Below, in pieces: positions 1-64,000 of a stretch of 64,000 bases of DNA (position 1 is its first letter; every line of letters starts with the position of its first letter). Below the pieces are notes generated by a model, which saw only the letters and a list, made by a program, of their open reading frames with translations, was not told the origin of the DNA and ran no database searches. A program made the position numbers and the translations under genes. The stretch is taken from NCBI RefSeq assembly GCF_019795295.1, contig NZ_JAIMCG010000002.1:333179-397178 (forward strand), given 5' to 3'. The stretch is from Cupriavidus sp. AU9028. GTDB lineage: Bacteria > Pseudomonadota > Gammaproteobacteria > Burkholderiales > Burkholderiaceae.

Positions 1-1663
1 CGGCGTCAGCTCGGTGGCCGTCTATGCCGATGCCGATATCGACGCGCTGCACGTGCGTCTTGCCGACGAGGCCTGGGCACTCGACGGCGAGCGGCCGGCC
101 GACACCTATCTGAATATCCCGAAGCTGATCGACATCGCCCGGCGCAGCGGCGCCGACGCGGTGCATCCCGGCTACGGGTTCCTGTCCGAGAGCGAGGCCT
201 TCGCCCGCGCAGTGATCGAGGCCGGCCTCACCTGGATCGGCCCGTCGCCGGAGACCATCGCCCGCCTGGGCGACAAGGTGCAGGCGCGCAAGATCGCGTT
301 GCAGGTAGGGGCGCCGCTGGTGGCGGGAACGCCCGATCCGGTCTCGGATGTCAGCGAGGTGCTCGCCTTCGCCGAACGGCACGGCCTGCCGATCATCATC
401 AAGGCGGCCTTCGGCGGCGGCGGTCGCGGCATGAAGATCGCGTGGCGCATGGACGAGGTGCAAGAGCTGTACGCTTCCGCGGTGCGCGAGGCGATCACGG
501 CCTTTGGGCGGGGCGAGTGTTTCGTCGAACAGTTCCTCGACAAACCCCGCCATATCGAAGCGCAGGTGCTGGCGGACCGGCATGGCAACGTGGTCGTGCT
601 GGGCACGCGCGACTGTTCCCTGCAACGGCGCAACCAGAAGCTGGTCGAGGAAGCGCCCGCGCCCTTCCTGACCGATGCGCAGCGCGAGCGCATCCACGCC
701 GCCGCCCGCGACATCTGCGCCGCGGCGGGCTACACCAGCGCGGGCACGGTCGAGTTCCTGCTCAGTGCCAGCGGTGCGATCTCCTTCCTCGAGGTCAACA
801 CGCGGCTGCAGGTCGAGCATCCGGTGACCGAGCAGACCACCGGCGTGGATCTGGTGGTGGAGCAACTGCGCGTGGCCGACGGCCTGCCGCTGTCCATCAC
901 CGGGACCCCGGCGCCGCTGGGCCACTCGATCGAGTTCCGTATCAACGCCGAGGATGTCGGCCGTGGCTTCCTGCCGACGCCGGGGCCGGTGCAGCGCTTC
1001 GAGCCGCCCGCCGGCCCGGGCGTGCGGGTAGACGCCGGCGTTCAGTCCGGCTCGGTCGTGCCCGGCGCGTTCGATTCGCTGATGGCCAAGCTGATCGTGA
1101 CCGGCGCCACCCGCGAGCAGGCCCTGGCGCGGGCGCGCCGCGCGCTGCGCGAGTTCCGGATCGAGGGCGTCGCGTCGGTGCTGCCGTTTCACCGCGCGGT
1201 GATCGAGCACCCGGATTTTCTCGGCGAGGATGGCTTCCGGGTCCATACCCGCTGGATCGAGTCGGACTTCGCCGCGCCGCTGTCCGCGGCCGCGCGCGCG
1301 GAGCCGTTGCAGGACACCGCGCTGCTGCGCACCGCCATCGAGATCGACGGCCGCCGCGTGGTACTCGGCTTGCCGCCGCAACTGCTGGCGGGGCTGGCCA
1401 GCACGCCGGTTCAGTCGGGAGCCGTGGCGGGGGCGCAGGAAGCACCGGCCAGCGAAGCCGACTTGCCCGCGCCGATTGCCGGCACCGTGCAGGCCTGGAG
1501 GGTCGCGGTCGGCGACGAGGTCAAGGAGGGCGACCTGGTCGCGGTGATGGAGGCGATGAAGATGGAGATGCAGGTGCTCGCGCACCGCAGCGGCCGCGTC
1601 AGCTGGCAGGCGGAAGCGGGCAGCATGCTGGCGGCCGGGGCGCGGCTGGCGAGCATCGAGTAG
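1..1663 (+). CDS. Acyl-CoA carboxylase alpha subunit (biotin carboxylase + biotin carrier domain), 5' end outside window
   Basis: This is the biotin-containing subunit of an acetyl-, propionyl- or methylcrotonyl-CoA-type carboxylase. It carboxylates biotin with ATP and bicarbonate and carries it on a fused C-terminal domain. The frame is open from base 2, so roughly the first 20 residues lie upstream of the window. The ATP-grasp core shows the glycine-rich loop [11 protein letters not shown] near base 410, the [13 protein letters not shown] segment and the [14 protein letters not shown] signature near base 790. The C-terminus has the biotinylation motif EAMKMEM near base 1550. At about 550 residues it is shorter than typical MCC or PCC alpha subunits (640-670), because little lies between the carboxylase and carrier domains. 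The partner carboxyltransferase is probably upstream. The acyl substrate cannot be told from this piece. Confidence 0.93.
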
Positions 1664-1665
1664 CA

Positions 1666-1681
1666 GCGCCGACGTCGGCGC
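1666..1681. repeat. 16-bp perfect palindrome in a convergent gap
   Basis: GCGCCGACGTCGGCGC is a perfect palindrome in the 64-bp gap between the carboxylase stop and the end of the convergent PaiB-like gene. It has no separate loop and no T tract, so a terminator role is only possible. Confidence 0.3.
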
Positions 1682-1727
1682 GGGGGCAGCCGTGGCTCCC
1701 GCGTCCTGCCACTGTGACGGCGCCTGG

Positions 1728-2393
1728 CTATCCGCGCTCGATATCCGGATGCGCGGCAACCAGCGCGGCCATCGCCCGCGCCATGGCGTGCGCCGGCCGC
1801 TCGGCTTCGCGCAGCAGGCCGCTGACAACGCCCTCACGGTCCGAGGCCGGCCGGTTCTGGCTGACCTTCCACTTGCCTTCGATGCGCTGGATCGGAATCT
1901 CGACGCCGACCACCGCGCGCAGCATCGCCTCGACAAATGCCGGCGGCGCATCGTCGACCGACCAGGGATGCTCGCGGTCCGTCTCCATCTGCCGCGTCAG
2001 CCCGTCCACCTGCGCGCGCAGCCAGCCGGCGTCGTCGACGACTGCCGGCGTGCCGTGCACCTGCACGGCGGCATAGTTCCAGGTCGGCACCGCCTTGCCA
2101 TGCTCCAGCTTGCTCGGATACCAGGACGGCGTGACATAGGCCTGGGGTCCCTGGAAGACGATCAGGCAAGCGGTCGCCTCGCGCAGGGCCGCGGCCATCG
2201 GATTGGCCCGTGCCAGATGCCCGCGCAGCGTACCGAGGCCGCGTTCGCCGGGCGCGTCGTCGAGCAGGAAGGGCACGGGATCTGCCACCAGCCCTTGCGG
2301 GCCGTGCACCGTCAACCAGCCGAGCGGGAACTCGCGAATCAACTGGTGCTGCAGCGCAAGCCGGGGTTCATCGAAGGCGTTGGGACGGTACAT
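1728..2393 (-). CDS. PaiB-family FMN-binding protein
   Basis: This 221-residue protein matches the PaiB / FMN-binding split-barrel family, often annotated as negative transcriptional regulators of sporulation or degradative enzymes. In proteobacteria the family is more likely a flavin-binding protein. Visible family features are the N-terminal MYRPNAF start, the FLLDD stretch, the YVTPSWYPSK motif near residue 105 followed by VPTWNYAAVQVHG, and a C-terminal KVSQNRP segment. The length is normal for the family. The start has a good ribosome site (AGGAG) on the minus strand. The gene stands alone, convergent with the carboxylase subunit. No regulatory target can be inferred. Confidence 0.88.
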   Translation of the reverse strand: MYRPNAFDEPRLALQHQLIREFPLGWLTVHGPQGLVADPVPFLLDDAPGERGLGTLRGHLARANPMAAALREATACLIVFQGPQAYVTPSWYPSKLEHGKAVPTWNYAAVQVHGTPAVVDDAGWLRAQVDGLTRQMETDREHPWSVDDAPPAFVEAMLRAVVGVEIPIQRIEGKWKVSQNRPASDREGVVSGLLREAERPAHAMARAMAALVAAHPDIERG

Positions 2394-2496
2394 GGAGGGC
2401 TCCTGGGCGGATGGTCATCATGATAAGGGAATGAATGACCGGCCTTGAAACCCGGCGGGCTGTGCCAGATGCCCGCCGCCCGCCAAGCTCCCGTTG

Positions 2497-2650
2497 CCCT
2501 CTCCCCCGGCCCCTCTCCCACAAGTGGGAGAGGGGCGCAAAGCGGCAGGCCATGCACCCTGCCTCGGCATGCTGCCCCTCTATCCTTCTCAGCGCGCTGA
2601 CGGTGTGCTCCCCTCTCCCGCCCCGGCGGGAGAGGGGCCGGGGGAGAGGG
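2497..2650. repeat. REPIN-like paired palindrome, copy A
   Basis: Two GC-rich hairpins face each other across about 75 bp. The left half holds a perfect 12-bp stem, CCCCTCTCCCAC (2510-2521) and its complement (2524-2535), with a 2-nt loop. The right half holds a 13-bp stem, CCCCTCTCCCGCC (2610-2622) and its complement (2625-2637), followed by a CCGGGGGAGAGGG tail that mirrors the start of the left half. The same architecture recurs at 25975-26089 and 33213-33327. The spacer here is longer and less conserved than in those copies. Confidence 0.75.
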
Positions 2651-2702
2651 AAAGCGAACCCGCAGGGCTTGCCGAAACGCCCTCGACGTGCCCCGTCAAC
2701 AG

Positions 2703-3131
2703 CTATTGCGCCGTCGTACCCTCCCCCTGCGAGTGCGGCAGGAAAGCGCCCGGCGTCATGGTGAAGAGGCTGCGCCAGGCATCCAGCCAGCGACCTTGCA
2801 GATCGGCGCTCAGCTCCATCATGCTTTCGCTGTAGCGCATGGCCATCGACAGCGGCGGCAGCGGCGAGCTGATCTGCTGCGCCAGCCGTTCGTCGGGCCA
2901 CTTGAACCACCACGCCGCCCAGTGGAAGCCGTTCTCTTCCATGAAGGTGCCGTAGAAGTTCCAGGTCATCCGCGTGAGCTCCATATAGTTCTGCACCAGG
3001 TTCTGTCCCGCCATCACCGCTTGCTGCGGGTCGGCTGCGAAGGCTTGCCCGCCGCCAGCGGGAACCAGTGCACGAGACGTGGCTTGCTGCGCCTGCTCTG
3101 TCATCTGCTGTGGAGTCGAAGTTGGGCTCAT
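2703..3131 (-). CDS. Hypothetical 142-aa protein
   Basis: I do not recognise this protein. The start at 3131 is chosen because CGGAGCAAAACT precedes it at normal ribosome-site spacing; the open frame continues upstream without support. The first 40 residues are Gln/Ala-rich. The middle is rich in aromatic residues and Met, with the motif WAAWWFKWPDERL near residue 85. The C-terminal third is amphipathic helix-like (SMMELSADLQGRWLDAWRS). There is no signal peptide or membrane segment. The size, helical character and lack of cysteines recall phasin-like granule proteins, but no diagnostic motif supports that. It is monocistronic and divergent from the erythromycin-esterase-like gene. Confidence 0.65.
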   Translation of the reverse strand: MSPTSTPQQMTEQAQQATSRALVPAGGGQAFAADPQQAVMAGQNLVQNYMELTRMTWNFYGTFMEENGFHWAAWWFKWPDERLAQQISSPLPPLSMAMRYSESMMELSADLQGRWLDAWRSLFTMTPGAFLPHSQGEGTTAQ

Positions 3132-3451
3132 AGTTTTGCTCCGGTAGGACTGGTGAGTGGCATGTTGGAGTGGGCAGGTTTTGCTGGAATGCAGCAATGG
3201 GGGCTGCCCGGCACAAGCGCGTATTGCACGCAAGAACGGCGCCCGCGGTGTTGCGCAGGTTTCAACGGATGCCGTCGCCGTGGATGGCGGATTGCCGGTG
3301 CAATGAGCGCAGCTTTTACAGTGCTCCCGAACCGGGACATTGCCGTTGGACAGACCCGCTCCATGACGCGGCCTCCCCGCGGCGATTCGCAGAGCGCGGC
3401 TCATCTGGCACGGACGATGCGTCAGTTCCCGTTTCCGATGGAGAACTGACG
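3132..3451. other. Intergenic region between divergent genes
   Basis: These 320 bp separate the divergent 142-aa hypothetical gene and the erythromycin-esterase-like gene and must hold both promoters. I see no convincing -35/-10 pair, operator palindrome or small ORF with a ribosome site. Confidence 0.5.
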
Positions 3452-4798
3452 ATGAATCCCTCCCTGCATGAGCCGACGAGTGGCCAGGCAGTCCCCGAGA
3501 GCGATCTGATCGAGCGGATCGCGAGCGCCGCCGAACGGTTGCCGGCGATGGAATCGTCTGCCTTCGGCACAGCGGTCGATCGCTTCGCGAACTGCCGGGT
3601 CGTGTTGCTGGGCGAAGCGAGCCACGGCACCCTGGAGTTCTACGAAGCTCGCGCCGCGCTAACCCGTCATCTGATCGAGCACCATGGTTTCAATATCGTT
3701 GCCGTCGAGGCTGACTGGCCGGACGCGGCGGTGCTCGATCGGTACGTGCGCCAGCTTCCGGCGCCCGAGCACCAGGAGCCACCCTTCCGCCGTTTCCCTA
3801 CCTGGATGTGGCGCAACACCTGCGTGGAACGCTTCATCGAGTGGATGCGCCAATACAACGCGGACCGTTCGCCGGAGCAACGCGCCAGCTTTCACGGACT
3901 GGACATCTACAGCCTGGGCAGTTCCATCTCGACGGTGCTGGGCTACCTGAACGACGTGGACCCCGATGCCGCCCATCAGGCGCGCGAGCGCTACGGTTGC
4001 CTGCTCCCCTGGCGCGGCAACCCCTCCGCCTATGGACTGGCCGTGCTGAGCGGCCGTGCCCGCGACTGCGAGGACGCCGTCACCGCGCAGTTGCAGGCGC
4101 TGCTGCAAAAGCGGCTGGACTACGCGGGGACCGGGCACGAACCCTTCTTCGATGCCGCGCAGAACGCGCATCTGGTCGCGTCCGCGGAGCAGTACTACCG
4201 CCTGATGTACCGGGGCGGCCCGGACAGCTGGAACCTGCGCGATACGCACATGTTCGACACGCTGGCGCGCCTGATCGAGATCGGCAGGCCGAATGCGCGC
4301 GCGGTGGTGTGGGCGCACAACTCGCATATCGGCAATGCCCAGGCCACCGCGATGGGGCGGGACCACGGCGAGGTCAATATCGGGCAACTGTGCCGGGAGC
4401 GCTTCGGCGCGCAGGCGGCGCTGATCGGCCTGTCCACCAGCGGCGGCACGGTGGCCGCGGCGTCGGACTGGGACGGCCCGATGGAAATCAAGACCGTGGT
4501 GCCGGCTCGCTCCGACAGTTACGAGGCGCTGTTCCACCGCACCGGCATCGACCGCTTCCTGCTGGACCTGCGCGAAGGACAGCACGAGGACATGCGGACC
4601 CTGCTGACGGTGCCGCGGCAGGAGCGCTTCATCGGCGTGATCTACCGGCCCGACACCGAGTTCGCCAGCCACTACGCGGTTGCCTGTCTGCCGGAACAGT
4701 TCGACGCACTGCTGTGGTTCGATACGACCCGCGCCGTGGACGCCTTGCCCACCGGCATGCGCGCGGGCGTTCCGGACACCTATCCGTTCGGCGTGTAG
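3452..4798 (+). CDS. Erythromycin esterase family protein
   Basis: This 448-residue protein belongs to the erythromycin esterase (Ere/EreA-like) superfamily of metal-independent hydrolases. The family signature GEASHGTLEF near residue 50 supplies the conserved Glu and the catalytic-base His, and VVWAHNSHIGNA near residue 290 supplies the second conserved His. FHGLDIYSLGSS is also family-typical. The ATG at 3452 is chosen because TGGAG lies about 10 bp upstream and the preceding frame has no protein character. Many chromosomal homologues in soil bacteria have not been shown to hydrolyse macrolides, so a resistance role should not be assumed. It has no neighbours of related function. Confidence 0.85.
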   Translation: MNPSLHEPTSGQAVPESDLIERIASAAERLPAMESSAFGTAVDRFANCRVVLLGEASHGTLEFYEARAALTRHLIEHHGFNIVAVEADWPDAAVLDRYVRQLPAPEHQEPPFRRFPTWMWRNTCVERFIEWMRQYNADRSPEQRASFHGLDIYSLGSSISTVLGYLNDVDPDAAHQARERYGCLLPWRGNPSAYGLAVLSGRARDCEDAVTAQLQALLQKRLDYAGTGHEPFFDAAQNAHLVASAEQYYRLMYRGGPDSWNLRDTHMFDTLARLIEIGRPNARAVVWAHNSHIGNAQATAMGRDHGEVNIGQLCRERFGAQAALIGLSTSGGTVAAASDWDGPMEIKTVVPARSDSYEALFHRTGIDRFLLDLREGQHEDMRTLLTVPRQERFIGVIYRPDTEFASHYAVACLPEQFDALLWFDTTRAVDALPTGMRAGVPDTYPFGV

Positions 4799-4924
4799 CG
4801 CGGCTTGACGGCAGCGCGTTGCAGGAATCCGACGCCGACGGCGCAAGTTGCATCCGGTCACAAGGCGGAGACGGCCCGGCGCTATCATCGGCACGCCAGC
4901 AAGCAACGGTCGATTGCCGATCCC

Positions 4925-5716
4925 ATGCGCCTGCCCTCCAGCGTTTCCCGTCCGCCACGCCCACTTGCCAACCGCCGTGCTGGCCGGCGTGCAGCGCATC
5001 GTGCCGGCCGCTCTGCCCTTGCCGTCCTTGCCGTCCTTGCCCTCCTTGCAGCCGTGCTGCCGGCATCGGCCTTCGCCGCACGACCGCTGGTCACCGACGA
5101 CGCCCGCATCGTCGATCCGAAGGCGTGCCAGCTGGAGACATGGCTGCGCTTCAACCGCGGAGGCACCGAACGCTGGGCGCTGCCCGGCTGCAACTTCACC
5201 GGCAACCTGGAGATCACGGCGGGCGGTTCGGTCCAGCGTGTCGGCGACGACCTCGCCCTGACCGATGCGGTGCTGCAGGCCAAGACCGTGCTCCATCCTG
5301 TCGAGCCCAACGATTACGGCGTCGCGCTGACCGTCGGCGTGACCGAAGAGCCGAAGGCCGAGCGCCGCACCACCCCCGGCTCGGTATTCGCCTACCTCCC
5401 CGTAACGGTTTCCCTGCGGGATGACCACACGCTGCTGCACGCGAACCTCGGCGTGACCCGCAGCCGCACCGAAGGCACCACGCGCATGACATGGGGCGTG
5501 GCCGCGGAGAACGTGGTGACCCACCGCCTGGCGCTGATTGCGGAAACCTATGGTGAGAACCGCGGCAATCCCTGGTATCAGCTCGGGCTGCGCCTGTGGC
5601 TGGTGCCGCAGCGGGTGCAACTCGATGCAACCTATGGCAGCCGCCTTGGCGATCAGCGCGATGCCCGCTTCGTCTCGCTCGGCCTGCGGCTGCTCTCGCC
5701 GCCCTTCCTTCCCTGA
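4925..5716 (+). CDS. Hypothetical exported protein, possibly outer-membrane
   Basis: This 263-residue protein has a long Arg-rich N-region followed by a hydrophobic core (ALAVLAVLALLAAVLPASA) and a likely signal peptidase site around AFAA. The mature part begins RPLVTDDARIVDPKACQLE and alternates polar and hydrophobic residues (HRLALIAETYGE, YQLGLRLWLVPQRVQLDATYG), as in a beta-rich outer-membrane protein. Two Cys at about mature positions 17 and 40 could form a disulfide. It resembles MetA-pathway or transporter-like beta-barrel families, but I cannot assign one. The start is uncertain because no ribosome site is visible. The signal sequence is encoded partly by 9-bp repeats (cttgccgtc, 5020-5050). 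Confidence 0.65.
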   Translation: MRLPSSVSRPPRPLANRRAGRRAAHRAGRSALAVLAVLALLAAVLPASAFAARPLVTDDARIVDPKACQLETWLRFNRGGTERWALPGCNFTGNLEITAGGSVQRVGDDLALTDAVLQAKTVLHPVEPNDYGVALTVGVTEEPKAERRTTPGSVFAYLPVTVSLRDDHTLLHANLGVTRSRTEGTTRMTWGVAAENVVTHRLALIAETYGENRGNPWYQLGLRLWLVPQRVQLDATYGSRLGDQRDARFVSLGLRLLSPPFLP

Positions 5717-5728
5717 TCCGCTCTCGCC

Positions 5729-5769
5729 CTTGCCACCCTTTCAGGGGCAGGGCAAGCCGCTTTCTTTTT
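5729..5769 (+). terminator. Putative rho-independent terminator
   Basis: CTTGCC (5729-5734) pairs with GGCAAG (5751-5756), with an inner CCCT/AGGG pairing, followed by TTTCTTTTT at 5761-5769. It lies 13 bp after the stop of the exported-protein gene. Confidence 0.45.
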
Positions 5770-5941
5770 GCGTTGCACCAATGCAACGGACCGGAAAGCG
5801 GATTAGTAGTTACCCGAGGATGTCACAAAAGGTAACCATTATTGGCCCCGTCTTCACCGGCGGGCGTTCACGGTCCAGCCTGCGCCGCATGGCCGGTGAC
5901 AGATGGAATGTCTCCCGTTACCAATCAAAAGAGATAACACC

Positions 5942-7000
5942 GTGAAGAAAGCCCTTCTCGCCATGGCCGCCACTGCGGCATGTGCTTCCTCCGGCGCAGC
6001 GTTCGCCCAAACCAATGTCACGCTGTACGGTATCGTCGATGCCGGTCTGGAATTCGCCACCAACGCGCCGAACGACGCCGGCGGCGACAACGTCTTCCGC
6101 ATGAACTCGGGCAACCTGTCGGGCTCCCGCTGGGGCCTGAAGGGCACCGAGGACCTGGGCAACGGCCTGAAGGGTATCTTCGTGCTGGAAAGCGGCTTCG
6201 ACATCGACACCGGCCGCTCGGCACAAGGCAGCCGCCTGTTCGGCCGCAACGCCTATGTCGGTCTGCAAGGCAACTTCGGCGCCGTCACGCTCGGCCGCCA
6301 GCAGAACGCCCTGTACGACCTGTTCGGCGCCTATGACCCGATGGCTGTCGGCCCGCGCTACTCGCTGAACAGCGTCGACTCCGCCTTCAACGGCCGGGCC
6401 GACAACATGATCAAGTACCGCGGCAAGTTCGGCGGCCTGACCGCCATGGCCTTCTACAGCTTTGGCCGCGACAACAACGGCGAAGTCCCGGGCGAAGCCA
6501 AGGTTGCCCGCAACATCGGTGCTGGCCTGTCGTACTCGGCCGGCGCCTTCTCGATCGGCACCGCCTACGACCAGTACCAGGGCGCCACGGTTGCACTGGC
6601 AGACCGTGCTTCGAAGCGTTGGGCCTTCGGCTCCTCGCTGGCCCTGGGCAACGCCAAGCTGTTCGCGGGCTACCGCTGGATGCGTGACGACGGCGTGGGC
6701 AGCGCTACCGCCGCCTCGACCCGCAGCAACCTGTACTGGACCGGCGCCAGCTACAAGTTCACCCCGGCCTTCAGCCTGACCGGCGCGGCCTACTACCACG
6801 ACAGCAAGAACAGCGGCGCCGATCCGTGGATGTTCGTGGTGTCGGCCGACTACTCGCTGTCCAAGCGTACCGACGTGTACCTGAACGCTGGGTACGTTCG
6901 CAACAAGGACGGCTCGGAGCTGGGCCTGAGCGGCGTGGGCACGGCCCAGGCTGGCGAAAACCAGACCGGCGTGACTGTCGGCCTGCGTCACCGCTTCTGA
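5942..7000 (+). CDS. Betaproteobacterial trimeric porin
   Basis: This is a general-diffusion outer-membrane porin of the Gram-negative porin (Porin_4) family, 352 residues. A GTG start at 5942 yields a clean signal peptide (VKKALLAMAATAACASSGAAFA) cleaved before QTNVTLYGIVDAGLE, the standard mature start of Bordetella/Burkholderia porins. Family features include SGSRWGLKGTEDLG, FGRNAYVGLQG, the loop-3 region TLGRQQNALYDLFGAYDP and a C-terminal GLRHRF ending in Phe, as needed for BAM recognition. An AGAG ribosome site precedes the start. The 225-bp leader contains several GTTACC/GGTAAC half sites (5809, 5831, 5917) whose meaning is unknown. The gene ends at a strong terminator. Confidence 0.95.
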   Translation: MKKALLAMAATAACASSGAAFAQTNVTLYGIVDAGLEFATNAPNDAGGDNVFRMNSGNLSGSRWGLKGTEDLGNGLKGIFVLESGFDIDTGRSAQGSRLFGRNAYVGLQGNFGAVTLGRQQNALYDLFGAYDPMAVGPRYSLNSVDSAFNGRADNMIKYRGKFGGLTAMAFYSFGRDNNGEVPGEAKVARNIGAGLSYSAGAFSIGTAYDQYQGATVALADRASKRWAFGSSLALGNAKLFAGYRWMRDDGVGSATAASTRSNLYWTGASYKFTPAFSLTGAAYYHDSKNSGADPWMFVVSADYSLSKRTDVYLNAGYVRNKDGSELGLSGVGTAQAGENQTGVTVGLRHRF

Positions 7001-7114
7001 TAGAAGCATCGGCTGGCCCACGTGACGGGCAAGCCGCGCGCCGTGCCGGGAAACCGGCGCGGCGTGCGCGAACCTTCATATCGACCTTGTCTTCTTCATG
7101 GGTGCAAGGACGTT

Positions 7115-7144
7115 GGGCCGGTCACTTCGACCGGCCCTTTTTTC
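7115..7144 (+). terminator. Rho-independent terminator of the porin gene
   Basis: A perfect 9-bp stem, GGGCCGGTC (7115-7123) and GACCGGCCC (7129-7137), with a 5-nt loop is followed directly by a run of seven T. This is one of the clearest terminators in the window. Confidence 0.9.
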
Positions 7145-7195
7145 TTGGCCCCACGCCGGCTGTCGCCCTTCGCCCTGCCACGGCGCCCAAGCCCG

Positions 7196-7585
7196 TCACC
7201 GGCGCGCTGGCTCGGAAGCCGGCTCCGGCTCCAGCTCGCAAAAGCGCAGCCGGTTGCCGAAGGGGTCCGCCACTTCCATCACCTTTCCCCACGGCACCTC
7301 CTCGACGCCAGGCCGGGCATACCGGTAGCGCTTGCTCGCCAGCTCCTGCTGGAACGCATCGATACCCGTCACCGGCACGAATACCACCCCGCCCGGCGTG
7401 CTGTCGCCATGGTGCTCGCTCAGGTGCAACACCAGTTCCGAGCGCCGAATCTGCGCGTAACGCGGCAAATCGGCTTCGAATTGATGTTCCCAGTCGAGGG
7501 TGAAGCCGAGAAAGTCCAGATAGAAGTCGCTCGCCTGCTGCCAGGCGAAGACGCGCAATACGGGAATGGCGGGGGCCAGGTGCAT
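7196..7585 (-). CDS. VOC/glyoxalase superfamily protein (bleomycin-resistance-like)
   Basis: This 129-residue protein is a single-unit vicinal-oxygen-chelate protein of the glyoxalase/bleomycin-resistance type. It shows the beta-alpha-beta opening PAIPVLRVFAWQQASDFYLDFLGF, the central LVLHLSEHHGD strand and a C-terminal VADPFGNRLRFCE strand that ends the second half-module. The length fits the antibiotic-binding subfamily. The start at 7585 is chosen because it begins the domain; the frame continues upstream into the SOS-box region without protein character. It is divergent from the LexA-box gene at 7767 and shares a 181-bp intergenic region with it. The substrate is unknown. Confidence 0.82.
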   Translation of the reverse strand: MHLAPAIPVLRVFAWQQASDFYLDFLGFTLDWEHQFEADLPRYAQIRRSELVLHLSEHHGDSTPGGVVFVPVTGIDAFQQELASKRYRYARPGVEEVPWGKVMEVADPFGNRLRFCELEPEPASEPARR

Positions 7586-7716
7586 ATCGGTTCTCGGGTC
7601 TTGTCTTGCGGCGGGGGTCGGCCTGGAAGCCACTCCTGATGATCTCGTGGCCCGTGCGCAACGCCAACCTTGTTGCTCCGGATTCTCACCGATTTTCCCT
7701 TGCATCCGCGCCAATA

Positions 7717-7732
7717 CTGTATATCCTTACAG
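7717..7732. promoter_or_regulatory. LexA (SOS) box 1
   Basis: CTGTATATCCTTACAG matches the proteobacterial LexA operator CTGT-N8-ACAG exactly in both half sites. It lies 35 bp upstream of the start codon at 7767 and 19 bp from the second box. Confidence 0.8.
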
Positions 7733-7735
7733 GTA

Positions 7736-7751
7736 CTGTACGTCCATACAG
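7736..7751. promoter_or_regulatory. LexA (SOS) box 2
   Basis: CTGTACGTCCATACAG is a second exact CTGT-N8-ACAG match, 19 bp centre to centre from box 1 (about two helical turns), ending 15 bp before the start codon at 7767. Bound LexA would block initiation and ribosome-site access. Confidence 0.82.
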
Positions 7752-7766
7752 TTACGGGAGTCAGCG

Positions 7767-8180
7767 ATGGAAAACCGACTTGAGGACCTGATCGATCTCC
7801 ACGGCAATTACGACCGGATGGTACTGCGCTGGCTGTGCCACCACGTCGGCGTTCCCAGGCTGGGCCGCGCTGCCGCCGAACTGTCGCGCCGGCCGCAGGG
7901 CGGCAAACCGGACCTCGTCGCCGTCTGCAGGAAGCTTGGAGTGCGCCCGCTCGGCCGGATGGCCGGCACGGGCAGCAAACCCTCCTCCAGCCGCAAGGCC
8001 AGGGACCGGACCGTGGGCGACCGGTATCTCGCTCGCATCCGGCAGATCCTGGACGCCCCGAAGGGCGAGTCACCTGCGGGCGGCCAGCACAAGCCGGCCC
8101 GGGACGACCGCAACGCAAAGGAAGGCAGCGCGGCGCCGGTGCGGCAGGGATCGTTGCCCTTTGCGGCAACCCCGGCTTAG
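7767..8180 (+). CDS. Uncharacterised, probably SOS-regulated 137-aa protein
   Basis: I do not recognise this protein. The ATG at 7767 has a GGGAG ribosome site and sits directly behind two LexA boxes, so DNA-damage induction is a strong inference. The N-terminal 70 residues look folded and helical (MENRLEDLIDLHGNYDRMVL, then WLCHHVGVPRLGRAAAELSR), with His-His at about 27-28 and one Cys nearby. The C-terminal half is basic and low-complexity, rich in Lys, Arg, Ser and Pro, and ends SLPFAATPA. A QGSLPF segment near the C-terminus loosely resembles the QL[SD]LF-type beta-clamp-binding peptide carried by many DNA-repair proteins, but the match is weak. There is no signal peptide or membrane helix. 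Confidence 0.72.
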   Translation: MENRLEDLIDLHGNYDRMVLRWLCHHVGVPRLGRAAAELSRRPQGGKPDLVAVCRKLGVRPLGRMAGTGSKPSSSRKARDRTVGDRYLARIRQILDAPKGESPAGGQHKPARDDRNAKEGSAAPVRQGSLPFAATPA

Positions 8181-8196
8181 CCGCCGGCTTGCTCCA

Positions 8197-8233
8197 TCTC
8201 CCCGGCTGGCGGGAGGGGCGCTGGGGAGGGGGG
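8197..8233. repeat. Degenerate half of the REPIN-like element / bidirectional hairpin
   Basis: TCTCCCC-GGCTGGCGGGAGGGGCGC-TGGGGAG-type sequence resembles the right half of the paired palindromes at 2497, 25975 and 33213. It sits in the 96-bp gap between convergent genes, where it could act as a terminator for both. Confidence 0.45.
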
Positions 8234-8276
8234 TGGCCGGGATGAGCGCAACAACCGGAATGGCAGGGATATCGCC

Positions 8277-8642
8277 CTACGCCAGCGGATCGTTGCGCGG
8301 TGGCCGCTCCTCGCGCTCGTCGGTGCGGTCGGCGCGGTCCGAAGGCATATCCGCCGGTATGCCCTCGGCCGCATCGGCGATCCGCTCGCCGATCTGCTCC
8401 TCGGGCAGGATCGACTCCGTCCGGTTGTCCATCGGATAGTCCTGCTCCGCCTCGGGCAGCCCTTCCACGTTCATGTCCGAGTCGATCGGCTCGATTTCGG
8501 CGGCCGGATCCAGCGTGCTCGGGATCGCGCCCGCTTCGCGCACGATCTCGCGCTCGCGTTCCAGATCCTCGTCTCCCGTTTCGTCCGGCGTGTCCTTCGC
8601 GACAACCGAGTCTGGATCGACATTGTTCGACTGCTCTTTCAT
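8277..8642 (-). CDS. Hypothetical acidic 121-aa protein
   Basis: This protein is strongly acidic and hydrophilic, with about a third of its residues Asp or Glu, many Pro and Arg, and no Cys or predicted transmembrane segment. It looks intrinsically disordered (GDEDLEREREIVREAGAIPS, EGLPEAEQDYPMDN). A GGAG ribosome site precedes the ATG at 8642. It lies 80 bp downstream of the BON-domain gene on the same strand and could be co-transcribed with it, which would suggest a shared stress-response setting. No family is recognised. Confidence 0.6.
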   Translation of the reverse strand: MKEQSNNVDPDSVVAKDTPDETGDEDLEREREIVREAGAIPSTLDPAAEIEPIDSDMNVEGLPEAEQDYPMDNRTESILPEEQIGERIADAAEGIPADMPSDRADRTDEREERPPRNDPLA

Positions 8643-8722
8643 TTGGGCTCCGTCAAATAGAAGAAGGGTTGGACCCGGCGCAGCAGCCGCGCTGGTGCGC
8701 CGGTCGTTTCCGCTGCCAAAGT

Positions 8723-9931
8723 TCAGGTCGAGCGCTCCGTCGGCTTGGTACTGCCGCCATAGGGATCGGTGCCGCGGGGTACCTCCCCGGCGCCGACTTC
8801 CATGCCGCCCGCGTAGCTGCTGGCAGTACTGCCGGTATTCGCGCCCGCCGAGCTGACGCCGCTGATATGCGAGTCGTCCGGCCGGGTCTCATGGCTCACC
8901 CCGAGTTGCGGCACCTTGCCGCCGCTGCGGGATCCTTCCCGGTCCACCCGGATCTGGTTCTCCACTTCGGTGACACCGAAGGTGTCATCGGCCAGATCCT
9001 CGATGTAGAACTTCTGCTGGCGATCGCGCACCGTGCCGCTGAGCGTCACCACTCCCTCGCGCACCTTCACCTCGACATGTTCGACGTCGAGGCGATGATC
9101 GTGCGCGAGCCGTTCGCACAGGTCCTCCTGGATCCGCTCGTCGCTGCGTCGATACCCCTTGGGTGCCACGCGCCGGCTTCCGGTACCGGGGCTGCTCTGC
9201 CCCCATTGGGAGCGCATCGGCGAGCTGGTGAACTGCTCGTAGGACGCGTCACGGCCGTGCGGCTGTCCATAGCCGGACCGGTTCCAGTCGTCGCCAGCCC
9301 AGCCGGCCACGCGGCCGCCCGCACCCGGGCGCTCCGATTCCGGATAGCGCCCGCCAGCGTCAGTCCAGCGCGAACTGGCGGCCCGGCGCTGCATGTTGTC
9401 CTGCATGGCGCCGCCCATGCCTTCGCCTTCCTGCTGCCAGGACTGCGCATCGAGCTGTCCGACATCCGAGATGCCGTAGGCATCGGCCATCCGCTCGCGC
9501 GCCTGCGGATCGTCCGGCTCATAACGGTCACGCCAGGGCGTGCGCGATTGATCGGGGAACGGTCCGCCGCCGAAACGCTCGCCGCGGTGCTGCCGCGGGT
9601 CCGGACGGTCCCAGCCGCCGCGCGGCGTCCCGCGGTCGCCGCGCATCACCTCCCGCGTGGAGGGGAAGGTGCCGTACGGGTTGTCGCCCATCGGCTCCTC
9701 ATAGGTGTTGCCATAGCGGCCCTCGCCGAAGCGACCGGCGCCATACCCGCCCTCGGCGCGGCGACCCTGGCCGAAGGCCTCGTCGTAATCGGCATGACCG
9801 CGCCGGCCCCAGCCTTGCCCGCGCGTGGTCGGCCCGCGTTCCTGGAATTCACCCGGCCCGTCGTTGCGATCTTCACCACTGTAGGGTTGCCGGTAGTCCC
9901 ATACCCGGCGGCTTGTCCTGTCTTCGTTCAT
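8723..9931 (-). CDS. BON-domain protein with long low-complexity N-terminus
   Basis: This 402-residue protein carries one BON domain at about residues 262-330 (ERIQEDLCERL, then VVTLSGTVRDRQQKFYIEDL and VTEVENQIRV). BON domains occur in OsmY-like and other envelope or phospholipid-associated proteins. The first 250 residues are Gly/Arg/Tyr/Asp-rich low complexity with repeated GRYG- and GDNPYG-like patches and no signal peptide, so the protein is probably cytoplasmic. The start at 9931 has an excellent ribosome site (CGGAGG). The C-terminal 70 residues are again Gly/Ser-rich. Such BON proteins are common and largely uncharacterised in Burkholderiaceae; osmotic or desiccation stress is a guess from the family. 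Confidence 0.8.
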   Translation of the reverse strand: MNEDRTSRRVWDYRQPYSGEDRNDGPGEFQERGPTTRGQGWGRRGHADYDEAFGQGRRAEGGYGAGRFGEGRYGNTYEEPMGDNPYGTFPSTREVMRGDRGTPRGGWDRPDPRQHRGERFGGGPFPDQSRTPWRDRYEPDDPQARERMADAYGISDVGQLDAQSWQQEGEGMGGAMQDNMQRRAASSRWTDAGGRYPESERPGAGGRVAGWAGDDWNRSGYGQPHGRDASYEQFTSSPMRSQWGQSSPGTGSRRVAPKGYRRSDERIQEDLCERLAHDHRLDVEHVEVKVREGVVTLSGTVRDRQQKFYIEDLADDTFGVTEVENQIRVDREGSRSGGKVPQLGVSHETRPDDSHISGVSSAGANTGSTASSYAGGMEVGAGEVPRGTDPYGGSTKPTERST

Positions 9932-10298
9932 GGTTGCCTCCGTTGTAAGAAATGCAAGACGCGGCGGAGCAATTCGCAACGGCGCGCGCAGAGCGGCCAA
10001 GGCGATATGCCGCCGCTTGGCGACGTCCATGCAACGCAATTTCCATTCCGTCGAGGGATTTGTGCGCGAAGAGACAGTTCAACCATACCGGGCCCGGTAG
10101 GCTGTTTCTGCGCGGGAGGACTGACCGCTCGCCCGCGTTTGACGCCTCTCCCGTTCCCCGGTGGAGAGGCGTCCTTTCTCTGCCGCAGGAAATCGGCAAG
10201 AGGGCTGACGAAGGCGGGAAGACAGGCCGGCGACTCGGGTGAGCACCGGCCTTTTGCAGTTGGGACAGGCTAGCCTGCGGCGACGTCCGCCGCGATTG
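9932..10298. other. Intergenic region with hairpin
   Basis: These 367 bp lie between the start of the BON gene and the end of the methyltransferase gene, both on the minus strand. They contain a hairpin (10141-10151 with 10163-10173, 11-bp stem GACGCCTCTCC) followed on the plus side by CTTTCTC. It may terminate methyltransferase transcripts. The remainder should hold the BON-gene promoter, which I cannot pinpoint. Confidence 0.45.
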
Positions 10299-11168
10299 TC
10301 ATAGCGGTTTGCGCGCGACGCAGAACAGGCTCAGCGCCGCGGCCGGCGAGTTCGGATCGATACCGGAGAGCCGCTGCGCAAGGCGGATTTTCAGAGGCGG
10401 CCGCCCCATCGTGCCGGTCATCACCTCCCTGCCGACATAGTGGCTGTGCGGATAGATCTGGATGTCGAAGCCCAGCGGACGCAGCGTCGAATTCACCAGC
10501 TCGCGCGTGAGCCCGTCACCGGGGCGGTGGTGCAGCTCGGTGGCCAGCGCCCAGATCTGTTCGTCGTCCGCCGCGGTATGGCCGCCGCGCTTGAGCCAGC
10601 GGTAGATCGGCAGACGCATGCGCCAGGCCAGCAGCGCAATGCCGCGGAAGTCCCAGGCCGACTGCTGCGGATCGTGGTCGAGGATCAGATAACCGCCCGG
10701 ACGAACGAGGCGCGCCGCCTCGATCAGCGCGCGGCGCATATCGTCCAGGTGGTGCAGCGATCCGTTGATCGCGACCACGTCGGCGATGCCCGAGCGCAGC
10801 GGCATGTCGTGTCCATCCGCGCGCAGCGGCACATAGCCGACGCTTGCCGCTCGCTCCAGACTGCCGGTCGCGATGTCCACGCCGATGGCGATGAGCGGTT
10901 TGCCGCCCAGCGTCGCCAGCAGGTTGCCCGGACCGCAGCCAACGTCCACCAGCACCTTGCCGTCCAGTGTTCCCAGCACCCCAAGCCAGCGATCGCGCAG
11001 CTCCGGGTAACGGTGCACGAAGGCGAGCCAGTCATCCATCCAGCGCGGATGGCTGAAGTAATGCGCGTTGGCGTGCATCCCTTCGGTAAACCACGGAATC
11101 GCGCTTTCCGGATAGGTGCCGTCGTGCACCTTGGCGTCCGGTTTCAGATACGGCCGCAGCCGCTCCAT
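10299..11168 (-). CDS. SAM-dependent methyltransferase (class I)
   Basis: This is a class I methyltransferase with the SAM-binding motif VLVDVGCGPGNLL about 75 residues from the start, an acidic loop after it (AIGVDIATGS), the motif-II region MPLRSGIADVVAINGSLHHL and RLVRPGGYLILDHDP. It therefore resembles the Methyltransf_11/UbiE-type fold. I place the start at 11168 because AGGAGG lies 5 bp upstream and the 43 codons further upstream (to 11297) have clearly lower third-position GC. A 332-residue protein starting at 11297 remains possible. The substrate is unknown and the neighbours give no pathway clue. Confidence 0.8.
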   Translation of the reverse strand: MERLRPYLKPDAKVHDGTYPESAIPWFTEGMHANAHYFSHPRWMDDWLAFVHRYPELRDRWLGVLGTLDGKVLVDVGCGPGNLLATLGGKPLIAIGVDIATGSLERAASVGYVPLRADGHDMPLRSGIADVVAINGSLHHLDDMRRALIEAARLVRPGGYLILDHDPQQSAWDFRGIALLAWRMRLPIYRWLKRGGHTAADDEQIWALATELHHRPGDGLTRELVNSTLRPLGFDIQIYPHSHYVGREVMTGTMGRPPLKIRLAQRLSGIDPNSPAAALSLFCVARKPL

Positions 11169-11928
11169 ATAGCCCTCCTGTCGCGCCGCGCCCTTGCGTG
11201 CGGCAGAGGACGTCTCTCGACGGGCCGGTCCACGTTGGGAGGCGTCGGCGTCGGGGGGTGGCGAAACAGCAGGGTTGGTCAGCAGTGCGTCGTTCATTAT
11301 TGGGTCCCGGGTGAAACGCAGGGCGCGCCGCCGTCGCGGGCGGAACCGGCGTCAGGTACAGGTATGCATCACGACGGGCAGTCCGCGCTGAAGATTCGGA
11401 CTGCGCCGCGCCAGGAACGCAAAGAGAGGCCGAGCCGATGCGTGCCGGCCGGCTTGCCCTACTTTGCGCGATCGAACAAATGGCGGCAGCATGCGCCGAA
11501 GACGAGTCCTGACCCGGTGGACCTTGCCGAGGCTCTTCCTTTCCCCCGGATGGGAGCCTTGGTACATAGCGCGCGTGCACATCCAATAACGGTGTCCCAT
11601 AGTGGATGACACTGCGACCGATGCAGCGCCGCCAACCATGGAACTACCCCTGATGGAATCTAGGCAGCGGATGTTGCAAGCGCAAATGATTTGGAAGGCG
11701 GTTTGTTATTCAGCGCACACAAGAAAATGCCCCCGCGGGCGTTACTGCGGCGTGAAATCGGGACGGAAAGGGAGTTAGGTAAGGGAAAGTGGCGGGATAG
11801 AGATCGGAAGAAGGGAGACCGTGACGCCGGGCAGAATGGAGCAGTCGTGCACTGCAACATGTTCTTCGACTCGACGCAAAGGCCCGCCAGCAGGGCCGGC
11901 GGGCGCCCTTCAGCCAGCCCCGGGGCGG
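11169..11928. other. Long non-coding gap
   Basis: These 760 bp precede the methyltransferase and follow the end of the small exported-protein gene. The stretch from about 11600 to 11830 is visibly less GC-rich than its surroundings. I see no ORF with a ribosome site and coding character, no tRNA and no clear operator. The right edge holds the terminator at 11882-11904. Confidence 0.5.
11882..11904 (-). terminator. Putative terminator of the small exported-protein gene
   Basis: Read on the minus strand, GCCCGCC pairs with GGCGGGC across a 9-nt loop and is followed by CTTTGC. It lies 25 bp after the stop at 11929. Confidence 0.5.
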
Positions 11929-12249
11929 TCATTTCCCCTTGGCATCCGAGGCGGGATATCCATAGCTCTGCGCCGCCGATCCGGTGCGATTGCTGCTGGA
12001 GTTCGACTGTTTCCCGCTGCTGCTTCGGCTGCCGCTGCCCTTGGTTGCGTCATGCTGGCGGCTCCCCGCCTGCGCCTTGTCCGGGCCGGTACCGGTGGTC
12101 GGCGCATGCCTGGTGGGGCCCGGCGCGACATCCGAAGCGGCGGTACCCGGTGCACGATCGCTTCCCGCGGCGGTTCCGGTTCCGGATGTCTGCGACCAGG
12201 CGGGAGTGGTCAGCAGGATGGCAGTGACCAATGTGGCAATGCGTTTCAT
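11929..12249 (-). CDS. Small exported Ser/Thr/Gly-rich protein
   Basis: This 106-residue protein begins with a short signal peptide (MKRIATLVTAILLTTPAWSQ). The mature chain is almost entirely Ser, Thr, Gly, Ala and Asp with some Lys/Arg and no Cys, and is probably disordered. AAGGAGA lies at ideal distance from the ATG. It is divergent from, and similar in design to, the exported protein at 12719-13072. The two may be distant paralogues, although the low complexity prevents a firm claim. The function is unknown. Confidence 0.65.
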   Translation of the reverse strand: MKRIATLVTAILLTTPAWSQTSGTGTAAGSDRAPGTAASDVAPGPTRHAPTTGTGPDKAQAGSRQHDATKGSGSRSSSGKQSNSSSNRTGSAAQSYGYPASDAKGK

Positions 12250-12718
12250 GGCAGTCTCCTTTTGATTGTCGGTAAGGCCGCCGGTGGTCGGCAGCGTGCC
12301 AGAAGTGTCCCAGGACGGAACTGCCGCGCCCGCGCAACTTCCGTGCCGCACGCGGCGTCACTCTTGCCGGCCAGCGCCACGGCATCGTCCCGAGAGGCGT
12401 GCAGGTAGCCGCGATCGATTCGGCTACCGACCGGAATGCCGGCGCCGCTGCCCCCGCCAACTGCAGTCGAGAGGCCCGCACATTTCTACATCGTCACGTA
12501 AGGATTGCAGCAGCGGTGGAGAGGGGCCGCATGCGTTGTCCAGGGCACTGGTGCCCAAGCGGCCCGAGGCGTCGTCCGATTCCTACATGCGTTTCAGGCA
12601 TCGCCCCCGTGAGGCGATTGGGTGGCCGCACCTATCGTTACATCAACGGGCCACGTTCCGCAGCCACACCCGGTACAGCTGCTGCCCGCCAATACCTTGT
12701 CAATGGAAGGAGTCAACG
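12250..12718. other. Divergent intergenic region between two exported-protein genes
   Basis: These 469 bp separate two divergently oriented small exported-protein genes and should contain both promoters. I see no obvious operator palindrome, small RNA terminator or conserved promoter. Confidence 0.45.
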
Positions 12719-13072
12719 ATGAAGCGAATCCTCAGCACGACCGCACTCGCGCTGTGCGCGGCCCTGAGCCTTCCCGCCGTCGCCCAGCAGGCGCCGCCCG
12801 CCAACAACGCCCCGAACCCGAGCGCTCCGCCGGCCGAGGGTAACCCACCGGCAAGCCGCAGCACCACGCCGTCCGCCACTGGCAGCAGCATGGGCGGCAG
12901 CAGTTCCGGCTCGACCAGCGCCACCAGCGGCAGCAAGAGCAAGAAGAGCGACAGCAATACGCACCGCAGCAAGAAGCCGCGCGAGCAAGGCATGCCGGCT
13001 TCGCCGACGCCGGATTCGCCGAACGCCCCCAAGGGCGATTCACCGAGCCCGGCCACCGGTACCAAGCAGTAA
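12719..13072 (+). CDS. Small exported Ser/Pro/Lys-rich protein
   Basis: This 117-residue protein has a clear signal peptide (MKRILSTTALALCAALSLPA, then VAQ). The mature chain is rich in Pro, Ser, Asn and Lys, contains a Gly/Ser run (SSMGGSSSGSTSATSGS) and a basic patch KSKKSDSNTHRSKK, and has no Cys. AAGGAG precedes the ATG. Proteins of this type are common in Cupriavidus and Burkholderia and remain uncharacterised. It resembles the divergent neighbour at 11929-12249 in size and composition. Confidence 0.68.
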   Translation: MKRILSTTALALCAALSLPAVAQQAPPANNAPNPSAPPAEGNPPASRSTTPSATGSSMGGSSSGSTSATSGSKSKKSDSNTHRSKKPREQGMPASPTPDSPNAPKGDSPSPATGTKQ

Positions 13073-13102
13073 CCGCGGCCCTGCAACACCAAGCAAGAAC
13101 AC

Positions 13103-13141
13103 CACGGCCCGCGCTGCCCGATCCAGGGCACGCGGGCCGTG
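13103..13141. terminator. Bidirectional hairpin between convergent genes
   Basis: CACGGCCCGCG (13103-13113) pairs perfectly with CGCGGGCCGTG (13131-13141), with an inner TGCCC/GGGCA extension. It sits between the exported-protein stop and the end of the TonB-receptor gene. There is no long T tract on either side. Confidence 0.6.
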
Positions 13142-13193
13142 TGCGTGGTGGTCCGGCATTGTTGCCGCCGCCGCGGCGACAGCGCGGTCCATC

Positions 13194-15401
13194 TCACCAG
13201 CGATAGGTTGCCGTCGCCAGCACGTTGCGCCGATAGCCGTAGTAGCAGGTCGTCGCGCTGCCGCACTGGCCGACATATTCCTTGTCGAACAGATTGGTGG
13301 CATTCAGCGACAGGCGCCAATGCGCGTCGAGCGTGTAGTGAAGGGCGGCATCCGCCAGCCATACCGAGGGCACCTTGAAGGTATTGCCCGCATCTCCCCA
13401 CGACGATCCCACATAACGGGCTCCCGCGCCCAGACCGAGCCCGCGCAGCCATCCTGCCCGCACGGTGTAATCCAGCCACAGCGCCGCGGTGTGCTGTGGC
13501 CGGTTGGTCGGCGTCTTGTGCAGGTCCGCGCCGTTGCTGCGCGTCACCTCCAGGTTCATCAGCGTATAGGAGCCGAGGGCCTTCCAGCCGTTGCCGAGAT
13601 CCATCGCGCCCTCCAGCTCGAAGCCGCGTGAACGCACTTCGCCGGTCTGCACCTGGAAGCGCGGGTTGGCCGGGTCCGCGGTCAGCACGTTCTGTTGCCG
13701 CAGGTCGTACACGGCGGCAGTCACGAAGCTGTTGCTCCCCGATGGCTGGAACTTGATGCCGAGCTCGGCCTGCTTGCCGGTGGTGGGCTCGAACGGCGTG
13801 CCGACGGCATTGGTGCCCGCTTGCGGCTGGAACGAGGTCGAGTAGCTCAAGTAGGGCGCGAGGCCGAACGGCCCCTGGTACATGAGACCGAGGCGATAGG
13901 TCAGATCGTGCTGGTCGATCGGCGTGCTGGTCGCCGTGGAGGCTGCGCCAGCCACGCGCGTCGTGGTCGTGTCCGAGCTTGCCCAGTCCTTGCGCAGACC
14001 GGCGACGAAGATCAGCCGCTCCGCCAGCTTCATCTGGTCCTGGAAATAGAGGCCCAGTTGCCGCTGCGTCTGTTCCGCGATGGTGCGCGAGGTGATCGGA
14101 TTGATGCTGGAGCCGTAGACCGGATTGAACGGATCGATCAGGCCCCTGCCCGTGCTACCGACGGTGCCGAAGCCCTGGCTGTCGTCGAACTTGCCGTACT
14201 GGTAGTCGACGCCGAACAGCATCTTGTGCCGCACCGCGCCGGTCGCGAAGTCGGCCTGCAGCTGCGTATCGACCCCGACGGTGTCCAGCTTGCCGGTGGA
14301 TTCGAGCGATCCGCGACGCAACTGCTGCTGCGCCGGCGTATCCCAGCCCACTGCATAGACGCCGGTATAGGTCAGGTCCGCATGCGAATAGCGCAGGTTC
14401 TGGCGGACCAGGAAGGTGTCGTTGAAGCGATGCTCGAAGGCGTATCCCACCGCATAGGACTCGCGATCGAACTTGTTGAAGTTGGGCTCGCCAGTGAAGA
14501 AGGAAGTCGAGATCCTGCGTCCACCCACGGTCGGGATGATGGTGCCTTCGCGCGGCAGGAAGTTGATCGCGGTACCCTGCCGGTCACGCTGATAGTGGGT
14601 CAGTAGCGTGAAGGTCGTGTCGGCCGAGGGACGGAAGGTCAGCGCCGGCGCAATGAAAATGCGGTCGTCCTTCGCATGGTCGGTCTGCGTATCGCTGTCG
14701 CGCAGCAGCCCGGTCAGCCGATACAGCACCGTCCTGTTTTCATCGACCGCACCGCTCAGGTCGAAGCCGGCCTGCTTGCGATCGTGCGAGCCGTATTGCA
14801 GCGTGATCTCGCGCAGCGTCTCCTCGCTCGGGCGCTTGCTGACCAGATTGATGAGGCCGCCCGGCGCATTGGCACCGTACAGCACCGAGCTGGGACCGCG
14901 CAGCAGCTCCACCCGCTCCAGGCCATACGGATCGATGCGCGGCATCAGGTAGCCCGATGCGTAGTAGTTGATGTAGAGGCCGTCCTGATACTGGCGCGCC
15001 GTAAAGCCGCGAATGACCGGCTTGTCGTAGCGGCTCTCCACCACGTTGTCGCCCACCACGCCCGCGGAATAGGCGAACGCCTCGGACACCGTGGTAACGG
15101 CCCGATCCTCCATCTGTTCGCGGCCGATCACGGAGATGGACTGCGGCGTCTCGTTCAGCGGGGTATCGGTCTTGGTTGCGGTCGCGCTGCGACGCGCGAC
15201 ATAACCGCCAACCGGGCCGCTGGCGGTTTCCGCCGACGCCGCGCGCACCGTCACTTCCGGCAGCTGGGCCTGGCTGGCGCCCGGCGTCGCTGCGGGGCCG
15301 GCCTGCTGTCCAGGCTGCGCCTGAACGGAAGCCGAGAGGGCAAACAATGCCCATACTGCCCGCCGGATATCGGTCCGGCGGCAGGCTGACACCCGCTTCA
15401 T
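13194..15401 (-). CDS. TonB-dependent siderophore receptor
   Basis: This 735-residue outer-membrane receptor of the FhuA/FpvA/FoxA class imports ferric siderophores with TonB energy. After the signal peptide, a TonB-box-like LPEVTVRA leads into the plug domain (TPQSISVIGREQMEDR, DGLYINYYASG, LERVELLRGPSSVLYGANAPG). It then forms a 22-strand barrel ending in YRW with an aromatic C-terminus. There is no N-terminal signalling (STN) domain, so it is a plain transporter rather than a sigma/anti-sigma transducer. The ribosome site AGGGGAG is strong. A Fur box lies 66-85 bp upstream. The PepSY and small membrane genes upstream on the same strand form the usual partners in iron-uptake loci. The ligand cannot be told. 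Confidence 0.94.
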   Translation of the reverse strand: MKRVSACRRTDIRRAVWALFALSASVQAQPGQQAGPAATPGASQAQLPEVTVRAASAETASGPVGGYVARRSATATKTDTPLNETPQSISVIGREQMEDRAVTTVSEAFAYSAGVVGDNVVESRYDKPVIRGFTARQYQDGLYINYYASGYLMPRIDPYGLERVELLRGPSSVLYGANAPGGLINLVSKRPSEETLREITLQYGSHDRKQAGFDLSGAVDENRTVLYRLTGLLRDSDTQTDHAKDDRIFIAPALTFRPSADTTFTLLTHYQRDRQGTAINFLPREGTIIPTVGGRRISTSFFTGEPNFNKFDRESYAVGYAFEHRFNDTFLVRQNLRYSHADLTYTGVYAVGWDTPAQQQLRRGSLESTGKLDTVGVDTQLQADFATGAVRHKMLFGVDYQYGKFDDSQGFGTVGSTGRGLIDPFNPVYGSSINPITSRTIAEQTQRQLGLYFQDQMKLAERLIFVAGLRKDWASSDTTTTRVAGAASTATSTPIDQHDLTYRLGLMYQGPFGLAPYLSYSTSFQPQAGTNAVGTPFEPTTGKQAELGIKFQPSGSNSFVTAAVYDLRQQNVLTADPANPRFQVQTGEVRSRGFELEGAMDLGNGWKALGSYTLMNLEVTRSNGADLHKTPTNRPQHTAALWLDYTVRAGWLRGLGLGAGARYVGSSWGDAGNTFKVPSVWLADAALHYTLDAHWRLSLNATNLFDKEYVGQCGSATTCYYGYRRNVLATATYRW

Positions 15402-15466
15402 ATGACTCCCCTTTTTTCTTGTCGAGACGCCGGATCAGCACCGGCCAGATCGCAAACGCGAATACG

Positions 15467-15486
15467 AATGCGAACGATTCTCGATT
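15467..15486 (-). promoter_or_regulatory. Putative Fur box of the TonB receptor gene
   Basis: Read on the minus strand this is AATCGAGAATCGTTCGCATT, close to the betaproteobacterial Fur operator AATGAGAATCGTTCGCATT. It lies 66-85 bp before the receptor start, in the gap after the small membrane protein gene. Confidence 0.65.
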
Positions 15487-15606
15487 ATTATGGAGAAGTG
15501 ACGTGAAGTGCAATACGCCTGGCGACGCCAGCGACAGGAAAACAACGCCTTTGCGCGTTACGCGCCGGCTCGGATGGCGATGCCATCCCCGACATGGCGC
15601 GGGACG

Positions 15607-15798
15607 CTATCGCCGCGCAGCGGGGGAACGGCGGCCGGCATGCCACAACGCAACGGCGGTCATGGTGCCCAGCGCGACCCAGGACATCCAGTCCCAGAGG
15701 CCATCGGCGAACAGCGCCGATGCCAGGCCGACGACGCCGAGTCCGGCAAGCACGATCGGCATGCCGTAAATCCACAGGAACGTGCCTGGCTTTTTCAT
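15607..15798 (-). CDS. Small membrane protein of the iron-uptake operon
   Basis: This 63-residue protein starts MKKPGTFLWIYGMPIVLAGL and has two hydrophobic helices, about residues 7-28 and 36-53, with a basic tail. Its ATG overlaps the stop of the PepSY gene by 4 bp (ATGA), so translation is coupled. Short two-helix proteins in this position beside PepSY-TM and TonB-receptor genes are common in Burkholderiaceae iron-acquisition loci, but their role is not known. It is probably an accessory to the PepSY protein. Confidence 0.75.
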   Translation of the reverse strand: MKKPGTFLWIYGMPIVLAGLGVVGLASALFADGLWDWMSWVALGTMTAVALWHAGRRSPAARR

Positions 15799-16979
15799 CT
15801 GGTCAGTTCCTCCTCGCGCGCCGGCATCGGCTCGCGGGCCGGGCGATGCGCCGGTTCGCCCTGCGCTTCCAGCAGCCGCAGCCTCGCGTTTGCCGTGCGG
15901 GTCCGGCCGACCCAGAGGTAGATGCCGCTCGCGAGCAGGACGATGCAAATCACGTCCAGCACGGCCCACAGCAGCTTCAACGGCATCCCGCCATAGTCGC
16001 CGAAATGCAGGGGTCCCGAGATGCGCAGCGCCGCCACGTACCAGGGCATCTCGCGCGCCGCCGCGAACTGTCCGGTCTCGGCGTCGACCAGTACCGGCTT
16101 GATCAGGCGGGACGTGATATGGGCGTCCCCTCGCATGAAGACCGCGTAATGTCGCGCGCCCGCGAGCGGGGTGCCCGGGAAGGCGATGAAGGCGGTGGTC
16201 ATGGCAGGCTCCCGGGCGGCGGCCAGCGCGATCGCGGCGTCCAGGGACGACAGGTGTTCGGCCGGACCCAACGGTGCGAAGGGCGCCAGCATGGCGCGCA
16301 GTTCGGTCGATTGCCAGACCCCGTATGTCGGTTTGGCAAGCGTCAGCAAGACGCCGGTCACGCCGACCACCAGCACCCATGACAGCGTCGCCATGCCGAG
16401 CACGTTATGCAGGTCCAGCCATTTGAGCCGGGCAGAACGGTCGCGCCGCACGGTGCCGAACGGCAGCTTCTGCATCAGAGGACCGTAGACGACGATGCCC
16501 GAGACGATCGAGATGACGAACAGCAGCCCCATCGCGCCAAGGAACAGCGTTCCCGGCAGCCCCGCGAACAGGTCGGTATGCAGCTTGACCATCACGAGCA
16601 TGAAGCCGGAACGCAGCGGCGTGTCGCGCAGCAGTTCGCCGGTGCGCGCGTCGTAGGTCAGTAGCGCCCCGCCCTCGCGCGGCGCGGTGCGGGATGACAG
16701 CGACACAAACCAGACCGGCTCCTCGTCGTCCCGGGTGACGAAACGCACCGCGGTACCCGGCCGGCGCGCCCGCGCATCCTCGACGATATGGTCCACCGGC
16801 ACCATTGCCGTGCCGGCCGGCAGCGCTGGCGCCTCGACGCCGTTGCCGAGCCAGTGGTCGATCTCATGCCCGAAGATCAGCGGCAAGCCGGTCAGGCAGA
16901 GCAACAGCAGAAAGACCGTGCAGACCAGGCTCGTCCACTTGTGGACGAGATACCAGAGGCGAAAGGTGCGGATTTCCAT
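15795..16979 (-). CDS. PepSY-associated transmembrane protein
   Basis: This 394-residue inner-membrane protein of the PepSY_TM family is frequently linked to siderophore receptors and thought to reduce iron-siderophore complexes or pass electrons. The opening FRLWYLVHKWTSLVCTVFLL is the family's first helix. It is followed by GHEIDHWLG, a periplasmic PepSY region with VWFVSLSSRTAPREGG, a second helix FLGAMGLLFVISIVSGIVVYG, then KWLDLHNVLGMATLSWVLV and a last helix before residue 365. The start at 16979 is chosen from family alignment; ATGs at 17009 and 17099 are in frame, but the latter lies inside the Fur box. It is coupled to the 63-residue gene downstream. Confidence 0.88.
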   Translation of the reverse strand: MEIRTFRLWYLVHKWTSLVCTVFLLLLCLTGLPLIFGHEIDHWLGNGVEAPALPAGTAMVPVDHIVEDARARRPGTAVRFVTRDDEEPVWFVSLSSRTAPREGGALLTYDARTGELLRDTPLRSGFMLVMVKLHTDLFAGLPGTLFLGAMGLLFVISIVSGIVVYGPLMQKLPFGTVRRDRSARLKWLDLHNVLGMATLSWVLVVGVTGVLLTLAKPTYGVWQSTELRAMLAPFAPLGPAEHLSSLDAAIALAAAREPAMTTAFIAFPGTPLAGARHYAVFMRGDAHITSRLIKPVLVDAETGQFAAAREMPWYVAALRISGPLHFGDYGGMPLKLLWAVLDVICIVLLASGIYLWVGRTRTANARLRLLEAQGEPAHRPAREPMPAREEELTR

Positions 16980-17081
16980 GGGCAAGAGGGACGGCCGCAA
17001 TCGCGACATGGGTGTGCCCGTTGCCCCGGAGCCCCCGCTCGACGGCCCTGGCCGCCAGCGGCCCCTGCCAGCAGTGGTCAC

Positions 17082-17100
17082 ATTGCGAATGATTCGCATT
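17082..17100 (-). promoter_or_regulatory. Fur box of the PepSY operon
   Basis: Minus-strand AATGCGAATCATTCGCAAT is an almost perfect 19-bp palindrome of the Fur type. It sits about 100 bp upstream of the chosen PepSY start and just downstream of the end of regA, marking the boundary between the two transcription units. Confidence 0.78.
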
Positions 17101-17158
17101 CTATACGGAGAAGACGGCTCCGTATGCAGTGCAATGACCTTGCCGGTGCCCGTTTCGT

Positions 17159-17887
17159 CTATTTGATCCGCTGCTTCTCGAGCTTGCGCGCCAGCGTGCG
17201 CCGATGCATGCCCAGCCGGCGCGCCGTCTCGGAAATATTGAACCCGGTCGCCGCCAGCGTTTCATGGATATGTTCCCACTCCAGCGTCTTGATCGAGGTC
17301 GGCCGTCCGGTCACCTCGACATCGACATCCCCCGCCGCGCGGTCGAAGGCGGCCTCGATATCGTCGGTCGTGGACGGCTTGGCCAGGTAGTGGCAGGCGC
17401 CCAGCTTGATCGCCTCCACCGCCGTGGCGATGCTGGCATAGCCGGTCAGCACCACGATCAGCATCTGGTCGTCATGCGCGTGCAGCGCCTGCACGCACGC
17501 CAGGCCGGAAGCCTCCCCCTTGAGCTTCAGGTCGACCACGGCATAGCCGGGCGAATGCTCGTGCAGCAGCTCGTTGACCCCTTCGAGGCTGGTGGCGTGG
17601 ATCACCGTGTAGCCGCGCCGCTCGAAGGAGCGCCGCAGCGTGCGGGCGAACGCCGCATCGTCCTCGACCAGCAGCAGCACGCGCGATTGCGCGGCGGCGT
17701 TGGCCGCGGCATCGGCTGCCGAAGCGGTGACCGAAGCGGTGACCGAAGCGGTGACCGAAGTGGTGGCCGGAGTGGTGAGCGAAGTGGTTTCCGGAGTCGT
17801 TGCCGAAGTGGCGGCAGGCTGCGCCGGATGCGCCGTCGCCGGACCCTCTTCGCCCGGCTTGCGCGGATCATCGTGGTTCGCTTGCAT
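17159..17887 (-). CDS. regA: RegA/PrrA/ActR-type redox response regulator
   Basis: This is the response regulator of a RegB/RegA (PrrBA, RoxSR) pair that controls respiratory and redox genes. Residues 68-185 form the receiver (VLLLVEDDAAF acidic pocket, YAVVDLKLKG phospho-Asp, VVLTGYAS Thr, YLAKPST Lys). The C-terminus is a Fis-type helix-turn-helix (ISETARRLGMHRRTLARKLEK), strongly conserved in this family. The first 65 residues are an unusual Thr/Ala/Ser extension encoded by 12-bp tandem repeats; typical RegA proteins are about 180 residues. It overlaps the end of regB by 20 bp and is the last gene of the cyo-SURF1-regBA operon. M1 at 17887 is the only ATG before the repeats. Confidence 0.9.
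   Translation of the reverse strand: MQANHDDPRKPGEEGPATAHPAQPAATSATTPETTSLTTPATTSVTASVTASVTASAADAAANAAAQSRVLLLVEDDAAFARTLRRSFERRGYTVIHATSLEGVNELLHEHSPGYAVVDLKLKGEASGLACVQALHAHDDQMLIVVLTGYASIATAVEAIKLGACHYLAKPSTTDDIEAAFDRAAGDVDVEVTGRPTSIKTLEWEHIHETLAATGFNISETARRLGMHRRTLARKLEKQRIK
17719..17817. repeat. 12-bp tandem repeats inside regA
   Basis: The unit gaagcggtgacc recurs three times exactly and then in diverged form (gaagtggtggcc, gagtggtgagcg). On the minus strand it encodes the T-S-V-T/A-S-V-T repeats of the N-terminal extension. Since 12 is a multiple of 3, copy-number change would alter length without a frameshift. Confidence 0.8.
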
Positions 17888-19259
17888 ACTGCGTCTCCTC
17901 CAGCGTGATGGCGGCCAGTGGCAGGCTCAGCACCACTTCCGCTCCCCCCTGCGGGCGATTGCGCGCCGTCACCCTGCCGCCCAGCGTACGCAGGACATTG
18001 ACGACGAGAAACAGGCCCAGGCCGCTGCCCGGCCGGCCCTTCGTCGACTGGTACGGCTTGCCCAGGCGCTCCAGCATGTTGCCGTGAAAGCCCGGGCCTT
18101 CGTCCGCCACCGTCAGCACCAGCGTCTCGGCGTCGCGGCGCACCTCGAAGGAAACCCAGTCCGGCGACGCTTCCAGCGCGTTGTCGAGCACGTTGCAGAT
18201 CATCTGCTTGATGGCGGAGTCGGACACCACCGTCTGATCCTGACCGAAGCGGAAGCTGTAGTCGAACGCGCGCACCGGCCGCGTGGCGCGCCACTCCTGC
18301 ACCAGATCGTCGAGGAAGGTGCGCACGGTAGTCTGCGTCGGCGCCTCGCCGCGCGCTTCGCCGGCCGAGAGCAGGATGCCGCTGACGATCGATTTGCAGC
18401 GTTGCACCTGGGTCTGCATCTCGCCCAGCTCCTGCAGCAGTTCGGGATCGCTGGCAAACGGCTCCATCCGCTTCCAGTCCGACAGGATCACGGCCAGCGT
18501 CGCCAGCGGCGTGCCGAGTTCGTGCGCCGCGCCGGAGGCCAGCAGCCCCATCCGCACGATATGGTCCTCCTCGGCGGCACGCTGGCGCAGGGCGGCAAGA
18601 CGTTCGTCGCGGGCGCGCAGGTTGCGCATGATGCGGGTGATGAAGGTGACCAGCAGCGTCGCGTTGATGACGAAGCAGATCAGCATGCCCTGCACATACA
18701 GGCTGCCCAGCCCCTCGGCGTGGTCCGCGGGCAGCGCCAGCGGACTGCCCACCGCCGCCAGCCCGCCAAAGCACAGCGTGGCGATCAGCACGATCAGCCA
18801 GGTCGACCAGACCTCCAGCAGCACCGCGCCGAGGGTGACCTGCAGCAAATAGAGGAAGACGAAGGGATTGGCGGCGCCGCCGCTCAGGTAGAGCTGCGCC
18901 GTCAGCATGGCGACGTCGACCAGGAGGGCGACGAACAGCTGCGTGTTCGACACCTCGCTGGCGAAGCGCAGCCGGAGCAGGCTGAGCGCGTTGAAGGCGA
19001 CCAGGCCGAACAGCACCGCGAGCATCGGCACCACCGGCAACGGCGCGCCGAGGCCGAAATGCACCACGCTGATGGTGGCGACCTGGCCGAGCACGGCAAT
19101 CCAGCGCAGCTCGATCAGCTGCTGCATGTTCTGCCGGCCAGTGGTATCGAAGTCGCGCAGGCGCCCGCGGCCCGCCGACGGGGCGCGCGCGGCGGTGTCG
19201 ATGGTGACCGTCTGCGCATCGCGCGGCGCTGCACCCGGCGCACTGGTGGGAGAAGGCAT
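17868..19259 (-). CDS. regB: RegB/PrrB-type redox sensor histidine kinase
   Basis: This 463-residue membrane histidine kinase pairs with the adjacent regA. Six hydrophobic helices fill residues ~50-200 and include the quinone-binding signature LSGGAANPFVF (GGxxNPF), diagnostic of RegB/PrrB. The H box GAAHELGTPLATL has its phospho-His at about 246. The redox-box Cys in QVQRCKSIVSG lies about 42 residues further on, matching the Cys that senses redox in Rhodobacter RegB. N, G1 and G2 boxes are intact (NVLDNALEA, VADEGPGF, GSGLGLFLV). The start at 19259 avoids overlap with the SURF1 gene; no ribosome site is evident. It probably senses the ubiquinone pool that the co-transcribed oxidase turns over. 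Confidence 0.92.
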   Translation of the reverse strand: MPSPTSAPGAAPRDAQTVTIDTAARAPSAGRGRLRDFDTTGRQNMQQLIELRWIAVLGQVATISVVHFGLGAPLPVVPMLAVLFGLVAFNALSLLRLRFASEVSNTQLFVALLVDVAMLTAQLYLSGGAANPFVFLYLLQVTLGAVLLEVWSTWLIVLIATLCFGGLAAVGSPLALPADHAEGLGSLYVQGMLICFVINATLLVTFITRIMRNLRARDERLAALRQRAAEEDHIVRMGLLASGAAHELGTPLATLAVILSDWKRMEPFASDPELLQELGEMQTQVQRCKSIVSGILLSAGEARGEAPTQTTVRTFLDDLVQEWRATRPVRAFDYSFRFGQDQTVVSDSAIKQMICNVLDNALEASPDWVSFEVRRDAETLVLTVADEGPGFHGNMLERLGKPYQSTKGRPGSGLGLFLVVNVLRTLGGRVTARNRPQGGAEVVLSLPLAAITLEETQYASEPR

Positions 19260-19296
19260 CTTCACTGGCTGGAAACGCGTGGATGCCAATTGTCCC

Positions 19297-20160
19297 TCAT
19301 TGCCGGCGCCGGCGGCGAGATTCCTCCCGCCCGACATACCAGGCGGCGGCCGCGACCATCAGCGCGAGCCCATACCAGGTCAGCGCGTAGACCAGGTGAT
19401 TGTTGTTGAAGCGCACGACCGTCAGCCCGCCCTGCGGCCAGCTGCCCGTCGTGCCGTTCGCCGGCACAGCCGATGGCAAGGCGCCCGCTGCGGGGGTACG
19501 CCGGCCGCCATCCTCGGACACCACCGCGCCGGCGCCGGCCGTACCGGGCGCGGCGTCGGCATCGATGAAGTACGGGGCCACCGTGCCAAGCCCGTGCGCG
19601 GCGGCGATCGCCTGCACGTCGCGCGAATACCAGCGGCCTGCCGCCGGATCGTTCTGGCGCAGGAACGCCCCGCCCGGCTCCGGCATGCGCAGCAGCCCGA
19701 CCACCGCGGTCTCGCCAGCCGGTTCGTTGTCCGCGCGCGTCGACCGCTCGCGGAAGTCCGGCGGCACGAAGCCGCGGTTGACCAACACCACGGTGCCGTC
19801 GTTGCGGCGCAGCGGCGTCAGCACCCAGAAGCCGCCGCCAAGGTCCGTGGTCGCCTGCACCAGCGTTTCCTTGTCATGCAGGAAGGTGCCGGTGACGGCG
19901 ACACGACGGTACTCATCGGCTGCCGCTGTCACCAGCGGCCAACGCGCGGGGCCAGGCGCCGGTACCGGTGCCGCATGGATGCGGGCCTCGACCCGTTCGA
20001 TCAGGTCGAGCTTCCACGCGCGGCGTTCCACCTGCCAGGTCCCCAAAGCAAAAAACCCGGCGAACGCCAGGGCCGCGATCACCGCGAGCACCGTCAGGAC
20101 GACAGTGCTGCGGGGACGGGCCCGGCGAGCCGGGCTGGGATTCGAGCCGGTCGTGCTCAA
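19297..20160 (-). CDS. SURF1 family protein
   Basis: This is a SURF1/Shy1-type assembly factor for haem-copper oxidases, 287 residues. An N-terminal helix (VVLTVLAVIAALAFAGFFAL, then GTWQVERRAWKLDLI) and a C-terminal helix (NNNHLVYALTWYGLALMVAA) flank the periplasmic domain, with the conserved VLVNRGFVPPD segment. About 40 residues of Ala/Gly/Pro-rich low complexity interrupt the domain between PYFIDADA and WPQGGLTVVRF, which is longer than usual. The ATG overlaps the cyoD stop by 4 bp. It takes the place where enterobacterial operons have cyoE; no haem O synthase is present in the window. Confidence 0.92.
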   Translation of the reverse strand: MSTTGSNPSPARRARPRSTVVLTVLAVIAALAFAGFFALGTWQVERRAWKLDLIERVEARIHAAPVPAPGPARWPLVTAAADEYRRVAVTGTFLHDKETLVQATTDLGGGFWVLTPLRRNDGTVVLVNRGFVPPDFRERSTRADNEPAGETAVVGLLRMPEPGGAFLRQNDPAAGRWYSRDVQAIAAAHGLGTVAPYFIDADAAPGTAGAGAVVSEDGGRRTPAAGALPSAVPANGTTGSWPQGGLTVVRFNNNHLVYALTWYGLALMVAAAAWYVGREESRRRRRQ

Positions 20161-20594
20161 GGCATGGTCTTCATGTCATGCGTCATCGTCGGCATCATGT
20201 TCGCGTTCATGTGGTACATCACCCACAGCGAACCGGCCAGTGTAATGACGACGATCACGATGGTGAACATCAGCGCCAACAGGTTCCAGCCTCCCTCGGA
20301 CTTGGTGTCCATGTGCAGGAAGTAGATCATGTGGACGACGATCTGCACCGCAGCCAGGCCAAGCAGGACCATCGCGGTCGTGCTCGAATCGGCGATGACG
20401 TTGCCCATCACCAGCCAGAACGGGATCACCGTGAGGATCACCGCCAGCACGAAGCCGGTCACGTAGCCGCGCAGCGTCACGGGGCTGTGGCCGTCATCGT
20501 CGTGATGATCGTGCGCGTGGTGATCGAGGTCGACGTGCTTGCCGCCCTCGGTCGACTCCAGGTTGGAGAATGCGTAGTCGTGCGCTTTGCTCAT
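20157..20594 (-). CDS. cyoD: Cytochrome bo3 quinol oxidase subunit IV
   Basis: Subunit IV of the bo3-type ubiquinol oxidase, 145 residues, a small three-helix inner-membrane protein that assists assembly of the copper-haem site. The His/Asp-rich N-terminus (HVDLDHHAHDHHDDDGH) precedes LRGYVTGFVLAVILTVIPF, then a second helix (TTAMVLLGLAAVQIVVHMIY) carrying FLHMDTK, a family motif, and a third helix near NLLALMFTIVIVVITLAGS. The start at 20594 overlaps the cyoC stop as ATGA and has GGGAG upstream. The His-rich N-terminus is longer than in E. coli CyoD and could bind metal. Confidence 0.95.
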   Translation of the reverse strand: MSKAHDYAFSNLESTEGGKHVDLDHHAHDHHDDDGHSPVTLRGYVTGFVLAVILTVIPFWLVMGNVIADSSTTAMVLLGLAAVQIVVHMIYFLHMDTKSEGGWNLLALMFTIVIVVITLAGSLWVMYHMNANMMPTMTHDMKTMP

Positions 20595-21247
20595 GGCAGG
20601 ACTCCCATCAGATAGACGAAGGTGAACACGCCGATCCAGACCACGTCCAGGAAGTGCCAGAACATCGACAGGCACATCACGCGGCGCTTGTTGGCGGCGA
20701 TCAGGCCATGCTTCTTCAGCTGGAACATCAGCGTGATCAGCCAGATGATGCCGAAGGTCACGTGCAGGCCGTGCGTACCCACCAGGGTGAAGAACGCGGA
20801 CAGGAAGGCGCTGCGCTGCGGCACCGCACCTTCATGGATCAGGTGGGCGAATTCGTACAGTTCCAGGCCGACGAAGGCGGCGCCCAGCAGGCCGGTGACG
20901 GCCAGCCAGGTCAGCGTGCCCTTCAGGCGGTTGCGCTGCATCTCCAGCATGGCGAAGCCATACGTGATCGACGACAGCAGCAGCATCGACGTGTTCAGCG
21001 CCACCAGCGGCAGGTCGAACAGGTCGGCGCCCGACGGGCCGGCGGCATAGCTGCGGCCCACCACGCCGTAGACGGCGAACAGACAAGCGAAGATCAGGCA
21101 ATCGCTCATCAGGTACACCCAGAAGCCCAGCAGGGTGCCGTTCTTCGGGTGATGCTCGGTCGGCAGGTAGAACTGCAGCGCGTTGTCACGCTGCGTTCCC
21201 TGCGCGCCGGCAGCGCCGGCGCCTTGGTTTGCGGTGATATCAAGCAT
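20591..21247 (-). CDS. cyoC: Cytochrome bo3 quinol oxidase subunit III
   Basis: Subunit III of the bo3 oxidase, 218 residues with five transmembrane helices. It lacks redox cofactors and stabilises the proton-pumping core. Recognisable stretches are [50 protein letters not shown], a [14 protein letters not shown] segment with the buried Glu, and [15 protein letters not shown]. Its ATG lies 8 bp inside the cyoB coding region (ATGCTTGA arrangement), indicating translational coupling. The same sequence context couples cyoA to cyoB. Confidence 0.95.
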
Positions 21248-23243
21248 GGTTGGCAAGCAGACGGGTACGTTCCGACTCGGTTTTGACCACTTCCTCAGCC
21301 GGGATGTAGTAGTCGCGCTTGTAGTTGAAGGTGTGCCCAATGGCCACCGCCAGGATCGCGATGAAGGACACCACGACCAGCGGCCACATATGCCAGATCA
21401 GACCGAAGCCGCACACCGTCGACAGGCCAGCAAGGATGATGCCGGCGCCGGTGTTCTTCGGCATGTGGATCGGCAGGAAGCCCTGTTGGGGACGCTCGAA
21501 ACCGCGCTGCTTCATCTGCCACCAGGCGTCATTGTCGTGAATGACCGGGGTGAAGGCGAAGTTGTACGACGGCGGCGGCGACGAGGTCGACCATTCCAGC
21601 GTGCGGCCATCCCACGGGTCGCCCGTCACGTCGCGCAGTTGCGCGCGGCGCTTGAAGCTGACCACCAGCTGGATCAGGAAGGCAGCGATGCCGAAGGCGA
21701 TCAGGAACACGCCCACTGCGGCGATCTGGAACCAGATCTGCAGCGACGGATCCTCGAAGTGGCTCACGCGGCGGGTCACGCCCATCAGGCCCAGCACATA
21801 GACCGGCATGAAGGCGACGTAGAAACCGACCAGCCAGAACCAGAACGACATCTTGCCCCAGAACTCGTCCAGCTTGAAGCCGAAGGCCTTCGGGAACCAG
21901 TAGTTGATACCGGCGAACAGGCCGAACAGCACGCCACCGATGATCACGTTGTGGAAGTGAGCGATCAGGAACAGGCTGTTATGCAGCACGAAGTCCGCGG
22001 GCGGCACGGCGAGCAGCACGCCGGTCATGCCACCGATCACGAAGGTGACCATGAAGCCAACGGTCCACAGCATCGGCACGTCGAACTTGATCCGGCCGCG
22101 GTACATCGTGAACAGCCAGTTGAAGATCTTCGCGCCCGTCGGGATCGAGATGATCATCGTCGTGATGCCGAAGAACGAGTTGACGCTGGCGCCCGAACCC
22201 ATCGTGAAGAAGTGGTGCAGCCATACCAGGTACGACAGCACGGTAATCACGACGGTCGCGTAGACCATCGACGCGTAGCCGAACAGGCGCTTGCGCGAGT
22301 AGGTCGACACCACTTCGGAGAAGATGCCGAAGCAGGGCAGGATCAGGATGTACACCTCGGGGTGGCCCCAGATCCAGATCAGGTTCACGTACATCATGGC
22401 GTTGCCGCCAAAGTCGTTCGTGAAGAAGTTCGTGCCCACGTAGCGGTCCAGCGACAGCAGCGCCAGCACTGCCGTCAGCACCGGGAAGGCGGCGACGATC
22501 AGCACGTTGGTGCACAGCGAGGTCCAGGTGAACACCGGCATCTTCATCATCGTCATGCCGGGTGCACGCATCTTGACGATGGTCACCAGCAGGTTGATGC
22601 CTGACAGCGTTGTCCCGACCCCCGCGATCTGCAAGGCCCAGATGTAGTAGTCCACCCCCACGTCCGGACTCTGCAGGATGCCCGACAGCGGCGGATAGGC
22701 CAGCCAGCCGGTCTTGGCGAACTCGCCGACGAACAGCGACACCATGATCAGCGCAGCGCCAGCCGCGGTCATCCAGAAGCTGAAGTTGTTCAGGAACGGG
22801 AAGGCCACGTCGCGCGCGCCGATCTGCAGCGGCACCACGTAGTTCATCAGGCCGGTCACCAGTGGCATCGCGACGAAGAAGATCATGATCACGCCGTGCG
22901 CCGTGAAGATCTGGTCGTAGTGGTGCGGCGGCAGGTAGCCCAGGTTGTCGCCAAAGGCGATGGCCTGCTGCAGGCGCATCATCACCGCGTCGGCAAAGCC
23001 GCGCAGCAGCATCACCAGGCCGAGGATCATGTACATGATCCCGATCTTCTTGTGATCGATGCTGGTGAACCACTCGCGCCACAGGAAGCCCCACTTGCGG
23101 AAGTAGGTCAGCGCAGCGACGAGGCCGAGTCCGCCGAGAATGACCGCGCCGAAGGTCGCGATCAGGATCGGCTCATGCAGCGGGATCGCCTCCCATGTGA
23201 GGCGGCCGAAGAAAAGCTTGGTAAGGTCGAAACTGTCAAGCAT
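21240..23243 (-). CDS. cyoB: Cytochrome bo3 quinol oxidase subunit I
   Basis: The catalytic subunit, 667 residues, oxidises ubiquinol, reduces O2 to water at a haem o3-CuB site and pumps protons. The haem-copper signatures are intact: [12 protein letters not shown] (CuB His and the cross-linked Tyr), [11 protein letters not shown] (CuB His pair) and [13 protein letters not shown] (haem ligands). The quinone-site region [16 protein letters not shown] matches E. coli CyoB, confirming a quinol rather than cytochrome c oxidase. About 15 transmembrane helices are expected. The start [13 protein letters not shown] at 23243 is conserved in the family and overlaps the cyoA stop by 8 bp. Confidence 0.97.
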
Positions 23244-24420
23244 GCTGGTCAACGATGCCAAAGGCGCGTTGTGAGAGAGGGAGCTGGGGAACCGCCACGG
23301 CCGCCGATTCACCGGCGGATTCGCGAACGGACAGCGGGTTCAGCCCGGGAACCGACGAGCTGATCGGGGCGACGTCGCCGGTCCCTTGCGGGTCCGACAC
23401 CGTGCACATGCCGCCAACGTAGGTGCGCACCGGTGCGTCCTCCAGGCCCAGGCGGGCGCGGGTGGCGGCATCGAGCGAAGCCACGTTGAAGGCGCCGGGC
23501 TTGCCCTGGCCGCCATTGGCGTCGATGGCCATCATTTCGCGCATGCACATGCGGTTGGGCTCGACGCAGCGGTTCAGGATGGCGTCATACAGGCCATCGG
23601 CAACGTTGGCGTAATAGCGGACCGGCTCGCGCTCGCTGGGCTGCTCCAGCTTCAGGTAGTCCTCGCGGGTCAGCGCCTGGCCGCTCGCCTTGACCTTCTG
23701 CACCCACTGGTCGAAACCGGCCTCATCCACGCCATGGAACTTGAAGCGCATCCACGAGAAGCCCGGGCCGCTGTAGTTCGCCGAGAAGCCGTCGAATTCG
23801 CCCGGCTTGTTGATCACGGCGTGCAGCTGGGTTTCCATGCCCGGCATGGCGTAGATCTGGCCTGCCAGCGCCGGGATGAAGAACGAGTTCATCACCGTCG
23901 AGGCGGTCATCTTGAAGTGAATCGGGCGATCCACCGGCGCTGCCATCTCATTGACCGTCGCGATGCCCTGCTCCGGGTAGAAGAACAGCCACTTCCAGTC
24001 CAGCGCGACCACTTCCACCGTCAGCGGGCGGACATCGGTCGGCAGCGCCCGGTTCTCGTCCAGGCGGCTCAGCGGCCGGTACGGGTCCAGGGCGTGCGTG
24101 CTCACCCAGGTGATGGCGCCGAGCGCGATGATGATCAGCAGAGGTGCTGACCAGATCACAAGCTCGAGCATCGTCGAGTGATCCCAGTCGGGCTCGTAGC
24201 GGGCGTCCTTGTTCGATGCGCGGTAACGCCAGGCGAAAACCAGCGTCAGGATGATCACCGGAACGATGATCAGCAGCATCAGGATGGTGGAAATGTAGAT
24301 CAGGTTCCGCTGCTGTACCGCGATGTCGCCCGAAGGAGACAACAACACAGCATTACAACCTGTCAATAGGAGAATGACGGGCAGCAGAACCAACCCGCGA
24401 ATGGTATTAATGAGGGGCAT
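23236..24420 (-). CDS. cyoA: Cytochrome bo3 quinol oxidase subunit II
   Basis: Subunit II of the bo3 oxidase, 394 residues. It begins with a lipoprotein signal ([13 protein letters not shown], lipobox LTGC with Cys at about 22), followed by two transmembrane helices and a periplasmic cupredoxin domain. As expected for quinol oxidases, the CuA ligands are absent ([32 protein letters not shown]). The C-terminal tail after [13 protein letters not shown] is Ser/Val/Pro-rich and longer than in E. coli. The ATG at 24420 lacks a clear ribosome site. It is the first gene of the seven-gene operon that ends with regA, so the 215-bp gap to the divergent MFS gene must hold its promoter. Confidence 0.96.
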
Positions 24421-24635
24421 TGCCGGCAGAGGAAAGAGCGTTGCCGTCGGAACGGACGAGACGGAAAGCAACCGATGCAGCTAAGTCACTTTTAGCGGAG
24501 TTACAGCTATAGCGACGGATGCGGACTGTACGCTATCTGGCAAGCAGGGTGAATTGGACATTTTGTCCCATGGGAGCCGTCGGCCGCTCCGGCCGAATCC
24601 TCCTGTTCTATCCTATAGATGAGAGAGGTACAAGC

Positions 24636-25958
24636 ATGGCGAGCATTACGCACCAGGCCCCCTTCCCCGAGGGAGCACTGCACGACGCCCACGACCGCTC
24701 CGAGGTCGCCCCGGGCGAGATCGCGACCGGCGTCGTGATTGGCCGGGCATCCGAGTACTTTGACTTCTTTGTCTTCGGGATTGCCTGCGTCCTGGTCTTC
24801 CCGGGCGTGTTCTTCCCATTCGTGGGAAGGTTGGAAGGCACGCTGTATGCCTTCTCGATCTTCACGCTGGCGTTCATTGCCCGCCCGTTCGGCACCGCCC
24901 TGTTCATGGCGATCCAGCGGCGCTTTGGCCGTGGGATCAAGCTGACCGTCGCCCTGCTGCTGATGGGCACGTCCACGGTCGGCATTGCCTTTGTGCCGGG
25001 CTACGCCGATCTCGGCATGACGGCCATCCTGATGCTTGCCGGCTTCCGCGTGCTGCAGGGGATCGCCTTCGGCGGCTCCTGGGACGGCCTGCCGTCGCTG
25101 CTGGCCCTCAACGCCCCGCCCGAGCGCCGCGGCTGGTACGCCATGCTCGGCCAGCTCGGCGCCCCGCTCGGCTTCCTGGTGGCCGGCGCGCTGTTCCTCT
25201 ACCTGACTTCCACGGTTTCCCAGGAAGACTTCATCACCTGGGCCTGGCGCTACCCCTTCTTCGTCGCCTTTGCCATCAACGTCGTGGCGCTGTTCGCCCG
25301 GCTGCGGCTGGTGGTGACCGAGGAGTACACCCGGCTGCTGGAGGAAGGCGAACTGGAGCCGATCAGCACCCGGGAAATGGTGCGCGGCCAGGGCTACAAC
25401 ATCTTCATTGGCGCCTTCGCGGCATTGGCCAGTTATGCGCTGTTCCACCTGGTGACGGTGTTCCCGCTGTCCTGGCTGGCGCTGCGCTCGACGCAGGCGA
25501 TCGGCGAGATCCTGACCGTCCAGATCATCGGCGCCGGCCTGGCCATCCTCACGACGCTGCTGTCGGGCTATGTCGCCGACCGGATCGGCCGCCGCACCAC
25601 GCTGGGCGTGACCTCGGCGCTGATCGGTATCTTCAGCCTGTTCACCCCCATGCTGCTGGACGGCGGGGCGGCGGCGCAGGATACCTTCCTGCTGGTCGGC
25701 TTCGCCCTGCTCGGCCTGTCCTACGGCCAGTCGGCCGGCACCGTGACGTCGAACTTCGCGTCGCGCTTCCGCTACACGGGCGCCGCCCTGACCTCCGATT
25801 TCGCCTGGCTGTTTGGGGCCGCCTTCGCTCCGCTGGTGGCGCTGGGACTGTCGGTGCGCTTCGGGCTGGTGGCAGTGAGCCTCTATCTGCTCTCCGGTGT
25901 GGCTTGCACGATGATCGCGCTGCGCATCAACAAGGCCCTGGTGGCCAGCCGCGACTGA
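24636..25958 (+). CDS. MFS transporter, metabolite:H+ symporter (ProP/ShiA-like) family
   Basis: This 440-residue major facilitator protein has 12 predicted helices. The opening IGRASEYFDFFVFGIACVLV and the cytoplasmic motifs AFIARPFGTALFMAIQRRFG and YVADRIGRRTTLG resemble the metabolite:H+ symporter group (ShiA, KgtP, CitA), which take up small organic acids or osmolytes. It differs from the canonical family in the loop-2 sequence and may be a distinct branch. The ATG at 24636 follows GAGAGAGG. It is divergent from cyoA, so the two may share regulation by the oxidase operon's signals. The substrate is unknown. Confidence 0.88.
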   Translation: MASITHQAPFPEGALHDAHDRSEVAPGEIATGVVIGRASEYFDFFVFGIACVLVFPGVFFPFVGRLEGTLYAFSIFTLAFIARPFGTALFMAIQRRFGRGIKLTVALLLMGTSTVGIAFVPGYADLGMTAILMLAGFRVLQGIAFGGSWDGLPSLLALNAPPERRGWYAMLGQLGAPLGFLVAGALFLYLTSTVSQEDFITWAWRYPFFVAFAINVVALFARLRLVVTEEYTRLLEEGELEPISTREMVRGQGYNIFIGAFAALASYALFHLVTVFPLSWLALRSTQAIGEILTVQIIGAGLAILTTLLSGYVADRIGRRTTLGVTSALIGIFSLFTPMLLDGGAAAQDTFLLVGFALLGLSYGQSAGTVTSNFASRFRYTGAALTSDFAWLFGAAFAPLVALGLSVRFGLVAVSLYLLSGVACTMIALRINKALVASRD

Positions 25959-25974
25959 CGGCCCGCGCTCCCTG

Positions 25975-26089
25975 CCCTCTCCCCGGCCCTCTCCCGCCGA
26001 GCGGGAGAGGGAGCAAACCCAGCGCCTCTCAAGTACTGTCGGTGTTACTCCCCTCTCCCGCCGGGCGGGAGAGGGGCCGGGGGAGAGGG
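25975..26089. repeat. REPIN-like paired palindrome, copy B
   Basis: The left half (25975-26011) has the stem CCCTCTCCCGC/GCGGGAGAGGG. The right half (26050-26089) has CCCCTCTCCCGCC with its complement and the CCGGGGGAGAGGG tail. The 38-bp spacer (AGCAAACCC, then TCAAGT and GGTGTTACTC) closely matches that of copy C at 33213. It lies between the MFS stop and the end of the old-yellow-enzyme gene and may terminate both. Confidence 0.8.
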
Positions 26090-26104
26090 AAACGGACCCC
26101 CGCC

Positions 26105-27220
26105 CTACCTCTGCCCGAACCGGCTCGCGGCAAACAGATCCTTGTACTCATACGGCTGGCAACGCCAATACTGTGGCGGAGCCGTCACTTGCGCGCCCAG
26201 TGCCGCGGCCGCATGCCACGGCCAGCGGGGGTTGTACAGCATCGCCCGGGCCAGCGACACCGCGTCCGCCTCGCCGTCGGCGATGATCCGCTCGGCCTGC
26301 TGCGGCTCGGTGATCAGTCCTACCGCCATGGTCGGCAGCCCCACTTCCGCCTTGACCCGCTGGGCATACGGCACCTGATACCCCGGTCCGATCCGGATCG
26401 CCTGCAGCGGAGACACCCCGCCGGTCGTCACATGGATTGCGGCGCAGCCGCGCTCGCGCAGCGCGCGCGACAGCGCCACCGTTCCCTCGATATCCCACCC
26501 GCCCGGCACCCAGTCGGTCGCCGAGATGCGCATCCACACCGGGCGCTCGGCCGGAAACACGGCCCGGACCGCTTCGAACACTTCGAGCGGAAAGCGCATG
26601 CGGTTCTCCAGGCTGCCGCCGTACTCGTCATCGCGCTGGTTGCCCAGCGGCGACAGGAACTGATGCAGCAGGTAGCCGTGCGCGCCGTGGATCTCGATGC
26701 CGTCGATGCCCAGCCGCGCCGCGCGTCGCGCCGTCTCGACGAAGCCGCGCTTGACCCGCTCCAGCCCTTCCCGGTCCAGCGCCGTGGGGGCAACCTCCCC
26801 GTCCGCGTGCGCCAGCGCCGAGGGCGCCTCGGTCTGCCACCCGCCAGGCTGCCCCGGCGGGATCTGCGCGCCGCCCTCCCAGGGCACCTGGCTGGACGCC
26901 TTGCGGCCCGCGTGGCCGATCTGCATGGCGATCGCCATCGGCGAATGCTGCCGGACCGCCTCGAGCACGCGCGCCAGCGCCGCCTCGTTCTCGTCGGAAT
27001 ACAGACCGAGATCGCGGGCGGTGATGCGCCCCTCGGGCGAAATCGCCGTCGCCTCGAGGATCAGCATGCCGGCGCCCGACAGCGCCAGATGCCCGAGATG
27101 GATCAGATGCCAGTCGGTCGCGCAGCCCTCGTCGGCAGAGTATTGGCACATCGGCGCGATGACGATGCGGTTGGCCAGCGTCAGCCCGCCGATCGACAAC
27201 GGTTCGAACAGTTTGCTCAT
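26105..27220 (-). CDS. NADH:flavin oxidoreductase, YqjM/XenA-type old yellow enzyme
   Basis: This 371-residue FMN-dependent ene-reductase reduces activated C=C bonds with NAD(P)H. It is a thermophilic-like (YqjM/XenA) class member, as shown by PMCQYSADEG with the FMN-modulating Cys, MQIGHAGRKASS, and IEIHGAHGYLLHQFLSP followed by the family tail GNQRDDEYGGSLENRMRF. The active-site Tyr sits in QYS and the substrate-binding His pair in HGAHGY. The C-terminal YQVPYAQRVK and SLARAMLYNPRWPWHAA match the phosphate-binding region. A strong AAGGAG lies before the ATG. It is monocistronic. The physiological substrate is unknown; stress or xenobiotic detoxification is usual for the family. Confidence 0.94.
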   Translation of the reverse strand: MSKLFEPLSIGGLTLANRIVIAPMCQYSADEGCATDWHLIHLGHLALSGAGMLILEATAISPEGRITARDLGLYSDENEAALARVLEAVRQHSPMAIAMQIGHAGRKASSQVPWEGGAQIPPGQPGGWQTEAPSALAHADGEVAPTALDREGLERVKRGFVETARRAARLGIDGIEIHGAHGYLLHQFLSPLGNQRDDEYGGSLENRMRFPLEVFEAVRAVFPAERPVWMRISATDWVPGGWDIEGTVALSRALRERGCAAIHVTTGGVSPLQAIRIGPGYQVPYAQRVKAEVGLPTMAVGLITEPQQAERIIADGEADAVSLARAMLYNPRWPWHAAAALGAQVTAPPQYWRCQPYEYKDLFAASRFGQR

Positions 27221-27499
27221 GGAACGCTCCTTTTTTACCTATTCCCGCCGTCAAACCCGGCGCGGATACCGCCGCCAGCACGCAACCGCTGTTCCAGCGC
27301 GCGCCTGCCCGCACCGGGCCTGGATTGTGCTCTATCCCGCGGCACCGTGCCGGGCGGCGGAGCCGGTTGGCCGGCTTAGCCGATACAATGCAGCATCGCG
27401 TGCCAGCACCATGCACGCCAGCGTTGCGACTTGCGACAGGACGGTTCGCGCAACCAGCAGCGCTGGCTGATCAACACCCCATCTGTAAGAGAGTTTGCC

Positions 27500-30061
27500 G
27501 TGGAGCCATCCAAGCCATTTCTGGTGGACCATCACGACTGCACTGGCTGGAACGGCGAAATGGCCCGCCGCATCCGCGACTTCGACTGGTCCCGCACGGA
27601 GCTTGGGCCAATCGACCAGTGGCAGCGCAGCCTGGCCGGCACGGTCCAGCTGATCCTCGCTTCGCCGGTGCCCATGGTGCTGTTGTGGGGCAAGCTCGGC
27701 TACATGATCTACAACGACCCGTACGCCGGTTTCGCCGGCGGCCGCCACCCCTATCTGCTCGGCAGCCCGGTCGAGCGGGGCTGGCCGGAAGTCGCGGAAT
27801 TCAATCGGCACGTGATGGACGTCTGCCTGGGGGGCGGCACCCTGACCTATCGCGAGAAGGAATTGGTGCTGCTTCGCAACGGCAAGCCCGAAGACGTCTG
27901 GATGGACCTGTACTACAGTCCCGTCGCCGACGATCACGGTCGTCCGGCCGGGGTGCTGGCCGTCGTGATCGAGACCACCGAGCGCGTGCGGATCGAGCGC
28001 TCCCGGGAACAGGCCGAGGCCGCGCTGCAGCGGACCAATGAACGGCTGCAACTGGCGCTCAATACGGGGGCGGTGCTGGGAACCTGGGTCTGGGATGTCT
28101 CCACCGACCTCGTGCGAGGCGACGAACGCTTCGCCCGAACCTTCGCGGTGGGCGTTGCCGAGGCCGAAGCCGGCGTGCCGCGCACGCTGGTCAGCCGCAG
28201 CATTCATCCCGACGACTATGCCGACCTGGAACAGCTGACGGGCGAGGCGGTCGCGACCGGCAAGCCCTTCCGCGCCGAATACCGCATCCGCCGCCCGGGG
28301 GGCGACTACATGTGGGTACAGGCCAACGGCCAGTGCCAGTTCGGCGCGCAGGGCGAACCGCTGCGTTTTCCTGGCGTGCTGATCGACATCCACGAGCGCA
28401 AGATCGCCGAACAGGCGCTGCTGCAACTGACCGAAACCCTGGAGCGGCGGGTGGCCGAAGCGGTCTCCGCGCAGGCCATGGCCGAGGGCCAGCTGCGGCA
28501 GGCGCAGAAGATGGAAGCCATCGGCAGCCTGACCGGCGGCATCGCGCACGATTTCAACAACGTCCTGCAGGTGATCAGCGGCAACCTGCAGATGCTCGCC
28601 AGCGAAGTGGCCGGCAACCCGATGGCGCAGGGGCGCATCGCCACCGCCTCCACCGCCGTGCGCCGGGGCGCGAAGCTGGCCGCCCACCTGCTGGCCTTCG
28701 CCCGCCGTCAGCCGTTGTCCCCGGCGCCGGTCGACCCCGCCCGCCTGGTTTCGGGCATGACCGAACTGCTGCACCGGACCCTGGGCGAGGCCATCGACGT
28801 CGAGACCAAGATGCCGGGCGGGCTGTGGAACGTGCTGGCCGACCGTAACCAGCTGGAAAACGCCCTCCTCAACCTGGCGATCAACGCGCGCGACGCGATG
28901 CCCGGCGGCGGCAAGCTCACCATCGCGGCCAGCAACGTGGTCGTCGACAACAACGTCAGCGAACATCCCGGCGTGACCCCGGGCGAGTATGTCTTCTTCA
29001 CGGTGCGCGATACCGGCGTGGGAATGTCATCACATGTCCTGGAACACGCTTTCGAACCGTTCTTCACCACCAAGCCCGATGGTCATGGCACGGGTCTGGG
29101 CCTGAGCATGGTGTTCGGTTTCGTCAAGCAGAGTGGCGGTCATACCGCCATCCACAGCGCCGAAGGCGCTGGGACCACCGTGTGCCTGTACTTCCCGCGG
29201 TGCGAGGACGAAGAGCCGGTCGAAGCGCCGGAGCCGGATCATTTGCCGCTGGGCGGGCACGAGACCGTACTGGTGGTCGAGGACGATGCGGACGTGCGCA
29301 TCACGGCCGTCGAGATGCTGGCCCAGCTCGGCTACCGGGTCAGGGTCGCCAGCGACGGGGAAGCGGCGCTGCGCGTGATCGAAAGCGGCGATCCGATCGA
29401 CCTGCTGTTCACCGACGTCATCATGCCCGGCCAGCTCAAGGGCGGCGAACTGGCAAGGCGCGTGGGCGAGCTGCGCCCGGGCCTGCCGGTGCTCTTCACC
29501 TCCGGCTACACCCGCGACGAGATCTTCCACCACGGCAAGCTCGACGAGGGCGTCAACCTGCTCAGCAAGCCGTACCGTCGCGACGATCTGGCGCGGGCGG
29601 TGCGCAGCGTATTGAATGCGGTGCGCAACGAACAGATCCGCCGCAACATCGAAGGCGGCGGCCGCTCGTCCAGCCCGGCGCGCGACCCCGACGCGCCTCC
29701 TTCGGTACTGCTGGTCGAGGACGACGTCTCGTCGCAGGAAGCACTGCGCGAGCTGCTGATGGCGTTCGGGCTGCGATGCTCCGCCGCGGGCAGCGCGGAA
29801 GAAGCGCTGCAACTGGCGGCGCTCTACTACCACGATGTGCTGCTGACCGACCTGACGCTACCAGGGATTCCCGGCGATCAGCTCGCCATGCAGTTGCGCG
29901 ACGTCCAGCCAGAGCTCGCCGTGGTCATCATGTCGGGCTACGGCGCCGATCCGGAGATCATGACGCGCATCCCCGGCCTGCGCTGGCTGGCCAAGCCAAT
30001 CGACCTCATCACCCTGCAGGAAAGCCTGGCGGAGTGGATCGGCAACGCCGCGCCAGCCTAG
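27500..30061 (+). CDS. Hybrid sensor histidine kinase with two C-terminal receivers
   Basis: This 853-residue cytoplasmic hybrid kinase begins with two PAS-like domains: residues ~30-165, with a photoreceptor-PAS-like LGYMIYNDPYAGFAGGRHP, and ~190-320, ending in a PAC motif FPGVLIDIHERK. A coiled coil leads to the H box TGGIAHDFNNVLQVISG with phospho-His near 350. The catalytic domain is intact (NLAINARDAMPGGG, VRDTGVGM, GTGLGLSMVFGFVKQSGG). Two receivers follow at ~588-705 (VVEDDADVR, LLFTDVIMPG) and ~733-850 (LLVEDDVSSQ, LLTDLTLPG). The GTG at 27500 has AAGAGAG upstream; no ATG is better placed. No output domain or partner regulator is adjacent. It resembles PAS-PAS-HK-REC-REC kinases common in Burkholderiaceae. 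Confidence 0.9.
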   Translation: MEPSKPFLVDHHDCTGWNGEMARRIRDFDWSRTELGPIDQWQRSLAGTVQLILASPVPMVLLWGKLGYMIYNDPYAGFAGGRHPYLLGSPVERGWPEVAEFNRHVMDVCLGGGTLTYREKELVLLRNGKPEDVWMDLYYSPVADDHGRPAGVLAVVIETTERVRIERSREQAEAALQRTNERLQLALNTGAVLGTWVWDVSTDLVRGDERFARTFAVGVAEAEAGVPRTLVSRSIHPDDYADLEQLTGEAVATGKPFRAEYRIRRPGGDYMWVQANGQCQFGAQGEPLRFPGVLIDIHERKIAEQALLQLTETLERRVAEAVSAQAMAEGQLRQAQKMEAIGSLTGGIAHDFNNVLQVISGNLQMLASEVAGNPMAQGRIATASTAVRRGAKLAAHLLAFARRQPLSPAPVDPARLVSGMTELLHRTLGEAIDVETKMPGGLWNVLADRNQLENALLNLAINARDAMPGGGKLTIAASNVVVDNNVSEHPGVTPGEYVFFTVRDTGVGMSSHVLEHAFEPFFTTKPDGHGTGLGLSMVFGFVKQSGGHTAIHSAEGAGTTVCLYFPRCEDEEPVEAPEPDHLPLGGHETVLVVEDDADVRITAVEMLAQLGYRVRVASDGEAALRVIESGDPIDLLFTDVIMPGQLKGGELARRVGELRPGLPVLFTSGYTRDEIFHHGKLDEGVNLLSKPYRRDDLARAVRSVLNAVRNEQIRRNIEGGGRSSSPARDPDAPPSVLLVEDDVSSQEALRELLMAFGLRCSAAGSAEEALQLAALYYHDVLLTDLTLPGIPGDQLAMQLRDVQPELAVVIMSGYGADPEIMTRIPGLRWLAKPIDLITLQESLAEWIGNAAPA

Positions 30062-30093
30062 AAAACCGGCACCAGCCGCCCCCCAGATTTCCC

Positions 30094-30193
30094 ACGGCAC
30101 TTGGACAACCAACACGCCGTTCCTGCGAAAGCGGAAATCCAGCGTCTTCTGCAGCCGCTGGGTCCCCGCTTTCGCGGGGACAACGGCACTTGG
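30094..30193. repeat. Imperfect palindromic element flanked by 11-bp direct repeats
   Basis: ACGGCACTTGG occurs at 30094-30104 and again at 30183-30193. Between them lies an inverted repeat: CCTGCGAAAGCGG plus ATCCAGCG on the left, CGCTGGGT plus CCCCGCTTTCGCGGGG on the right, around a TCTTCTGCAG centre. This resembles the short mobile palindromes with CGCTTTCGCGGG cores found in many betaproteobacteria. The direct repeats could be a target-site duplication. Confidence 0.65.
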
Positions 30194-30214
30194 TCAGCAG
30201 CCTGACTGCCCGCC

Positions 30215-30604
30215 TCAAAGCAGGCGGTCCCATTGACGATCCTGCTCGCGGCGCTCCCGTGCTTCCTGGCAGTTGGCGCGGATATGCAGCGTGGCACCGA
30301 GCATCCAGACCGCGCCCACGGCCAGGCTGATGCCGGCCAGCACGGGAACGTGCGGGTGCGACTGCGTCAACACCGCCCCGCCGGCCAGGAACAGGACGCC
30401 GGGCAACACCGCGACTGCCGCCATGAGCCTGGGGTGTTGCTGCTCCGCCTGCCAGAGCAGCGGCCAGGGACTCCATCTGCTCTCGCCGCAACGCAATGCC
30501 TCCCGCCGCAGATGGCCAGCCGGCGTCAGGGACGGGCTCGACGACCCATTGCAGGAGCGGTCCTGCGGGATCGCAGCGGGGTTGAGCAAGGGCTCGTTCA
30601 GCAT
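30215..30604 (-). CDS. Hypothetical two-helix membrane protein
   Basis: This 129-residue protein is not recognised. The start at 30604 has AGGAGG at ideal spacing. The N-terminal 55 residues are polar. Two hydrophobic helices follow (AVAVLPGVLFLAGGAVLTQ and VPVLAGISLAVGAVWMLGATL), then a charged tail with ERREQDRQWDRLL. Both ends are probably cytoplasmic. It is convergent with the hybrid kinase and about 200 bp downstream of the MurA-like gene's terminator on the same strand, so it is likely a separate unit. Confidence 0.68.
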   Translation of the reverse strand: MLNEPLLNPAAIPQDRSCNGSSSPSLTPAGHLRREALRCGESRWSPWPLLWQAEQQHPRLMAAVAVLPGVLFLAGGAVLTQSHPHVPVLAGISLAVGAVWMLGATLHIRANCQEARERREQDRQWDRLL

Positions 30605-30808
30605 GACGTCCTCCTGGAAAAAGGGGCGCGGCCCCCGCTCTCGCGACAGCGGCACGGCGAGCCGGCCCTGGGCCAATGGACCGCATACTGCGGCCAATAG
30701 CCCGAGTGGCGGGTCGCCGGCCCGGCAGCCACGGTTGCGCAACGCAAGAGATCGCAGGAAATCGGCGATTACAGGCCGCACCTGCCCTGGTCGCAGGCAA
30801 GAAACACA

Positions 30809-30832
30809 ACGGGCCGCGCAAGGGCGGCCCGT
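30809..30832 (-). terminator. Rho-independent terminator of the MurA-like gene
   Basis: On the minus strand ACGGGCCGC pairs with GCGGCCCGT across a short loop and is followed by TGTGTTTCTTG. It lies 25 bp past the stop of the MurA-like gene. Confidence 0.75.
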
Positions 30833-30857
30833 CGGAGCGGTGTCGGGCAAGGCGGGA

Positions 30858-32159
30858 TCAGTCCCCTTCGGCCCACTCCACCTGGACGCCGAGGCTGCGC
30901 AGGTTCTCGACAAAGCGCGGATGCGCGCGCCGGATCGGCGCCGCGTTGCGAATCTCGGACCGCCCCTCGATGCTCGCCGCCACCATGAACAGGGCGATCG
31001 CCACGCGGATGATGTACGGACTCTCGACCACCGCCGGCGCCAGCGGATTGCCGCCGAAGGTGATCAACCGGTGCGGGTCGGACAGGAACACGTGCGCGCC
31101 AAACTTGGACAGCTCGCCAGTCCAGCCCAGCGCACCATCGTAGACCTTGTTCCAGAACATCGCGTTGCCCTGCGCCCGCACGCCAAGCGCAATGAAGATC
31201 GGCAGCAGGTCGACCGGGAAATACGGCCAGGGCGCCGCTTCCACCTTGGTCAGCACGTTGCTGGTGAAGGGCGTCTGCACCTGCAGCGGCCCGGACCGTT
31301 CGGCGCGCGACCAGCCGTCCTCATGGACGATCCGCACGCCAAATTTCTCGAAGGTGCGGTCGATCAGCGGGAAATTCTCCGGCGCGCTGTTCTTCACCAC
31401 CACATCGCCGCCGGTAATCGCACCCAGCGCCAGGAACGTGGTGATCTCGTGGAAATCCTCATCGAAGCGGAATTCCCCGCCGCGCAGCGGCACGCCGCCG
31501 TGCACCGTGATGCGGGAAGTGCCGATGCCTTCGATGCGGGCGCCCATCATCGCCATGAAGCGGCAAAACTCCTGCACGTGCGGTTCGGAGGCGGCATTGG
31601 TCAGGGTCGAGGTGCCGTCCGCGGCGGAGGCGCACAGCACGAAATTCTCGGTCGTCGTCACCGAGGCGTAGTCGAGCCAGTGGTTCACCGGACACAACGG
31701 CCCGTCCCGCTGCACCAGCAGCGAGCCCTCGGCGCGCTCCACCTGGCTGCCGAAGCGCCGGAAGATGTCCACGTGCGGATCGATCTCACGCACGCCCAGC
31801 GTGCAACCCTTGACGTTGTCCTCCAGACGGGCAACACCGAAGCGGGCGACCAGCGGCGGCACCAGCATGATCGACGAGCGCATCTCCTCCGGAAGCCGGT
31901 GGCTTGCCGCGTCGAAGACCGTGTCCTTGTGATGCAGGTCGAGCGTGCCGCTCTCGTGGTCCATCCGCACATCGCTGCCGAGCTTGCGGAAGATGTCGAG
32001 GATCTTGCGGACGTCGGTGATGTCCGGCACGCCATGCAGGCGGACCGGCTGATCGGTCAACAGGGTGGCGCACAGCACCGGAAGCACCGCGTTCTTGTTG
32101 GCCGAAGGGACAATGCGGCCGCGCAGCGGCGTGCCGCCATGGACGATGAGATTGCTCAT
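30858..32159 (-). CDS. murA: UDP-N-acetylglucosamine 1-carboxyvinyltransferase (MurA family; probable paralogue)
   Basis: MurA transfers enolpyruvate from PEP to UDP-GlcNAc, the first committed step of peptidoglycan synthesis. This 433-residue protein keeps the key residues: Lys22 and Asn23 in ANKNAVLPVL, the PEP-adduct/fosfomycin Cys at 119 in KGCTLG, the general-base Asp in FPVDLLPIF and the late Arg in SPYIIRVAIAL. The surroundings of these motifs diverge from E. coli MurA (NVKGC for PGGC, VPPLVARFG for GPLVARFG). The locus is also not the usual murA neighbourhood near hisG and toluene-tolerance genes, so I infer a second copy. No Shine-Dalgarno is visible before the ATG. It is monocistronic with its own terminator. 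Confidence 0.85.
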   Translation of the reverse strand: MSNLIVHGGTPLRGRIVPSANKNAVLPVLCATLLTDQPVRLHGVPDITDVRKILDIFRKLGSDVRMDHESGTLDLHHKDTVFDAASHRLPEEMRSSIMLVPPLVARFGVARLEDNVKGCTLGVREIDPHVDIFRRFGSQVERAEGSLLVQRDGPLCPVNHWLDYASVTTTENFVLCASAADGTSTLTNAASEPHVQEFCRFMAMMGARIEGIGTSRITVHGGVPLRGGEFRFDEDFHEITTFLALGAITGGDVVVKNSAPENFPLIDRTFEKFGVRIVHEDGWSRAERSGPLQVQTPFTSNVLTKVEAAPWPYFPVDLLPIFIALGVRAQGNAMFWNKVYDGALGWTGELSKFGAHVFLSDPHRLITFGGNPLAPAVVESPYIIRVAIALFMVAASIEGRSEIRNAAPIRRAHPRFVENLRSLGVQVEWAEGD

Positions 32160-32380
32160 GAAGGAGAGTCAGGCCCCGGCCAGGCTGCCGGTCCCGCCGT
32201 GAAGGTAGCGGATGGAAACGCGGCATTGTACTGCCCGCGGAGGCCATCGCCCGCCCCGAAGGCGGGCGATGGGCGGATTTTCCTGGCGCCGATGTCGGTA
32301 GCGAGCGACACTCTGTGGCCTTCGCGCCACCGGAGCCCCGCCTTACTCTTCGCTAACTGGCCCCGGCGTCACTGCGAAGG

Positions 32381-32629
32381 TCATCTCGGCGGCGGCCGGC
32401 GCTTGTACCAGAGGTAGCCGGGCAACACGTCGGCGGCCCCCGGGTGGCCGACACTGTCCGGGTTCTCCGACACCATCGTCACGAACCCGACCGGTTCCCC
32501 GGAGCGCTGCAGCGCCCGCAATGCCTCGCAGCGCGCCAGGACGGACGCTAGCTGGTCCGAAGCAAAGTCCTCGGCATGCGGGGTGGGCACGCCATTCTCG
32601 TCGTACGTGGTCCAGTAGACGCGGTACAT
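32381..32629 (-). CDS. Hypothetical 82-aa protein
   Basis: This short protein begins MYRVYWTTYDENGVPTPHAE. It has a mixed alpha/beta look, with a central ALRALQRSGEPVGFVTMVSE and a C-terminal YLWYKRRPPPR. It lies 62 bp after the thioesterase gene on the same strand and is probably co-transcribed with it. The ribosome site is weak, so the start could lie elsewhere. An alternative overlapping frame (32343-32690) has Arg/Gly-rich non-protein composition and is rejected. The family is unknown. Confidence 0.6.
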   Translation of the reverse strand: MYRVYWTTYDENGVPTPHAEDFASDQLASVLARCEALRALQRSGEPVGFVTMVSENPDSVGHPGAADVLPGYLWYKRRPPPR

Positions 32630-32691
32630 GGAAATGTTCAGGCGGATCGTCGGGATCGTTGGCCGGAATGCGCAAGGTCTCCCTCGCCATG

Positions 32692-33102
32692 TCACTTCGG
32701 ATACAAAACCATCTGCGTACACCGGAACAGAGCGATCGTCTTGCCCGTGTCCCGATGCGTCACGGTGGCATCCCATACCTGGGTTGTCTTGCCAAGATGA
32801 ACCGCGGTAGCGGTGCAATCGAGCGTGCCGTCTCGAGCCGTGCCCAGGTGGTTCGATTTGAGTTCCACCGTCGTGAACCCGCTCGCACCCTCGGGCAGGT
32901 TGGCAACGCAGCCGTAACCCGCGCAGGTATCGGCCAGCGTCACGACCGTGCCGGCATGCAGGAATCCGTTGGGCGCCATCAGCGCCTTGCGCACCACGAG
33001 CTCCGCACTGACGGTGCCTTCGGCGACCTTGGTGACGACGATGCCAAGCGTTCCCGGCAGGTTCTCGGCGCCCTTGCGATTGAATACGTCGGGATCGATC
33101 AT
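32692..33102 (-). CDS. PaaI-family hotdog-fold thioesterase
   Basis: This 136-residue protein is a PaaI/YbgC-like hotdog acyl-CoA thioesterase. The catalytic motif APNGFLHAGTVVTLADTCAGYGC (HxGxxxxLxD region) sits at about residues 43-65, and VELKSNHLGTARDGTLDC gives the long strand typical of the phenylacetyl-CoA thioesterase/HGG family. The start at 33102 has AGGAGGAG at good spacing. It probably hydrolyses an aryl- or acyl-CoA; no paa genes are nearby. It is upstream of the small hypothetical gene at 32381. Confidence 0.88.
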   Translation of the reverse strand: MIDPDVFNRKGAENLPGTLGIVVTKVAEGTVSAELVVRKALMAPNGFLHAGTVVTLADTCAGYGCVANLPEGASGFTTVELKSNHLGTARDGTLDCTATAVHLGKTTQVWDATVTHRDTGKTIALFRCTQMVLYPK

Positions 33103-33212
33103 GTCTCCTCCTGCAATGCGTGGCGTTGTTTGTGTATGACAGTGCATTGTAAGCGCAAGCTTCGGACGGCACGGCGCAGCGGTCGCGGGGTGGCGCCGGG
33201 GTGGAAGACCAA

Positions 33213-33327
33213 CCCCTCTCCCCGGCCCTCTCCCCTTGAAGGGGAGAGGGAGAAAACCCGCGGCATATCAAGTGCTTCAGGTTTGCTCCCCTCGCCCGCC
33301 CTGCGGGAGAGGGGCCGGGGGAGAGGG
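33213..33327. repeat. REPIN-like paired palindrome, copy C
   Basis: The left half (33213-33250) has CCCTCTCCCCTT/AAGGGGAGAGGG. The right half (33288-33327) has a CCCGC/GCGGG core plus the CCGGGGGAGAGGG tail. The 37-bp spacer (AGAAAACCC, then TCAAGT and GCTC) aligns well with copy B. It lies between the thioesterase gene and the chemoreceptor terminator. Confidence 0.8.
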
Positions 33328-33353
33328 CCCGCGCCCATCCGCCGCCGCCAGGC

Positions 33354-33382
33354 AAAAAAAAACGCGCGGCGGGTGCCGCGCG
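33354..33382 (-). terminator. Rho-independent terminator of the chemoreceptor gene
   Basis: On the minus strand an 8-bp perfect stem (33375-33382 with 33363-33370, loop of four) is followed by nine T (33354-33362). It lies about 105 bp beyond the chemoreceptor stop. Confidence 0.88.
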
Positions 33383-33486
33383 GCGAGGACAGCTGGAAGG
33401 GAGCGGCATCGCGCCGTCCGCGAGTTCGCCCTCGGGGCGCGGCTGACCGAGCATCAGGCGCGGCGCCCTCGGGGATCAGGCTCCGA

Positions 33487-35055
33487 TCACGCAGCGATCA
33501 GGCGAGAATCGGTCATCGAGGAAAGCTGGAACGAGGACACCGCCTGCTTGAGCTTCTGCGCCTGCTCTTCCAGCGAGCCGGCGGCAGCGGCGGCCTGTTC
33601 GACCAGCGCGGCGTTCTGCTGGGTCACGGTGTCCATCTGGTTGACGGCCTGGTTGACCTGCTCGATGCCGGCGCTCTGCTCGGCCGAGGCGGCGCTGATT
33701 TCGCCCATGATGTCGGTGACGCGCCTGACCGCCTGGACGATCTCGTCCATCGTCTTGCCCGCTTGCGCGACGAGGTTGGTGCCAGTCTCCACACGGTCGG
33801 CGGAGTCCCCGATCAGCGCCTTGATCTCCTTGGCGGCCGTTGCGCTGCGCTGGGCGAGGCTGCGAACTTCGCCAGCCACCACCGCGAAGCCGCGGCCCTG
33901 CTCGCCGGCGCGCGCGGCTTCCACCGCGGCGTTCAGCGCCAGGATGTTGGTCTGGAAGGCAATGCCTTCGATGACCGCGATGATCTCCACGACCTTGCGC
34001 GAAGCGACGTTGATCTCTTCCATGGTGTCGACCACCTGGCCGACCACCTGGCCGCCGCGCATGGCGATGTCCGATGCGTTGACGGCGAGGGAGCTGGCCT
34101 GCTTGGCGTTGTCGGCGTTCTGGCGAACGATGCCGGTCAGTTCTTCCATGCTGGACGCGGTTTCTTCCAGCGAGGAGGCCTGCTCTTCCGTGCGCTGCGA
34201 CAGGTCGGTGTTGCCGGCCGCGATCTGGCTGGTGCCAATGGCAATAGCTTCGGTACCGGCGCGCACCTGACCGACGATGCGCTGGAGGTTGCTGTTCATC
34301 TCGCCCAGCGCTTGCAGCAGCTGACCGGTCTCGTCCTTGCTCGGTGATTCGATGTGGCCGGACAGGTCGCCGTCGGCAACGGTGCGGGCGAAAGTCACGG
34401 CGCGCTGCAGCGGGCGCGTGATGCCGATGGTCAGCCAATAGGCGAAGCCCACGCCAATTGCCAGCACGAAGAGCCCCAGGCCGATCAGGCGATTGCGGGC
34501 GCGTTCATAGATGTCGTTGATTTCCTGCGCGGTCGTGTCGATGCTGGCGCGCTGGATGTCGAGCAGCTTTTGAATCTCGCCGAGATACGCATCGCCAGCC
34601 GGAACGAATTCCTTCTCCAGCACGGCATTGGCTTCGTCGGTCTGACCCGCGGCCTTCAGTTCGGCGATGCGGACGCGCGATTTGTTGTACGGGTCGCGCA
34701 CCTGCAGGATCTTCTGGAAGGCCGCCTTCTCCGCGTCGGAGGACAGCATCGTCTCCATCTTGTCGCGCAGCTCGCCGATGGTCTTGAAGGACACCTTGAC
34801 CTCATTCTCGAAGAATGCGGCAAGGGTGGGATCGGCGCTGCGCGCCACTGCGGTGGTGCGGCGCACGCTGGTATGCATCAGCCGATACCAGTCGCTGACG
34901 ATGCGCTCCTTGGCCAGCGGCTCTTCCATCATCGCGCGAGTGCGCTCGGCGACTTCCTGCAAGCGGAAAATGCCGAGTCCCGTCATCAACGTGGACAGCA
35001 GCAGCACGAGTCCGAAGCCGATACCCAGCCGGACGCCAATTCCTAGGTTCTTCAT
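33487..35055 (-). CDS. Methyl-accepting chemotaxis protein (Tsr-like)
   Basis: This 522-residue inner-membrane chemoreceptor has a first helix ([19 protein letters not shown]), a periplasmic four-helix-bundle sensor (~32-190), and a second helix ([19 protein letters not shown]) followed by a HAMP domain. The cytoplasmic coiled coil has the hairpin tip [20 protein letters not shown], then [20 protein letters not shown], the invariant CheW/CheA-binding region. Methylation-type Gln/Glu helices flank the tip ([19 protein letters not shown]). The C-terminus ends LIAA without an NWETF pentapeptide. Start at 35055 with AGGTAGAG upstream. No other chemotaxis genes are present, so it is an orphan receptor. 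The ligand is unknown. Confidence 0.95.
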
Positions 35056-35329
35056 TTCTCTACCTGAAAGACATTGAAATCGCGGCGAAAGACCGGCGCA
35101 GAATCGGCGTTCTGCCATCGTGGGCGCCGCACCGCTCGACGGTCATCCACGAGTTCATCCTTCAGATCAACGTCATTCCCGGTAAAAACTTTAGCGGCGG
35201 CAACATGCAGAACCGCGCTCCAGTGCGCGCGACGCCCGCGCTGCGTTCTGGGCTGGGGTGTTATTGTCTTGCGCAGATGCGGCGACACGACCGTATCGAA
35301 ACCCCACCATTACAAAGGAGACGATCCCG

Positions 35330-36295
35330 ATGTTCAGCAAGCCGTTGCGCCAGTGTCTTGTCACCATTGCGCTGGTTGCCAGCGCGAGCGCGCATGCCGC
35401 CTATCCCGAGCGCCCGATCAAGCTGATCGTGCCGTTCCCGCCCGGGCAGGCGACCGATATCTTTGCAAGGGCGCTGGGCGAACGGCTGGGCAAGCAGCTG
35501 GGCCAATCGGTGGTGGTGGAGAACCGGGCCGGAGCCGGCAGCAATATCGGCATGGAACTGGCCTCGCGAGCGGCAGCGGACGGCTACACGCTGGTGATGG
35601 CCGGCAGCGCGATGGCGATCAATCAAACGCTGTACGCCTCGCCCGGCTTCGATCCGCGCAAGGATTTCCAGGCCATCTCGGGCGTGTTCTCCGTGCCGCT
35701 GGTGTTCCTCGCCACGCCGCAATCCGGCATCACGTCGCTGCGCGATCTGATCGGCAATGCCAAGGCGGCGCCGGGCAAGATCAGCTACGCCAGCGCCGGC
35801 ATCGGCGGAACGCAGCATCTGTCGGCGGAAATGCTGAAGGCGCAAGCCGGCATTTTCATGGTGCACATTCCCTACAAGGGGAGCGGACCGGCGCAGGCGG
35901 ACTTTCTTGGCAATCAGATTCCCGTGATGGTCGATTTGGTCACCGCGGCGCTGCCGCTGGTGCAGTCGAAGAAGGCCGTACCGCTCGCCGTGACCGCGGC
36001 AAAGCGGGTACCGCAGCTGCCTGACGTGCCGACGGTGCAGGAACAGGGGGTGCCCGGGTTCGAAGCGGTGGGCTGGGCGGCCCTGCTGGCGCCGGCCGGC
36101 ACGCCTGCCGCGATCGTCGCGCAATTGAACGCGGAGACGGTCAAGGCGTTGCAATCGCCCGAGCTGTCCAGGTTCATCACGGATCGTGGATCGGAGCCGA
36201 TGCCGATGTCGCCGGAGCAGACCGCGCGCTTCATCGACAGCGAGATCAGGAAGTGGGCCCCGGTGGTCAAGCGCTCCGGCGCGAAGCCCGATTGA
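35330..36295 (+). CDS. Tripartite tricarboxylate transporter substrate-binding protein (Bug family)
   Basis: This 321-residue periplasmic binding protein of the Bug/TctC family is greatly expanded in Burkholderiales. The signal peptide ([20 protein letters not shown], then AHA) is followed by [20 protein letters not shown], the family's ligand-loop signature. [39 protein letters not shown] and [17 protein letters not shown] follow. It keeps the two carboxylate-pincer loops. An AAAGGAG ribosome site precedes the ATG. No TctA/TctB membrane genes are adjacent, which is normal for orphan Bug proteins. The ligand (a carboxylate or related compound) is unknown. Confidence 0.93.
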
Positions 36296-36321
36296 CGGCT
36301 GGAGCGGCCACCGCCATGGCA

Positions 36322-36346
36322 CAGGCCCTTCCGATGCAAGGGCCTG
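36322..36346. terminator. Hairpin between convergent genes
   Basis: CAGGCCCTT (36322-36330) pairs perfectly with AAGGGCCTG (36338-36346) across a 7-nt loop, between the Bug gene and the convergent repeat-protein gene. It lacks a T tract on the plus side. Confidence 0.6.
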
Positions 36347-36394
36347 CGCCGGCCTTGGGGTGACGCGGATGCAGGAGGTGGCAGCGGGTGTTCC

Positions 36395-36811
36395 TTATGC
36401 CGCGCCACGGGCGCCTTCGGTGAAGACGTCCAGGTTGCCGCTGCGCGCGCCATCGGTGAAGGCGTCACGGCTGCCGCGGGCACCATCGGTATAGACGTCG
36501 GCCGAGCGTCCGGGCGCGGCGGAGACGCCTGTGCGGTCCAGCCCGGCCAGCGTGCGGGCGCCTTCGGTAAAGATGTCGAGGTTGCCACTGCGAGCGCCTT
36601 CGGTGAAGACGTCATGGTTGCCGCGGGCGCCTTCGGTGAACACATCCAGATTCCCGCTGCGGGCGCCGTCGGTGAATGCCGAGGGCTGGGCGCGGAAGGT
36701 GTAACCGTAGGCGTCCGGCGTGCCGGCGGCGGGCGCAGCGTGGGCAGCGCCAGCGGCGGCGAAGACGAGGGTCAGGGCGGACAGGACGCGGGTAGCACGG
36801 CGAGCGGTCAT
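36395..36811 (-). CDS. Exported FT(D/E)GAR-repeat protein
   Basis: This 138-residue protein has a signal peptide (RVLSALTLVFAAAGAAHA) and a mature chain built mostly from seven repeats of the form [VAI][FY]T[DE]GAR followed by SGNLD, GNHD or GSRD. They start at about residues 45, 57, 68, 80, 106, 117 and 129, with a period of 11-12 residues. There is no Cys. The repeats alternate acidic and basic residues around an aromatic, suggesting a regular secondary structure or a multivalent binding surface. GGAG lies before the ATG. I do not recognise a named family. A lone-standing gene, convergent with the Bug gene. Confidence 0.75.
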   Translation of the reverse strand: MTARRATRVLSALTLVFAAAGAAHAAPAAGTPDAYGYTFRAQPSAFTDGARSGNLDVFTEGARGNHDVFTEGARSGNLDIFTEGARTLAGLDRTGVSAAPGRSADVYTDGARGSRDAFTDGARSGNLDVFTEGARGAA

Positions 36812-37069
36812 GATAATTTCTCCAAATTCGTTGATGTTGTTCGCTTGAGTTGCCGCGCTCTTCGCTGCGGCATGGACTCAACTATAGGGAACCGCCCGGG
36901 ACCAATGTCATGCGATCTTGCTATACATCGTTCAAATTTTTTGATTGCCGTTGACGCCGGCTGGCCACCGCCATTCCGGTAATGGCTGGCCGCGACATCG
37001 TGCGGGTCCGCTTTGCACGTAAAATCCCGCTGCCGCCGGACGGTTCGGCGCCATGTCTCTACATTCGGG

Positions 37070-38245
37070 ATGCACGTCGATCTCCTTACTCTTTATCTCC
37101 TCGCGACGGGAACGCTGCTTGCCAGCGCCGCCATGATGTTCTGGGAGCATCGGACCAATCCCGGCCGCAGCCGCACGCTGCGGATCCTGGCGGCCGGCTT
37201 TGCCACGCTGGCGGTCGGCTGCGCGGTCATCCTGTTCCGGCACGATGTGCCCGGGCCGATCGGCTCGGCGATCGGCAACCTCATCATCCTGAGCGGTTAC
37301 CTGCTGGTGCTGAGCGGCGTGGCTTCCCTCGACGGACGGCAGCACCGCGCCACCAGCGTGGCGGTGCTGTTGGGCATGGCCCTGATATGGGCGCTGCTGG
37401 GGCCGCGCTGGCAGGAACTGGTGTGGGCCCACGTCAGTTCCATTCCCATCGCCGTGGTCAGCGCCATGACCGCCTGGGAGATGTTCCGCTGCAAGGCGAT
37501 GAAGGGCCTGCACTCGCGCCATATCGTCGTTCTGGTCGCCGGCATCCACGCGGTCGTCTATGCTTCGCGCTCCCTTGTCCTGCCGTGGCTGGTGGATGCC
37601 TACGGGCCCGGCGTCCAGGCGCTCGCCAGCAAGATCACCATCTACGAAGGCGTGCTGTACTCCGTGGTGCTGCCGATGACGCTGCTCAAGCTGATTCGCG
37701 ATGAAACGCACGGACAGTTGCTGCAGGAGTCGCAGACCGACTATCTGACGCGCCTGGGCAATCGCCGCTGGTTCTTCGAACAGGGCGAGCGCCTCGTCGG
37801 CGACGGCTATGGCAACGGGCCGGTTGCGGTGCTCGCCTTCGATCTGGACCAGTTCAAGGCGATCAATGACCGCTACGGCCACCAGACCGGCGACCAGGTC
37901 CTGAAGGCGTTCGCGCAGATCGCGCGCGAGGTGGTGGGCGCCGACTGCATTCTCGCGCGCATCGGCGGGGAGGAATTCGCGGCGGTGCTGTGCGGCAGCG
38001 ACGCGGCCCGCGCGCACGCGCTGGGCGAAACCATCGCCGCCCGCTTCGCCGAGGCCGTTCCCGCCCGCATCGACAGCATCGGTATCCCGGCGACGGTCAG
38101 TATCGGCCTTGCCCGCTTCGATAACGGTGTGTCCAGCCTTGCCGACGCGCTCGCCATTGCCGACCAGGCGCTGTATCGCGCGAAAGCGCTGGGCGGGAAT
38201 CGGCTGGAAGTCGCGCAGGTCGGTCCGCCTCCGGCGGTCGCATGA
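37070..38245 (+). CDS. Membrane-bound diguanylate cyclase (GGDEF)
   Basis: This 391-residue protein makes the second messenger c-di-GMP from GTP. Six or so hydrophobic helices occupy residues 1-210 (MHVDLLTLYLLATGTLLASA at the start) without a recognised sensor fold. The GGDEF domain spans ~225-380: QTDYLTRLGNRRWFF, VLAFDLDQFKAINDRYGH, and the active-site loop ARIGGEEFAAVL with an intact GGEEF. No RxxD inhibitory site precedes the loop, so product inhibition is probably absent. The start ATG at 37070 lacks a strong ribosome site. The PD-(D/E)XK-like gene begins 15 bp after its stop and is probably co-transcribed. Confidence 0.92.
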   Translation: MHVDLLTLYLLATGTLLASAAMMFWEHRTNPGRSRTLRILAAGFATLAVGCAVILFRHDVPGPIGSAIGNLIILSGYLLVLSGVASLDGRQHRATSVAVLLGMALIWALLGPRWQELVWAHVSSIPIAVVSAMTAWEMFRCKAMKGLHSRHIVVLVAGIHAVVYASRSLVLPWLVDAYGPGVQALASKITIYEGVLYSVVLPMTLLKLIRDETHGQLLQESQTDYLTRLGNRRWFFEQGERLVGDGYGNGPVAVLAFDLDQFKAINDRYGHQTGDQVLKAFAQIAREVVGADCILARIGGEEFAAVLCGSDAARAHALGETIAARFAEAVPARIDSIGIPATVSIGLARFDNGVSSLADALAIADQALYRAKALGGNRLEVAQVGPPPAVA

Positions 38246-38260
38246 GGCGCCTCCGCCGCC

Positions 38261-39652
38261 ATGCCCCTGCCGCCGCCCTCCCCTCTGCTTGCTGATGTCC
38301 TCCCTACCGTCCCGCGGCGGTACCGCCTGCCGCCTCTGGATACGCTCTGGGGCGACGCCGGGCATTGCCACGCGGCAACGGCGCTCGCACTGGCCATCGA
38401 GCAGGCGCGCGATGCGGTGGCACGGGCAGAGGCGCCAGGCAAGGACCTCGAGGAGCGATTCACCGATGCCCTCGCCCGCATGGTCGGCGACGGGATACGA
38501 GCAGAAGGCGGCGATCCCGTATTGCAGGCAATGCTGCTGCGGCATCGTTACCCGGCGGTGCGCGAGTATGCCTCGCTGTCCGCTCGCGCCGAGCACGACC
38601 GGCGCACCATCGTTGGCGCGGTCAACACCCTGGCCCATCCGGTTAGGCAGCAACACATGCCGCCGGGAACCGGCCGCGAAGCGCTGGCCCGGCTGCAGTC
38701 CTGCGCGTCGTCTCGCTGCTGGCCCCGATTGCGGCAGGCGGCGCAGGACGCGCTGCGGATGCCGCCGTTCGACCAGGATCCGGCCCTGCAGGAGCGCCTG
38801 ACGCGGCTGCTGAACCACGAGGCGCTCGGGCGGCTGCTGCGGATCGACGGGCTGGCTGGCGATCCGCAGGTGCTGCGTTACCAGTCGCTGCGAAACGCGC
38901 AGGGACCGGGCGCCGGCAGCCCGAGTGCCACGGCGCTTGGCGTCTCCTCCCGGCAACGTGGCGCGGCAGCGGAAGCGACGGCCGCAAAGGCCGTCATGGC
39001 GCTGGCGCGGCGGCTGAACACGGTCGAGGGAAGCGAGCGTCAATACCGCGTCGTCACCTCGATGCGCGTGCCGTCCACCATACCGGCCAGCCATGCCCAC
39101 GCGAAGACCGAGTGGGACGTCGTGCTGCTGGTGCGTTCCGGTGCAGACGGCCCGGCGGCCGCCTGGCAGGTCTGCCTGCTGGTGGAAGTCAAAGCCTCCG
39201 TCGATGCGGCCACCACCGGTCTTCCCCGCCTGCTGCGCGGCCTGCAGCTGCTTGCACATGCCGAGGCCCACACGGTGTACGCGTTCGAGACGCAGCAGGG
39301 CACGGTGCAGCTGAGCGGCGAGTCGTTGCGCGCGCTGTCCCCCGACGCCGCCGATCCGCGCCGGACCGTGCTCTATTGTTGCGACAGCAGCGCCGACGCG
39401 ACGGCTCGCCTGCTCGGTGCCGCTACCCGCATGCAGCTGCTGTCGGCGCCGATGACGCTGGCTTTCGCCAGCGCGCTCGCCGAACGGCAGGATGCCGATA
39501 TCGAACCCCTGCGCACACTCTGGCAGGAGCTGCTGACATCGCCGCGCTGGCGAGCGGTGCTCGGCCAGTTGCCTCTGCTGCGCCAGGTGCGCGACCTGAT
39601 GGTCCATACGGCCGACCTGCTGGCCTGCGTCGAGTCGCTTGACATGCAATAG
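38261..39652 (+). CDS. Putative PD-(D/E)XK nuclease-like protein
   Basis: This 463-residue protein has no named family I can assign. The C-terminal half carries the layout of the PD-(D/E)XK nuclease fold: a helix Glu at 238 (RGAAAEATAAK), Asp286 at the end of TEWDVVLLV, and Glu309-x-Lys311 in the next strand (CLLVEVKAS), followed by a helix (TTGLPRLLRGLQLLAHAEAH). This is the spacing of a restriction-endonuclease-like active site, so a nuclease role is inferred. The first 220 residues are helical and Ala/Leu/Arg-rich. There is no signal peptide. It follows the diguanylate cyclase by 15 bp, but its weak ribosome site suggests low or coupled translation. Confidence 0.68.
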   Translation: MPLPPPSPLLADVLPTVPRRYRLPPLDTLWGDAGHCHAATALALAIEQARDAVARAEAPGKDLEERFTDALARMVGDGIRAEGGDPVLQAMLLRHRYPAVREYASLSARAEHDRRTIVGAVNTLAHPVRQQHMPPGTGREALARLQSCASSRCWPRLRQAAQDALRMPPFDQDPALQERLTRLLNHEALGRLLRIDGLAGDPQVLRYQSLRNAQGPGAGSPSATALGVSSRQRGAAAEATAAKAVMALARRLNTVEGSERQYRVVTSMRVPSTIPASHAHAKTEWDVVLLVRSGADGPAAAWQVCLLVEVKASVDAATTGLPRLLRGLQLLAHAEAHTVYAFETQQGTVQLSGESLRALSPDAADPRRTVLYCCDSSADATARLLGAATRMQLLSAPMTLAFASALAERQDADIEPLRTLWQELLTSPRWRAVLGQLPLLRQVRDLMVHTADLLACVESLDMQ

Positions 39653-39673
39653 TTTTATTGCATTTAATGGGAC

Positions 39674-39979
39674 ATGGATCCGGAGCAGCTCGATCGAGTG
39701 TTCAAGGCCCTGGCCGACGAGACGCGGCGCAGGATTATCGACCGGCTATGCGAGCGTTCCGACCAGACGTTATTCGAGATCTGCGCGGCGTTGGCAGCCG
39801 AAGGCGACAAGGCGTTGTCTCGCCAGGCCATTACCCAGCATCTGGACATGCTGGAGAAAGCCGGACTGATCCGGGTGTCCTGGTCGGGAAGAACGCGGGT
39901 GCATTCGCTCGACCTGGCGCCGTTGCGGAAAGCCGCCAATGTCTGGCTCAACCCGCATCTAAAAGGCAGGGGACGATGA
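39674..39979 (+). CDS. ArsR-family transcriptional regulator
   Basis: This 101-residue winged-helix repressor has the opening DRVFKALADETRRRIIDRL, the recognition-helix region SRQAITQHLDMLEKAGLI and the wing VSWSGRTRVHSLD. It belongs to the non-metal ArsR group (no CxC motif) that usually pairs with a glyoxalase or SRPBCC protein. Its stop overlaps the start of the VOC gene downstream by 4 bp (ATGA), indicating an operon. It probably autoregulates and controls the VOC gene. The effector is unknown. Confidence 0.92.
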   Translation: MDPEQLDRVFKALADETRRRIIDRLCERSDQTLFEICAALAAEGDKALSRQAITQHLDMLEKAGLIRVSWSGRTRVHSLDLAPLRKAANVWLNPHLKGRGR

Positions 39980-40371
39980 GAATCCATGTGATGAGCGTCT
40001 TTGTCGATGACCAGGCCAGGGCACTGGATTTCTATACGAGCAAACTGGGCTTCACGGTAAAGCACGACATCCCGCTCGGCCCGCACCGATGGCTGACCGT
40101 GGTGTCTCCCGAAAATCCCGAGGGGACGGAACTGCTGCTCGAGCCGGGCGAGCATCCCGCCGTGGGACCGTACAAGAACGCGCTCGTCGCCGATGGCATC
40201 CCCGCGGTGTCGTTTCAGGTGGACGATCTGGCGGCGGAGCACCAGCGGCTGCGTGAGCTGGGGGTCCGCTTCACGGTCGAGCCGATGGATGCCGGGACGG
40301 TCCGCATGGCGGTGCTCGACGATACCTGCGGGAACCTGGTGCAGTTGATCGAGATGAAGCAAGGGCAATAG
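39976..40371 (+). CDS. VOC family protein (ArsR partner)
   Basis: This 131-residue glyoxalase-superfamily protein shows VMSVFVDDQARALDFYTSKLG, the strand RWLTVVSPENPEGTELLLEP and a C-terminal VLDDTCGNLVQLIEM. The conserved Glu near the end and the first-module pattern fit VOC dioxygenase- or glyoxalase-like proteins. It is translationally coupled to the ArsR regulator. The pairing suggests induction by a reactive or toxic small molecule that the protein binds or transforms. This is inference from the family. Confidence 0.9.
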   Translation: MRIHVMSVFVDDQARALDFYTSKLGFTVKHDIPLGPHRWLTVVSPENPEGTELLLEPGEHPAVGPYKNALVADGIPAVSFQVDDLAAEHQRLRELGVRFTVEPMDAGTVRMAVLDDTCGNLVQLIEMKQGQ

Positions 40372-40396
40372 CGCCCCTGCCCTCGGTGTCCGCTCC

Positions 40397-41225
40397 TTAG
40401 CCAGCCGTCTGCCCGGCTGGCGCTCCGGCCATGACCCGATTGCGCCCCGCCGCCTTTGCGCGGTACAGCGCATCGTCGGCCCGGTTCACTGCCATGGCTT
40501 CATTGACGTCGCCCTGCCGCACCTGCTCCACGCCGATGCTGACCGTCACCTGACCTACGGGGTCGATCGGGTTCGACGCGACCACATCGCGGATCGTCTC
40601 GGCCACGCCCATCGCTTGCGACGCGTCGGTCTCGGGAAGCACCACCAGGAATTCCCCGCCGCCGACGCGACCGACGAAGTCTGTCCCTCGAATCGCCGCG
40701 CGCAGGATGGGTGAGCAGGTTGACCCGTTGCAGGCTGCGCACCTCGGCAAGCACGCTGTCTTCACCCTGGCGGACCACGACGTGCCAGCCCAGCCGATTC
40801 GATTGCACCGGGTTCTGCACACCCGCGGACGCAGTCAGATACAGCGACGTGTCGTCCCAGGCCATGAAGCGCTCGCGTGGAGCGCTGCCCAGCGCGTCAA
40901 GCCGCGGCGCCTTCAGTTCCGGCGGCAGGTTTTCCGGGTGGATGACCTCGCCCTTGTCGTTGAAGATGAACAGGTCGAAGTTCTCGGGAGTGGTATTGGC
41001 CGGCGCAATGGTCGACAGCAGCGCGCCAGCCCAGTCCCAGTGGGCGTGCGCGCCCAGCACGCCCTTGACGCGGCCGGATTCGTCCAGGATCGGCGCGGAG
41101 TAATCGATGAAACGGACCGGCTGGTCGGACGACGGCCGGGGCAACAGCTTGGCAAGCAGCACCGCCTCATGGACGTCGCCAACGAACGTTCCCTGCAATC
41201 CCGCCTGGAACCACGGTCGGCGTGA
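40397..41225 (-). pseudogene. Decayed Cache-sensor diguanylate cyclase
   Basis: Two reading frames contain parts of one former protein. The upstream part (to ~40710) encodes the second half of a dCache-type periplasmic sensor (QPVRFIDYSAPILDESGRVK, GVLGAHAHWDWAGALL, GWHVVVRQGEDSVLAEV). It breaks at about 40700-40712 and continues in another frame with the C-terminal half of a GGDEF domain (GTDFVGRVGGGEFLVVLPET, DDALYRAKAAGRNRVM). The N-terminal helix, second helix, HAMP region and first half of GGDEF, including the DxLTxLxNR motif, are missing. The active-site loop reads GGGEF rather than GGDEF. The product cannot be active. It lies downstream of the three-gene signalling module on the same strand. 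Confidence 0.85.
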
Positions 41226-41284
41226 ACGGCAGGCAAACGCGCTTCTTTAGTGCCTTTCCCTTCACTCCGCGAAATATAAGCGTG

Positions 41285-42781
41285 CTACCCTGCGGTGGGC
41301 AACTCAAAACTGACGATCGCCCCGCCCTCTGCATGGCTGACCGCGCCGAGCCGGCCCGAATGTGCCTCCATGATGGTTCGGCAGATGGACAGCCCCATTC
41401 CCATGCCGTCTTCCTTGGTGGTGAAGAACGGCTCGAAGGCCCGCTCCAGCGCTTCCGCTCCGAAGCCGCAGCCGCTATCGCGCACGCAGACGCGGACATA
41501 GCCATCCTCCAGGACCTTTGACGACAGCCGCAGATTCCGCAGCTCCCGCGGGGTTGCGTACATTGCCTCGACGCCGTTCTTGATGAGGTTCAGCAGCACC
41601 TGGCGCATCTGCACGAGATCGCCGCAGATGATGCAAGGGCTGGCGGACAGATCGAGGGTCAGCCGCACGCCATTGCGCTGCAGATCCATGGTGGTCAGCG
41701 ACAGCACCTCGCGGATGACGTCATTGAGGTCGAAGCGGGTCACTTCCGGCCGCGATTTGTCTGCCAGGGACCGCACGCTGCGCACCACGTCGGCGGCGCG
41801 CCTGCCGTCATTGACGATGTGCGTCAGCGCGGTCTGCACTTCCTCGATGTCCACCGGCTGGCGCGCGAGGAAGTTCAGCCCCGCGCGAGCGTGCGTCACC
41901 ACCGCGGTGATCGGCTGGATGATCTCGTGAGCGATGGAGGCGGTCAGCTCGCCCATGGTCATGATGCGGGAAACCCGCTCGATTTCCGCCTGTGCGTCCT
42001 GCAGCGCGCTCTCGATGGCCAGCTGCTGGGTCAGGTCCCGCACCACCACGACCACGCCGGTGACGCCCGCCTTGCCATCGATGATGGCCGATGCCCGGTA
42101 GTCGATCGGGTATTCGGGACCATCGCGGCTCAGCAAGGTGGCGCGTCCGGCCACCGCGCTGTCCGCTTCGGTCCGCAGCACCATCGCGGCCGGATTATCC
42201 ATCGGTTCCCGGCTTTCCGCGTGCACCGCCCGGAAGATCGCGGACAGCGGCAAGCCCATTGCCCGATCGCCGGGCCAGCCGGTGATCGCTTCCGCGGCAG
42301 GGTTGATGAAGGTGACATGGCCGGTGCTGTCGGTGGCGATCACCGCGTCGCCGATGCTGGCCAGCGTGGCGGCAAAGCGGCTCTCGCTCTGGCGCAGGCG
42401 CTGCTCGGCGGCGTACTTGTACAGTGCCATCTGCACCACCGTACGCAGTTGCGAATCCTCGAACGGCTTGACGAGATAGCCGAACGGCTCGGTCAGCGTC
42501 GCACGCTGGACAGTCTCTCGATCCGCATAGGCGGTCAGGAAGACGACGGGGATCCGCATGCGGTCGCGCATCGCGGCGGCCACTTCGATGCCGTCGCGCG
42601 CGCCATCGATCTGCAGGTCCATCAGGACCAGGTCGGGCGCCTGCTCCTCGGCGATGCGCAGCGCCTCCTCGCCGGAGCCGACGGTGGCGACGATGCGGTA
42701 GCCTTCCCGGGTGAGTTGCTGGGCAATGTCCCTGGCGACGACGCGGTCGTCCTCGACAATCAGGATGGACGCAGCGGTCAT
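41285..42781 (-). CDS. Receiver-PAS histidine kinase
   Basis: This 498-residue cytoplasmic protein has an N-terminal receiver (ILIVEDDRVVARDI, phospho-Asp55 in LVLMDLQIDG, Lys in YLVKPFEDS), a PAS domain (~130-255, GDAVIATDSTGHVTFINPAA, PAC-like VTGVVVVVRDLTQQL), an H box with His285 in ASIAHEIIQPITAVV, and a catalytic domain (NLIKNGVEAM, VRDSGCGFG, GMGMGLSICRTIM). The H box reads HEIIQP where this subclass usually has HExNQP. The start at 42781 lies 4 bp after the stop of the giant kinase gene. The receiver is probably the target of that neighbour or of the FixJ-linked relay. It is the last intact gene of the module. Confidence 0.9.
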   Translation of the reverse strand: MTAASILIVEDDRVVARDIAQQLTREGYRIVATVGSGEEALRIAEEQAPDLVLMDLQIDGARDGIEVAAAMRDRMRIPVVFLTAYADRETVQRATLTEPFGYLVKPFEDSQLRTVVQMALYKYAAEQRLRQSESRFAATLASIGDAVIATDSTGHVTFINPAAEAITGWPGDRAMGLPLSAIFRAVHAESREPMDNPAAMVLRTEADSAVAGRATLLSRDGPEYPIDYRASAIIDGKAGVTGVVVVVRDLTQQLAIESALQDAQAEIERVSRIMTMGELTASIAHEIIQPITAVVTHARAGLNFLARQPVDIEEVQTALTHIVNDGRRAADVVRSVRSLADKSRPEVTRFDLNDVIREVLSLTTMDLQRNGVRLTLDLSASPCIICGDLVQMRQVLLNLIKNGVEAMYATPRELRNLRLSSKVLEDGYVRVCVRDSGCGFGAEALERAFEPFFTTKEDGMGMGLSICRTIMEAHSGRLGAVSHAEGGAIVSFELPTAG

Positions 42782-42785
42782 CGGT

Positions 42786-45700
42786 TCAGGTTTCCTGTCC
42801 AGGCGTGGCGAAAGCAATGGTGACGGCGAGCCCGTGCTGGTGCGCGACGGTGCAGGTGCCGCCAAGCTGGGCGACCAGGTCGTCGACCAGTTCGAGACCC
42901 AGGCCCGCGGCGGCATGCGACCGCCTTGACGGACCCATGCCAATGCCGTTGTCCGCCACCTGCAGCACGCATTGCTGCGGCTGCGCGACATGCAGACGCA
43001 CTGTCACGATGCCGTCGCGTCCATCGACGAAGCCGTGCTTGAGCGCGTTGGACACCAGTTCGTTGACGATCAGGCCGCAGGAGATGGCCCGGCCGATGTC
43101 CAGTTCGACTTCGTCGGCATCCACGCGCACCGTGACATCCTGCCGGGGAGGCCGATACGCGCGCGCCAGCTGCGCGCACAGGTTGCGCAGATGGTCCGCC
43201 ATCGCGACGCGCGCGAAGTTGCCGGCGCGGTAGAGGTTTTCGTGGGCCAGCGCCATCGAGCGCACGCGGTCGCGGCTCTCGGCGAACAGGCGCACGATAT
43301 CCGGGTCGTCGATGGCCGACGCCTGCAGGCTCAGCAGGCTGCTGATGAGCTGCAGGTTGTTCTTGACGCGGTGGTGGACCTCCTTGAGCAGCACGGTCTT
43401 TTCGTCAAGGCCCGCGTTCTCGATGGAGATCGCCGCGGTGGAGGCGAGCAGTTGCAGCACGGCAAGCCGCTGCGGCGTGAAGGCATGCGAGATGAGGCTG
43501 TTTTCCAGATACAGCATACCCAGCATCTCTCCTTGCCGGCGCAGCGGCAGGCACAGCACCGAGCGGTGCGCTTCGCGGTCGAAGTACGGGTCGGCGGCGA
43601 AGGCGTGGCGCTCGCGGGCGTCATCGATCAGCACGTGGGCATGGGTCCGGATCACGGCCTGCACGATGGTGAGCGGGACATGGGCCGCTGCAATATCGAT
43701 ATCCTCGCTCGACACGGCTACGCCGCCCGCGCCGACCCGGGCCTGGGCGCGGCTGCGCAGCCCCTTCTCGGCAGGAAGGACCAGCACGGCGCGCTCGGCG
43801 CCGGCCTGCTCCAGCGCGATGGTCATCACGCTGTCGATCACCTGCGCGAGAGTGCCCTGGTCGCTGACGGCCTGCAGCGAGCGGATGATGGCCTGCAGGT
43901 CCAGCGCCTGGGGCGAGGTGGCGACCACGGACGCCGCTTCGGGATGCGCTTGGGTCTGCGCTTGGGTCTGCGCTTGGGTATGCGCTTCGGCGAGCCGCTG
44001 CGCCACTGCCGGGTACGCGCGGCCGATTGCCGCCACCTTGCCGTGGGCGCCCCACTGCCGGTAGCAGCGCGCCGCCTCTGTCAGCAGCGCCGTCGCCATG
44101 CTGGACAACCCCTGCGCCAGCCACAGACGCGCGGCGTACTCGTTGGCAAGCGCCTCGTCATGAATGTGGCCGCAGCTGGCGGCGCTGGCGATGGCGGACT
44201 CGAGTTGCCGCATCGCCTCCTCGATCCGCCCTTCCATGCGCGCCACCTCGCCGGCAAGCAACGCCGCGCGGCTGGCGAAGTTTGCCGGCGCGTGCTGGGC
44301 CCACACGCGCATCTTGTCCAGATGACCGAGCGCGGCCTCGCGATGCATGCGCCGGCCGTCGGCGTCAGCAGCGGCGTGGCAGCCGGCGTGCGCCAGCCCG
44401 GCGAAGAAGTGATATTCGGCGTATTCGAGATGCCCCGCCGTACTCCAGAGCAGCGGCTGCGCGCGGTCGGCGGCGGCCAGCGCCTCCGGGAAGCGGCCGG
44501 CATAGATGTGGCACTGCGTCCGGCGTATCCAGTACCAGCAGGACGCGATGGCGAGGCTCCGATTGGCGTCCAGATGCGCCTCGAACTCGGCCTCGGCGAA
44601 GACGCCGTCGTCGAAGCAAGACAGCTGGCGCGTCGCGCCCCGCAGCGCGCGGATCAACTGCCGCTGCGCCGTGACGATGTCGACGATCAGCCCGAAGCGG
44701 GTCGCGCGGACGTGGGCGAGCTTCTCGTCCGCTTCCCGTTCCAGCTGGGCGAGCGGCGCACCGGCGGCGAGCCGGCTGCTGATCAGCGTGCTGGAACTGT
44801 AGCCGGCATAGGTCAGGTCCCCGCCTTCCACCGCTTCGTCGAAGGCCCGGCGCAGCAGCGCATCGCCAGCGGCGAAAGGACGCGTCCACGGCAGCACGTG
44901 GTAGGCGAACGTCATATAGACGCGCGGCTTGTAGCGCACGAGGCCGCGCGTCTGGACCAGGTCGTAGCCCAGCTTGCCGAACCGGTATGCCTTGCCGTAG
45001 TCGCCGAAGCAGGGACCGACCACCATGCCCAGGTAGGCGTACGCAAGCGACGACGCATCGGTATTGCCGTGCTGCACGCTGATACGGGCCATCCGGCACA
45101 GAATCAGGCAGACCAGATCCTCGTCGCTGAAGAACGCCGGCGGCAGCATCGCCGCGAGAACGTCGAGCATGGCGGTCTCGCGCGACTCCTGCAGCGTGGG
45201 CAGCGAGATCAGCTCGCCGATCTCGCGCGGGCCGATGGCGGCGAGCAGCGCGTCGTATTCCTGCCGCACGTCGGCGCGCGACGGCCGCTCGTTCCACGAG
45301 ATGCCGGCCTGGCGCAGGAACGCCAGTCCCGTTTCGATGGCCCGGTCGCTGCGGTCCCATGCCGTGTACAGCGTCACGCGCAGGCCCGCAATCGCGGCAC
45401 GCTCGGGCAGCGCGTCGGTCGTGCCGGCGATGGCCGCGAGCCGGTCGTCCGCTACCTGCAGCTGCCCGGTCAGGAATTCGCACTCGGCGCGCTTCCACGC
45501 GAGCTGGAAGCGCTGCCGGGCGAGCGGTTCCCCGTTGCCAGCGCTCCCCTCGATACCGTCGATACCGTCGATGCCGTCGTCCGGCAAGCCGGCGAGCAGG
45601 TCGTCGCCGGCAATGAAATAGGCCAGCGCGGATGCATGGGCGCTGGCCGCCCTTGCCTTGTCGCCGGCCAGGCCAAACAGCGCCGCGACCTGCCGCCGCT

Positions 45701-47969
45701 CCGCGTGCGATTCGATCATCGACACCGCCTGCAGGAAGTGCGTGGCGATGTCGAAGACCGCATCGGCAGGCAGATCGGCGCCGTTGCCGGCGAGCAGCCG
45801 GCGACCGATCAGAAGATGCATACGGGTCCGCTCGCGCTCCGGCAGCAGGGCATAGGCCGCTTCCTGGACCCGGTCATGCGCGAAGGCAACGACGCTGGCA
45901 TCCACGCGGACGAGGGACGCCAGGGCGGCGGGCTGAAGGCGCCGCCCGGCCTTTTCCGTCGACACCGCCATCGCCATGCGCAGCGCCTCGAGCGAGGCGG
46001 CATTGCCCAGGCAAGCGAGCGTGGACAACGCTTCGCGGGTTGCGGCGGGTAGCGAACGCAGCCGCTCGGCGGTCACGTCGATGGCATCCTCGCAGGACGC
46101 AAGCGCCTGCAGCGCGGGCAAGTCCCACTGCCATGCCTGCCTTGCCGGCTCGAAGCGCAGCAGGCCGCGATCGGCGAGCGACATCAGCAGCTGGACCGCG
46201 AAATAGGGATTGCCGCCGGTTCTCTCGGCCAGCACCTCCGCGAGCGGCGCCGCGCGTGCTTCATCGCATGCAAGGGCCTCCGCAACCAGCGCGGTGAGCG
46301 GCGCGGCGGCGAGGGGCTTCAGTTCAAGACGCTGCACGACGGCGGCGCCCGAGCCGATGGCGTCGAGCGTCCTGACCAGGCTCGGCGTCATGTCCGCTTC
46401 CGCGTCCCGGTAGGCGCAGACCCAGACCAGATGAGGCACGTCAGCGCTCCGGGCGAAGTCCTCGAGCAGGCAAAGCGTGGCGTCGTCGAGCCACTGCAGA
46501 TCGTCGAGGAACAGCACCAGCGGCCGCTGCGCGCTGGCAAAGACGCGCAGGAAGCGCTGGATCGCAGACTGGAAGCGCACCTGCCGCTGAGCGGGGGTCA
46601 GCACCGGCAGCGCCGGCGGCGCGCCGATCAGCGTTTGGAGCACCGGCACCAGCCCGAGCAGCAGCCTGGCGTTCGCGCCCAGCGCATCCTCGATGGCGAG
46701 CCGCCACGCTTCGCGCTCGTCCGGGCCGCTGGAGAGCACCTGCCGAACCAGCCCATCGAAGCACTGCGACAAGGTGGCGTAGGGAATGTCGCGCACGTAC
46801 TGGTCGAACTTGCCGGTGGCAAAGCGCACCGTGTCCGCATCGAAGGACCGGCGCACCGCGTCGACCAGCGCGGACTTGCCAACGCCCGAACGTCCGGAGA
46901 CGAGCACGAAGGCGGAGGCGCCGTCCCTGCGCACCCGCTCGATCGTGCCGGCAATGGCCGACGCTTCCCCGTCCCTGCCATGCAGCGTGTCGCTGCGGTG
47001 GATGCGCGCGCGCACGTCATCATCGAACAGGACGAACGCATCCAGCGGCAGGCCTTGCCGCAGTCGGGACAGGCATCGATCGAGATCCTGCACCGCGCCG
47101 AACGCCGACTGGTAGCGATCTTCCGGCGCTTTTTCCAGCAGCTTCATCACGATCCGCGATACCTGCTGCGGCACGGCCGGCGTGCGTTCGTGCGGCGGCA
47201 GCGGCCGTTGCGCCAGATGGCAGTGCACCCACTCCGCCGGCTCGGTCGCATGAAAGGGCAGCGTGCCGGTGAGCAGCCGATAGAGCAGCACGCCGAAGGA
47301 ATAGAGGTCCGCCCTGCCATCGACCGCCCGGTTGATCCGTCCGGTGCGCTCCGGTGCCATATAGGCGAAGGTGCCTTCGATCGCCTCCCCGTCCCGAGGC
47401 ACCGCCCTGCCCTCGCGCACTTCGGCGGCAAGGCCGAAGCCCGTCAGCCGCGCGGCAAGCGATTCGCCGACATCGTCGACCAGCACGTTCTCCGGCTTCA
47501 GGTCGCAATGCACCAGCGCCGCACCGTGCAGGCCATCGAGCGCCCGTGCGACGGCAACCCCGATGGCCAGCGCGGCGTCCAGCGCTGGCGGCTGCGCGAG
47601 CCGCTCGGACAGCAACGTGCCACCCGGATCGGCAAGCATCAGAAGCAGCTGGCTGCGATGCTCGATCAGCGCGAGCGGGCGGGCACCCCATTGCGGATCG
47701 ATGGCCGCGCGCAGCGCGTACTCCTGGCGCAGCCGCTGCGTGCCAGCGGGCAGTGGGCTCGCCATCGCGGGCGCTGTCACGGACGCCCTCGCGGGCGCCA
47801 TCGCGGCAAGGCAACTGGCGCCCGCCGCGCTGACGCGATACAGCGTCACGCCGGCATCGCGCCGCAGCAGATGAACGGCCTGCACGCTGGCGAAGCGGCT
47901 GTCCAGCGCGGCGAGCGGTTCCAGCAGGGCGGCGGATTCCGCCCCGGCTTCAGTCGGGCGTTCGGTCAT
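42786..47969 (-). CDS. Giant protein: kinase-like domain + AAA ATPase + GAF + HisKA_2 histidine kinase
   Basis: This 1727-residue multidomain sensor resembles the kinase/ATPase/histidine-kinase fusions of the AAA_16 group. Residues ~25-300 are a Ser/Thr-kinase-like fold. It keeps HCDLKPENVLV (154-164) and YMAPERTG, but lacks a Gly-rich loop and has Gly177 instead of Asp in the DFG motif (LTGFGLA). Residues ~330-640 form an AAA ATPase with Walker A GRSGVGKSALVD and Walker B LVLFLDDLQWLDD. A helical-repeat region (~650-1320) follows, then a GAF domain (~1350-1510) and a HisKA_2 kinase with the H box EVHHRVKNNLQLISS near 1528 and HATPase (NELVSNALKHGF, VADNGIGM, GLGLELVDDLVAQLGG). Short 12-bp repeats (43945-43986) encode a Thr-Gln-Ala run. 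It is translated between the FixJ regulator and the receiver-PAS kinase. Confidence 0.9.
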   Translation of the reverse strand: MTERPTEAGAESAALLEPLAALDSRFASVQAVHLLRRDAGVTLYRVSAAGASCLAAMAPARASVTAPAMASPLPAGTQRLRQEYALRAAIDPQWGARPLALIEHRSQLLLMLADPGGTLLSERLAQPPALDAALAIGVAVARALDGLHGAALVHCDLKPENVLVDDVGESLAARLTGFGLAAEVREGRAVPRDGEAIEGTFAYMAPERTGRINRAVDGRADLYSFGVLLYRLLTGTLPFHATEPAEWVHCHLAQRPLPPHERTPAVPQQVSRIVMKLLEKAPEDRYQSAFGAVQDLDRCLSRLRQGLPLDAFVLFDDDVRARIHRSDTLHGRDGEASAIAGTIERVRRDGASAFVLVSGRSGVGKSALVDAVRRSFDADTVRFATGKFDQYVRDIPYATLSQCFDGLVRQVLSSGPDEREAWRLAIEDALGANARLLLGLVPVLQTLIGAPPALPVLTPAQRQVRFQSAIQRFLRVFASAQRPLVLFLDDLQWLDDATLCLLEDFARSADVPHLVWVCAYRDAEADMTPSLVRTLDAIGSGAAVVQRLELKPLAAAPLTALVAEALACDEARAAPLAEVLAERTGGNPYFAVQLLMSLADRGLLRFEPARQAWQWDLPALQALASCEDAIDVTAERLRSLPAATREALSTLACLGNAASLEALRMAMAVSTEKAGRRLQPAALASLVRVDASVVAFAHDRVQEAAYALLPERERTRMHLLIGRRLLAGNGADLPADAVFDIATHFLQAVSMIESHAERRQVAALFGLAGDKARAASAHASALAYFIAGDDLLAGLPDDGIDGIDGIEGSAGNGEPLARQRFQLAWKRAECEFLTGQLQVADDRLAAIAGTTDALPERAAIAGLRVTLYTAWDRSDRAIETGLAFLRQAGISWNERPSRADVRQEYDALLAAIGPREIGELISLPTLQESRETAMLDVLAAMLPPAFFSDEDLVCLILCRMARISVQHGNTDASSLAYAYLGMVVGPCFGDYGKAYRFGKLGYDLVQTRGLVRYKPRVYMTFAYHVLPWTRPFAAGDALLRRAFDEAVEGGDLTYAGYSSSTLISSRLAAGAPLAQLEREADEKLAHVRATRFGLIVDIVTAQRQLIRALRGATRQLSCFDDGVFAEAEFEAHLDANRSLAIASCWYWIRRTQCHIYAGRFPEALAAADRAQPLLWSTAGHLEYAEYHFFAGLAHAGCHAAADADGRRMHREAALGHLDKMRVWAQHAPANFASRAALLAGEVARMEGRIEEAMRQLESAIASAASCGHIHDEALANEYAARLWLAQGLSSMATALLTEAARCYRQWGAHGKVAAIGRAYPAVAQRLAEAHTQAQTQAQTQAHPEAASVVATSPQALDLQAIIRSLQAVSDQGTLAQVIDSVMTIALEQAGAERAVLVLPAEKGLRSRAQARVGAGGVAVSSEDIDIAAAHVPLTIVQAVIRTHAHVLIDDARERHAFAADPYFDREAHRSVLCLPLRRQGEMLGMLYLENSLISHAFTPQRLAVLQLLASTAAISIENAGLDEKTVLLKEVHHRVKNNLQLISSLLSLQASAIDDPDIVRLFAESRDRVRSMALAHENLYRAGNFARVAMADHLRNLCAQLARAYRPPRQDVTVRVDADEVELDIGRAISCGLIVNELVSNALKHGFVDGRDGIVTVRLHVAQPQQCVLQVADNGIGMGPSRRSHAAAGLGLELVDDLVAQLGGTCTVAHQHGLAVTIAFATPGQET

Positions 47970-48030
47970 ACGTCGATGGAGACTGGCGGGGAGGACTGAC
48001 GAGCAAGCGCGGATCGGACCGACAGCGGCA

Positions 48031-48672
48031 CTAGCGCAGGCCGAGCTGCTGGGCCATCAGCACGAGATCGGCGAAGGTACGTGCCTTCATCTTGCGCATG
48101 GCCTGACCCCGATGGATCTTGACCGTGACTTCGCTGATGCCGATATCGGCCGCGATCTGCTTGTTCAGCCGCCCGCTTGCCGCCAGCCCCATCACTTCGC
48201 TCTCGCGCGGTGTCAGGGTGGCGTAGTTGGCGCGGACCTCGTCGGCCTGACGCATCTCTTCGCGGCGCAGCCGATCCTTTTCCAGCGCCGCCGAGACTGC
48301 GTCGAGCAGGTCCTGATCGCGAAACGGCTTGACCATGAAGTCCTCGGCGCCGGCCTTCATCGCCGCCACCGTCATCGGGATGTCGCCATATCCCGTCATG
48401 AAGATGATCGGAATGCGCACCTGCCTTTGCGCGAGCCGGCTCTGCAGGTCCAGCCCGCTGGGGCCGCGCAGGCGCACGTCGAGCACCAGGCAACACGGGG
48501 TATCGGGCAGCGGGTAGTCGAGCATTTCGGAGGCCGAGCCGAACAGGGCGGCCTGCATGCCGACGGAGCGAAAAAGACTTGCCAGGCCGGTACGGACCCC
48601 GGCATCGTCGTCGACGACCAGGACCATCGACTCGTTGCCGGCGCTGCCCTGCGCCACGCTGAGGGATGTCAC
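48031..48672 (-). CDS. FixJ-type response regulator
   Basis: This 213-residue regulator has a receiver (SMVLVVDDDAGVR acidic pocket, CLVLDVRLRGPSG phospho-Asp, IIFMTGYGD, FMVKPFRDQ) and a C-terminal LuxR-type helix-turn-helix (LTPRESEVMGLAASGRLNK, SEVTVKIHRGQAM). I place the start at the GTG at 48672 because GGAGG precedes it at 6 bp; the in-frame ATG at 48714 has no ribosome site. It is the first gene of the minus-strand module, with the giant kinase gene starting 61 bp downstream. That kinase is the obvious partner. A near-identical C-terminal fragment is found at 55515. Confidence 0.92.
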   Translation of the reverse strand: MTSLSVAQGSAGNESMVLVVDDDAGVRTGLASLFRSVGMQAALFGSASEMLDYPLPDTPCCLVLDVRLRGPSGLDLQSRLAQRQVRIPIIFMTGYGDIPMTVAAMKAGAEDFMVKPFRDQDLLDAVSAALEKDRLRREEMRQADEVRANYATLTPRESEVMGLAASGRLNKQIAADIGISEVTVKIHRGQAMRKMKARTFADLVLMAQQLGLR

Positions 48673-48926
48673 GGTAAACCTCCAGTCCGCTCGCCGGATC
48701 GACGCGGAGTCCATAAAGACGGGGCGGTCATGCCGCCCCGGGCTCGGGTAGATTTCAGCACATTGACGTTGCGTTGACCACCATACCATTGTCTTAGTGT
48801 ACAGACAGGTGCGAGCCACGATGCTCCCGTGGGGCCCGCCTGTCGGCCGCATGCCGACTGTGCGGCGGCATCGGCCCGTCTACCATGTGCTGTGGCCGGG
48901 CCTGTCCGGCGGACCAGACAAGCACA

Positions 48927-50399
48927 ATGAAACCCGACGCCAGGCTCACTACCGGCCCGATCGGCCGCACCCTGCTGCTGTTCTCGCTGCCGGTGCTCGG
49001 CAGCAACATCCTGCAATCGCTGAACGCCTCCATCAACTCGATCTGGGTTGGCCATCATCTGGGCGAGGCTGCGCTGACGGCGACCTCGAACGCCAACATC
49101 CTGCTGTTCTTCCTGCTCGGCGTGGTGTTCGGCACCAGCATGGCCAACACCATCATGGTGGGGCAGGCCATCGGCTCGGGCGACGCGCAGGCGGCGCGGC
49201 GCGTGGTGGGCACCAGCGCCGTGTTCTTCGTGCTGCTGTCCGTCGCCGCCGCGGGGATCGGCTACGTCTTCACCCCTGCCATCCTGCAGGCGATGGGCAC
49301 GCCCGCGGACGCCACGCCGCTGGCGATCCGCTATCTGCGGATCATCTTCCTGGCGCTGCCGTTCATGTACTTCTACAACTTCGTGATGATGACGTTACGC
49401 GGCGCGGGCGATTCCCGCACGCCGTTCTACTTCATGCTGCTGTCGGTCGTGCTAGACGTGGTGCTCAACCCGATCCTGATCTTCGGCGTCGGTCCGCTGC
49501 CCGCGCTGCACATCGCCGGTTCGGCCCTGGCCACGCTGATTTCCCAGCTGGTGGCGCTGGCCGCGATGCTGTGGGTGCTCTACCGCCGCCGGCACTTCCT
49601 CGCGCTCGGTCGAAGCGAGCTGGCGTTCCTGCGGCCGGACCCCGCCATTCTGAAGGCGCTGCTGATCAAGGGCATCCCGATGGGATTGCAGATGGTCGTG
49701 ATCTCGTCGTCGGCCATCGTGATGATGGCGATGGTCAATCGATATGGCTCGGAGACCGCCGCCGCGTACGGCGTGGCGTCGCAGCTGTGGACCTATGTGC
49801 AGATGCCCGCCCTTGCCGTGGGCGCCAGCGTCTCGTCGATGGTCGCGCAGAATATCGGCGCCCGGCGCTGGGACCGCGTGGGCCAGATCACGCGCACCGG
49901 CCTGCTCTTCAACGTGCTGATGACCGGCGCGCTGGTGGGCCTGATCTACCTGTTCAACCGGCATTCGCTTGGGCTGTTCCTGCCGGACGAAGGCGGCGCC
50001 ATCGAGATCGCGCAGCACATCAATGCGGTGGTGCTGTGGTCCTTCGTGCTGTTCGGCTTTTCCATCGTGCTGTTCGGCACGGTGCGCGCGACCGGGGCGG
50101 TGATGGTCCCGCTGGTGGTGCTGTTCGTCTCGATGTGGCTGGTGCGCGTGCCGTTCGCCTGGGGGCTTGGCGACCGCTATGGCGCCGATGCGATCTGGTG
50201 GAGCTTTCCGCTGGGATCGTTGATTTCGCTGGCGCTGGCCGCGGCCTACTACCGGTATGGGAACTGGCGCGCGAGCCACGTGCTGCCGGTCTCCGATGCG
50301 GCCAGCGAGGTGGTCGGCCAGGCCGCGGACACGAGCATGGCACCGCCTTGCGAGGATGCGCGGGAGCCGCTGGCCGAGCCGGAAGCGAGGCCTGCGTAA
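48927..50399 (+). CDS. MATE family efflux transporter
   Basis: This 490-residue antiporter has 12 helices in two homologous halves. It opens with LTTGPIGRTLLLFSLPVLGS and continues with WVGHHLGEAALTATSNANIL, then NFVMMTLRGAGDSRTP and VASQLWTYVQMPALAVGASV, as in NorM/DinF-related MATE exporters that expel cationic drugs or metabolites in exchange for Na+ or H+. A 40-residue hydrophilic C-terminal tail (SEVVGQAADTSMAPPCEDA) extends beyond the last helix. The ATG at 48927 has no strong ribosome site. It is divergent from the FixJ module, separated by 254 bp. The substrate is not inferable. Confidence 0.92.
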   Translation: MKPDARLTTGPIGRTLLLFSLPVLGSNILQSLNASINSIWVGHHLGEAALTATSNANILLFFLLGVVFGTSMANTIMVGQAIGSGDAQAARRVVGTSAVFFVLLSVAAAGIGYVFTPAILQAMGTPADATPLAIRYLRIIFLALPFMYFYNFVMMTLRGAGDSRTPFYFMLLSVVLDVVLNPILIFGVGPLPALHIAGSALATLISQLVALAAMLWVLYRRRHFLALGRSELAFLRPDPAILKALLIKGIPMGLQMVVISSSAIVMMAMVNRYGSETAAAYGVASQLWTYVQMPALAVGASVSSMVAQNIGARRWDRVGQITRTGLLFNVLMTGALVGLIYLFNRHSLGLFLPDEGGAIEIAQHINAVVLWSFVLFGFSIVLFGTVRATGAVMVPLVVLFVSMWLVRVPFAWGLGDRYGADAIWWSFPLGSLISLALAAAYYRYGNWRASHVLPVSDAASEVVGQAADTSMAPPCEDAREPLAEPEARPA

Positions 50400-50439
50400 G
50401 GGGCGATGCGGGCGCAGGCCATGCGGGCCGGCCCCGGTC

Positions 50440-51030
50440 CTACCCTCTCTCGCCGCGCGTGACCGTGCTCTCTATCAGGTCCACCATCGCCGCGCGGATT
50501 GCCCGCGGGTCGTCACCGGCGTCGATCGCCAGCGCCGCCCGGTCGAAGGCAGCCGACAACAACGTCGCCAGCGCTGCGATCGTCAGCGGCGGGGCGAGGC
50601 GGCTGTCGAGCGCGGCGGCCAGGCCCTCGCGCAGCGTGCGGCCAGCCCAGGCCTGATCCAGCGCCAGGGCCTCGGCAACCCCCAATACCGCCGGGCCGTC
50701 CACCAGCATCAGCCGGGTCCGGCCCGTCACCGTCATTGCCGCCAGATAGGCCTCGCTGCCGGCCACCAGCGCGGCCCTGGCATCGTCCGCGGCAGGGGCC
50801 GCGCGCTCGATCTCCTCGGCCACTTGCCGCATCTCTTCCTCCACGACGGCCCGGAACAGCGCGCGCTTGTCCTCGAAGTGGTGATACAAGGCGCCGCGCG
50901 TGATGCCCGCCGCCGCGACGATCTCCGGCGTGGAGGTGGCGGCATAGCCCTTCTCGACGAACAGGGCTCGTGCGGCCGCGATCAGCGCGGCGCGCGTGGT
51001 GTCCGTTCTTTCCCGATTGGTCCGAGCCAT
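50440..51030 (-). CDS. TetR-family repressor
   Basis: This 196-residue repressor has an N-terminal TetR helix-turn-helix ([20 protein letters not shown], then [25 protein letters not shown]) and an all-helical effector domain ending in [14 protein letters not shown]. The start at 51030 is taken because AGGAGG lies 12 bp upstream; an in-frame ATG at 51054 overlaps the operator. It is divergent from the VOC gene at 51129, with two palindromic operators between them. It therefore probably represses both itself and the VOC gene until a ligand binds. Confidence 0.92.
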
Positions 51031-51051
51031 GGCGGTTGCGATCCTCCTTTG

Positions 51052-51070
51052 CATACATGCAGCCTGTATG
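51052..51070. promoter_or_regulatory. TetR operator 1
   Basis: CATACATGCAGCCTGTATG is an inverted repeat CATACA-N7-TGTATG. A 16-bp core (ACATGCAGCCTGTATG) recurs exactly at 51086-51101. It overlaps the presumed start region of the TetR gene, as autoregulatory operators usually do. Confidence 0.75.
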
Positions 51071-51085
51071 CTATAACGGAACGCA

Positions 51086-51101
51086 ACATGCAGCCTGTAT
51101 G
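51086..51101. promoter_or_regulatory. TetR operator 2
   Basis: This is an exact copy of the 16-bp core ACATGCAGCCTGTATG, 31 bp from operator 1 (three helical turns), followed by a T-rich run and the ribosome site of the VOC gene. It would block VOC transcription. Confidence 0.75.
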
Positions 51102-51128
51102 TTTTTTTCGTCCTCCAGGAGTGTCGCC

Positions 51129-51554
51129 ATGAAGATCACCAGCTTCTACCCCGTCATCCAGACCGCCGACGTCGCCGGCACGGCCGGGTTCTACCGCGAG
51201 CATTTCGGCTTCGAGCCGCAATTCTCCAGTGACTGGTACTGGCACTTGCAGATGCCGGACGCGCCGGAGGTGAACCTGGCGGTACTGGACTACCGGCACG
51301 AGACCATCCCGGCCGGCCGGGGCGCCCCCGTGGCGGGCACCATCCTCAATTTCGAGGTGGAGGATGTGGACGCCGTGTATCGCCACGCGCAGCAGGCGGG
51401 GCTGCCGATCCTGCTTGCGCTGCGCGACGAGCCGTTCGGCCAGCGGCATTTCATCACCGCCGATCCGAACGGCGTGCTGATCGACGTGATCAAGCCGATC
51501 CCGCCCTCGGCGGAATTCGCGGCACAGTACACGCCCGACGCCCTGCCGCAGTGA
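51129..51554 (+). CDS. VOC family protein (TetR-controlled)
   Basis: This 141-residue glyoxalase-superfamily protein shows [20 protein letters not shown], a [18 protein letters not shown] strand, [20 protein letters not shown] and [16 protein letters not shown]. The second-half DPNGxxxDV motif is typical of bleomycin-resistance-like VOC proteins. The start at 51129 has CAGGAG upstream. The divergent TetR gene and the two operators imply inducible expression by a toxic or xenobiotic compound. Convergent with the Bug gene at 51576. Confidence 0.9.
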
Positions 51555-51575
51555 CGGTGCGCCCGCGCGCGGCCG

Positions 51576-52559
51576 TCAGTCCATCGTCGTGCCGGTCGAC
51601 TTGACCAGTGCCGCCCACCACGCCGTATCGGTGCGGATCTGCTCGGCAAACTGTTCGGGCGTGTTGCCGACCGGCTCGGCGCCCTGTTCGATCAGCCGCT
51701 TGCGCACCTCGGGACGCGCCAGCACCTTGACGGTGGCCTGGTTGAGCCGGTCGATGACAGGCCGAGGCGTGTTGGTCGGCACCATCAGGCCCTTCCAGGC
51801 GGTGACCACATAGCCCTTCAGACCGGCCTCCTCGGCGGTCGGCACGTCCGGTGCGCCGGAGGCGCGCTTCTCGCTGGTTACCGCCAGCGCCCGCAGCCGG
51901 CCCGACTGCACGTGCGGCCAGATGGCCGGCATGTTGTCGATCATCAGCGTGATATGCCCGGCGATCAGGTCAGCGACCGCGGGACCGCTGCCCTTGTAGG
52001 GCACATGGCGCATCCAGAGCCCCGCGGTCTGGTTCAGCAGTTCGCCGCCCAACTGTGCGGGGCTGCCGTTGCCCGGAGAGCCGAAGGTGATCTTGTCCGG
52101 ATTCGCCTTCGCGTAGGCGACGAATTCCTTCACCGTCTTGACCGGCAGCGATGCGTTGACCGCCATCATGTTGTGGTCGCGCGCGATCATCGTCACCGCG
52201 GCGAGGTCGCGCGCGGGGTCGTAGCTCATCTTCTTGTAGAGGCTGGGATTGATCGCGGTCTGGCCGGCGGCTGCCATCAGTACCGTGTAGCCGTCGGGCG
52301 CCGCCTTGGCGACCGTGTCGCCACCGATATTGCCGCCCGCGCCGGGACGGTTCTCCACGATGACGGACTGGCCCAGCTCCTCGCGCAGCGGCTCGGCAAT
52401 CACCCGCGCCACGATATCGGTGGAGCCGCCGGGCGCGAACGGCACCACCAGCCGGATGATCTTCGACGGGTATCGGTCCTGCGCGCCGGCGGGCGCCGGC
52501 AGCAAGGCAAACCCGCCCAGCACCGTGGCGGCGGCGGCGGTCAGCGTGCGCTTGAACAT
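51576..52559 (-). CDS. Tripartite tricarboxylate transporter substrate-binding protein (Bug family)
   Basis: This 327-residue Bug/TctC protein has a signal peptide (FKRTLTAAAATVLGGFALLPA, then PAGAQ), then DRYPSKIIRLVVPFAPGGSTD, the family opening with [44 protein letters not shown] and GYVVTAWKGLMVPTNTPRP follow. The start at 52559 has AAGGAGGAG at good spacing. It lies 46 bp after the acyl-CoA dehydrogenase on the same strand, so the two are probably one operon. The cargo may be the acid from which the dehydrogenase's CoA substrate is made. Confidence 0.94.
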   Translation of the reverse strand: MFKRTLTAAAATVLGGFALLPAPAGAQDRYPSKIIRLVVPFAPGGSTDIVARVIAEPLREELGQSVIVENRPGAGGNIGGDTVAKAAPDGYTVLMAAAGQTAINPSLYKKMSYDPARDLAAVTMIARDHNMMAVNASLPVKTVKEFVAYAKANPDKITFGSPGNGSPAQLGGELLNQTAGLWMRHVPYKGSGPAVADLIAGHITLMIDNMPAIWPHVQSGRLRALAVTSEKRASGAPDVPTAEEAGLKGYVVTAWKGLMVPTNTPRPVIDRLNQATVKVLARPEVRKRLIEQGAEPVGNTPEQFAEQIRTDTAWWAALVKSTGTTMD

Positions 52560-52605
52560 GGTTGTCTCCTCCTTTGTGTCCGGCCTTGTGGCTCCGTGCG
52601 GCGGC

Positions 52606-53763
52606 TCAGTGGCCGGCGCGCTGGGCGAAGGTCCGCTTGGCGATATTGAGCTGGTGAATCTGGCTGGTGCCTTCGTACAGGCGGAACAGCCGCACATCGC
52701 GATAGAAGCGCTCGATGCCGTAGTCGGCGATGTAGCCATAGCCACCGAACAGCTGCACGCAGCGGTCCGCCACGCGGCCGCACATCTCGGAGGCGAAGTA
52801 CTTGCAGATCGACGCTTCCATTGTCACGTCCTGCCCCTCGTCGCGCTTGCGCGCGGTATCGAGAATCAGCGCGCGGGCGGCGTGGATTTCCGTCTGGCAG
52901 TCGGCGACCATCGCCTGCACCAGCTGGAATTCCGCCAGGGGCTGGCCGAACTGCTTGCGCTCGGTGACGAAGCGCACGGCATCGTCAAGCATGCGGATGG
53001 CCGGGCCGGTGCACAGCGCGGCCAGGTGGATGCGCTGCTTGTTCAGCACCTTCATCGCGGTGCGGAAGCCCTGCCCCTCCTTGCCGCCGATGATGCTGGA
53101 GGCCGGCACGCGGCAATTGTCGAAGTGCACCTCCGACACCGGCGAGCCTTCCTGCCCCATCTTCTCGTAGGGCTTGCCGGTGGAGAGGCCCGGCGTGTCG
53201 CGCGGCACGATGAAGGCTGAGATGCCGCTCGCGCCCGGCTTGTCGGGATCGGTGCGCGCCATCACCGTGAAGAGGCCCGCAATCGGCGCGTTGGTGATGA
53301 AACACTTGGTCCCGTTGAGCACATAGTGGTCGCCGTCGCGCACCGCGGTGGTCTGCAGCGCGGTGGCGTCCGAGCCGGCCTCCGGTTCGGTTAGCGCAAA
53401 GGAGCCGGTCAGCTCGCCGCGCGCGAGCAGCGGCAGATAGCGCGCCTTCTGCTCGGGCGTGCCGTCGGCCACCAGCGCCTCGGAGCCGATGCCGGTATTG
53501 GTGCCGACGCGCGCGCGGAATGCGACCGAGCACTGCGACAGCTCCATGGCCGCCAGCACCAGTTCCTCGGTGGTCATGCCAATGCCGCCGTACTGCTCGG
53601 GGATGGAATAGCCGAACATGCCCTGCGCGGCCATGGCGTCGACCACGTCGTCGGGGACGCAGTCCAGCCGCGCCACCTCGGCTTCGCGCGGCACCAGCCG
53701 TTCGCGCACGAAACGGCGCAGCGAGTCCAGAAAGGACGTGAAGGATTCGGGGTCTCGGATCAT
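52606..53763 (-). CDS. Acyl-CoA dehydrogenase
   Basis: This 385-residue FAD-dependent enzyme introduces an alpha-beta double bond into an acyl-CoA. Domain landmarks are SFALTEPEAGSDATALQT with TKCFITNAPIAGLFTVMART (signature 1), KMGQEGSPVSEVHFDNCRVP and QLFGGYGYIADYGIERFYRD (signature 2). The catalytic Glu is present in LYEGTSQIH. There is no mitochondrial-type extension. The ATG at 53763 has GGAG at long spacing. The Bug protein gene follows and two IclR regulators diverge from it, giving a small catabolic unit for an unknown carboxylic acid. Its chain length or branching cannot be told. Confidence 0.95.
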   Translation of the reverse strand: MIRDPESFTSFLDSLRRFVRERLVPREAEVARLDCVPDDVVDAMAAQGMFGYSIPEQYGGIGMTTEELVLAAMELSQCSVAFRARVGTNTGIGSEALVADGTPEQKARYLPLLARGELTGSFALTEPEAGSDATALQTTAVRDGDHYVLNGTKCFITNAPIAGLFTVMARTDPDKPGASGISAFIVPRDTPGLSTGKPYEKMGQEGSPVSEVHFDNCRVPASSIIGGKEGQGFRTAMKVLNKQRIHLAALCTGPAIRMLDDAVRFVTERKQFGQPLAEFQLVQAMVADCQTEIHAARALILDTARKRDEGQDVTMEASICKYFASEMCGRVADRCVQLFGGYGYIADYGIERFYRDVRLFRLYEGTSQIHQLNIAKRTFAQRAGH

Positions 53764-53898
53764 CGCGGTCTCGCTCCGTGGTTCCTGTGTATCGATGAGC
53801 GGCAGCGTAAGCGCGCACACCGCGCGATGGCAGTACTGTTTCGCTATCTTGAACACCCGCCACAGGCGGCGCATACTGCGACCGAGGAAAGCCATGCC

Positions 53899-54684
53899 AT
53901 GCCCGCCCCCAGACCCATCCATCACCATCCCGATCCCGCCTTCGCCACCACGCTGGCCAACGGCCTGTCGCTGCTGCAGTGTTTTCGCATCGGCGAGACG
54001 GTGCTCAGCAACAAGGAACTGGCCGAACGCACCGGCCTGTCGAAGGCGACCATCACCCGGCTGACGTACACGCTGGCCGAGCGCGGCCTGCTGCTCTACG
54101 ACGCGCAGCTGCGCCGCTACCGGCTCGGTTCGACCGCGCTGTCGCTGGGCTACCCGCTGCTGGCAAGCCTGCGCGTGCGGCAGCTGGCCCGGCCGCTGAT
54201 GAAGGCGCTGGCCGACCGGATGGGCGGCTCGGTCTCGCTGGGTTTGCGCGACCGGCTGCAGATGGTCTACGTCGAAACCAGCCGCGGCCACGATGCGGTC
54301 GCTTTCCGGCCCGATATCGGCGCCTCGTTGCCGATGCTGGCGTCGGCGATGGGACGGGCGTGGCTGGCGCAGGCGCCGGCGCGCGTGCGCGACGGCGTGC
54401 TTGCCGAGTTGAAGGAAGCGGACCCGCAGCAATGGCAGCGCCATGCCGGCGCGATACCCGCCGCGCTCGACGATCTGGCCACGCTCGGCTTCACCCGTTC
54501 GCGCGGCGACTGGCTGCCCGATGTGCATGCCGTCGGCGTGCCGCTGCGCAAGATGGTCGATGCCGACGTGCTGATCTTCAACTGTGGCGTTCCGGCCAGC
54601 CGGATGACGCCGCGCAAGCTGGATCGGGAAATGGGACCGGCGCTGCTCGAACTGGTCGCCGAGGTGGAGGCGCTGCTCGAATGA
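53899..54684 (+). CDS. IclR-family transcriptional regulator 1
   Basis: This 261-residue regulator has a winged helix (NGLSLLQCFRIGETVLSNKE, LAERTGLSKATITRLTYTLA) and a C-terminal effector domain (RPLMKALADRMGGSVSLGLR, MLASAMGRAWLAQ, then VGVPLRKMVDADVLIFNCGV). The start at 53899 has a GAGG-containing site. Its stop overlaps the ATG of the second IclR gene by 4 bp. It is divergent from the acyl-CoA dehydrogenase operon, the likely target. The ligand should be an aromatic or carboxylic acid, as in the IclR family. Confidence 0.9.
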   Translation: MPAPRPIHHHPDPAFATTLANGLSLLQCFRIGETVLSNKELAERTGLSKATITRLTYTLAERGLLLYDAQLRRYRLGSTALSLGYPLLASLRVRQLARPLMKALADRMGGSVSLGLRDRLQMVYVETSRGHDAVAFRPDIGASLPMLASAMGRAWLAQAPARVRDGVLAELKEADPQQWQRHAGAIPAALDDLATLGFTRSRGDWLPDVHAVGVPLRKMVDADVLIFNCGVPASRMTPRKLDREMGPALLELVAEVEALLE

Positions 54685-55499
54685 ACACGGATCGCACCCA
54701 CGCCGTTAATGCCACCCCCGCCGCTGCCGAGGAATCCAAGGACCGCCAGTTCGCCGCGACGCTGGCCAACGGCATCGACATCCTGCTGGCCTACCGGCCC
54801 GGCGAAGCGATGCTGGGCAATCGGGACTTCGTGCAGCGCACGGGGCTGTCGAAGTCCACGGTCGCGCGGCTGACGCATACCCTGAGCCTGCTGGGCTATC
54901 TGCGGCATGACCGGGAACTGGGCAAATACCGCCTCGGCGCGCCGGTACTCGCGCCCGGCTATCCGCTGCTGGCCGGCATGCAGATCCGGCAGGTGGCGCG
55001 CCCGCTAATGAAGGCCCTCGCCGATGAAGTGGGCGGCGCCGTCTCGCTGGGCCTGCGCGACCGCACGCAGATGGTCTACGTCGAGACCGCGCTGTCCACC
55101 GACCGGCTGGTGGTGTCGCCCGACATCGGCGCAGCGCTGCCGATGCTGACCACCGCAATCGGCCGCGCCTGGCTATGGGGCGTGCCGCCCACCCTGCGCG
55201 AGCCGGTGCTGAACCGGCTGCGGCTGCAGGAACCCGATGCCTATCGTCGCACCGAAGCCGCATTGGCGCAGGCCCGGCGCGATCTGCAGACCCGCGGCTA
55301 CTGCTCGAACCGCGCCGAGTGGCGCCACGACGTGTTCGCCTTCGCCGTGCCGCTTTGCAAGCCGGTGGATTCGCAGTGGTTCGTCGTCAACAGCGGCGTG
55401 CGCGCACGGCCCGGCACCTTCCAGACGGAACAGAAGCGGGTCGGGCCGCGCGTGGTGACGCTGGTACGGGAACTGGAGGAGCGGCTGGGGCTGCGGTAA
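54681..55499 (+). CDS. IclR-family transcriptional regulator 2
   Basis: This 272-residue IclR paralogue is closely related to its upstream neighbour (RPLMKALADEVGGAVSLGLR; MLTTAIGRAWLWG) and translated from an overlapping ATGA. The DNA-binding half reads FVQRTGLSKSTVARLTHTLS, and the effector half ends in FVVNSGVRARPGTFQTEQKR. The two copies differ mainly in the effector region, so they may bind related ligands or form a heteromer. The catabolic operon at 51576-53763 is the nearest candidate target. A fragment of a FixJ-like gene begins 16 bp downstream. Confidence 0.9.
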   Translation: MNTDRTHAVNATPAAAEESKDRQFAATLANGIDILLAYRPGEAMLGNRDFVQRTGLSKSTVARLTHTLSLLGYLRHDRELGKYRLGAPVLAPGYPLLAGMQIRQVARPLMKALADEVGGAVSLGLRDRTQMVYVETALSTDRLVVSPDIGAALPMLTTAIGRAWLWGVPPTLREPVLNRLRLQEPDAYRRTEAALAQARRDLQTRGYCSNRAEWRHDVFAFAVPLCKPVDSQWFVVNSGVRARPGTFQTEQKRVGPRVVTLVRELEERLGLR

Positions 55500-55514
55500 G
55501 GACGCTGCTGCGGC

Positions 55515-55676
55515 CATCGCGGCCAGGCCATGCGCAAGATGAAGGCCGCCACCTTCGCCGATCTCGTCGTCATGGCGCAGCAATTGCGCGACGTCGCGCG
55601 CGCGCCCGCCGCGCCACGCCTGGCCTCCGGCACCGCCTCTTCCGCCGCGCGCATAGAGCTGGCCGCGGCGCTCTGA
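55515..55676 (+). pseudogene. C-terminal remnant of a FixJ/LuxR-type response regulator
   Basis: From base 55515 the plus strand encodes HRGQAMRKMKAATFADLVVM and then AQQL. This matches 22 of 24 residues of the C-terminal helix of the FixJ-type regulator at 48031-48672, and is followed by an Ala/Arg-rich tail to a stop at 55674. The receiver and most of the DNA-binding domain are absent, and there is no start or ribosome site. It lies 16 bp after the second IclR gene. It is the leftover 3' end of a duplicated or formerly complete regulator. Confidence 0.78.
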
Positions 55677-56141
55677 CCGGGCGAGCACCCTACCGCAAGG
55701 TATTACCTCCAGTCGCGCCGATCCGCCCATCCGGGCCACGCGGCCGGCATGCCTGCGCGCCCGATCCACGCATTCAAAATTCCTGAACGACTTTGGCAAT
55801 TTCTGCTGGAAAAAGGTGGCGTTTGGACCTCTATAGTTCAACCCATCGCAGCAAGCAAGCGCTGCGCGGCAACGACAAGACATTCAAAACCGCTGCTTTC
55901 AGGATAACGAATATGTGTGCTTTTACCGCGAGCTGGCGTCCGCCGCCTCACCCCGGCAGGCGAGCCAATTAATACGATCAGCCAATGGCACCGGCGCCGG
56001 CCGGCAACTAGTCTTCGGTCGGGTCGCACCGCGTTCATCGACGACGATGACGCTGGAATGACCAACGCCCCCAGTGCCGCATCGCTTCGCCTCGCAGCGG
56101 GCGGCCCATGAACCAAACCTCGATCTCCAAGGAGCGACACC
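55677..56141. other. Leader region of the hydrolase cluster
   Basis: These 465 bp precede the isochorismatase-like gene and probably hold the cluster promoter. A TATAGT at 55832 could be a -10 hexamer, but no suitably spaced -35 is evident. No coding frame with a ribosome site, operator palindrome or riboswitch was recognised. Confidence 0.4.
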
Positions 56142-56828
56142 ATGAACAACTCGAAACTCGAAGTCCTGACCCCGCACAACAGCCAGCTGATCATCATCGA
56201 CCAGCAGCCCCAGATGGCCTTCGGCGTGCAGTCGATGGACCGCCAGACGCTGAAGAACAACGTGGTGGGCCTGGCCAAGGCAGCGAAGATCTTCAACATC
56301 CCGACCACCATCACCACGGTCGAGAGCGAATCGTTTTCCGGCTACACCTTCCCGGAAATCCTCGATGTGTTCCCCAACACGAAGACGCTGGAGCGCACCT
56401 CGATGAACTCGTGGGACGACCAGAAGGTGCGCGACGCCCTGGCGGCCAACGGCCGCAAGAAGGTCGTGGTGTCGGGCCTGTGGACCGAAGTCTGCAACAC
56501 CACCTTCGCCCTGTGCGCGATGCTCGAAGGCGACTACGAGATCTACATGGTGGCCGACGCCTCCGGCGGCACGACCAAGGAAGCGCACGACTACGCGATG
56601 CAGCGCATGGTGCAGGCCGGTGTGGTGCCCGTGACCTGGCAGCAGGTGCTGCTCGAATGGCAGCGCGACTGGGCCAACCGCGACAGCTATGACGCCGTGA
56701 TGAAGCTGGTCAAGGAACACTCGGGTGCGTACGGCATGGGCGTGGACTACGCCTACACCATGGTGCACAAGGCCGAGCAGCGCACCGCCACGCCGCACGA
56801 GTCGATCGCGCCGGTGGCCGCGCGCTGA
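56142..56828 (+). CDS. Isochorismatase-family cysteine hydrolase (YcaC-like)
   Basis: This 228-residue protein of the isochorismatase-like superfamily hydrolyses amide or similar bonds with an Asp-Lys-Cys triad. The Asp is in LIIIDQQPQMAFG and the nucleophilic Cys in VVSGLWTEVCNTTFA. The helix following (CAMLEGDYEIYMVADASGGT) is typical of the YcaC subgroup. The C-terminal 40 residues are longer than in nicotinamidases. AAGGAG precedes the ATG. It is the first gene of the plus-strand hydrolase cluster running to 62052. The substrate is unknown. Confidence 0.9.
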   Translation: MNNSKLEVLTPHNSQLIIIDQQPQMAFGVQSMDRQTLKNNVVGLAKAAKIFNIPTTITTVESESFSGYTFPEILDVFPNTKTLERTSMNSWDDQKVRDALAANGRKKVVVSGLWTEVCNTTFALCAMLEGDYEIYMVADASGGTTKEAHDYAMQRMVQAGVVPVTWQQVLLEWQRDWANRDSYDAVMKLVKEHSGAYGMGVDYAYTMVHKAEQRTATPHESIAPVAAR

Positions 56829-56879
56829 TCGCCGCCCGCCCACCATTCTCCTCGCCATCCACCTTCAGGAACCAAGACC

Positions 56880-57701
56880 ATGAACAGCATCACCACCAGG
56901 GACGGTACCCGGATTTTCTACAAGGACTGGGGCTCGGGCCAGCCAGTCGTGTTCTCCCACGGCTGGCCGCTCAATGCCGACGCCTGGGACGCGCAGATGC
57001 TGTTCCTCGTGCAGAAGGGCTTCCGCGTGATCGCCCATGACCGCCGCGGCCACGGCCGTTCGGACCAGCCGAGCACGGGCAACGACATGGACACCTACGC
57101 CGACGATCTGGCGGCCCTGCTCGATGCGCTGGACCTGAAGGGCGCCACGCTGGTCGGTCATTCGACCGGCGGCGGCGAAGTCGCGCACTACATCGGGCGC
57201 CATGGCACCAGCCGCGTGGCCAAGGCCGTGCTGATCGGCGCGGTGCCGCCGACCATGGCGAAGAGCAAGGCCTACCCCAATGGCCTGCCGCTGGCGGTGT
57301 TCGACAACATCCGCAAGGGTGTCGCCGACAACCGCTCGCAGTTCTACCAGGACCTGGCGGTGCCGTTCTTCGGCTTCAACCGGCCCGATGCCAAGGTCTC
57401 GCAGGGCACCATCGACGCGTTCTGGGCGCAGGGCATGGCCGGCGGCATCCTCGGCCAGTACGCCTGCATCAAGGAATTCTCCGAGGTCGACTACACCGAG
57501 GACCTGAAGAAGATCGACGTGCCGACGCTGATCCTGCATGGCGACGACGACCAGATCGTGCCGATCGACAACTCGGCGCGCCTGTCCGCCGAGATCGTCA
57601 GGAACGCCACGCTGAAGGTCTACAAGGGCGCATCGCACGGCATGTGCGTGATCAACGCCGACCAGGTCAACGCCGACCTGCTCGCCTTCCTCAACGCCTG
57701 A
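56880..57701 (+). CDS. Alpha/beta hydrolase (cofactor-free haloperoxidase/aryl esterase type)
   Basis: This 273-residue alpha/beta hydrolase has the oxyanion region [15 protein letters not shown], the nucleophile elbow GHSTGGGE (Ser of GHSTGG), an acid in [14 protein letters not shown] and the catalytic His in GASHGMCVI. The GHSTGG elbow and the [10 protein letters not shown] segment mark the perhydrolase/haloperoxidase-type aryl-esterase group. A good ribosome site (TTCAGGAACC) precedes the ATG. It sits 51 bp after the isochorismatase-like gene and is probably co-transcribed. It likely cleaves or perhydrolyses small esters. Confidence 0.92.
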
Positions 57702-57715
57702 TCCCGCCTGATCCC

Positions 57716-59662
57716 ATGTCAGTTACCCGCCGGCAATTCATCGCGTCGGCGGCCGCGCTTGGCGCGGCCGCCTCTTCGGAGCTCTTCGCCATGTCACCGA
57801 ACCCGACCCCCGACCTGATTCTCGTCAACGGCAAGTTCGCCACGCTCGACCGCGCCAATCCCCAGGCCGATGCCGTCGCCATCGCCGACGGCCGCTTCCT
57901 GGCCGTGGGCACCCGCGACGAGGTCATGAAGCTCGCGGCGGCGGGCACACGGGTGATCGACCTGAATGGCCGGCGGGCCATTCCCGGGCTGATCGACAGC
58001 CATATGCACATCATCCGCGGCGGGCTGAACTACAACATGGAACTGCGCTGGGACGGCGTGCGTTCGCTGGCCGATGCCATGAGCATGCTCAAGGCGCAGG
58101 TCGACCGCACCCCTGCCCCGCAATGGGTGCGCGTGGTGGGCGGCTTCACCGAGCACCAGTTCGCCGAGAAGCGGCTGCCGACCCTCGAAGAACTGAACGC
58201 GGTGGCCCCCGACACGCCGGTGTTCATCCTGCATCTGTATGATCGCGCGATCCTGAACGGCGCCGCGCTGCGGGCGGTGGGCTACAACAAGGACACGCCG
58301 AACCCGCCGGGCGGCGAGATCGTGCGCGACGCGAGCGGCAACCCGACCGGCCTGCTGCTGGCCAAACCCAACGCGACCATTCTCTACGCGACCCTTGCCA
58401 GGGGACCGAAGCTGCCGCCGGAGTACCAGAAAAACTCCACGCGCCACTTCATGCGCGAGGTGAACCGCCTGGGCGTGACCGGCGTGATCGATGCCGGCGG
58501 CGGCTACCAGAATTACCCCGAGGACTACAACATCATCGAGGAGCTGCACCGCGACGGGCAGCTGACGGTGCGGCTGGCGTACAACCTGTTCACCCAGAAG
58601 CCCAAGGAAGAACTGCAGGACTTCCAGAACTGGACCGCCAAGGTCAAGCCGGGCCAGGGCGACGACCTGTACCGCCACAACGGCGCGGGCGAAATGCTGG
58701 TCTACACGGCGGCGGACTTCGAGGATTTCCGCGTCGAGCGCCCGGACATGCCGCCGTCGATGGAAGGCGATCTCGAACCGGTGATCCGGCTGCTGGCCGA
58801 GAAGCGCTGGCCGTGGCGCCTGCACGCGACCTATGACGAGACCATTACGCGGGCGCTGGACGTCTACGAGAAGGTGGCGCGCGACATCTCCTTCGATGGC
58901 CTGAACTGGTTCTTCGACCACGCCGAAACCATCTCCGACCGCAATATCGACCGCATCGCCGCGCTGGGCGGCGGCATCGCGGTGCAGCACCGGATGGCCT
59001 ATCAGGGCGAGTACTTCGTCGAGCGCTATGGCGCCAAGGCGGCCGAGGCCACGCCGCCGATCAAGAAGATGCTGGAAAAGGGCGTCAAGGTCGGCGCGGG
59101 CACGGACGCCACGCGGGTCGCCTCGTACAACCCGTGGGTATCGCTGTACTGGCTGACCACCGGCAAGACCGTGGGCGGCATGTCGATGTATCCGCAGGCC
59201 AATCTGCTCGATCGCGACACCGCGCTGCGGCTGTGGACCGAGGCCAACACCTGGTTCTCGTCCGAGGTCGGCAAGAAGGGCCAGATCAAGGCGGGCCAGC
59301 TCGCCGACCTGGCCGTGCTGTCGGCCGACTACTTTGCCGTGCCCGGCGACGAGATCCAGGACATCACCTCGGTGATGACGGTGCTGGGCGGCAAGGTGGT
59401 CTACGGCGATGCCGAGTTCGGCCAGCACGCACCCGATCTGCCGCCGGCCATGCCCGACTGGTCGCCGGCTCGCCACGGCAGCCGCTACCAGCCGCGTCCG
59501 CAGGCACAGGCCCGCACGCTGGCGCTGAACACCGCATGCGGCTGCGCATCGTCGTGCGGCGTGCATGGGCACGCCCATGCCAGGGCGTGGACCTCCAGCG
59601 TGCCGACCTCGCAGGAAAGCACGTTCTGGGGTGCGCTGGGCTGCTCCTGCTGGGCCTTCTGA
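57716..59662 (+). CDS. Exported amidohydrolase (YtcJ-like) with Cys/His-rich tail
   Basis: This 648-residue metal-dependent amidohydrolase begins with a Tat-like signal (SVTRRQFIASAAALGAAAS, then SELFA). The metal motif IPGLIDSHMHI, a strand VTGVIDAGGGYQN, RLHATYDET, FFDHAETI and the VGAGTDATRVASYNPW segment match the YtcJ/aryldialkylphosphatase-like group. The C-terminus departs from the family with about 45 extra residues containing CGCASSCGVHGHAHA and a final CSCWAF. The start at 57716 has no ribosome site and follows the hydrolase stop by 14 bp, so it is probably coupled. The substrate is unknown; imides or N-acyl compounds are plausible. Confidence 0.88.
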   Translation: MSVTRRQFIASAAALGAAASSELFAMSPNPTPDLILVNGKFATLDRANPQADAVAIADGRFLAVGTRDEVMKLAAAGTRVIDLNGRRAIPGLIDSHMHIIRGGLNYNMELRWDGVRSLADAMSMLKAQVDRTPAPQWVRVVGGFTEHQFAEKRLPTLEELNAVAPDTPVFILHLYDRAILNGAALRAVGYNKDTPNPPGGEIVRDASGNPTGLLLAKPNATILYATLARGPKLPPEYQKNSTRHFMREVNRLGVTGVIDAGGGYQNYPEDYNIIEELHRDGQLTVRLAYNLFTQKPKEELQDFQNWTAKVKPGQGDDLYRHNGAGEMLVYTAADFEDFRVERPDMPPSMEGDLEPVIRLLAEKRWPWRLHATYDETITRALDVYEKVARDISFDGLNWFFDHAETISDRNIDRIAALGGGIAVQHRMAYQGEYFVERYGAKAAEATPPIKKMLEKGVKVGAGTDATRVASYNPWVSLYWLTTGKTVGGMSMYPQANLLDRDTALRLWTEANTWFSSEVGKKGQIKAGQLADLAVLSADYFAVPGDEIQDITSVMTVLGGKVVYGDAEFGQHAPDLPPAMPDWSPARHGSRYQPRPQAQARTLALNTACGCASSCGVHGHAHARAWTSSVPTSQESTFWGALGCSCWAF

Positions 59663-59695
59663 CCCATCGCGCCACCTCGCCACCGGAGAACGAAC

Positions 59696-60127
59696 ATGGC
59701 CCTGTCCAACACCCGGCTGTCCCCCGCCGAGGACCGCCCGTCGCTTGCGCACCGTCTCAAATGGTTTGCCCTCTTGCTGCTGTGCGGCGCCTATCTGCAA
59801 GGGGGACTGGTCAAGCTGTTCGACTTCTCCGGCGCGGTGGCCGAGATGCAGCACTTCGGCCTGACCCCGGCAGTGCCGATGGCGATCGCCACCATTGCGC
59901 TCGAACTGGCGGCAAGCGCCATGATCCTGCTCGGGGTCTGGCGCTGGCTCGGCGCGCTCGCGCTGGCCGCCTTCACCCTCTTGGCGACCTTCGTCACCAA
60001 TCGCTTCTGGAGCGCGCCCCCGGAGGCGCAATTCATGATGACCAACGCATTCTTCGAACATCTCGGGCTGGTCGGCGCGCTGCTGCTGGTGGCCGTGGAC
60101 GACCTGCGCGAACGGAGGCGCCCATGA
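59696..60127 (+). CDS. DoxX-family membrane protein
   Basis: This 143-residue protein of the DoxX/DoxD-like family has four hydrophobic helices, starting at LKWFALLLLCGAYLQGGLVK, with the family-typical LFDFSGAVAEMQHFGL, then a third helix and NRFWSAPPEAQFMMTNAFFE. DoxX proteins sit in the inner membrane and have been linked to redox functions. GAGAACG is a weak ribosome site. Its stop overlaps the MFS start as ATGA, so the two are coupled. Its role in this cluster is unclear. Confidence 0.88.
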   Translation: MALSNTRLSPAEDRPSLAHRLKWFALLLLCGAYLQGGLVKLFDFSGAVAEMQHFGLTPAVPMAIATIALELAASAMILLGVWRWLGALALAAFTLLATFVTNRFWSAPPEAQFMMTNAFFEHLGLVGALLLVAVDDLRERRRP

Positions 60128-61752
60128 GCGCGACCGCTCCCTCCCCTGGCAAGGCAGCCGCCTCGGGCTCGTTCGCGCCGCTCGCGCAGCCGACCTTTGC
60201 CGTGCTGTGGGTCGCCACGGTGCTGGGCAATATCGGCAGCTTCATGCGCGATGTCGCCAGTGCCTGGTTGGCGACCGACCTGTCTACTTCCCCCGCTGCC
60301 GTTGCGACGATCCAGGCGGCCGCCACGCTGCCGGTGTTCCTGCTGGCCATTCCGGCCGGCGTGCTGTCCGACATCCTGGACCGGCGCCGCTTCCTGATCG
60401 CGATCCAGGTCGGCCTGGCGCTGGTCAGCGGCACGCTGATGCTGCTGGCCTGGCGCGATGGCCTGACCATCGAGATCCTGATCGGCCTGGCCTTTCTCGG
60501 CGGCATCGGCGCGGCCATGATGGGGCCGAGCTGGCAGGCGATCGTGCCGGAGCTGGTGCCATCCAGCTCGCTGCGGCAGGCGGTTGCGCTGAACGCGCTG
60601 GGCGTCAACATCGCCCGCGCCATCGGCCCGGCCACTGGCGGCCTGCTGCTGGCGGCGTTCGGCGCCGCGGCGACGTATGGCGCCGACCTGCTGAGCTATC
60701 TGTTCGTGATCGGCGCGCTGGTCTGGTGGCGCCGTCCGGTGCGCGAGACCGATCCGCTGCGCGAACACTTCTTCAGCGCGTTCCGCGCCGGCCTGCGCTT
60801 TACCCGCGCCCACAGCAAGCTGCATATCGTGCTGGTGCGCGCGGCCGTGCATTTCGCCTTCGCCAGCAGCGTGTGGGCGCTGCTGCCGCTGGTGGCGCGC
60901 CAGCTGCTGCAGGGCGGCGCGGGCCTGTACGGCCTGCTGCTGGGCGCGGTCGGTGCAGGCGCGATCCTTGGCGCGCTGACCATGCCGTTGCTGCAGAAGC
61001 GCCTGGACGGCGACGGCCTGGTGCTGGTCTCCGCGATCACGACCGCCGTGGTGATGGCGGCGCTGTCGTTCGCGCCGCCCATCTGGCTGTCGCTGGTACT
61101 GCTCCTGCTGCTTGGCGCGGCGTGGATCACCGCGCTGACGACGCTGGGCGGCGCCGCGCAGGCCATCCTGCCCAACTGGGTGCGCGGCCGGGCGCTGGCG
61201 GTCTACCAGATGGTCTTCAATGGTGCGCTGGCCGGCGGCAGCCTGATCTGGGGTTTTGTCGCGCAGGGGCTGGGGACGCCGAACGCGCTGCTGATCGCCG
61301 GCGCGGGCCTGGTCGTCGCCGCGCTGCTGCTGCATCGGCTGCGCCTGCCGCGCGGCGAAGAGGATCTGGCGCCCGCCGGCCACTGGCCCGAGCCCGAGGC
61401 GGCTGGCGACATCGCGCACGACCGCGGCCCGGTGATGATCCTGATTGAATACCGCATCCCGCCGCAGAACCGCGACGGCTTCCTGCACGCCGTGCACCAG
61501 CTATCCGAGGAACGGCTGCGCGACGGCGCCTTCAACTGGGGCGTGATGGAAGACCCGGCCGATCCGGACCTGTTGACGGAGTGGTTCCTGGTGGAGTCGT
61601 GGGCCGAGCATCTGCGCCAGCACCGCCGCGTGCCCAACGCCGATGCCGACCTGCAGCGCGATGTCGCGAAGTACCACGTTGGCGCGGAACGGCCTCGCGT
61701 ACGCCATCTGCTTGGCGTGGGGCTGCCGCCCGACGCGGCTGCCCGGCGCTGA
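60124..61752 (+). CDS. MFS exporter with C-terminal ABM-like domain (MFS_3/EntS group)
   Basis: This 542-residue protein has 12 helices (residues ~20-420) of the MFS_3/enterobactin-exporter type: FAVLWVATVLGNIGSFMRDV, LSDILDRRRFLIA, LVPSSSLRQAVALNALGVNI and AILPNWVRGRALAVYQMVFN. The last ~100 residues form a soluble ferredoxin-like domain (VMILIEYRIPPQNRDGFLHA, TEWFLVESWAEHLRQH), similar to antibiotic-biosynthesis-monooxygenase folds and found fused to this exporter group. The ATG overlaps the DoxX stop (ATGA). It may export a product or an inhibitor of the adjoining hydrolases. Confidence 0.9.
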   Translation: MSATAPSPGKAAASGSFAPLAQPTFAVLWVATVLGNIGSFMRDVASAWLATDLSTSPAAVATIQAAATLPVFLLAIPAGVLSDILDRRRFLIAIQVGLALVSGTLMLLAWRDGLTIEILIGLAFLGGIGAAMMGPSWQAIVPELVPSSSLRQAVALNALGVNIARAIGPATGGLLLAAFGAAATYGADLLSYLFVIGALVWWRRPVRETDPLREHFFSAFRAGLRFTRAHSKLHIVLVRAAVHFAFASSVWALLPLVARQLLQGGAGLYGLLLGAVGAGAILGALTMPLLQKRLDGDGLVLVSAITTAVVMAALSFAPPIWLSLVLLLLLGAAWITALTTLGGAAQAILPNWVRGRALAVYQMVFNGALAGGSLIWGFVAQGLGTPNALLIAGAGLVVAALLLHRLRLPRGEEDLAPAGHWPEPEAAGDIAHDRGPVMILIEYRIPPQNRDGFLHAVHQLSEERLRDGAFNWGVMEDPADPDLLTEWFLVESWAEHLRQHRRVPNADADLQRDVAKYHVGAERPRVRHLLGVGLPPDAAARR

Positions 61753-61779
61753 CCGCCATCTCGATTCCCTGGGACCACC

Positions 61780-62052
61780 ATGAAACTCTATCTCGTCTCT
61801 CTTGGCGCCGGCGTGCTGGTCGGCATCCTCTACGCGCTGATGCAGGTGCGCTCGCCCGCGCCGCCCGCGGTCGCGCTGATCGGCCTGCTCGGCATGCTGG
61901 TCGGCGAGCAGCTGGTGCCGCCGGTCAAGCGCATGCCGGAAGGACAGCCGGTGACGGCGGCCTGGTTCCATACCGAATGCATGCCGAAGATCACCGGCAA
62001 GCCGGCCCCCACACTGGCGGCGCAGCGCAAGGATGACGATGCGGTGCATTAG
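61780..62052 (+). CDS. XapX-domain protein (DUF1427)
   Basis: This 90-residue protein has the XapX domain of two helices (LYLVSLGAGVLVGILYALMQ, VRSPAPPAVALIGLLGMLVG, then EQLVPPVKR) and a short polar tail. XapX proteins of unknown function often sit beside isochorismatase-like hydrolases and amidohydrolases in Burkholderiaceae, which fits this cluster. It follows the MFS gene by 27 bp. A weak GGGACCACC-type ribosome site lies before the ATG. Confidence 0.88.
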   Translation: MKLYLVSLGAGVLVGILYALMQVRSPAPPAVALIGLLGMLVGEQLVPPVKRMPEGQPVTAAWFHTECMPKITGKPAPTLAAQRKDDDAVH

Positions 62053-62247
62053 CGGGCTGCGTTGGGGTGCTGGCACGGGGGTGCTGCCGACGTTGTCCGT
62101 TCAGCAGCTATCGCTGCTGGCCGGCGCCGCGCACGCACGTGGCAATACCACCGTATGATGTGGCGGCGGGCCGCAAGGCGGTATGCTTGAAGACCAGCGG
62201 TGGGGGACCCGGACGCCTTGTCATCGCACGATCCCCAAGGATGCAAT

Positions 62248-62637
62248 GTGAATGCGACCCCCGTGATTGCCATCGTCGACGATGACGCCTCCGTGCTGCA
62301 GGCCATGGGCCGGCTGGTGCGCTCCTTCGGCCTGGCCGTCGAACTGCATGACGGGGGCGCCGAGCTGCTGGCCTCTCCGACGATCGATCAGATCGCCTGC
62401 GTCGTCACCGACGTGCAGATGCCGCGGATGAGCGGCTTGGCGCTGTTCGAGGCGTTGCGTATGCAGGGCCGGCAGATGCCAGTCATCTTCATGACAGCGT
62501 TTTCGAGGGAAGGCGTTGCCCGGCAGGCTCGGGCCGCCGGGGCGGTGTGTTTCCTGGACAAGCCGTTCCAGGATACCGAGTTGCTCGCATGCATCGAGCG
62601 GGCGCTGGCAGCGGGGCGCAGCGCGCCGCTGCCCTGA
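62248..62637 (+). CDS. Stand-alone response-regulator receiver
   Basis: This 129-residue single-domain receiver has the acidic pocket VIAIVDDDASVLQAM, the phospho-Asp in CVVTDVQMPRMSG, the Thr in VIFMTAFS and the Lys in FLDKPFQDTE. It is most like FixJ-type receivers but ends after helix 5 without a DNA-binding domain. The GTG at 62248 follows an AAGGA site. It is a plausible target of the orphan histidine kinases in the window, for example as a phosphate sink. A detached FixJ-like C-terminus lies 6.6 kb upstream (55515). Confidence 0.88.
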   Translation: MNATPVIAIVDDDASVLQAMGRLVRSFGLAVELHDGGAELLASPTIDQIACVVTDVQMPRMSGLALFEALRMQGRQMPVIFMTAFSREGVARQARAAGAVCFLDKPFQDTELLACIERALAAGRSAPLP

Positions 62638-62638
62638 A

Positions 62639-62673
62639 GGCCGGGCGCTGTCCCCCTCGGGGGCGCCCCGGCC
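62639..62673. terminator. Bidirectional hairpin between convergent genes
   Basis: GGCCGGGCGC (62639-62648) pairs with the GCGCCCCGGCC arm ending at 62673 across a C-rich loop, between the receiver gene and the convergent lipoprotein gene. There is no T tract. Confidence 0.5.
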
Positions 62674-62692
62674 CCGGCAAAGTGCGGTTGTC

Positions 62693-63268
62693 CTACCGGA
62701 TCGCGGGTGCGCCGGCGCCCCCGATGACCGCGGCGACGTTCAGCGCCTGCTGCTCGCTGGCCATCGGCACGAAGAGCACGCCATTGGCGACGGGGCCACC
62801 GATGCGCGGTGTCGCCACCAGGTTGCCACCCACCGTCAGCACCAGGTTCTTCCCCGGGAAGCGCTGGGTCACGGCAGCCAGTTTTTGCGCCCCGCTTTCG
62901 TTGAAGGCAAAGCGCACGTAGGGCTTGCCGTCCTTGCTGCGCACCGAGACCACGGTGCTGAGGTCGCTTCGCGTCAGTACCGGTTGCGGCGCGACCCACA
63001 GCGTCGCGTTCGCCATGCGAAGCTGGCTCAGGTTGGGCGCCTGTTCGGGCTGTGCCAGCCGGAACTCGACGCTCGGGCGCAGCGCTGCCTGCGCGGACGG
63101 CGCCGCCTGGGCGGGCGCCGCGGCAGCGCCGGCTGCGCTCGCGGCCGTTGCCGCAGCGCCGGCGCGTACCGCCTCGCCGCCCTGCCCCGACTGGGTCGGT
63201 AGCTGTTGACAGGCGCTCAGGGCGAGAAATGCGAGGAGCGAGAGGGCAGTCGTCGCGGTGCGGGACAT
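62693..63268 (-). CDS. Lipoprotein with SecDF P1-head-like domain
   Basis: This 191-residue protein starts with a lipoprotein signal (ALSLLAFLALSACQQLPTQ, lipobox LSAC). A 35-residue Ala/Gly-rich linker leads to a domain resembling the periplasmic P1 head of SecD. The pattern is PYVRFAFNESGAQKLAAVTQ, then FPGKNLVLTVGGNLVATPRI and GGPVANGVLFVPMASEQQAL. It lacks the other SecD parts. Homology to the translocon head suggests a periplasmic interaction module, not a translocase. The start at 63268 has GGAG upstream. It is 126 bp downstream of the BamE-like gene on the same strand. Confidence 0.78.
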   Translation of the reverse strand: MSRTATTALSLLAFLALSACQQLPTQSGQGGEAVRAGAAATAASAAGAAAAPAQAAPSAQAALRPSVEFRLAQPEQAPNLSQLRMANATLWVAPQPVLTRSDLSTVVSVRSKDGKPYVRFAFNESGAQKLAAVTQRFPGKNLVLTVGGNLVATPRIGGPVANGVLFVPMASEQQALNVAAVIGGAGAPAIR

Positions 63269-63394
63269 GGAAACTCCAGGAACAGAAAGAGATGGGCGAA
63301 GGCGCCCTCGTCTATACGAAGCGCACTGCGGACCGGCATCGTGGCAACGCCGCCGGGCGAACCGGCAGCACCGCCACGTTTGCAACGATGCAGG

Positions 63395-63841
63395 TCAGGC
63401 GCCCGGCTTGCTGCCCGCCGCAGCCGCGGATAACGCCGTCGCGGCGTCCGCGCACGCCTGCTCGCGCCACAGGAACTGCTGCGCGCGCATGTCCCGGTCG
63501 AAGAGCACCTTGTACTGGCACGCCTTGTCGCCGGATGGGGTCTGCAGATGGAACAGGTAGTCCCACTCGCGCACGAAGAAGAACCCTTCCAGGAAGTGCG
63601 GACGGCCGAGCAGATGATACAGCTGGTCCTTGGTCATGCCAGGCTTGACCAGTGCGAGTCTGGCGGGGTCTGGATGGATGCCCTCGCGCAGCGTCATGGT
63701 GGTCTCGTCCATGGCGGGCCAGACCGGCGATGCACTCGCCCCACGGTCGTCGATACGGCTCAGGTTGCCACATCCGCCCAGCATCAACGCTGCAAGCAGA
63801 CCGGTCAGCGGTGCCGCATGGCGTTTCATCGAATCAAACAT
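63395..63841 (-). CDS. BamE/SmpA-OmlA-like lipoprotein
   Basis: This 148-residue protein has a lipoprotein signal (LTGLLAALMLGGCGN, lipobox LGGC). Its mature part shows LALVKPGMTKDQLYHLLGRP, the SmpA/OmlA/BamE motif of a beta-barrel assembly accessory, then LEGFFFVREWDYLFHLQTPS and a Cys pair (CQYKVLFDRD, QACADA). It is likely a distant BamE-type outer-membrane lipoprotein rather than BamE itself. AAGGAGG precedes the ATG at 63841. An in-frame ATG at 63829 is also possible. It is the first gene of this minus-strand pair. Confidence 0.85.
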   Translation of the reverse strand: MFDSMKRHAAPLTGLLAALMLGGCGNLSRIDDRGASASPVWPAMDETTMTLREGIHPDPARLALVKPGMTKDQLYHLLGRPHFLEGFFFVREWDYLFHLQTPSGDKACQYKVLFDRDMRAQQFLWREQACADAATALSAAAAGSKPGA

Positions 63842-63910
63842 GATATTGCCCTCCTTGTCCCGTCGCGCCATCGCGCTGCCGGAACGGCGATGATCGAAAG
63901 CCTGCGTGGC

Positions 63911-64000
<90 letters not shown>

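Follow-up and report, generated by a model that had tools for sequence, protein, structure and literature searches.

The locus

The window, which is the whole stretch of DNA analysed, covers 64 kb of the genome of Cupriavidus sp. AU9028. Tandem exact LexA boxes, 19 bp apart from centre to centre, had been predicted upstream of a gene for a 137-aa protein, and both boxes are present at that place. The features of the locus are:

7700-7705, + strand: probable -35 element TTGCAT, 16 bp before the putative -10 element; CTTG is invariant in 29 aligned promoters of the genus
7717-7732, no strand assigned: LexA box 1, CTGTATATCCTTACAG, exact CTGT-N8-ACAG, matrix score 22.8
7722-7727, + strand: probable -10 element TATCCT, within box 1; positions 5-7 and 10 of the box are invariant in the 29 promoters
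7736-7751, no strand assigned: LexA box 2, CTGTACGTCCATACAG, exact CTGT-N8-ACAG, matrix score 20.4
7756-7760, + strand: probable ribosome-binding site GGGAG, read from the sequence
7767-8180, + strand: ORF of 137 aa for a putatively LexA-controlled CppA-like protein; coding 7767-8177, with the stop codon extending to 8180
7779-8051, + strand: conserved helical core, residues 5-95, with 21 invariant columns in 30 aligned rows; helices from the model of the relative L045
8145-8162, + strand: QGSLPF, residues 127-132, resembling a clamp-binding peptide and with counterparts in the tails of relatives

LexA-type boxes in the window and in the genome

The exact CTGT-N8-ACAG pattern occurs three times in the 64-kb window against 0.45 expected, a count reached in none of 100 shuffles, and none of 100 Markov simulations of 64 kb produced a pair of such sites within 40 bp. 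When the window was scanned with a matrix built from ten other LexA-type boxes of the same genome, boxes 1 and 2 were its top two sites and the next scored 10.4. Their scores are inside the range of those ten boxes, the lexA and recA ones included (20.4 to 30.9), a range that is favoured because these boxes made the matrix. Besides the lexA pair and recA, the ten take in boxes preceding two imuA genes, an error-prone polymerase gene and a UDG-linked radical SAM gene. The third exact match, at 4684-4699, has a matrix score of 3.0 and is overlapped by long ORFs; given its G+C-rich core and low score, it is probably a chance site.

Across the whole genome there are 25 exact matches, and the reversed control has 21, which makes the bare pattern a weak guide on this scale. 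It is the A+T-rich core and the pairing that carry the weight of box identification. Eleven regions covering 12 exact matches, mostly A+T-rich, were inspected and nine downstream genes were scanned for families. Behind the exact boxes are genes for LexA, RecA, two ImuA proteins, a partial error-prone DNA polymerase, and a UDG-linked radical SAM protein. Below the cut-off are a weak YoaA/Rad3 helicase match and a UvrD/PcrA-like helicase, the frame of which is cut by the end of the locus. The ninth gene encodes a 123-aa orphan without a family. In regions L139 and L141 no clear target gene for the box was seen. Since boxes are found before known SOS genes, CTGT-N8-ACAG is likely to be the LexA box of this organism. 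The only close pairs among the exact matches of the genome are the one before lexA, where the boxes are 20 bp apart, and the one before the 137-aa ORF.

Two further observations concern these boxes. The two imuA genes are separate, at C7:106581 and C22:262375, each with its own exact LexA-type box. The box in region L141, at C9:50454, is exact and A+T-rich; an ORF that starts about 475 bp from it carries a motif that we take to resemble SRAP/YedK.

The promoter elements were assigned from conservation alone. In the alignment of 29 promoters, from which the one genus locus with 20-bp box spacing was left out, the strongest conservation is in both boxes and in the CTTG 15-18 bp before box 1. The candidate -10 element reads TATATT in most relatives, versus TATCCT in the window. 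A generic promoter scan gave no consensus match at the locus.

Conservation of the gene and its boxes

A search with the window protein found matches in 47 of 80 genomes, with 47 of the 48 genomes of the genus represented (its own included; G023 was missed) and none of the 32 genomes of other families. The gene had been proposed as a LexA-controlled SOS gene, and loss of the boxes in close orthologues was looked for. Both exact boxes are kept in 30 of the 30 genus loci read from the 47 matching genomes, spaced at 19 bp in 29 and at 20 bp in one. Allowing up to one mismatch, 39 of 44 named loci have two boxes, four have one, and one, which has no clear start, has none; these loci are mostly from Cupriavidus and many come from the same genomes as the 30. 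Two boxes are also present in 16 of 20 loci from other genera of the family and in six of nine Burkholderiaceae loci from a plasmid collection (L129-L137), with one box in the remaining four and three. LexA repression and SOS induction of the 137-aa gene are, on this sequence evidence, very likely.

Profile searching extended the gene to 137 of 299 genomes and 10 of 25 genera of the taxonomic family, some of the matches being weak (E near 1e-4). Across the order, five of 300 sampled genomes matched; one of these is outside the family and its gene is without a LexA box.

The protein

Two alignments were used: A1, with the 30 loci returned from the 47 matching genomes, and A2, made up of the window and the named loci other than L040, L069 and L072 (41 of 44). 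Identity between the window copy and the other 29 rows of the 30-row alignment is 36-44%, and the branch of this copy is the longest in the tree, at 3.04. Over the first 84 codons dN/dS is 0.065-0.356 in nine necator-like and 0.00-0.083 in six pauculus-like sequences. The overall range of 0.00-0.36 indicates purifying selection in these 15 close relatives, a set that does not include the far more diverged window copy. A His-His pair (residues 25-26), pointed out in the original prediction, is present here and is not conserved in the alignment.

The gene had also been described as having no recognised family. This holds for Pfam and NCBIfam, where the window protein has no family at E <= 1, and does not hold more broadly, as CppA-like kin were found. 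The 42 members of A2 gave no credible family in Pfam, NCBIfam or PHROGs, with a best E of about 0.01 in one to six members, and eight members from plasmids and other genera gave no NCBIfam family. Solved structures searched by sequence returned a single match, VpsR, at E 1.1. The predicted model of the relative L045 has four helices with a mean pLDDT of 89.1 and no match at E <= 0.001 to the PDB or to viral folds. Neither the family scans of A2 members nor the fold search with the L045 model detected a DNA-binding domain. A segment with the pattern S-x-I-C-R-x-L-G-I looks like the start of a helix-turn-helix (in CppA it reads S-N-I-A-K-V-L-G-L), a likeness unsupported by the scans. The two proteins for which the pI was computed are strongly basic, at 10.8 for the window protein and 11.2 for L045. 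No membrane segment was seen on reading the window sequence by eye. A phage origin was considered and dropped, L045 having no match in a phage collection. The literature searched contained no paper on the function of the 137-aa gene or of CppA, and the available part of PMC10710452 holds nothing on the 137-aa gene.

Kinship with CppA and plasmids

When plasmid records were searched with L045, 169 matched, 140 of them from Neisseria, and among the 40 matches listed most of the Neisseria ones are annotated 'cryptic plasmid protein A'. Comparison of profile against profile with hhalign gave CppA a probability of 99.3% and an E of 1.8e-20 over 82 columns. The 61-aa proteins of two Acinetobacter plasmids score 43.2 and 41.7 bits against the combined profile, and E 1e-4 and 3e-4 by tblastn. 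For the combined profile and the tree, rows were cut to 100 residues, and a few short tails bearing the peptide motif may touch the tree. By these comparisons the 137-aa protein is a distant relative of CppA, its core homologous to that of a group on pJD1 of Neisseria gonorrhoeae and on plasmids of Deefgea, Hydrogenophilus, Chromobacterium and Acinetobacter. The CppA group differs in length (80-89 aa versus 137), in the absence of a LexA box within one mismatch from the five genes read (L124-L128), and in having the tail peptide in none of seven members.

The gonococcal cryptic plasmid is present in about 96% of strains, and its cppA, for 'Cryptic plasmid protein A', is in a transcript with mobilisation genes, according to the portion of PMC3032703 that was available; there the function and replication of pJD1 are called largely unknown. 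As CppA has no known function, the homology points to a location rather than to an activity.

Some of the plasmid relatives are close to replication and partition genes. In two Acinetobacter plasmids (L160:3471-3653 and L161:3471-3653) the order is parA, a hypothetical small ORF, the 61-aa CppA-like gene, and repM. The gene is about 156 bp after the replication initiator in a Deefgea plasmid, 473 bp after the initiator and beside parAB in Paraburkholderia fungorum, 402 bp from parA in another P. fungorum plasmid, and 2.0 kb after parAB in a Caballeronia plasmid. Among 13 distinct annotated plasmids, five have a rep or par gene within 2.5 kb, where the record lengths would predict about 1.3 (simulated P 0.004); the 13 were picked by hand among the matches listed and are not a random draw. 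This count leaves out pJD1 as too small, L134 as without annotation, and L136, L161 and L163 as near-copies.

In other Burkholderiaceae genomes the gene is usually away from the dnaA contig: in 25 of 27 genomes, the window's not counted, and in 21 of the 23 that have at most five contigs. These genomes were chosen as nearly complete, and related ones are not independent of each other. In two of the 27 the gene is on the dnaA contig. The usual location in these 27 genomes fits second chromosomes or megaplasmids. The window itself comes from a draft assembly in 42 contigs, with the gene on C22 and dnaA on C42. Clustering of the ORFs in the flanks of 54 loci (44 named, nine from the plasmid collection, and the window) found no conserved neighbour. 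The largest neighbour cluster covers 16 loci; many of its frames lie over or close to the gene itself, and antisense frames blur the picture.

The terminal peptide

The original prediction had noted a likeness of QGSLPF to clamp-binding peptides, the consensus of which is Q-x-x-L-F. That likeness gains weight from its recurrence in the tails of relatives, where counterparts read QGSLF, QASLF, QTSLF, QPALPF and QRALPF. Q-x-x-L-[FLW] or Q-x-x-L-x-[FLW] is found in 19 of the 40 readable tails of A2 (L070 and L073 have no readable helix end), against 0.31 expected from shuffling of the tails, and in four of 356 control ORFs of the same loci within their last 40 residues. The tails are divergent, varying in their letters and in length (8-50); 13 of the 19 end on the motif, which forms their last five residues. 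It needs three changes on the weakly supported tree. Counted again over all loci, the motif is in 19 of the 44 named loci plus the window.

The motif is absent from the other 21 readable tails, and necator-like copies are without it. It is also absent from the tails of 20 loci of other genera, 11 from the Burkholderiaceae plasmid collection, seven of the CppA group, and 21 of the genus of G089, these 59 loci including near-copies. Because the peptide is missing from so many tails and groups, docking is not the general function of the family. The intended yardstick was the genome's own ImuB: frames that we take to be ImuB, the neighbouring ImuA genes having been identified by the scan, have no match to the clamp patterns tried. 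Polymerase frames of the same genome have internal QTNLL and QADLL. Taken together, the tail sequences make docking on the clamp somewhat probable here and in several further lineages of Cupriavidus.

A related peptide occurs at the opposite end of the protein in the genus of G089, which, from the similarity of its sequences to B. cenocepacia L134, looks like Burkholderia. The gene is present in 64 of 65 genomes of this genus, and in four it has an N-terminal extension. Three of the extensions read M(Q/H)QGSLFK; the fourth, MQQEALSK, is without the motif. The variants that read M(Q/H)QGSLFK, from this genus and from a viral contig (L164:2980-3276, L165, L166 and L172), have another promoter, which lies farther off and carries near-LexA boxes, two with one mismatch each in L164, L165 and L166 and one in L172. 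In L179 there is one exact box at the more distant promoter. The copy on the viral contig reads MQQGSLFK. A prophage source was not concluded: although the gene is at the edge of the viral contig, its promoter and extension there recur elsewhere (L178). The neighbours of the variants are presumably phage-tail or PAAR-like (L164, L176 and L177) and peroxidase-like (L178).

A possible role for the protein

The reading preferred here is that the gene encodes an SOS-induced, plasmid-derived, basic helical protein that acts on replication and, in some of Cupriavidus, docks on the beta clamp; as a whole, the sequence evidence gives it roughly an even chance. Two LexA dimers would cover the -10 and start region of a sigma-70-type promoter, which would be shut until RecA triggers the cleavage of LexA. 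This stand-alone SOS gene would then yield a small, basic, helical CppA-like protein whose most likely target would be DNA replication in the cell or replicon that has been damaged. The basic charge, the A-x-x-L-G-[IVL] segment that is like part of a helix-turn-helix, and the rep and par neighbours of some plasmid relatives suggest such a role, although the case for an action on replication is itself about evenly balanced. In several Cupriavidus lineages, that of the window among them, the terminal Q-x-x-L-(P)-F would probably tether the protein to the beta sliding clamp, and its burst after damage could compete for the clamp or steer replication at the lesion. More tentatively, secondary chromosomes may have made an SOS effector out of a plasmid-maintenance protein: through dual LexA control, DNA damage would raise a small protein that grips the clamp and checks or re-routes replication, with the docking peptide gained at opposite ends in different lineages.

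It is similarly doubtful, yet conceivable, that the protein regulates replicon maintenance, binding DNA to control the copy number or partition of a second replicon and being raised by damage; the clamp peptide would then be a lineage-specific extra. The homology with CppA speaks for this, as do the gene order from parA to repM in the Acinetobacter plasmids, the nearby rep or par genes in the Deefgea, Paraburkholderia and Caballeronia plasmids, and the location on a contig other than that of dnaA in 25 of the 27 genomes. However, eight of the 13 distinct plasmids have neither rep nor par within 2.5 kb, the large replicons have no conserved neighbour, two genomes have the gene with dnaA, and a DNA-binding domain was not detected. 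An adaptor of translesion synthesis or of the mutasome, riding the clamp so as to bring in or control ImuB-DnaE2 or a different polymerase, would agree with the clamp-like peptide and with the presence in the same genome of LexA boxes before two imuA genes and an error-prone polymerase. It is nonetheless improbable, as there is no conserved neighbour within the flanks read, the five plasmid relatives of the CppA group that were read have no LexA box, and about half of the tails are without the peptide. The original prediction had also raised a division inhibitor of the SulA type. LexA control is typical of such inhibitors, SidA among them, and would suit this gene, but the missing Pfam and NCBIfam match at E <= 1, the plasmid relatives, the strongly basic composition, and the lack of a membrane segment visible by eye make a SulA-like or SidA-like protein very improbable.

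Relation to known systems

ImuB, DinB and UmuC are clamp-binding SOS proteins, which the 137-aa protein resembles in its putative LexA control and in a short peptide of the Q-x-x-L-F type. They differ in being polymerases or polymerase-like and in being far larger. SocB of Caulobacter is similar in its small size and in its reported action via the clamp, which is putative for the 137-aa protein; it differs in being the toxin of a toxin-antitoxin pair. Neither the link to CppA nor the clamp peptide was found in the literature searched.

Orphan genes that have been kept under paired LexA boxes in many members of a bacterial family indicate that the damage response has components as yet unknown. 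Should the protein indeed act on replication via the clamp, a plasmid gene would have given rise to a small SOS effector. This would provide a functional handle on the CppA of the gonococcal cryptic plasmid and would reveal how second chromosomes are tied into the DNA-damage programme of their host.

Two LexA-controlled hypothetical genes, hypA and hypB, were predicted in 2012 for beta-Proteobacteria with multiple chromosomes, and hypA was described as having no homologues outside that group (PMC3323433, from the part available). This description fits the main distribution of the 137-aa gene, which may be hypA, the two being compared by description only. LexA control of the 137-aa gene may thus already be in print. 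The description in the part of PMC3323433 that was available has no tandem geometry, no link to CppA and no clamp peptide. The 123-aa orphan is a possible alternative candidate for hypA. It is encoded on the - strand at L148:1146-1514 on contig C38, with the box CTGTATGAATATACAG just upstream, and has no NCBIfam family. All three of the relatives' loci read (L155-L157) have an exact box too, and the gene is found in nine of 20 genomes tested, all within genera g1 and g56.
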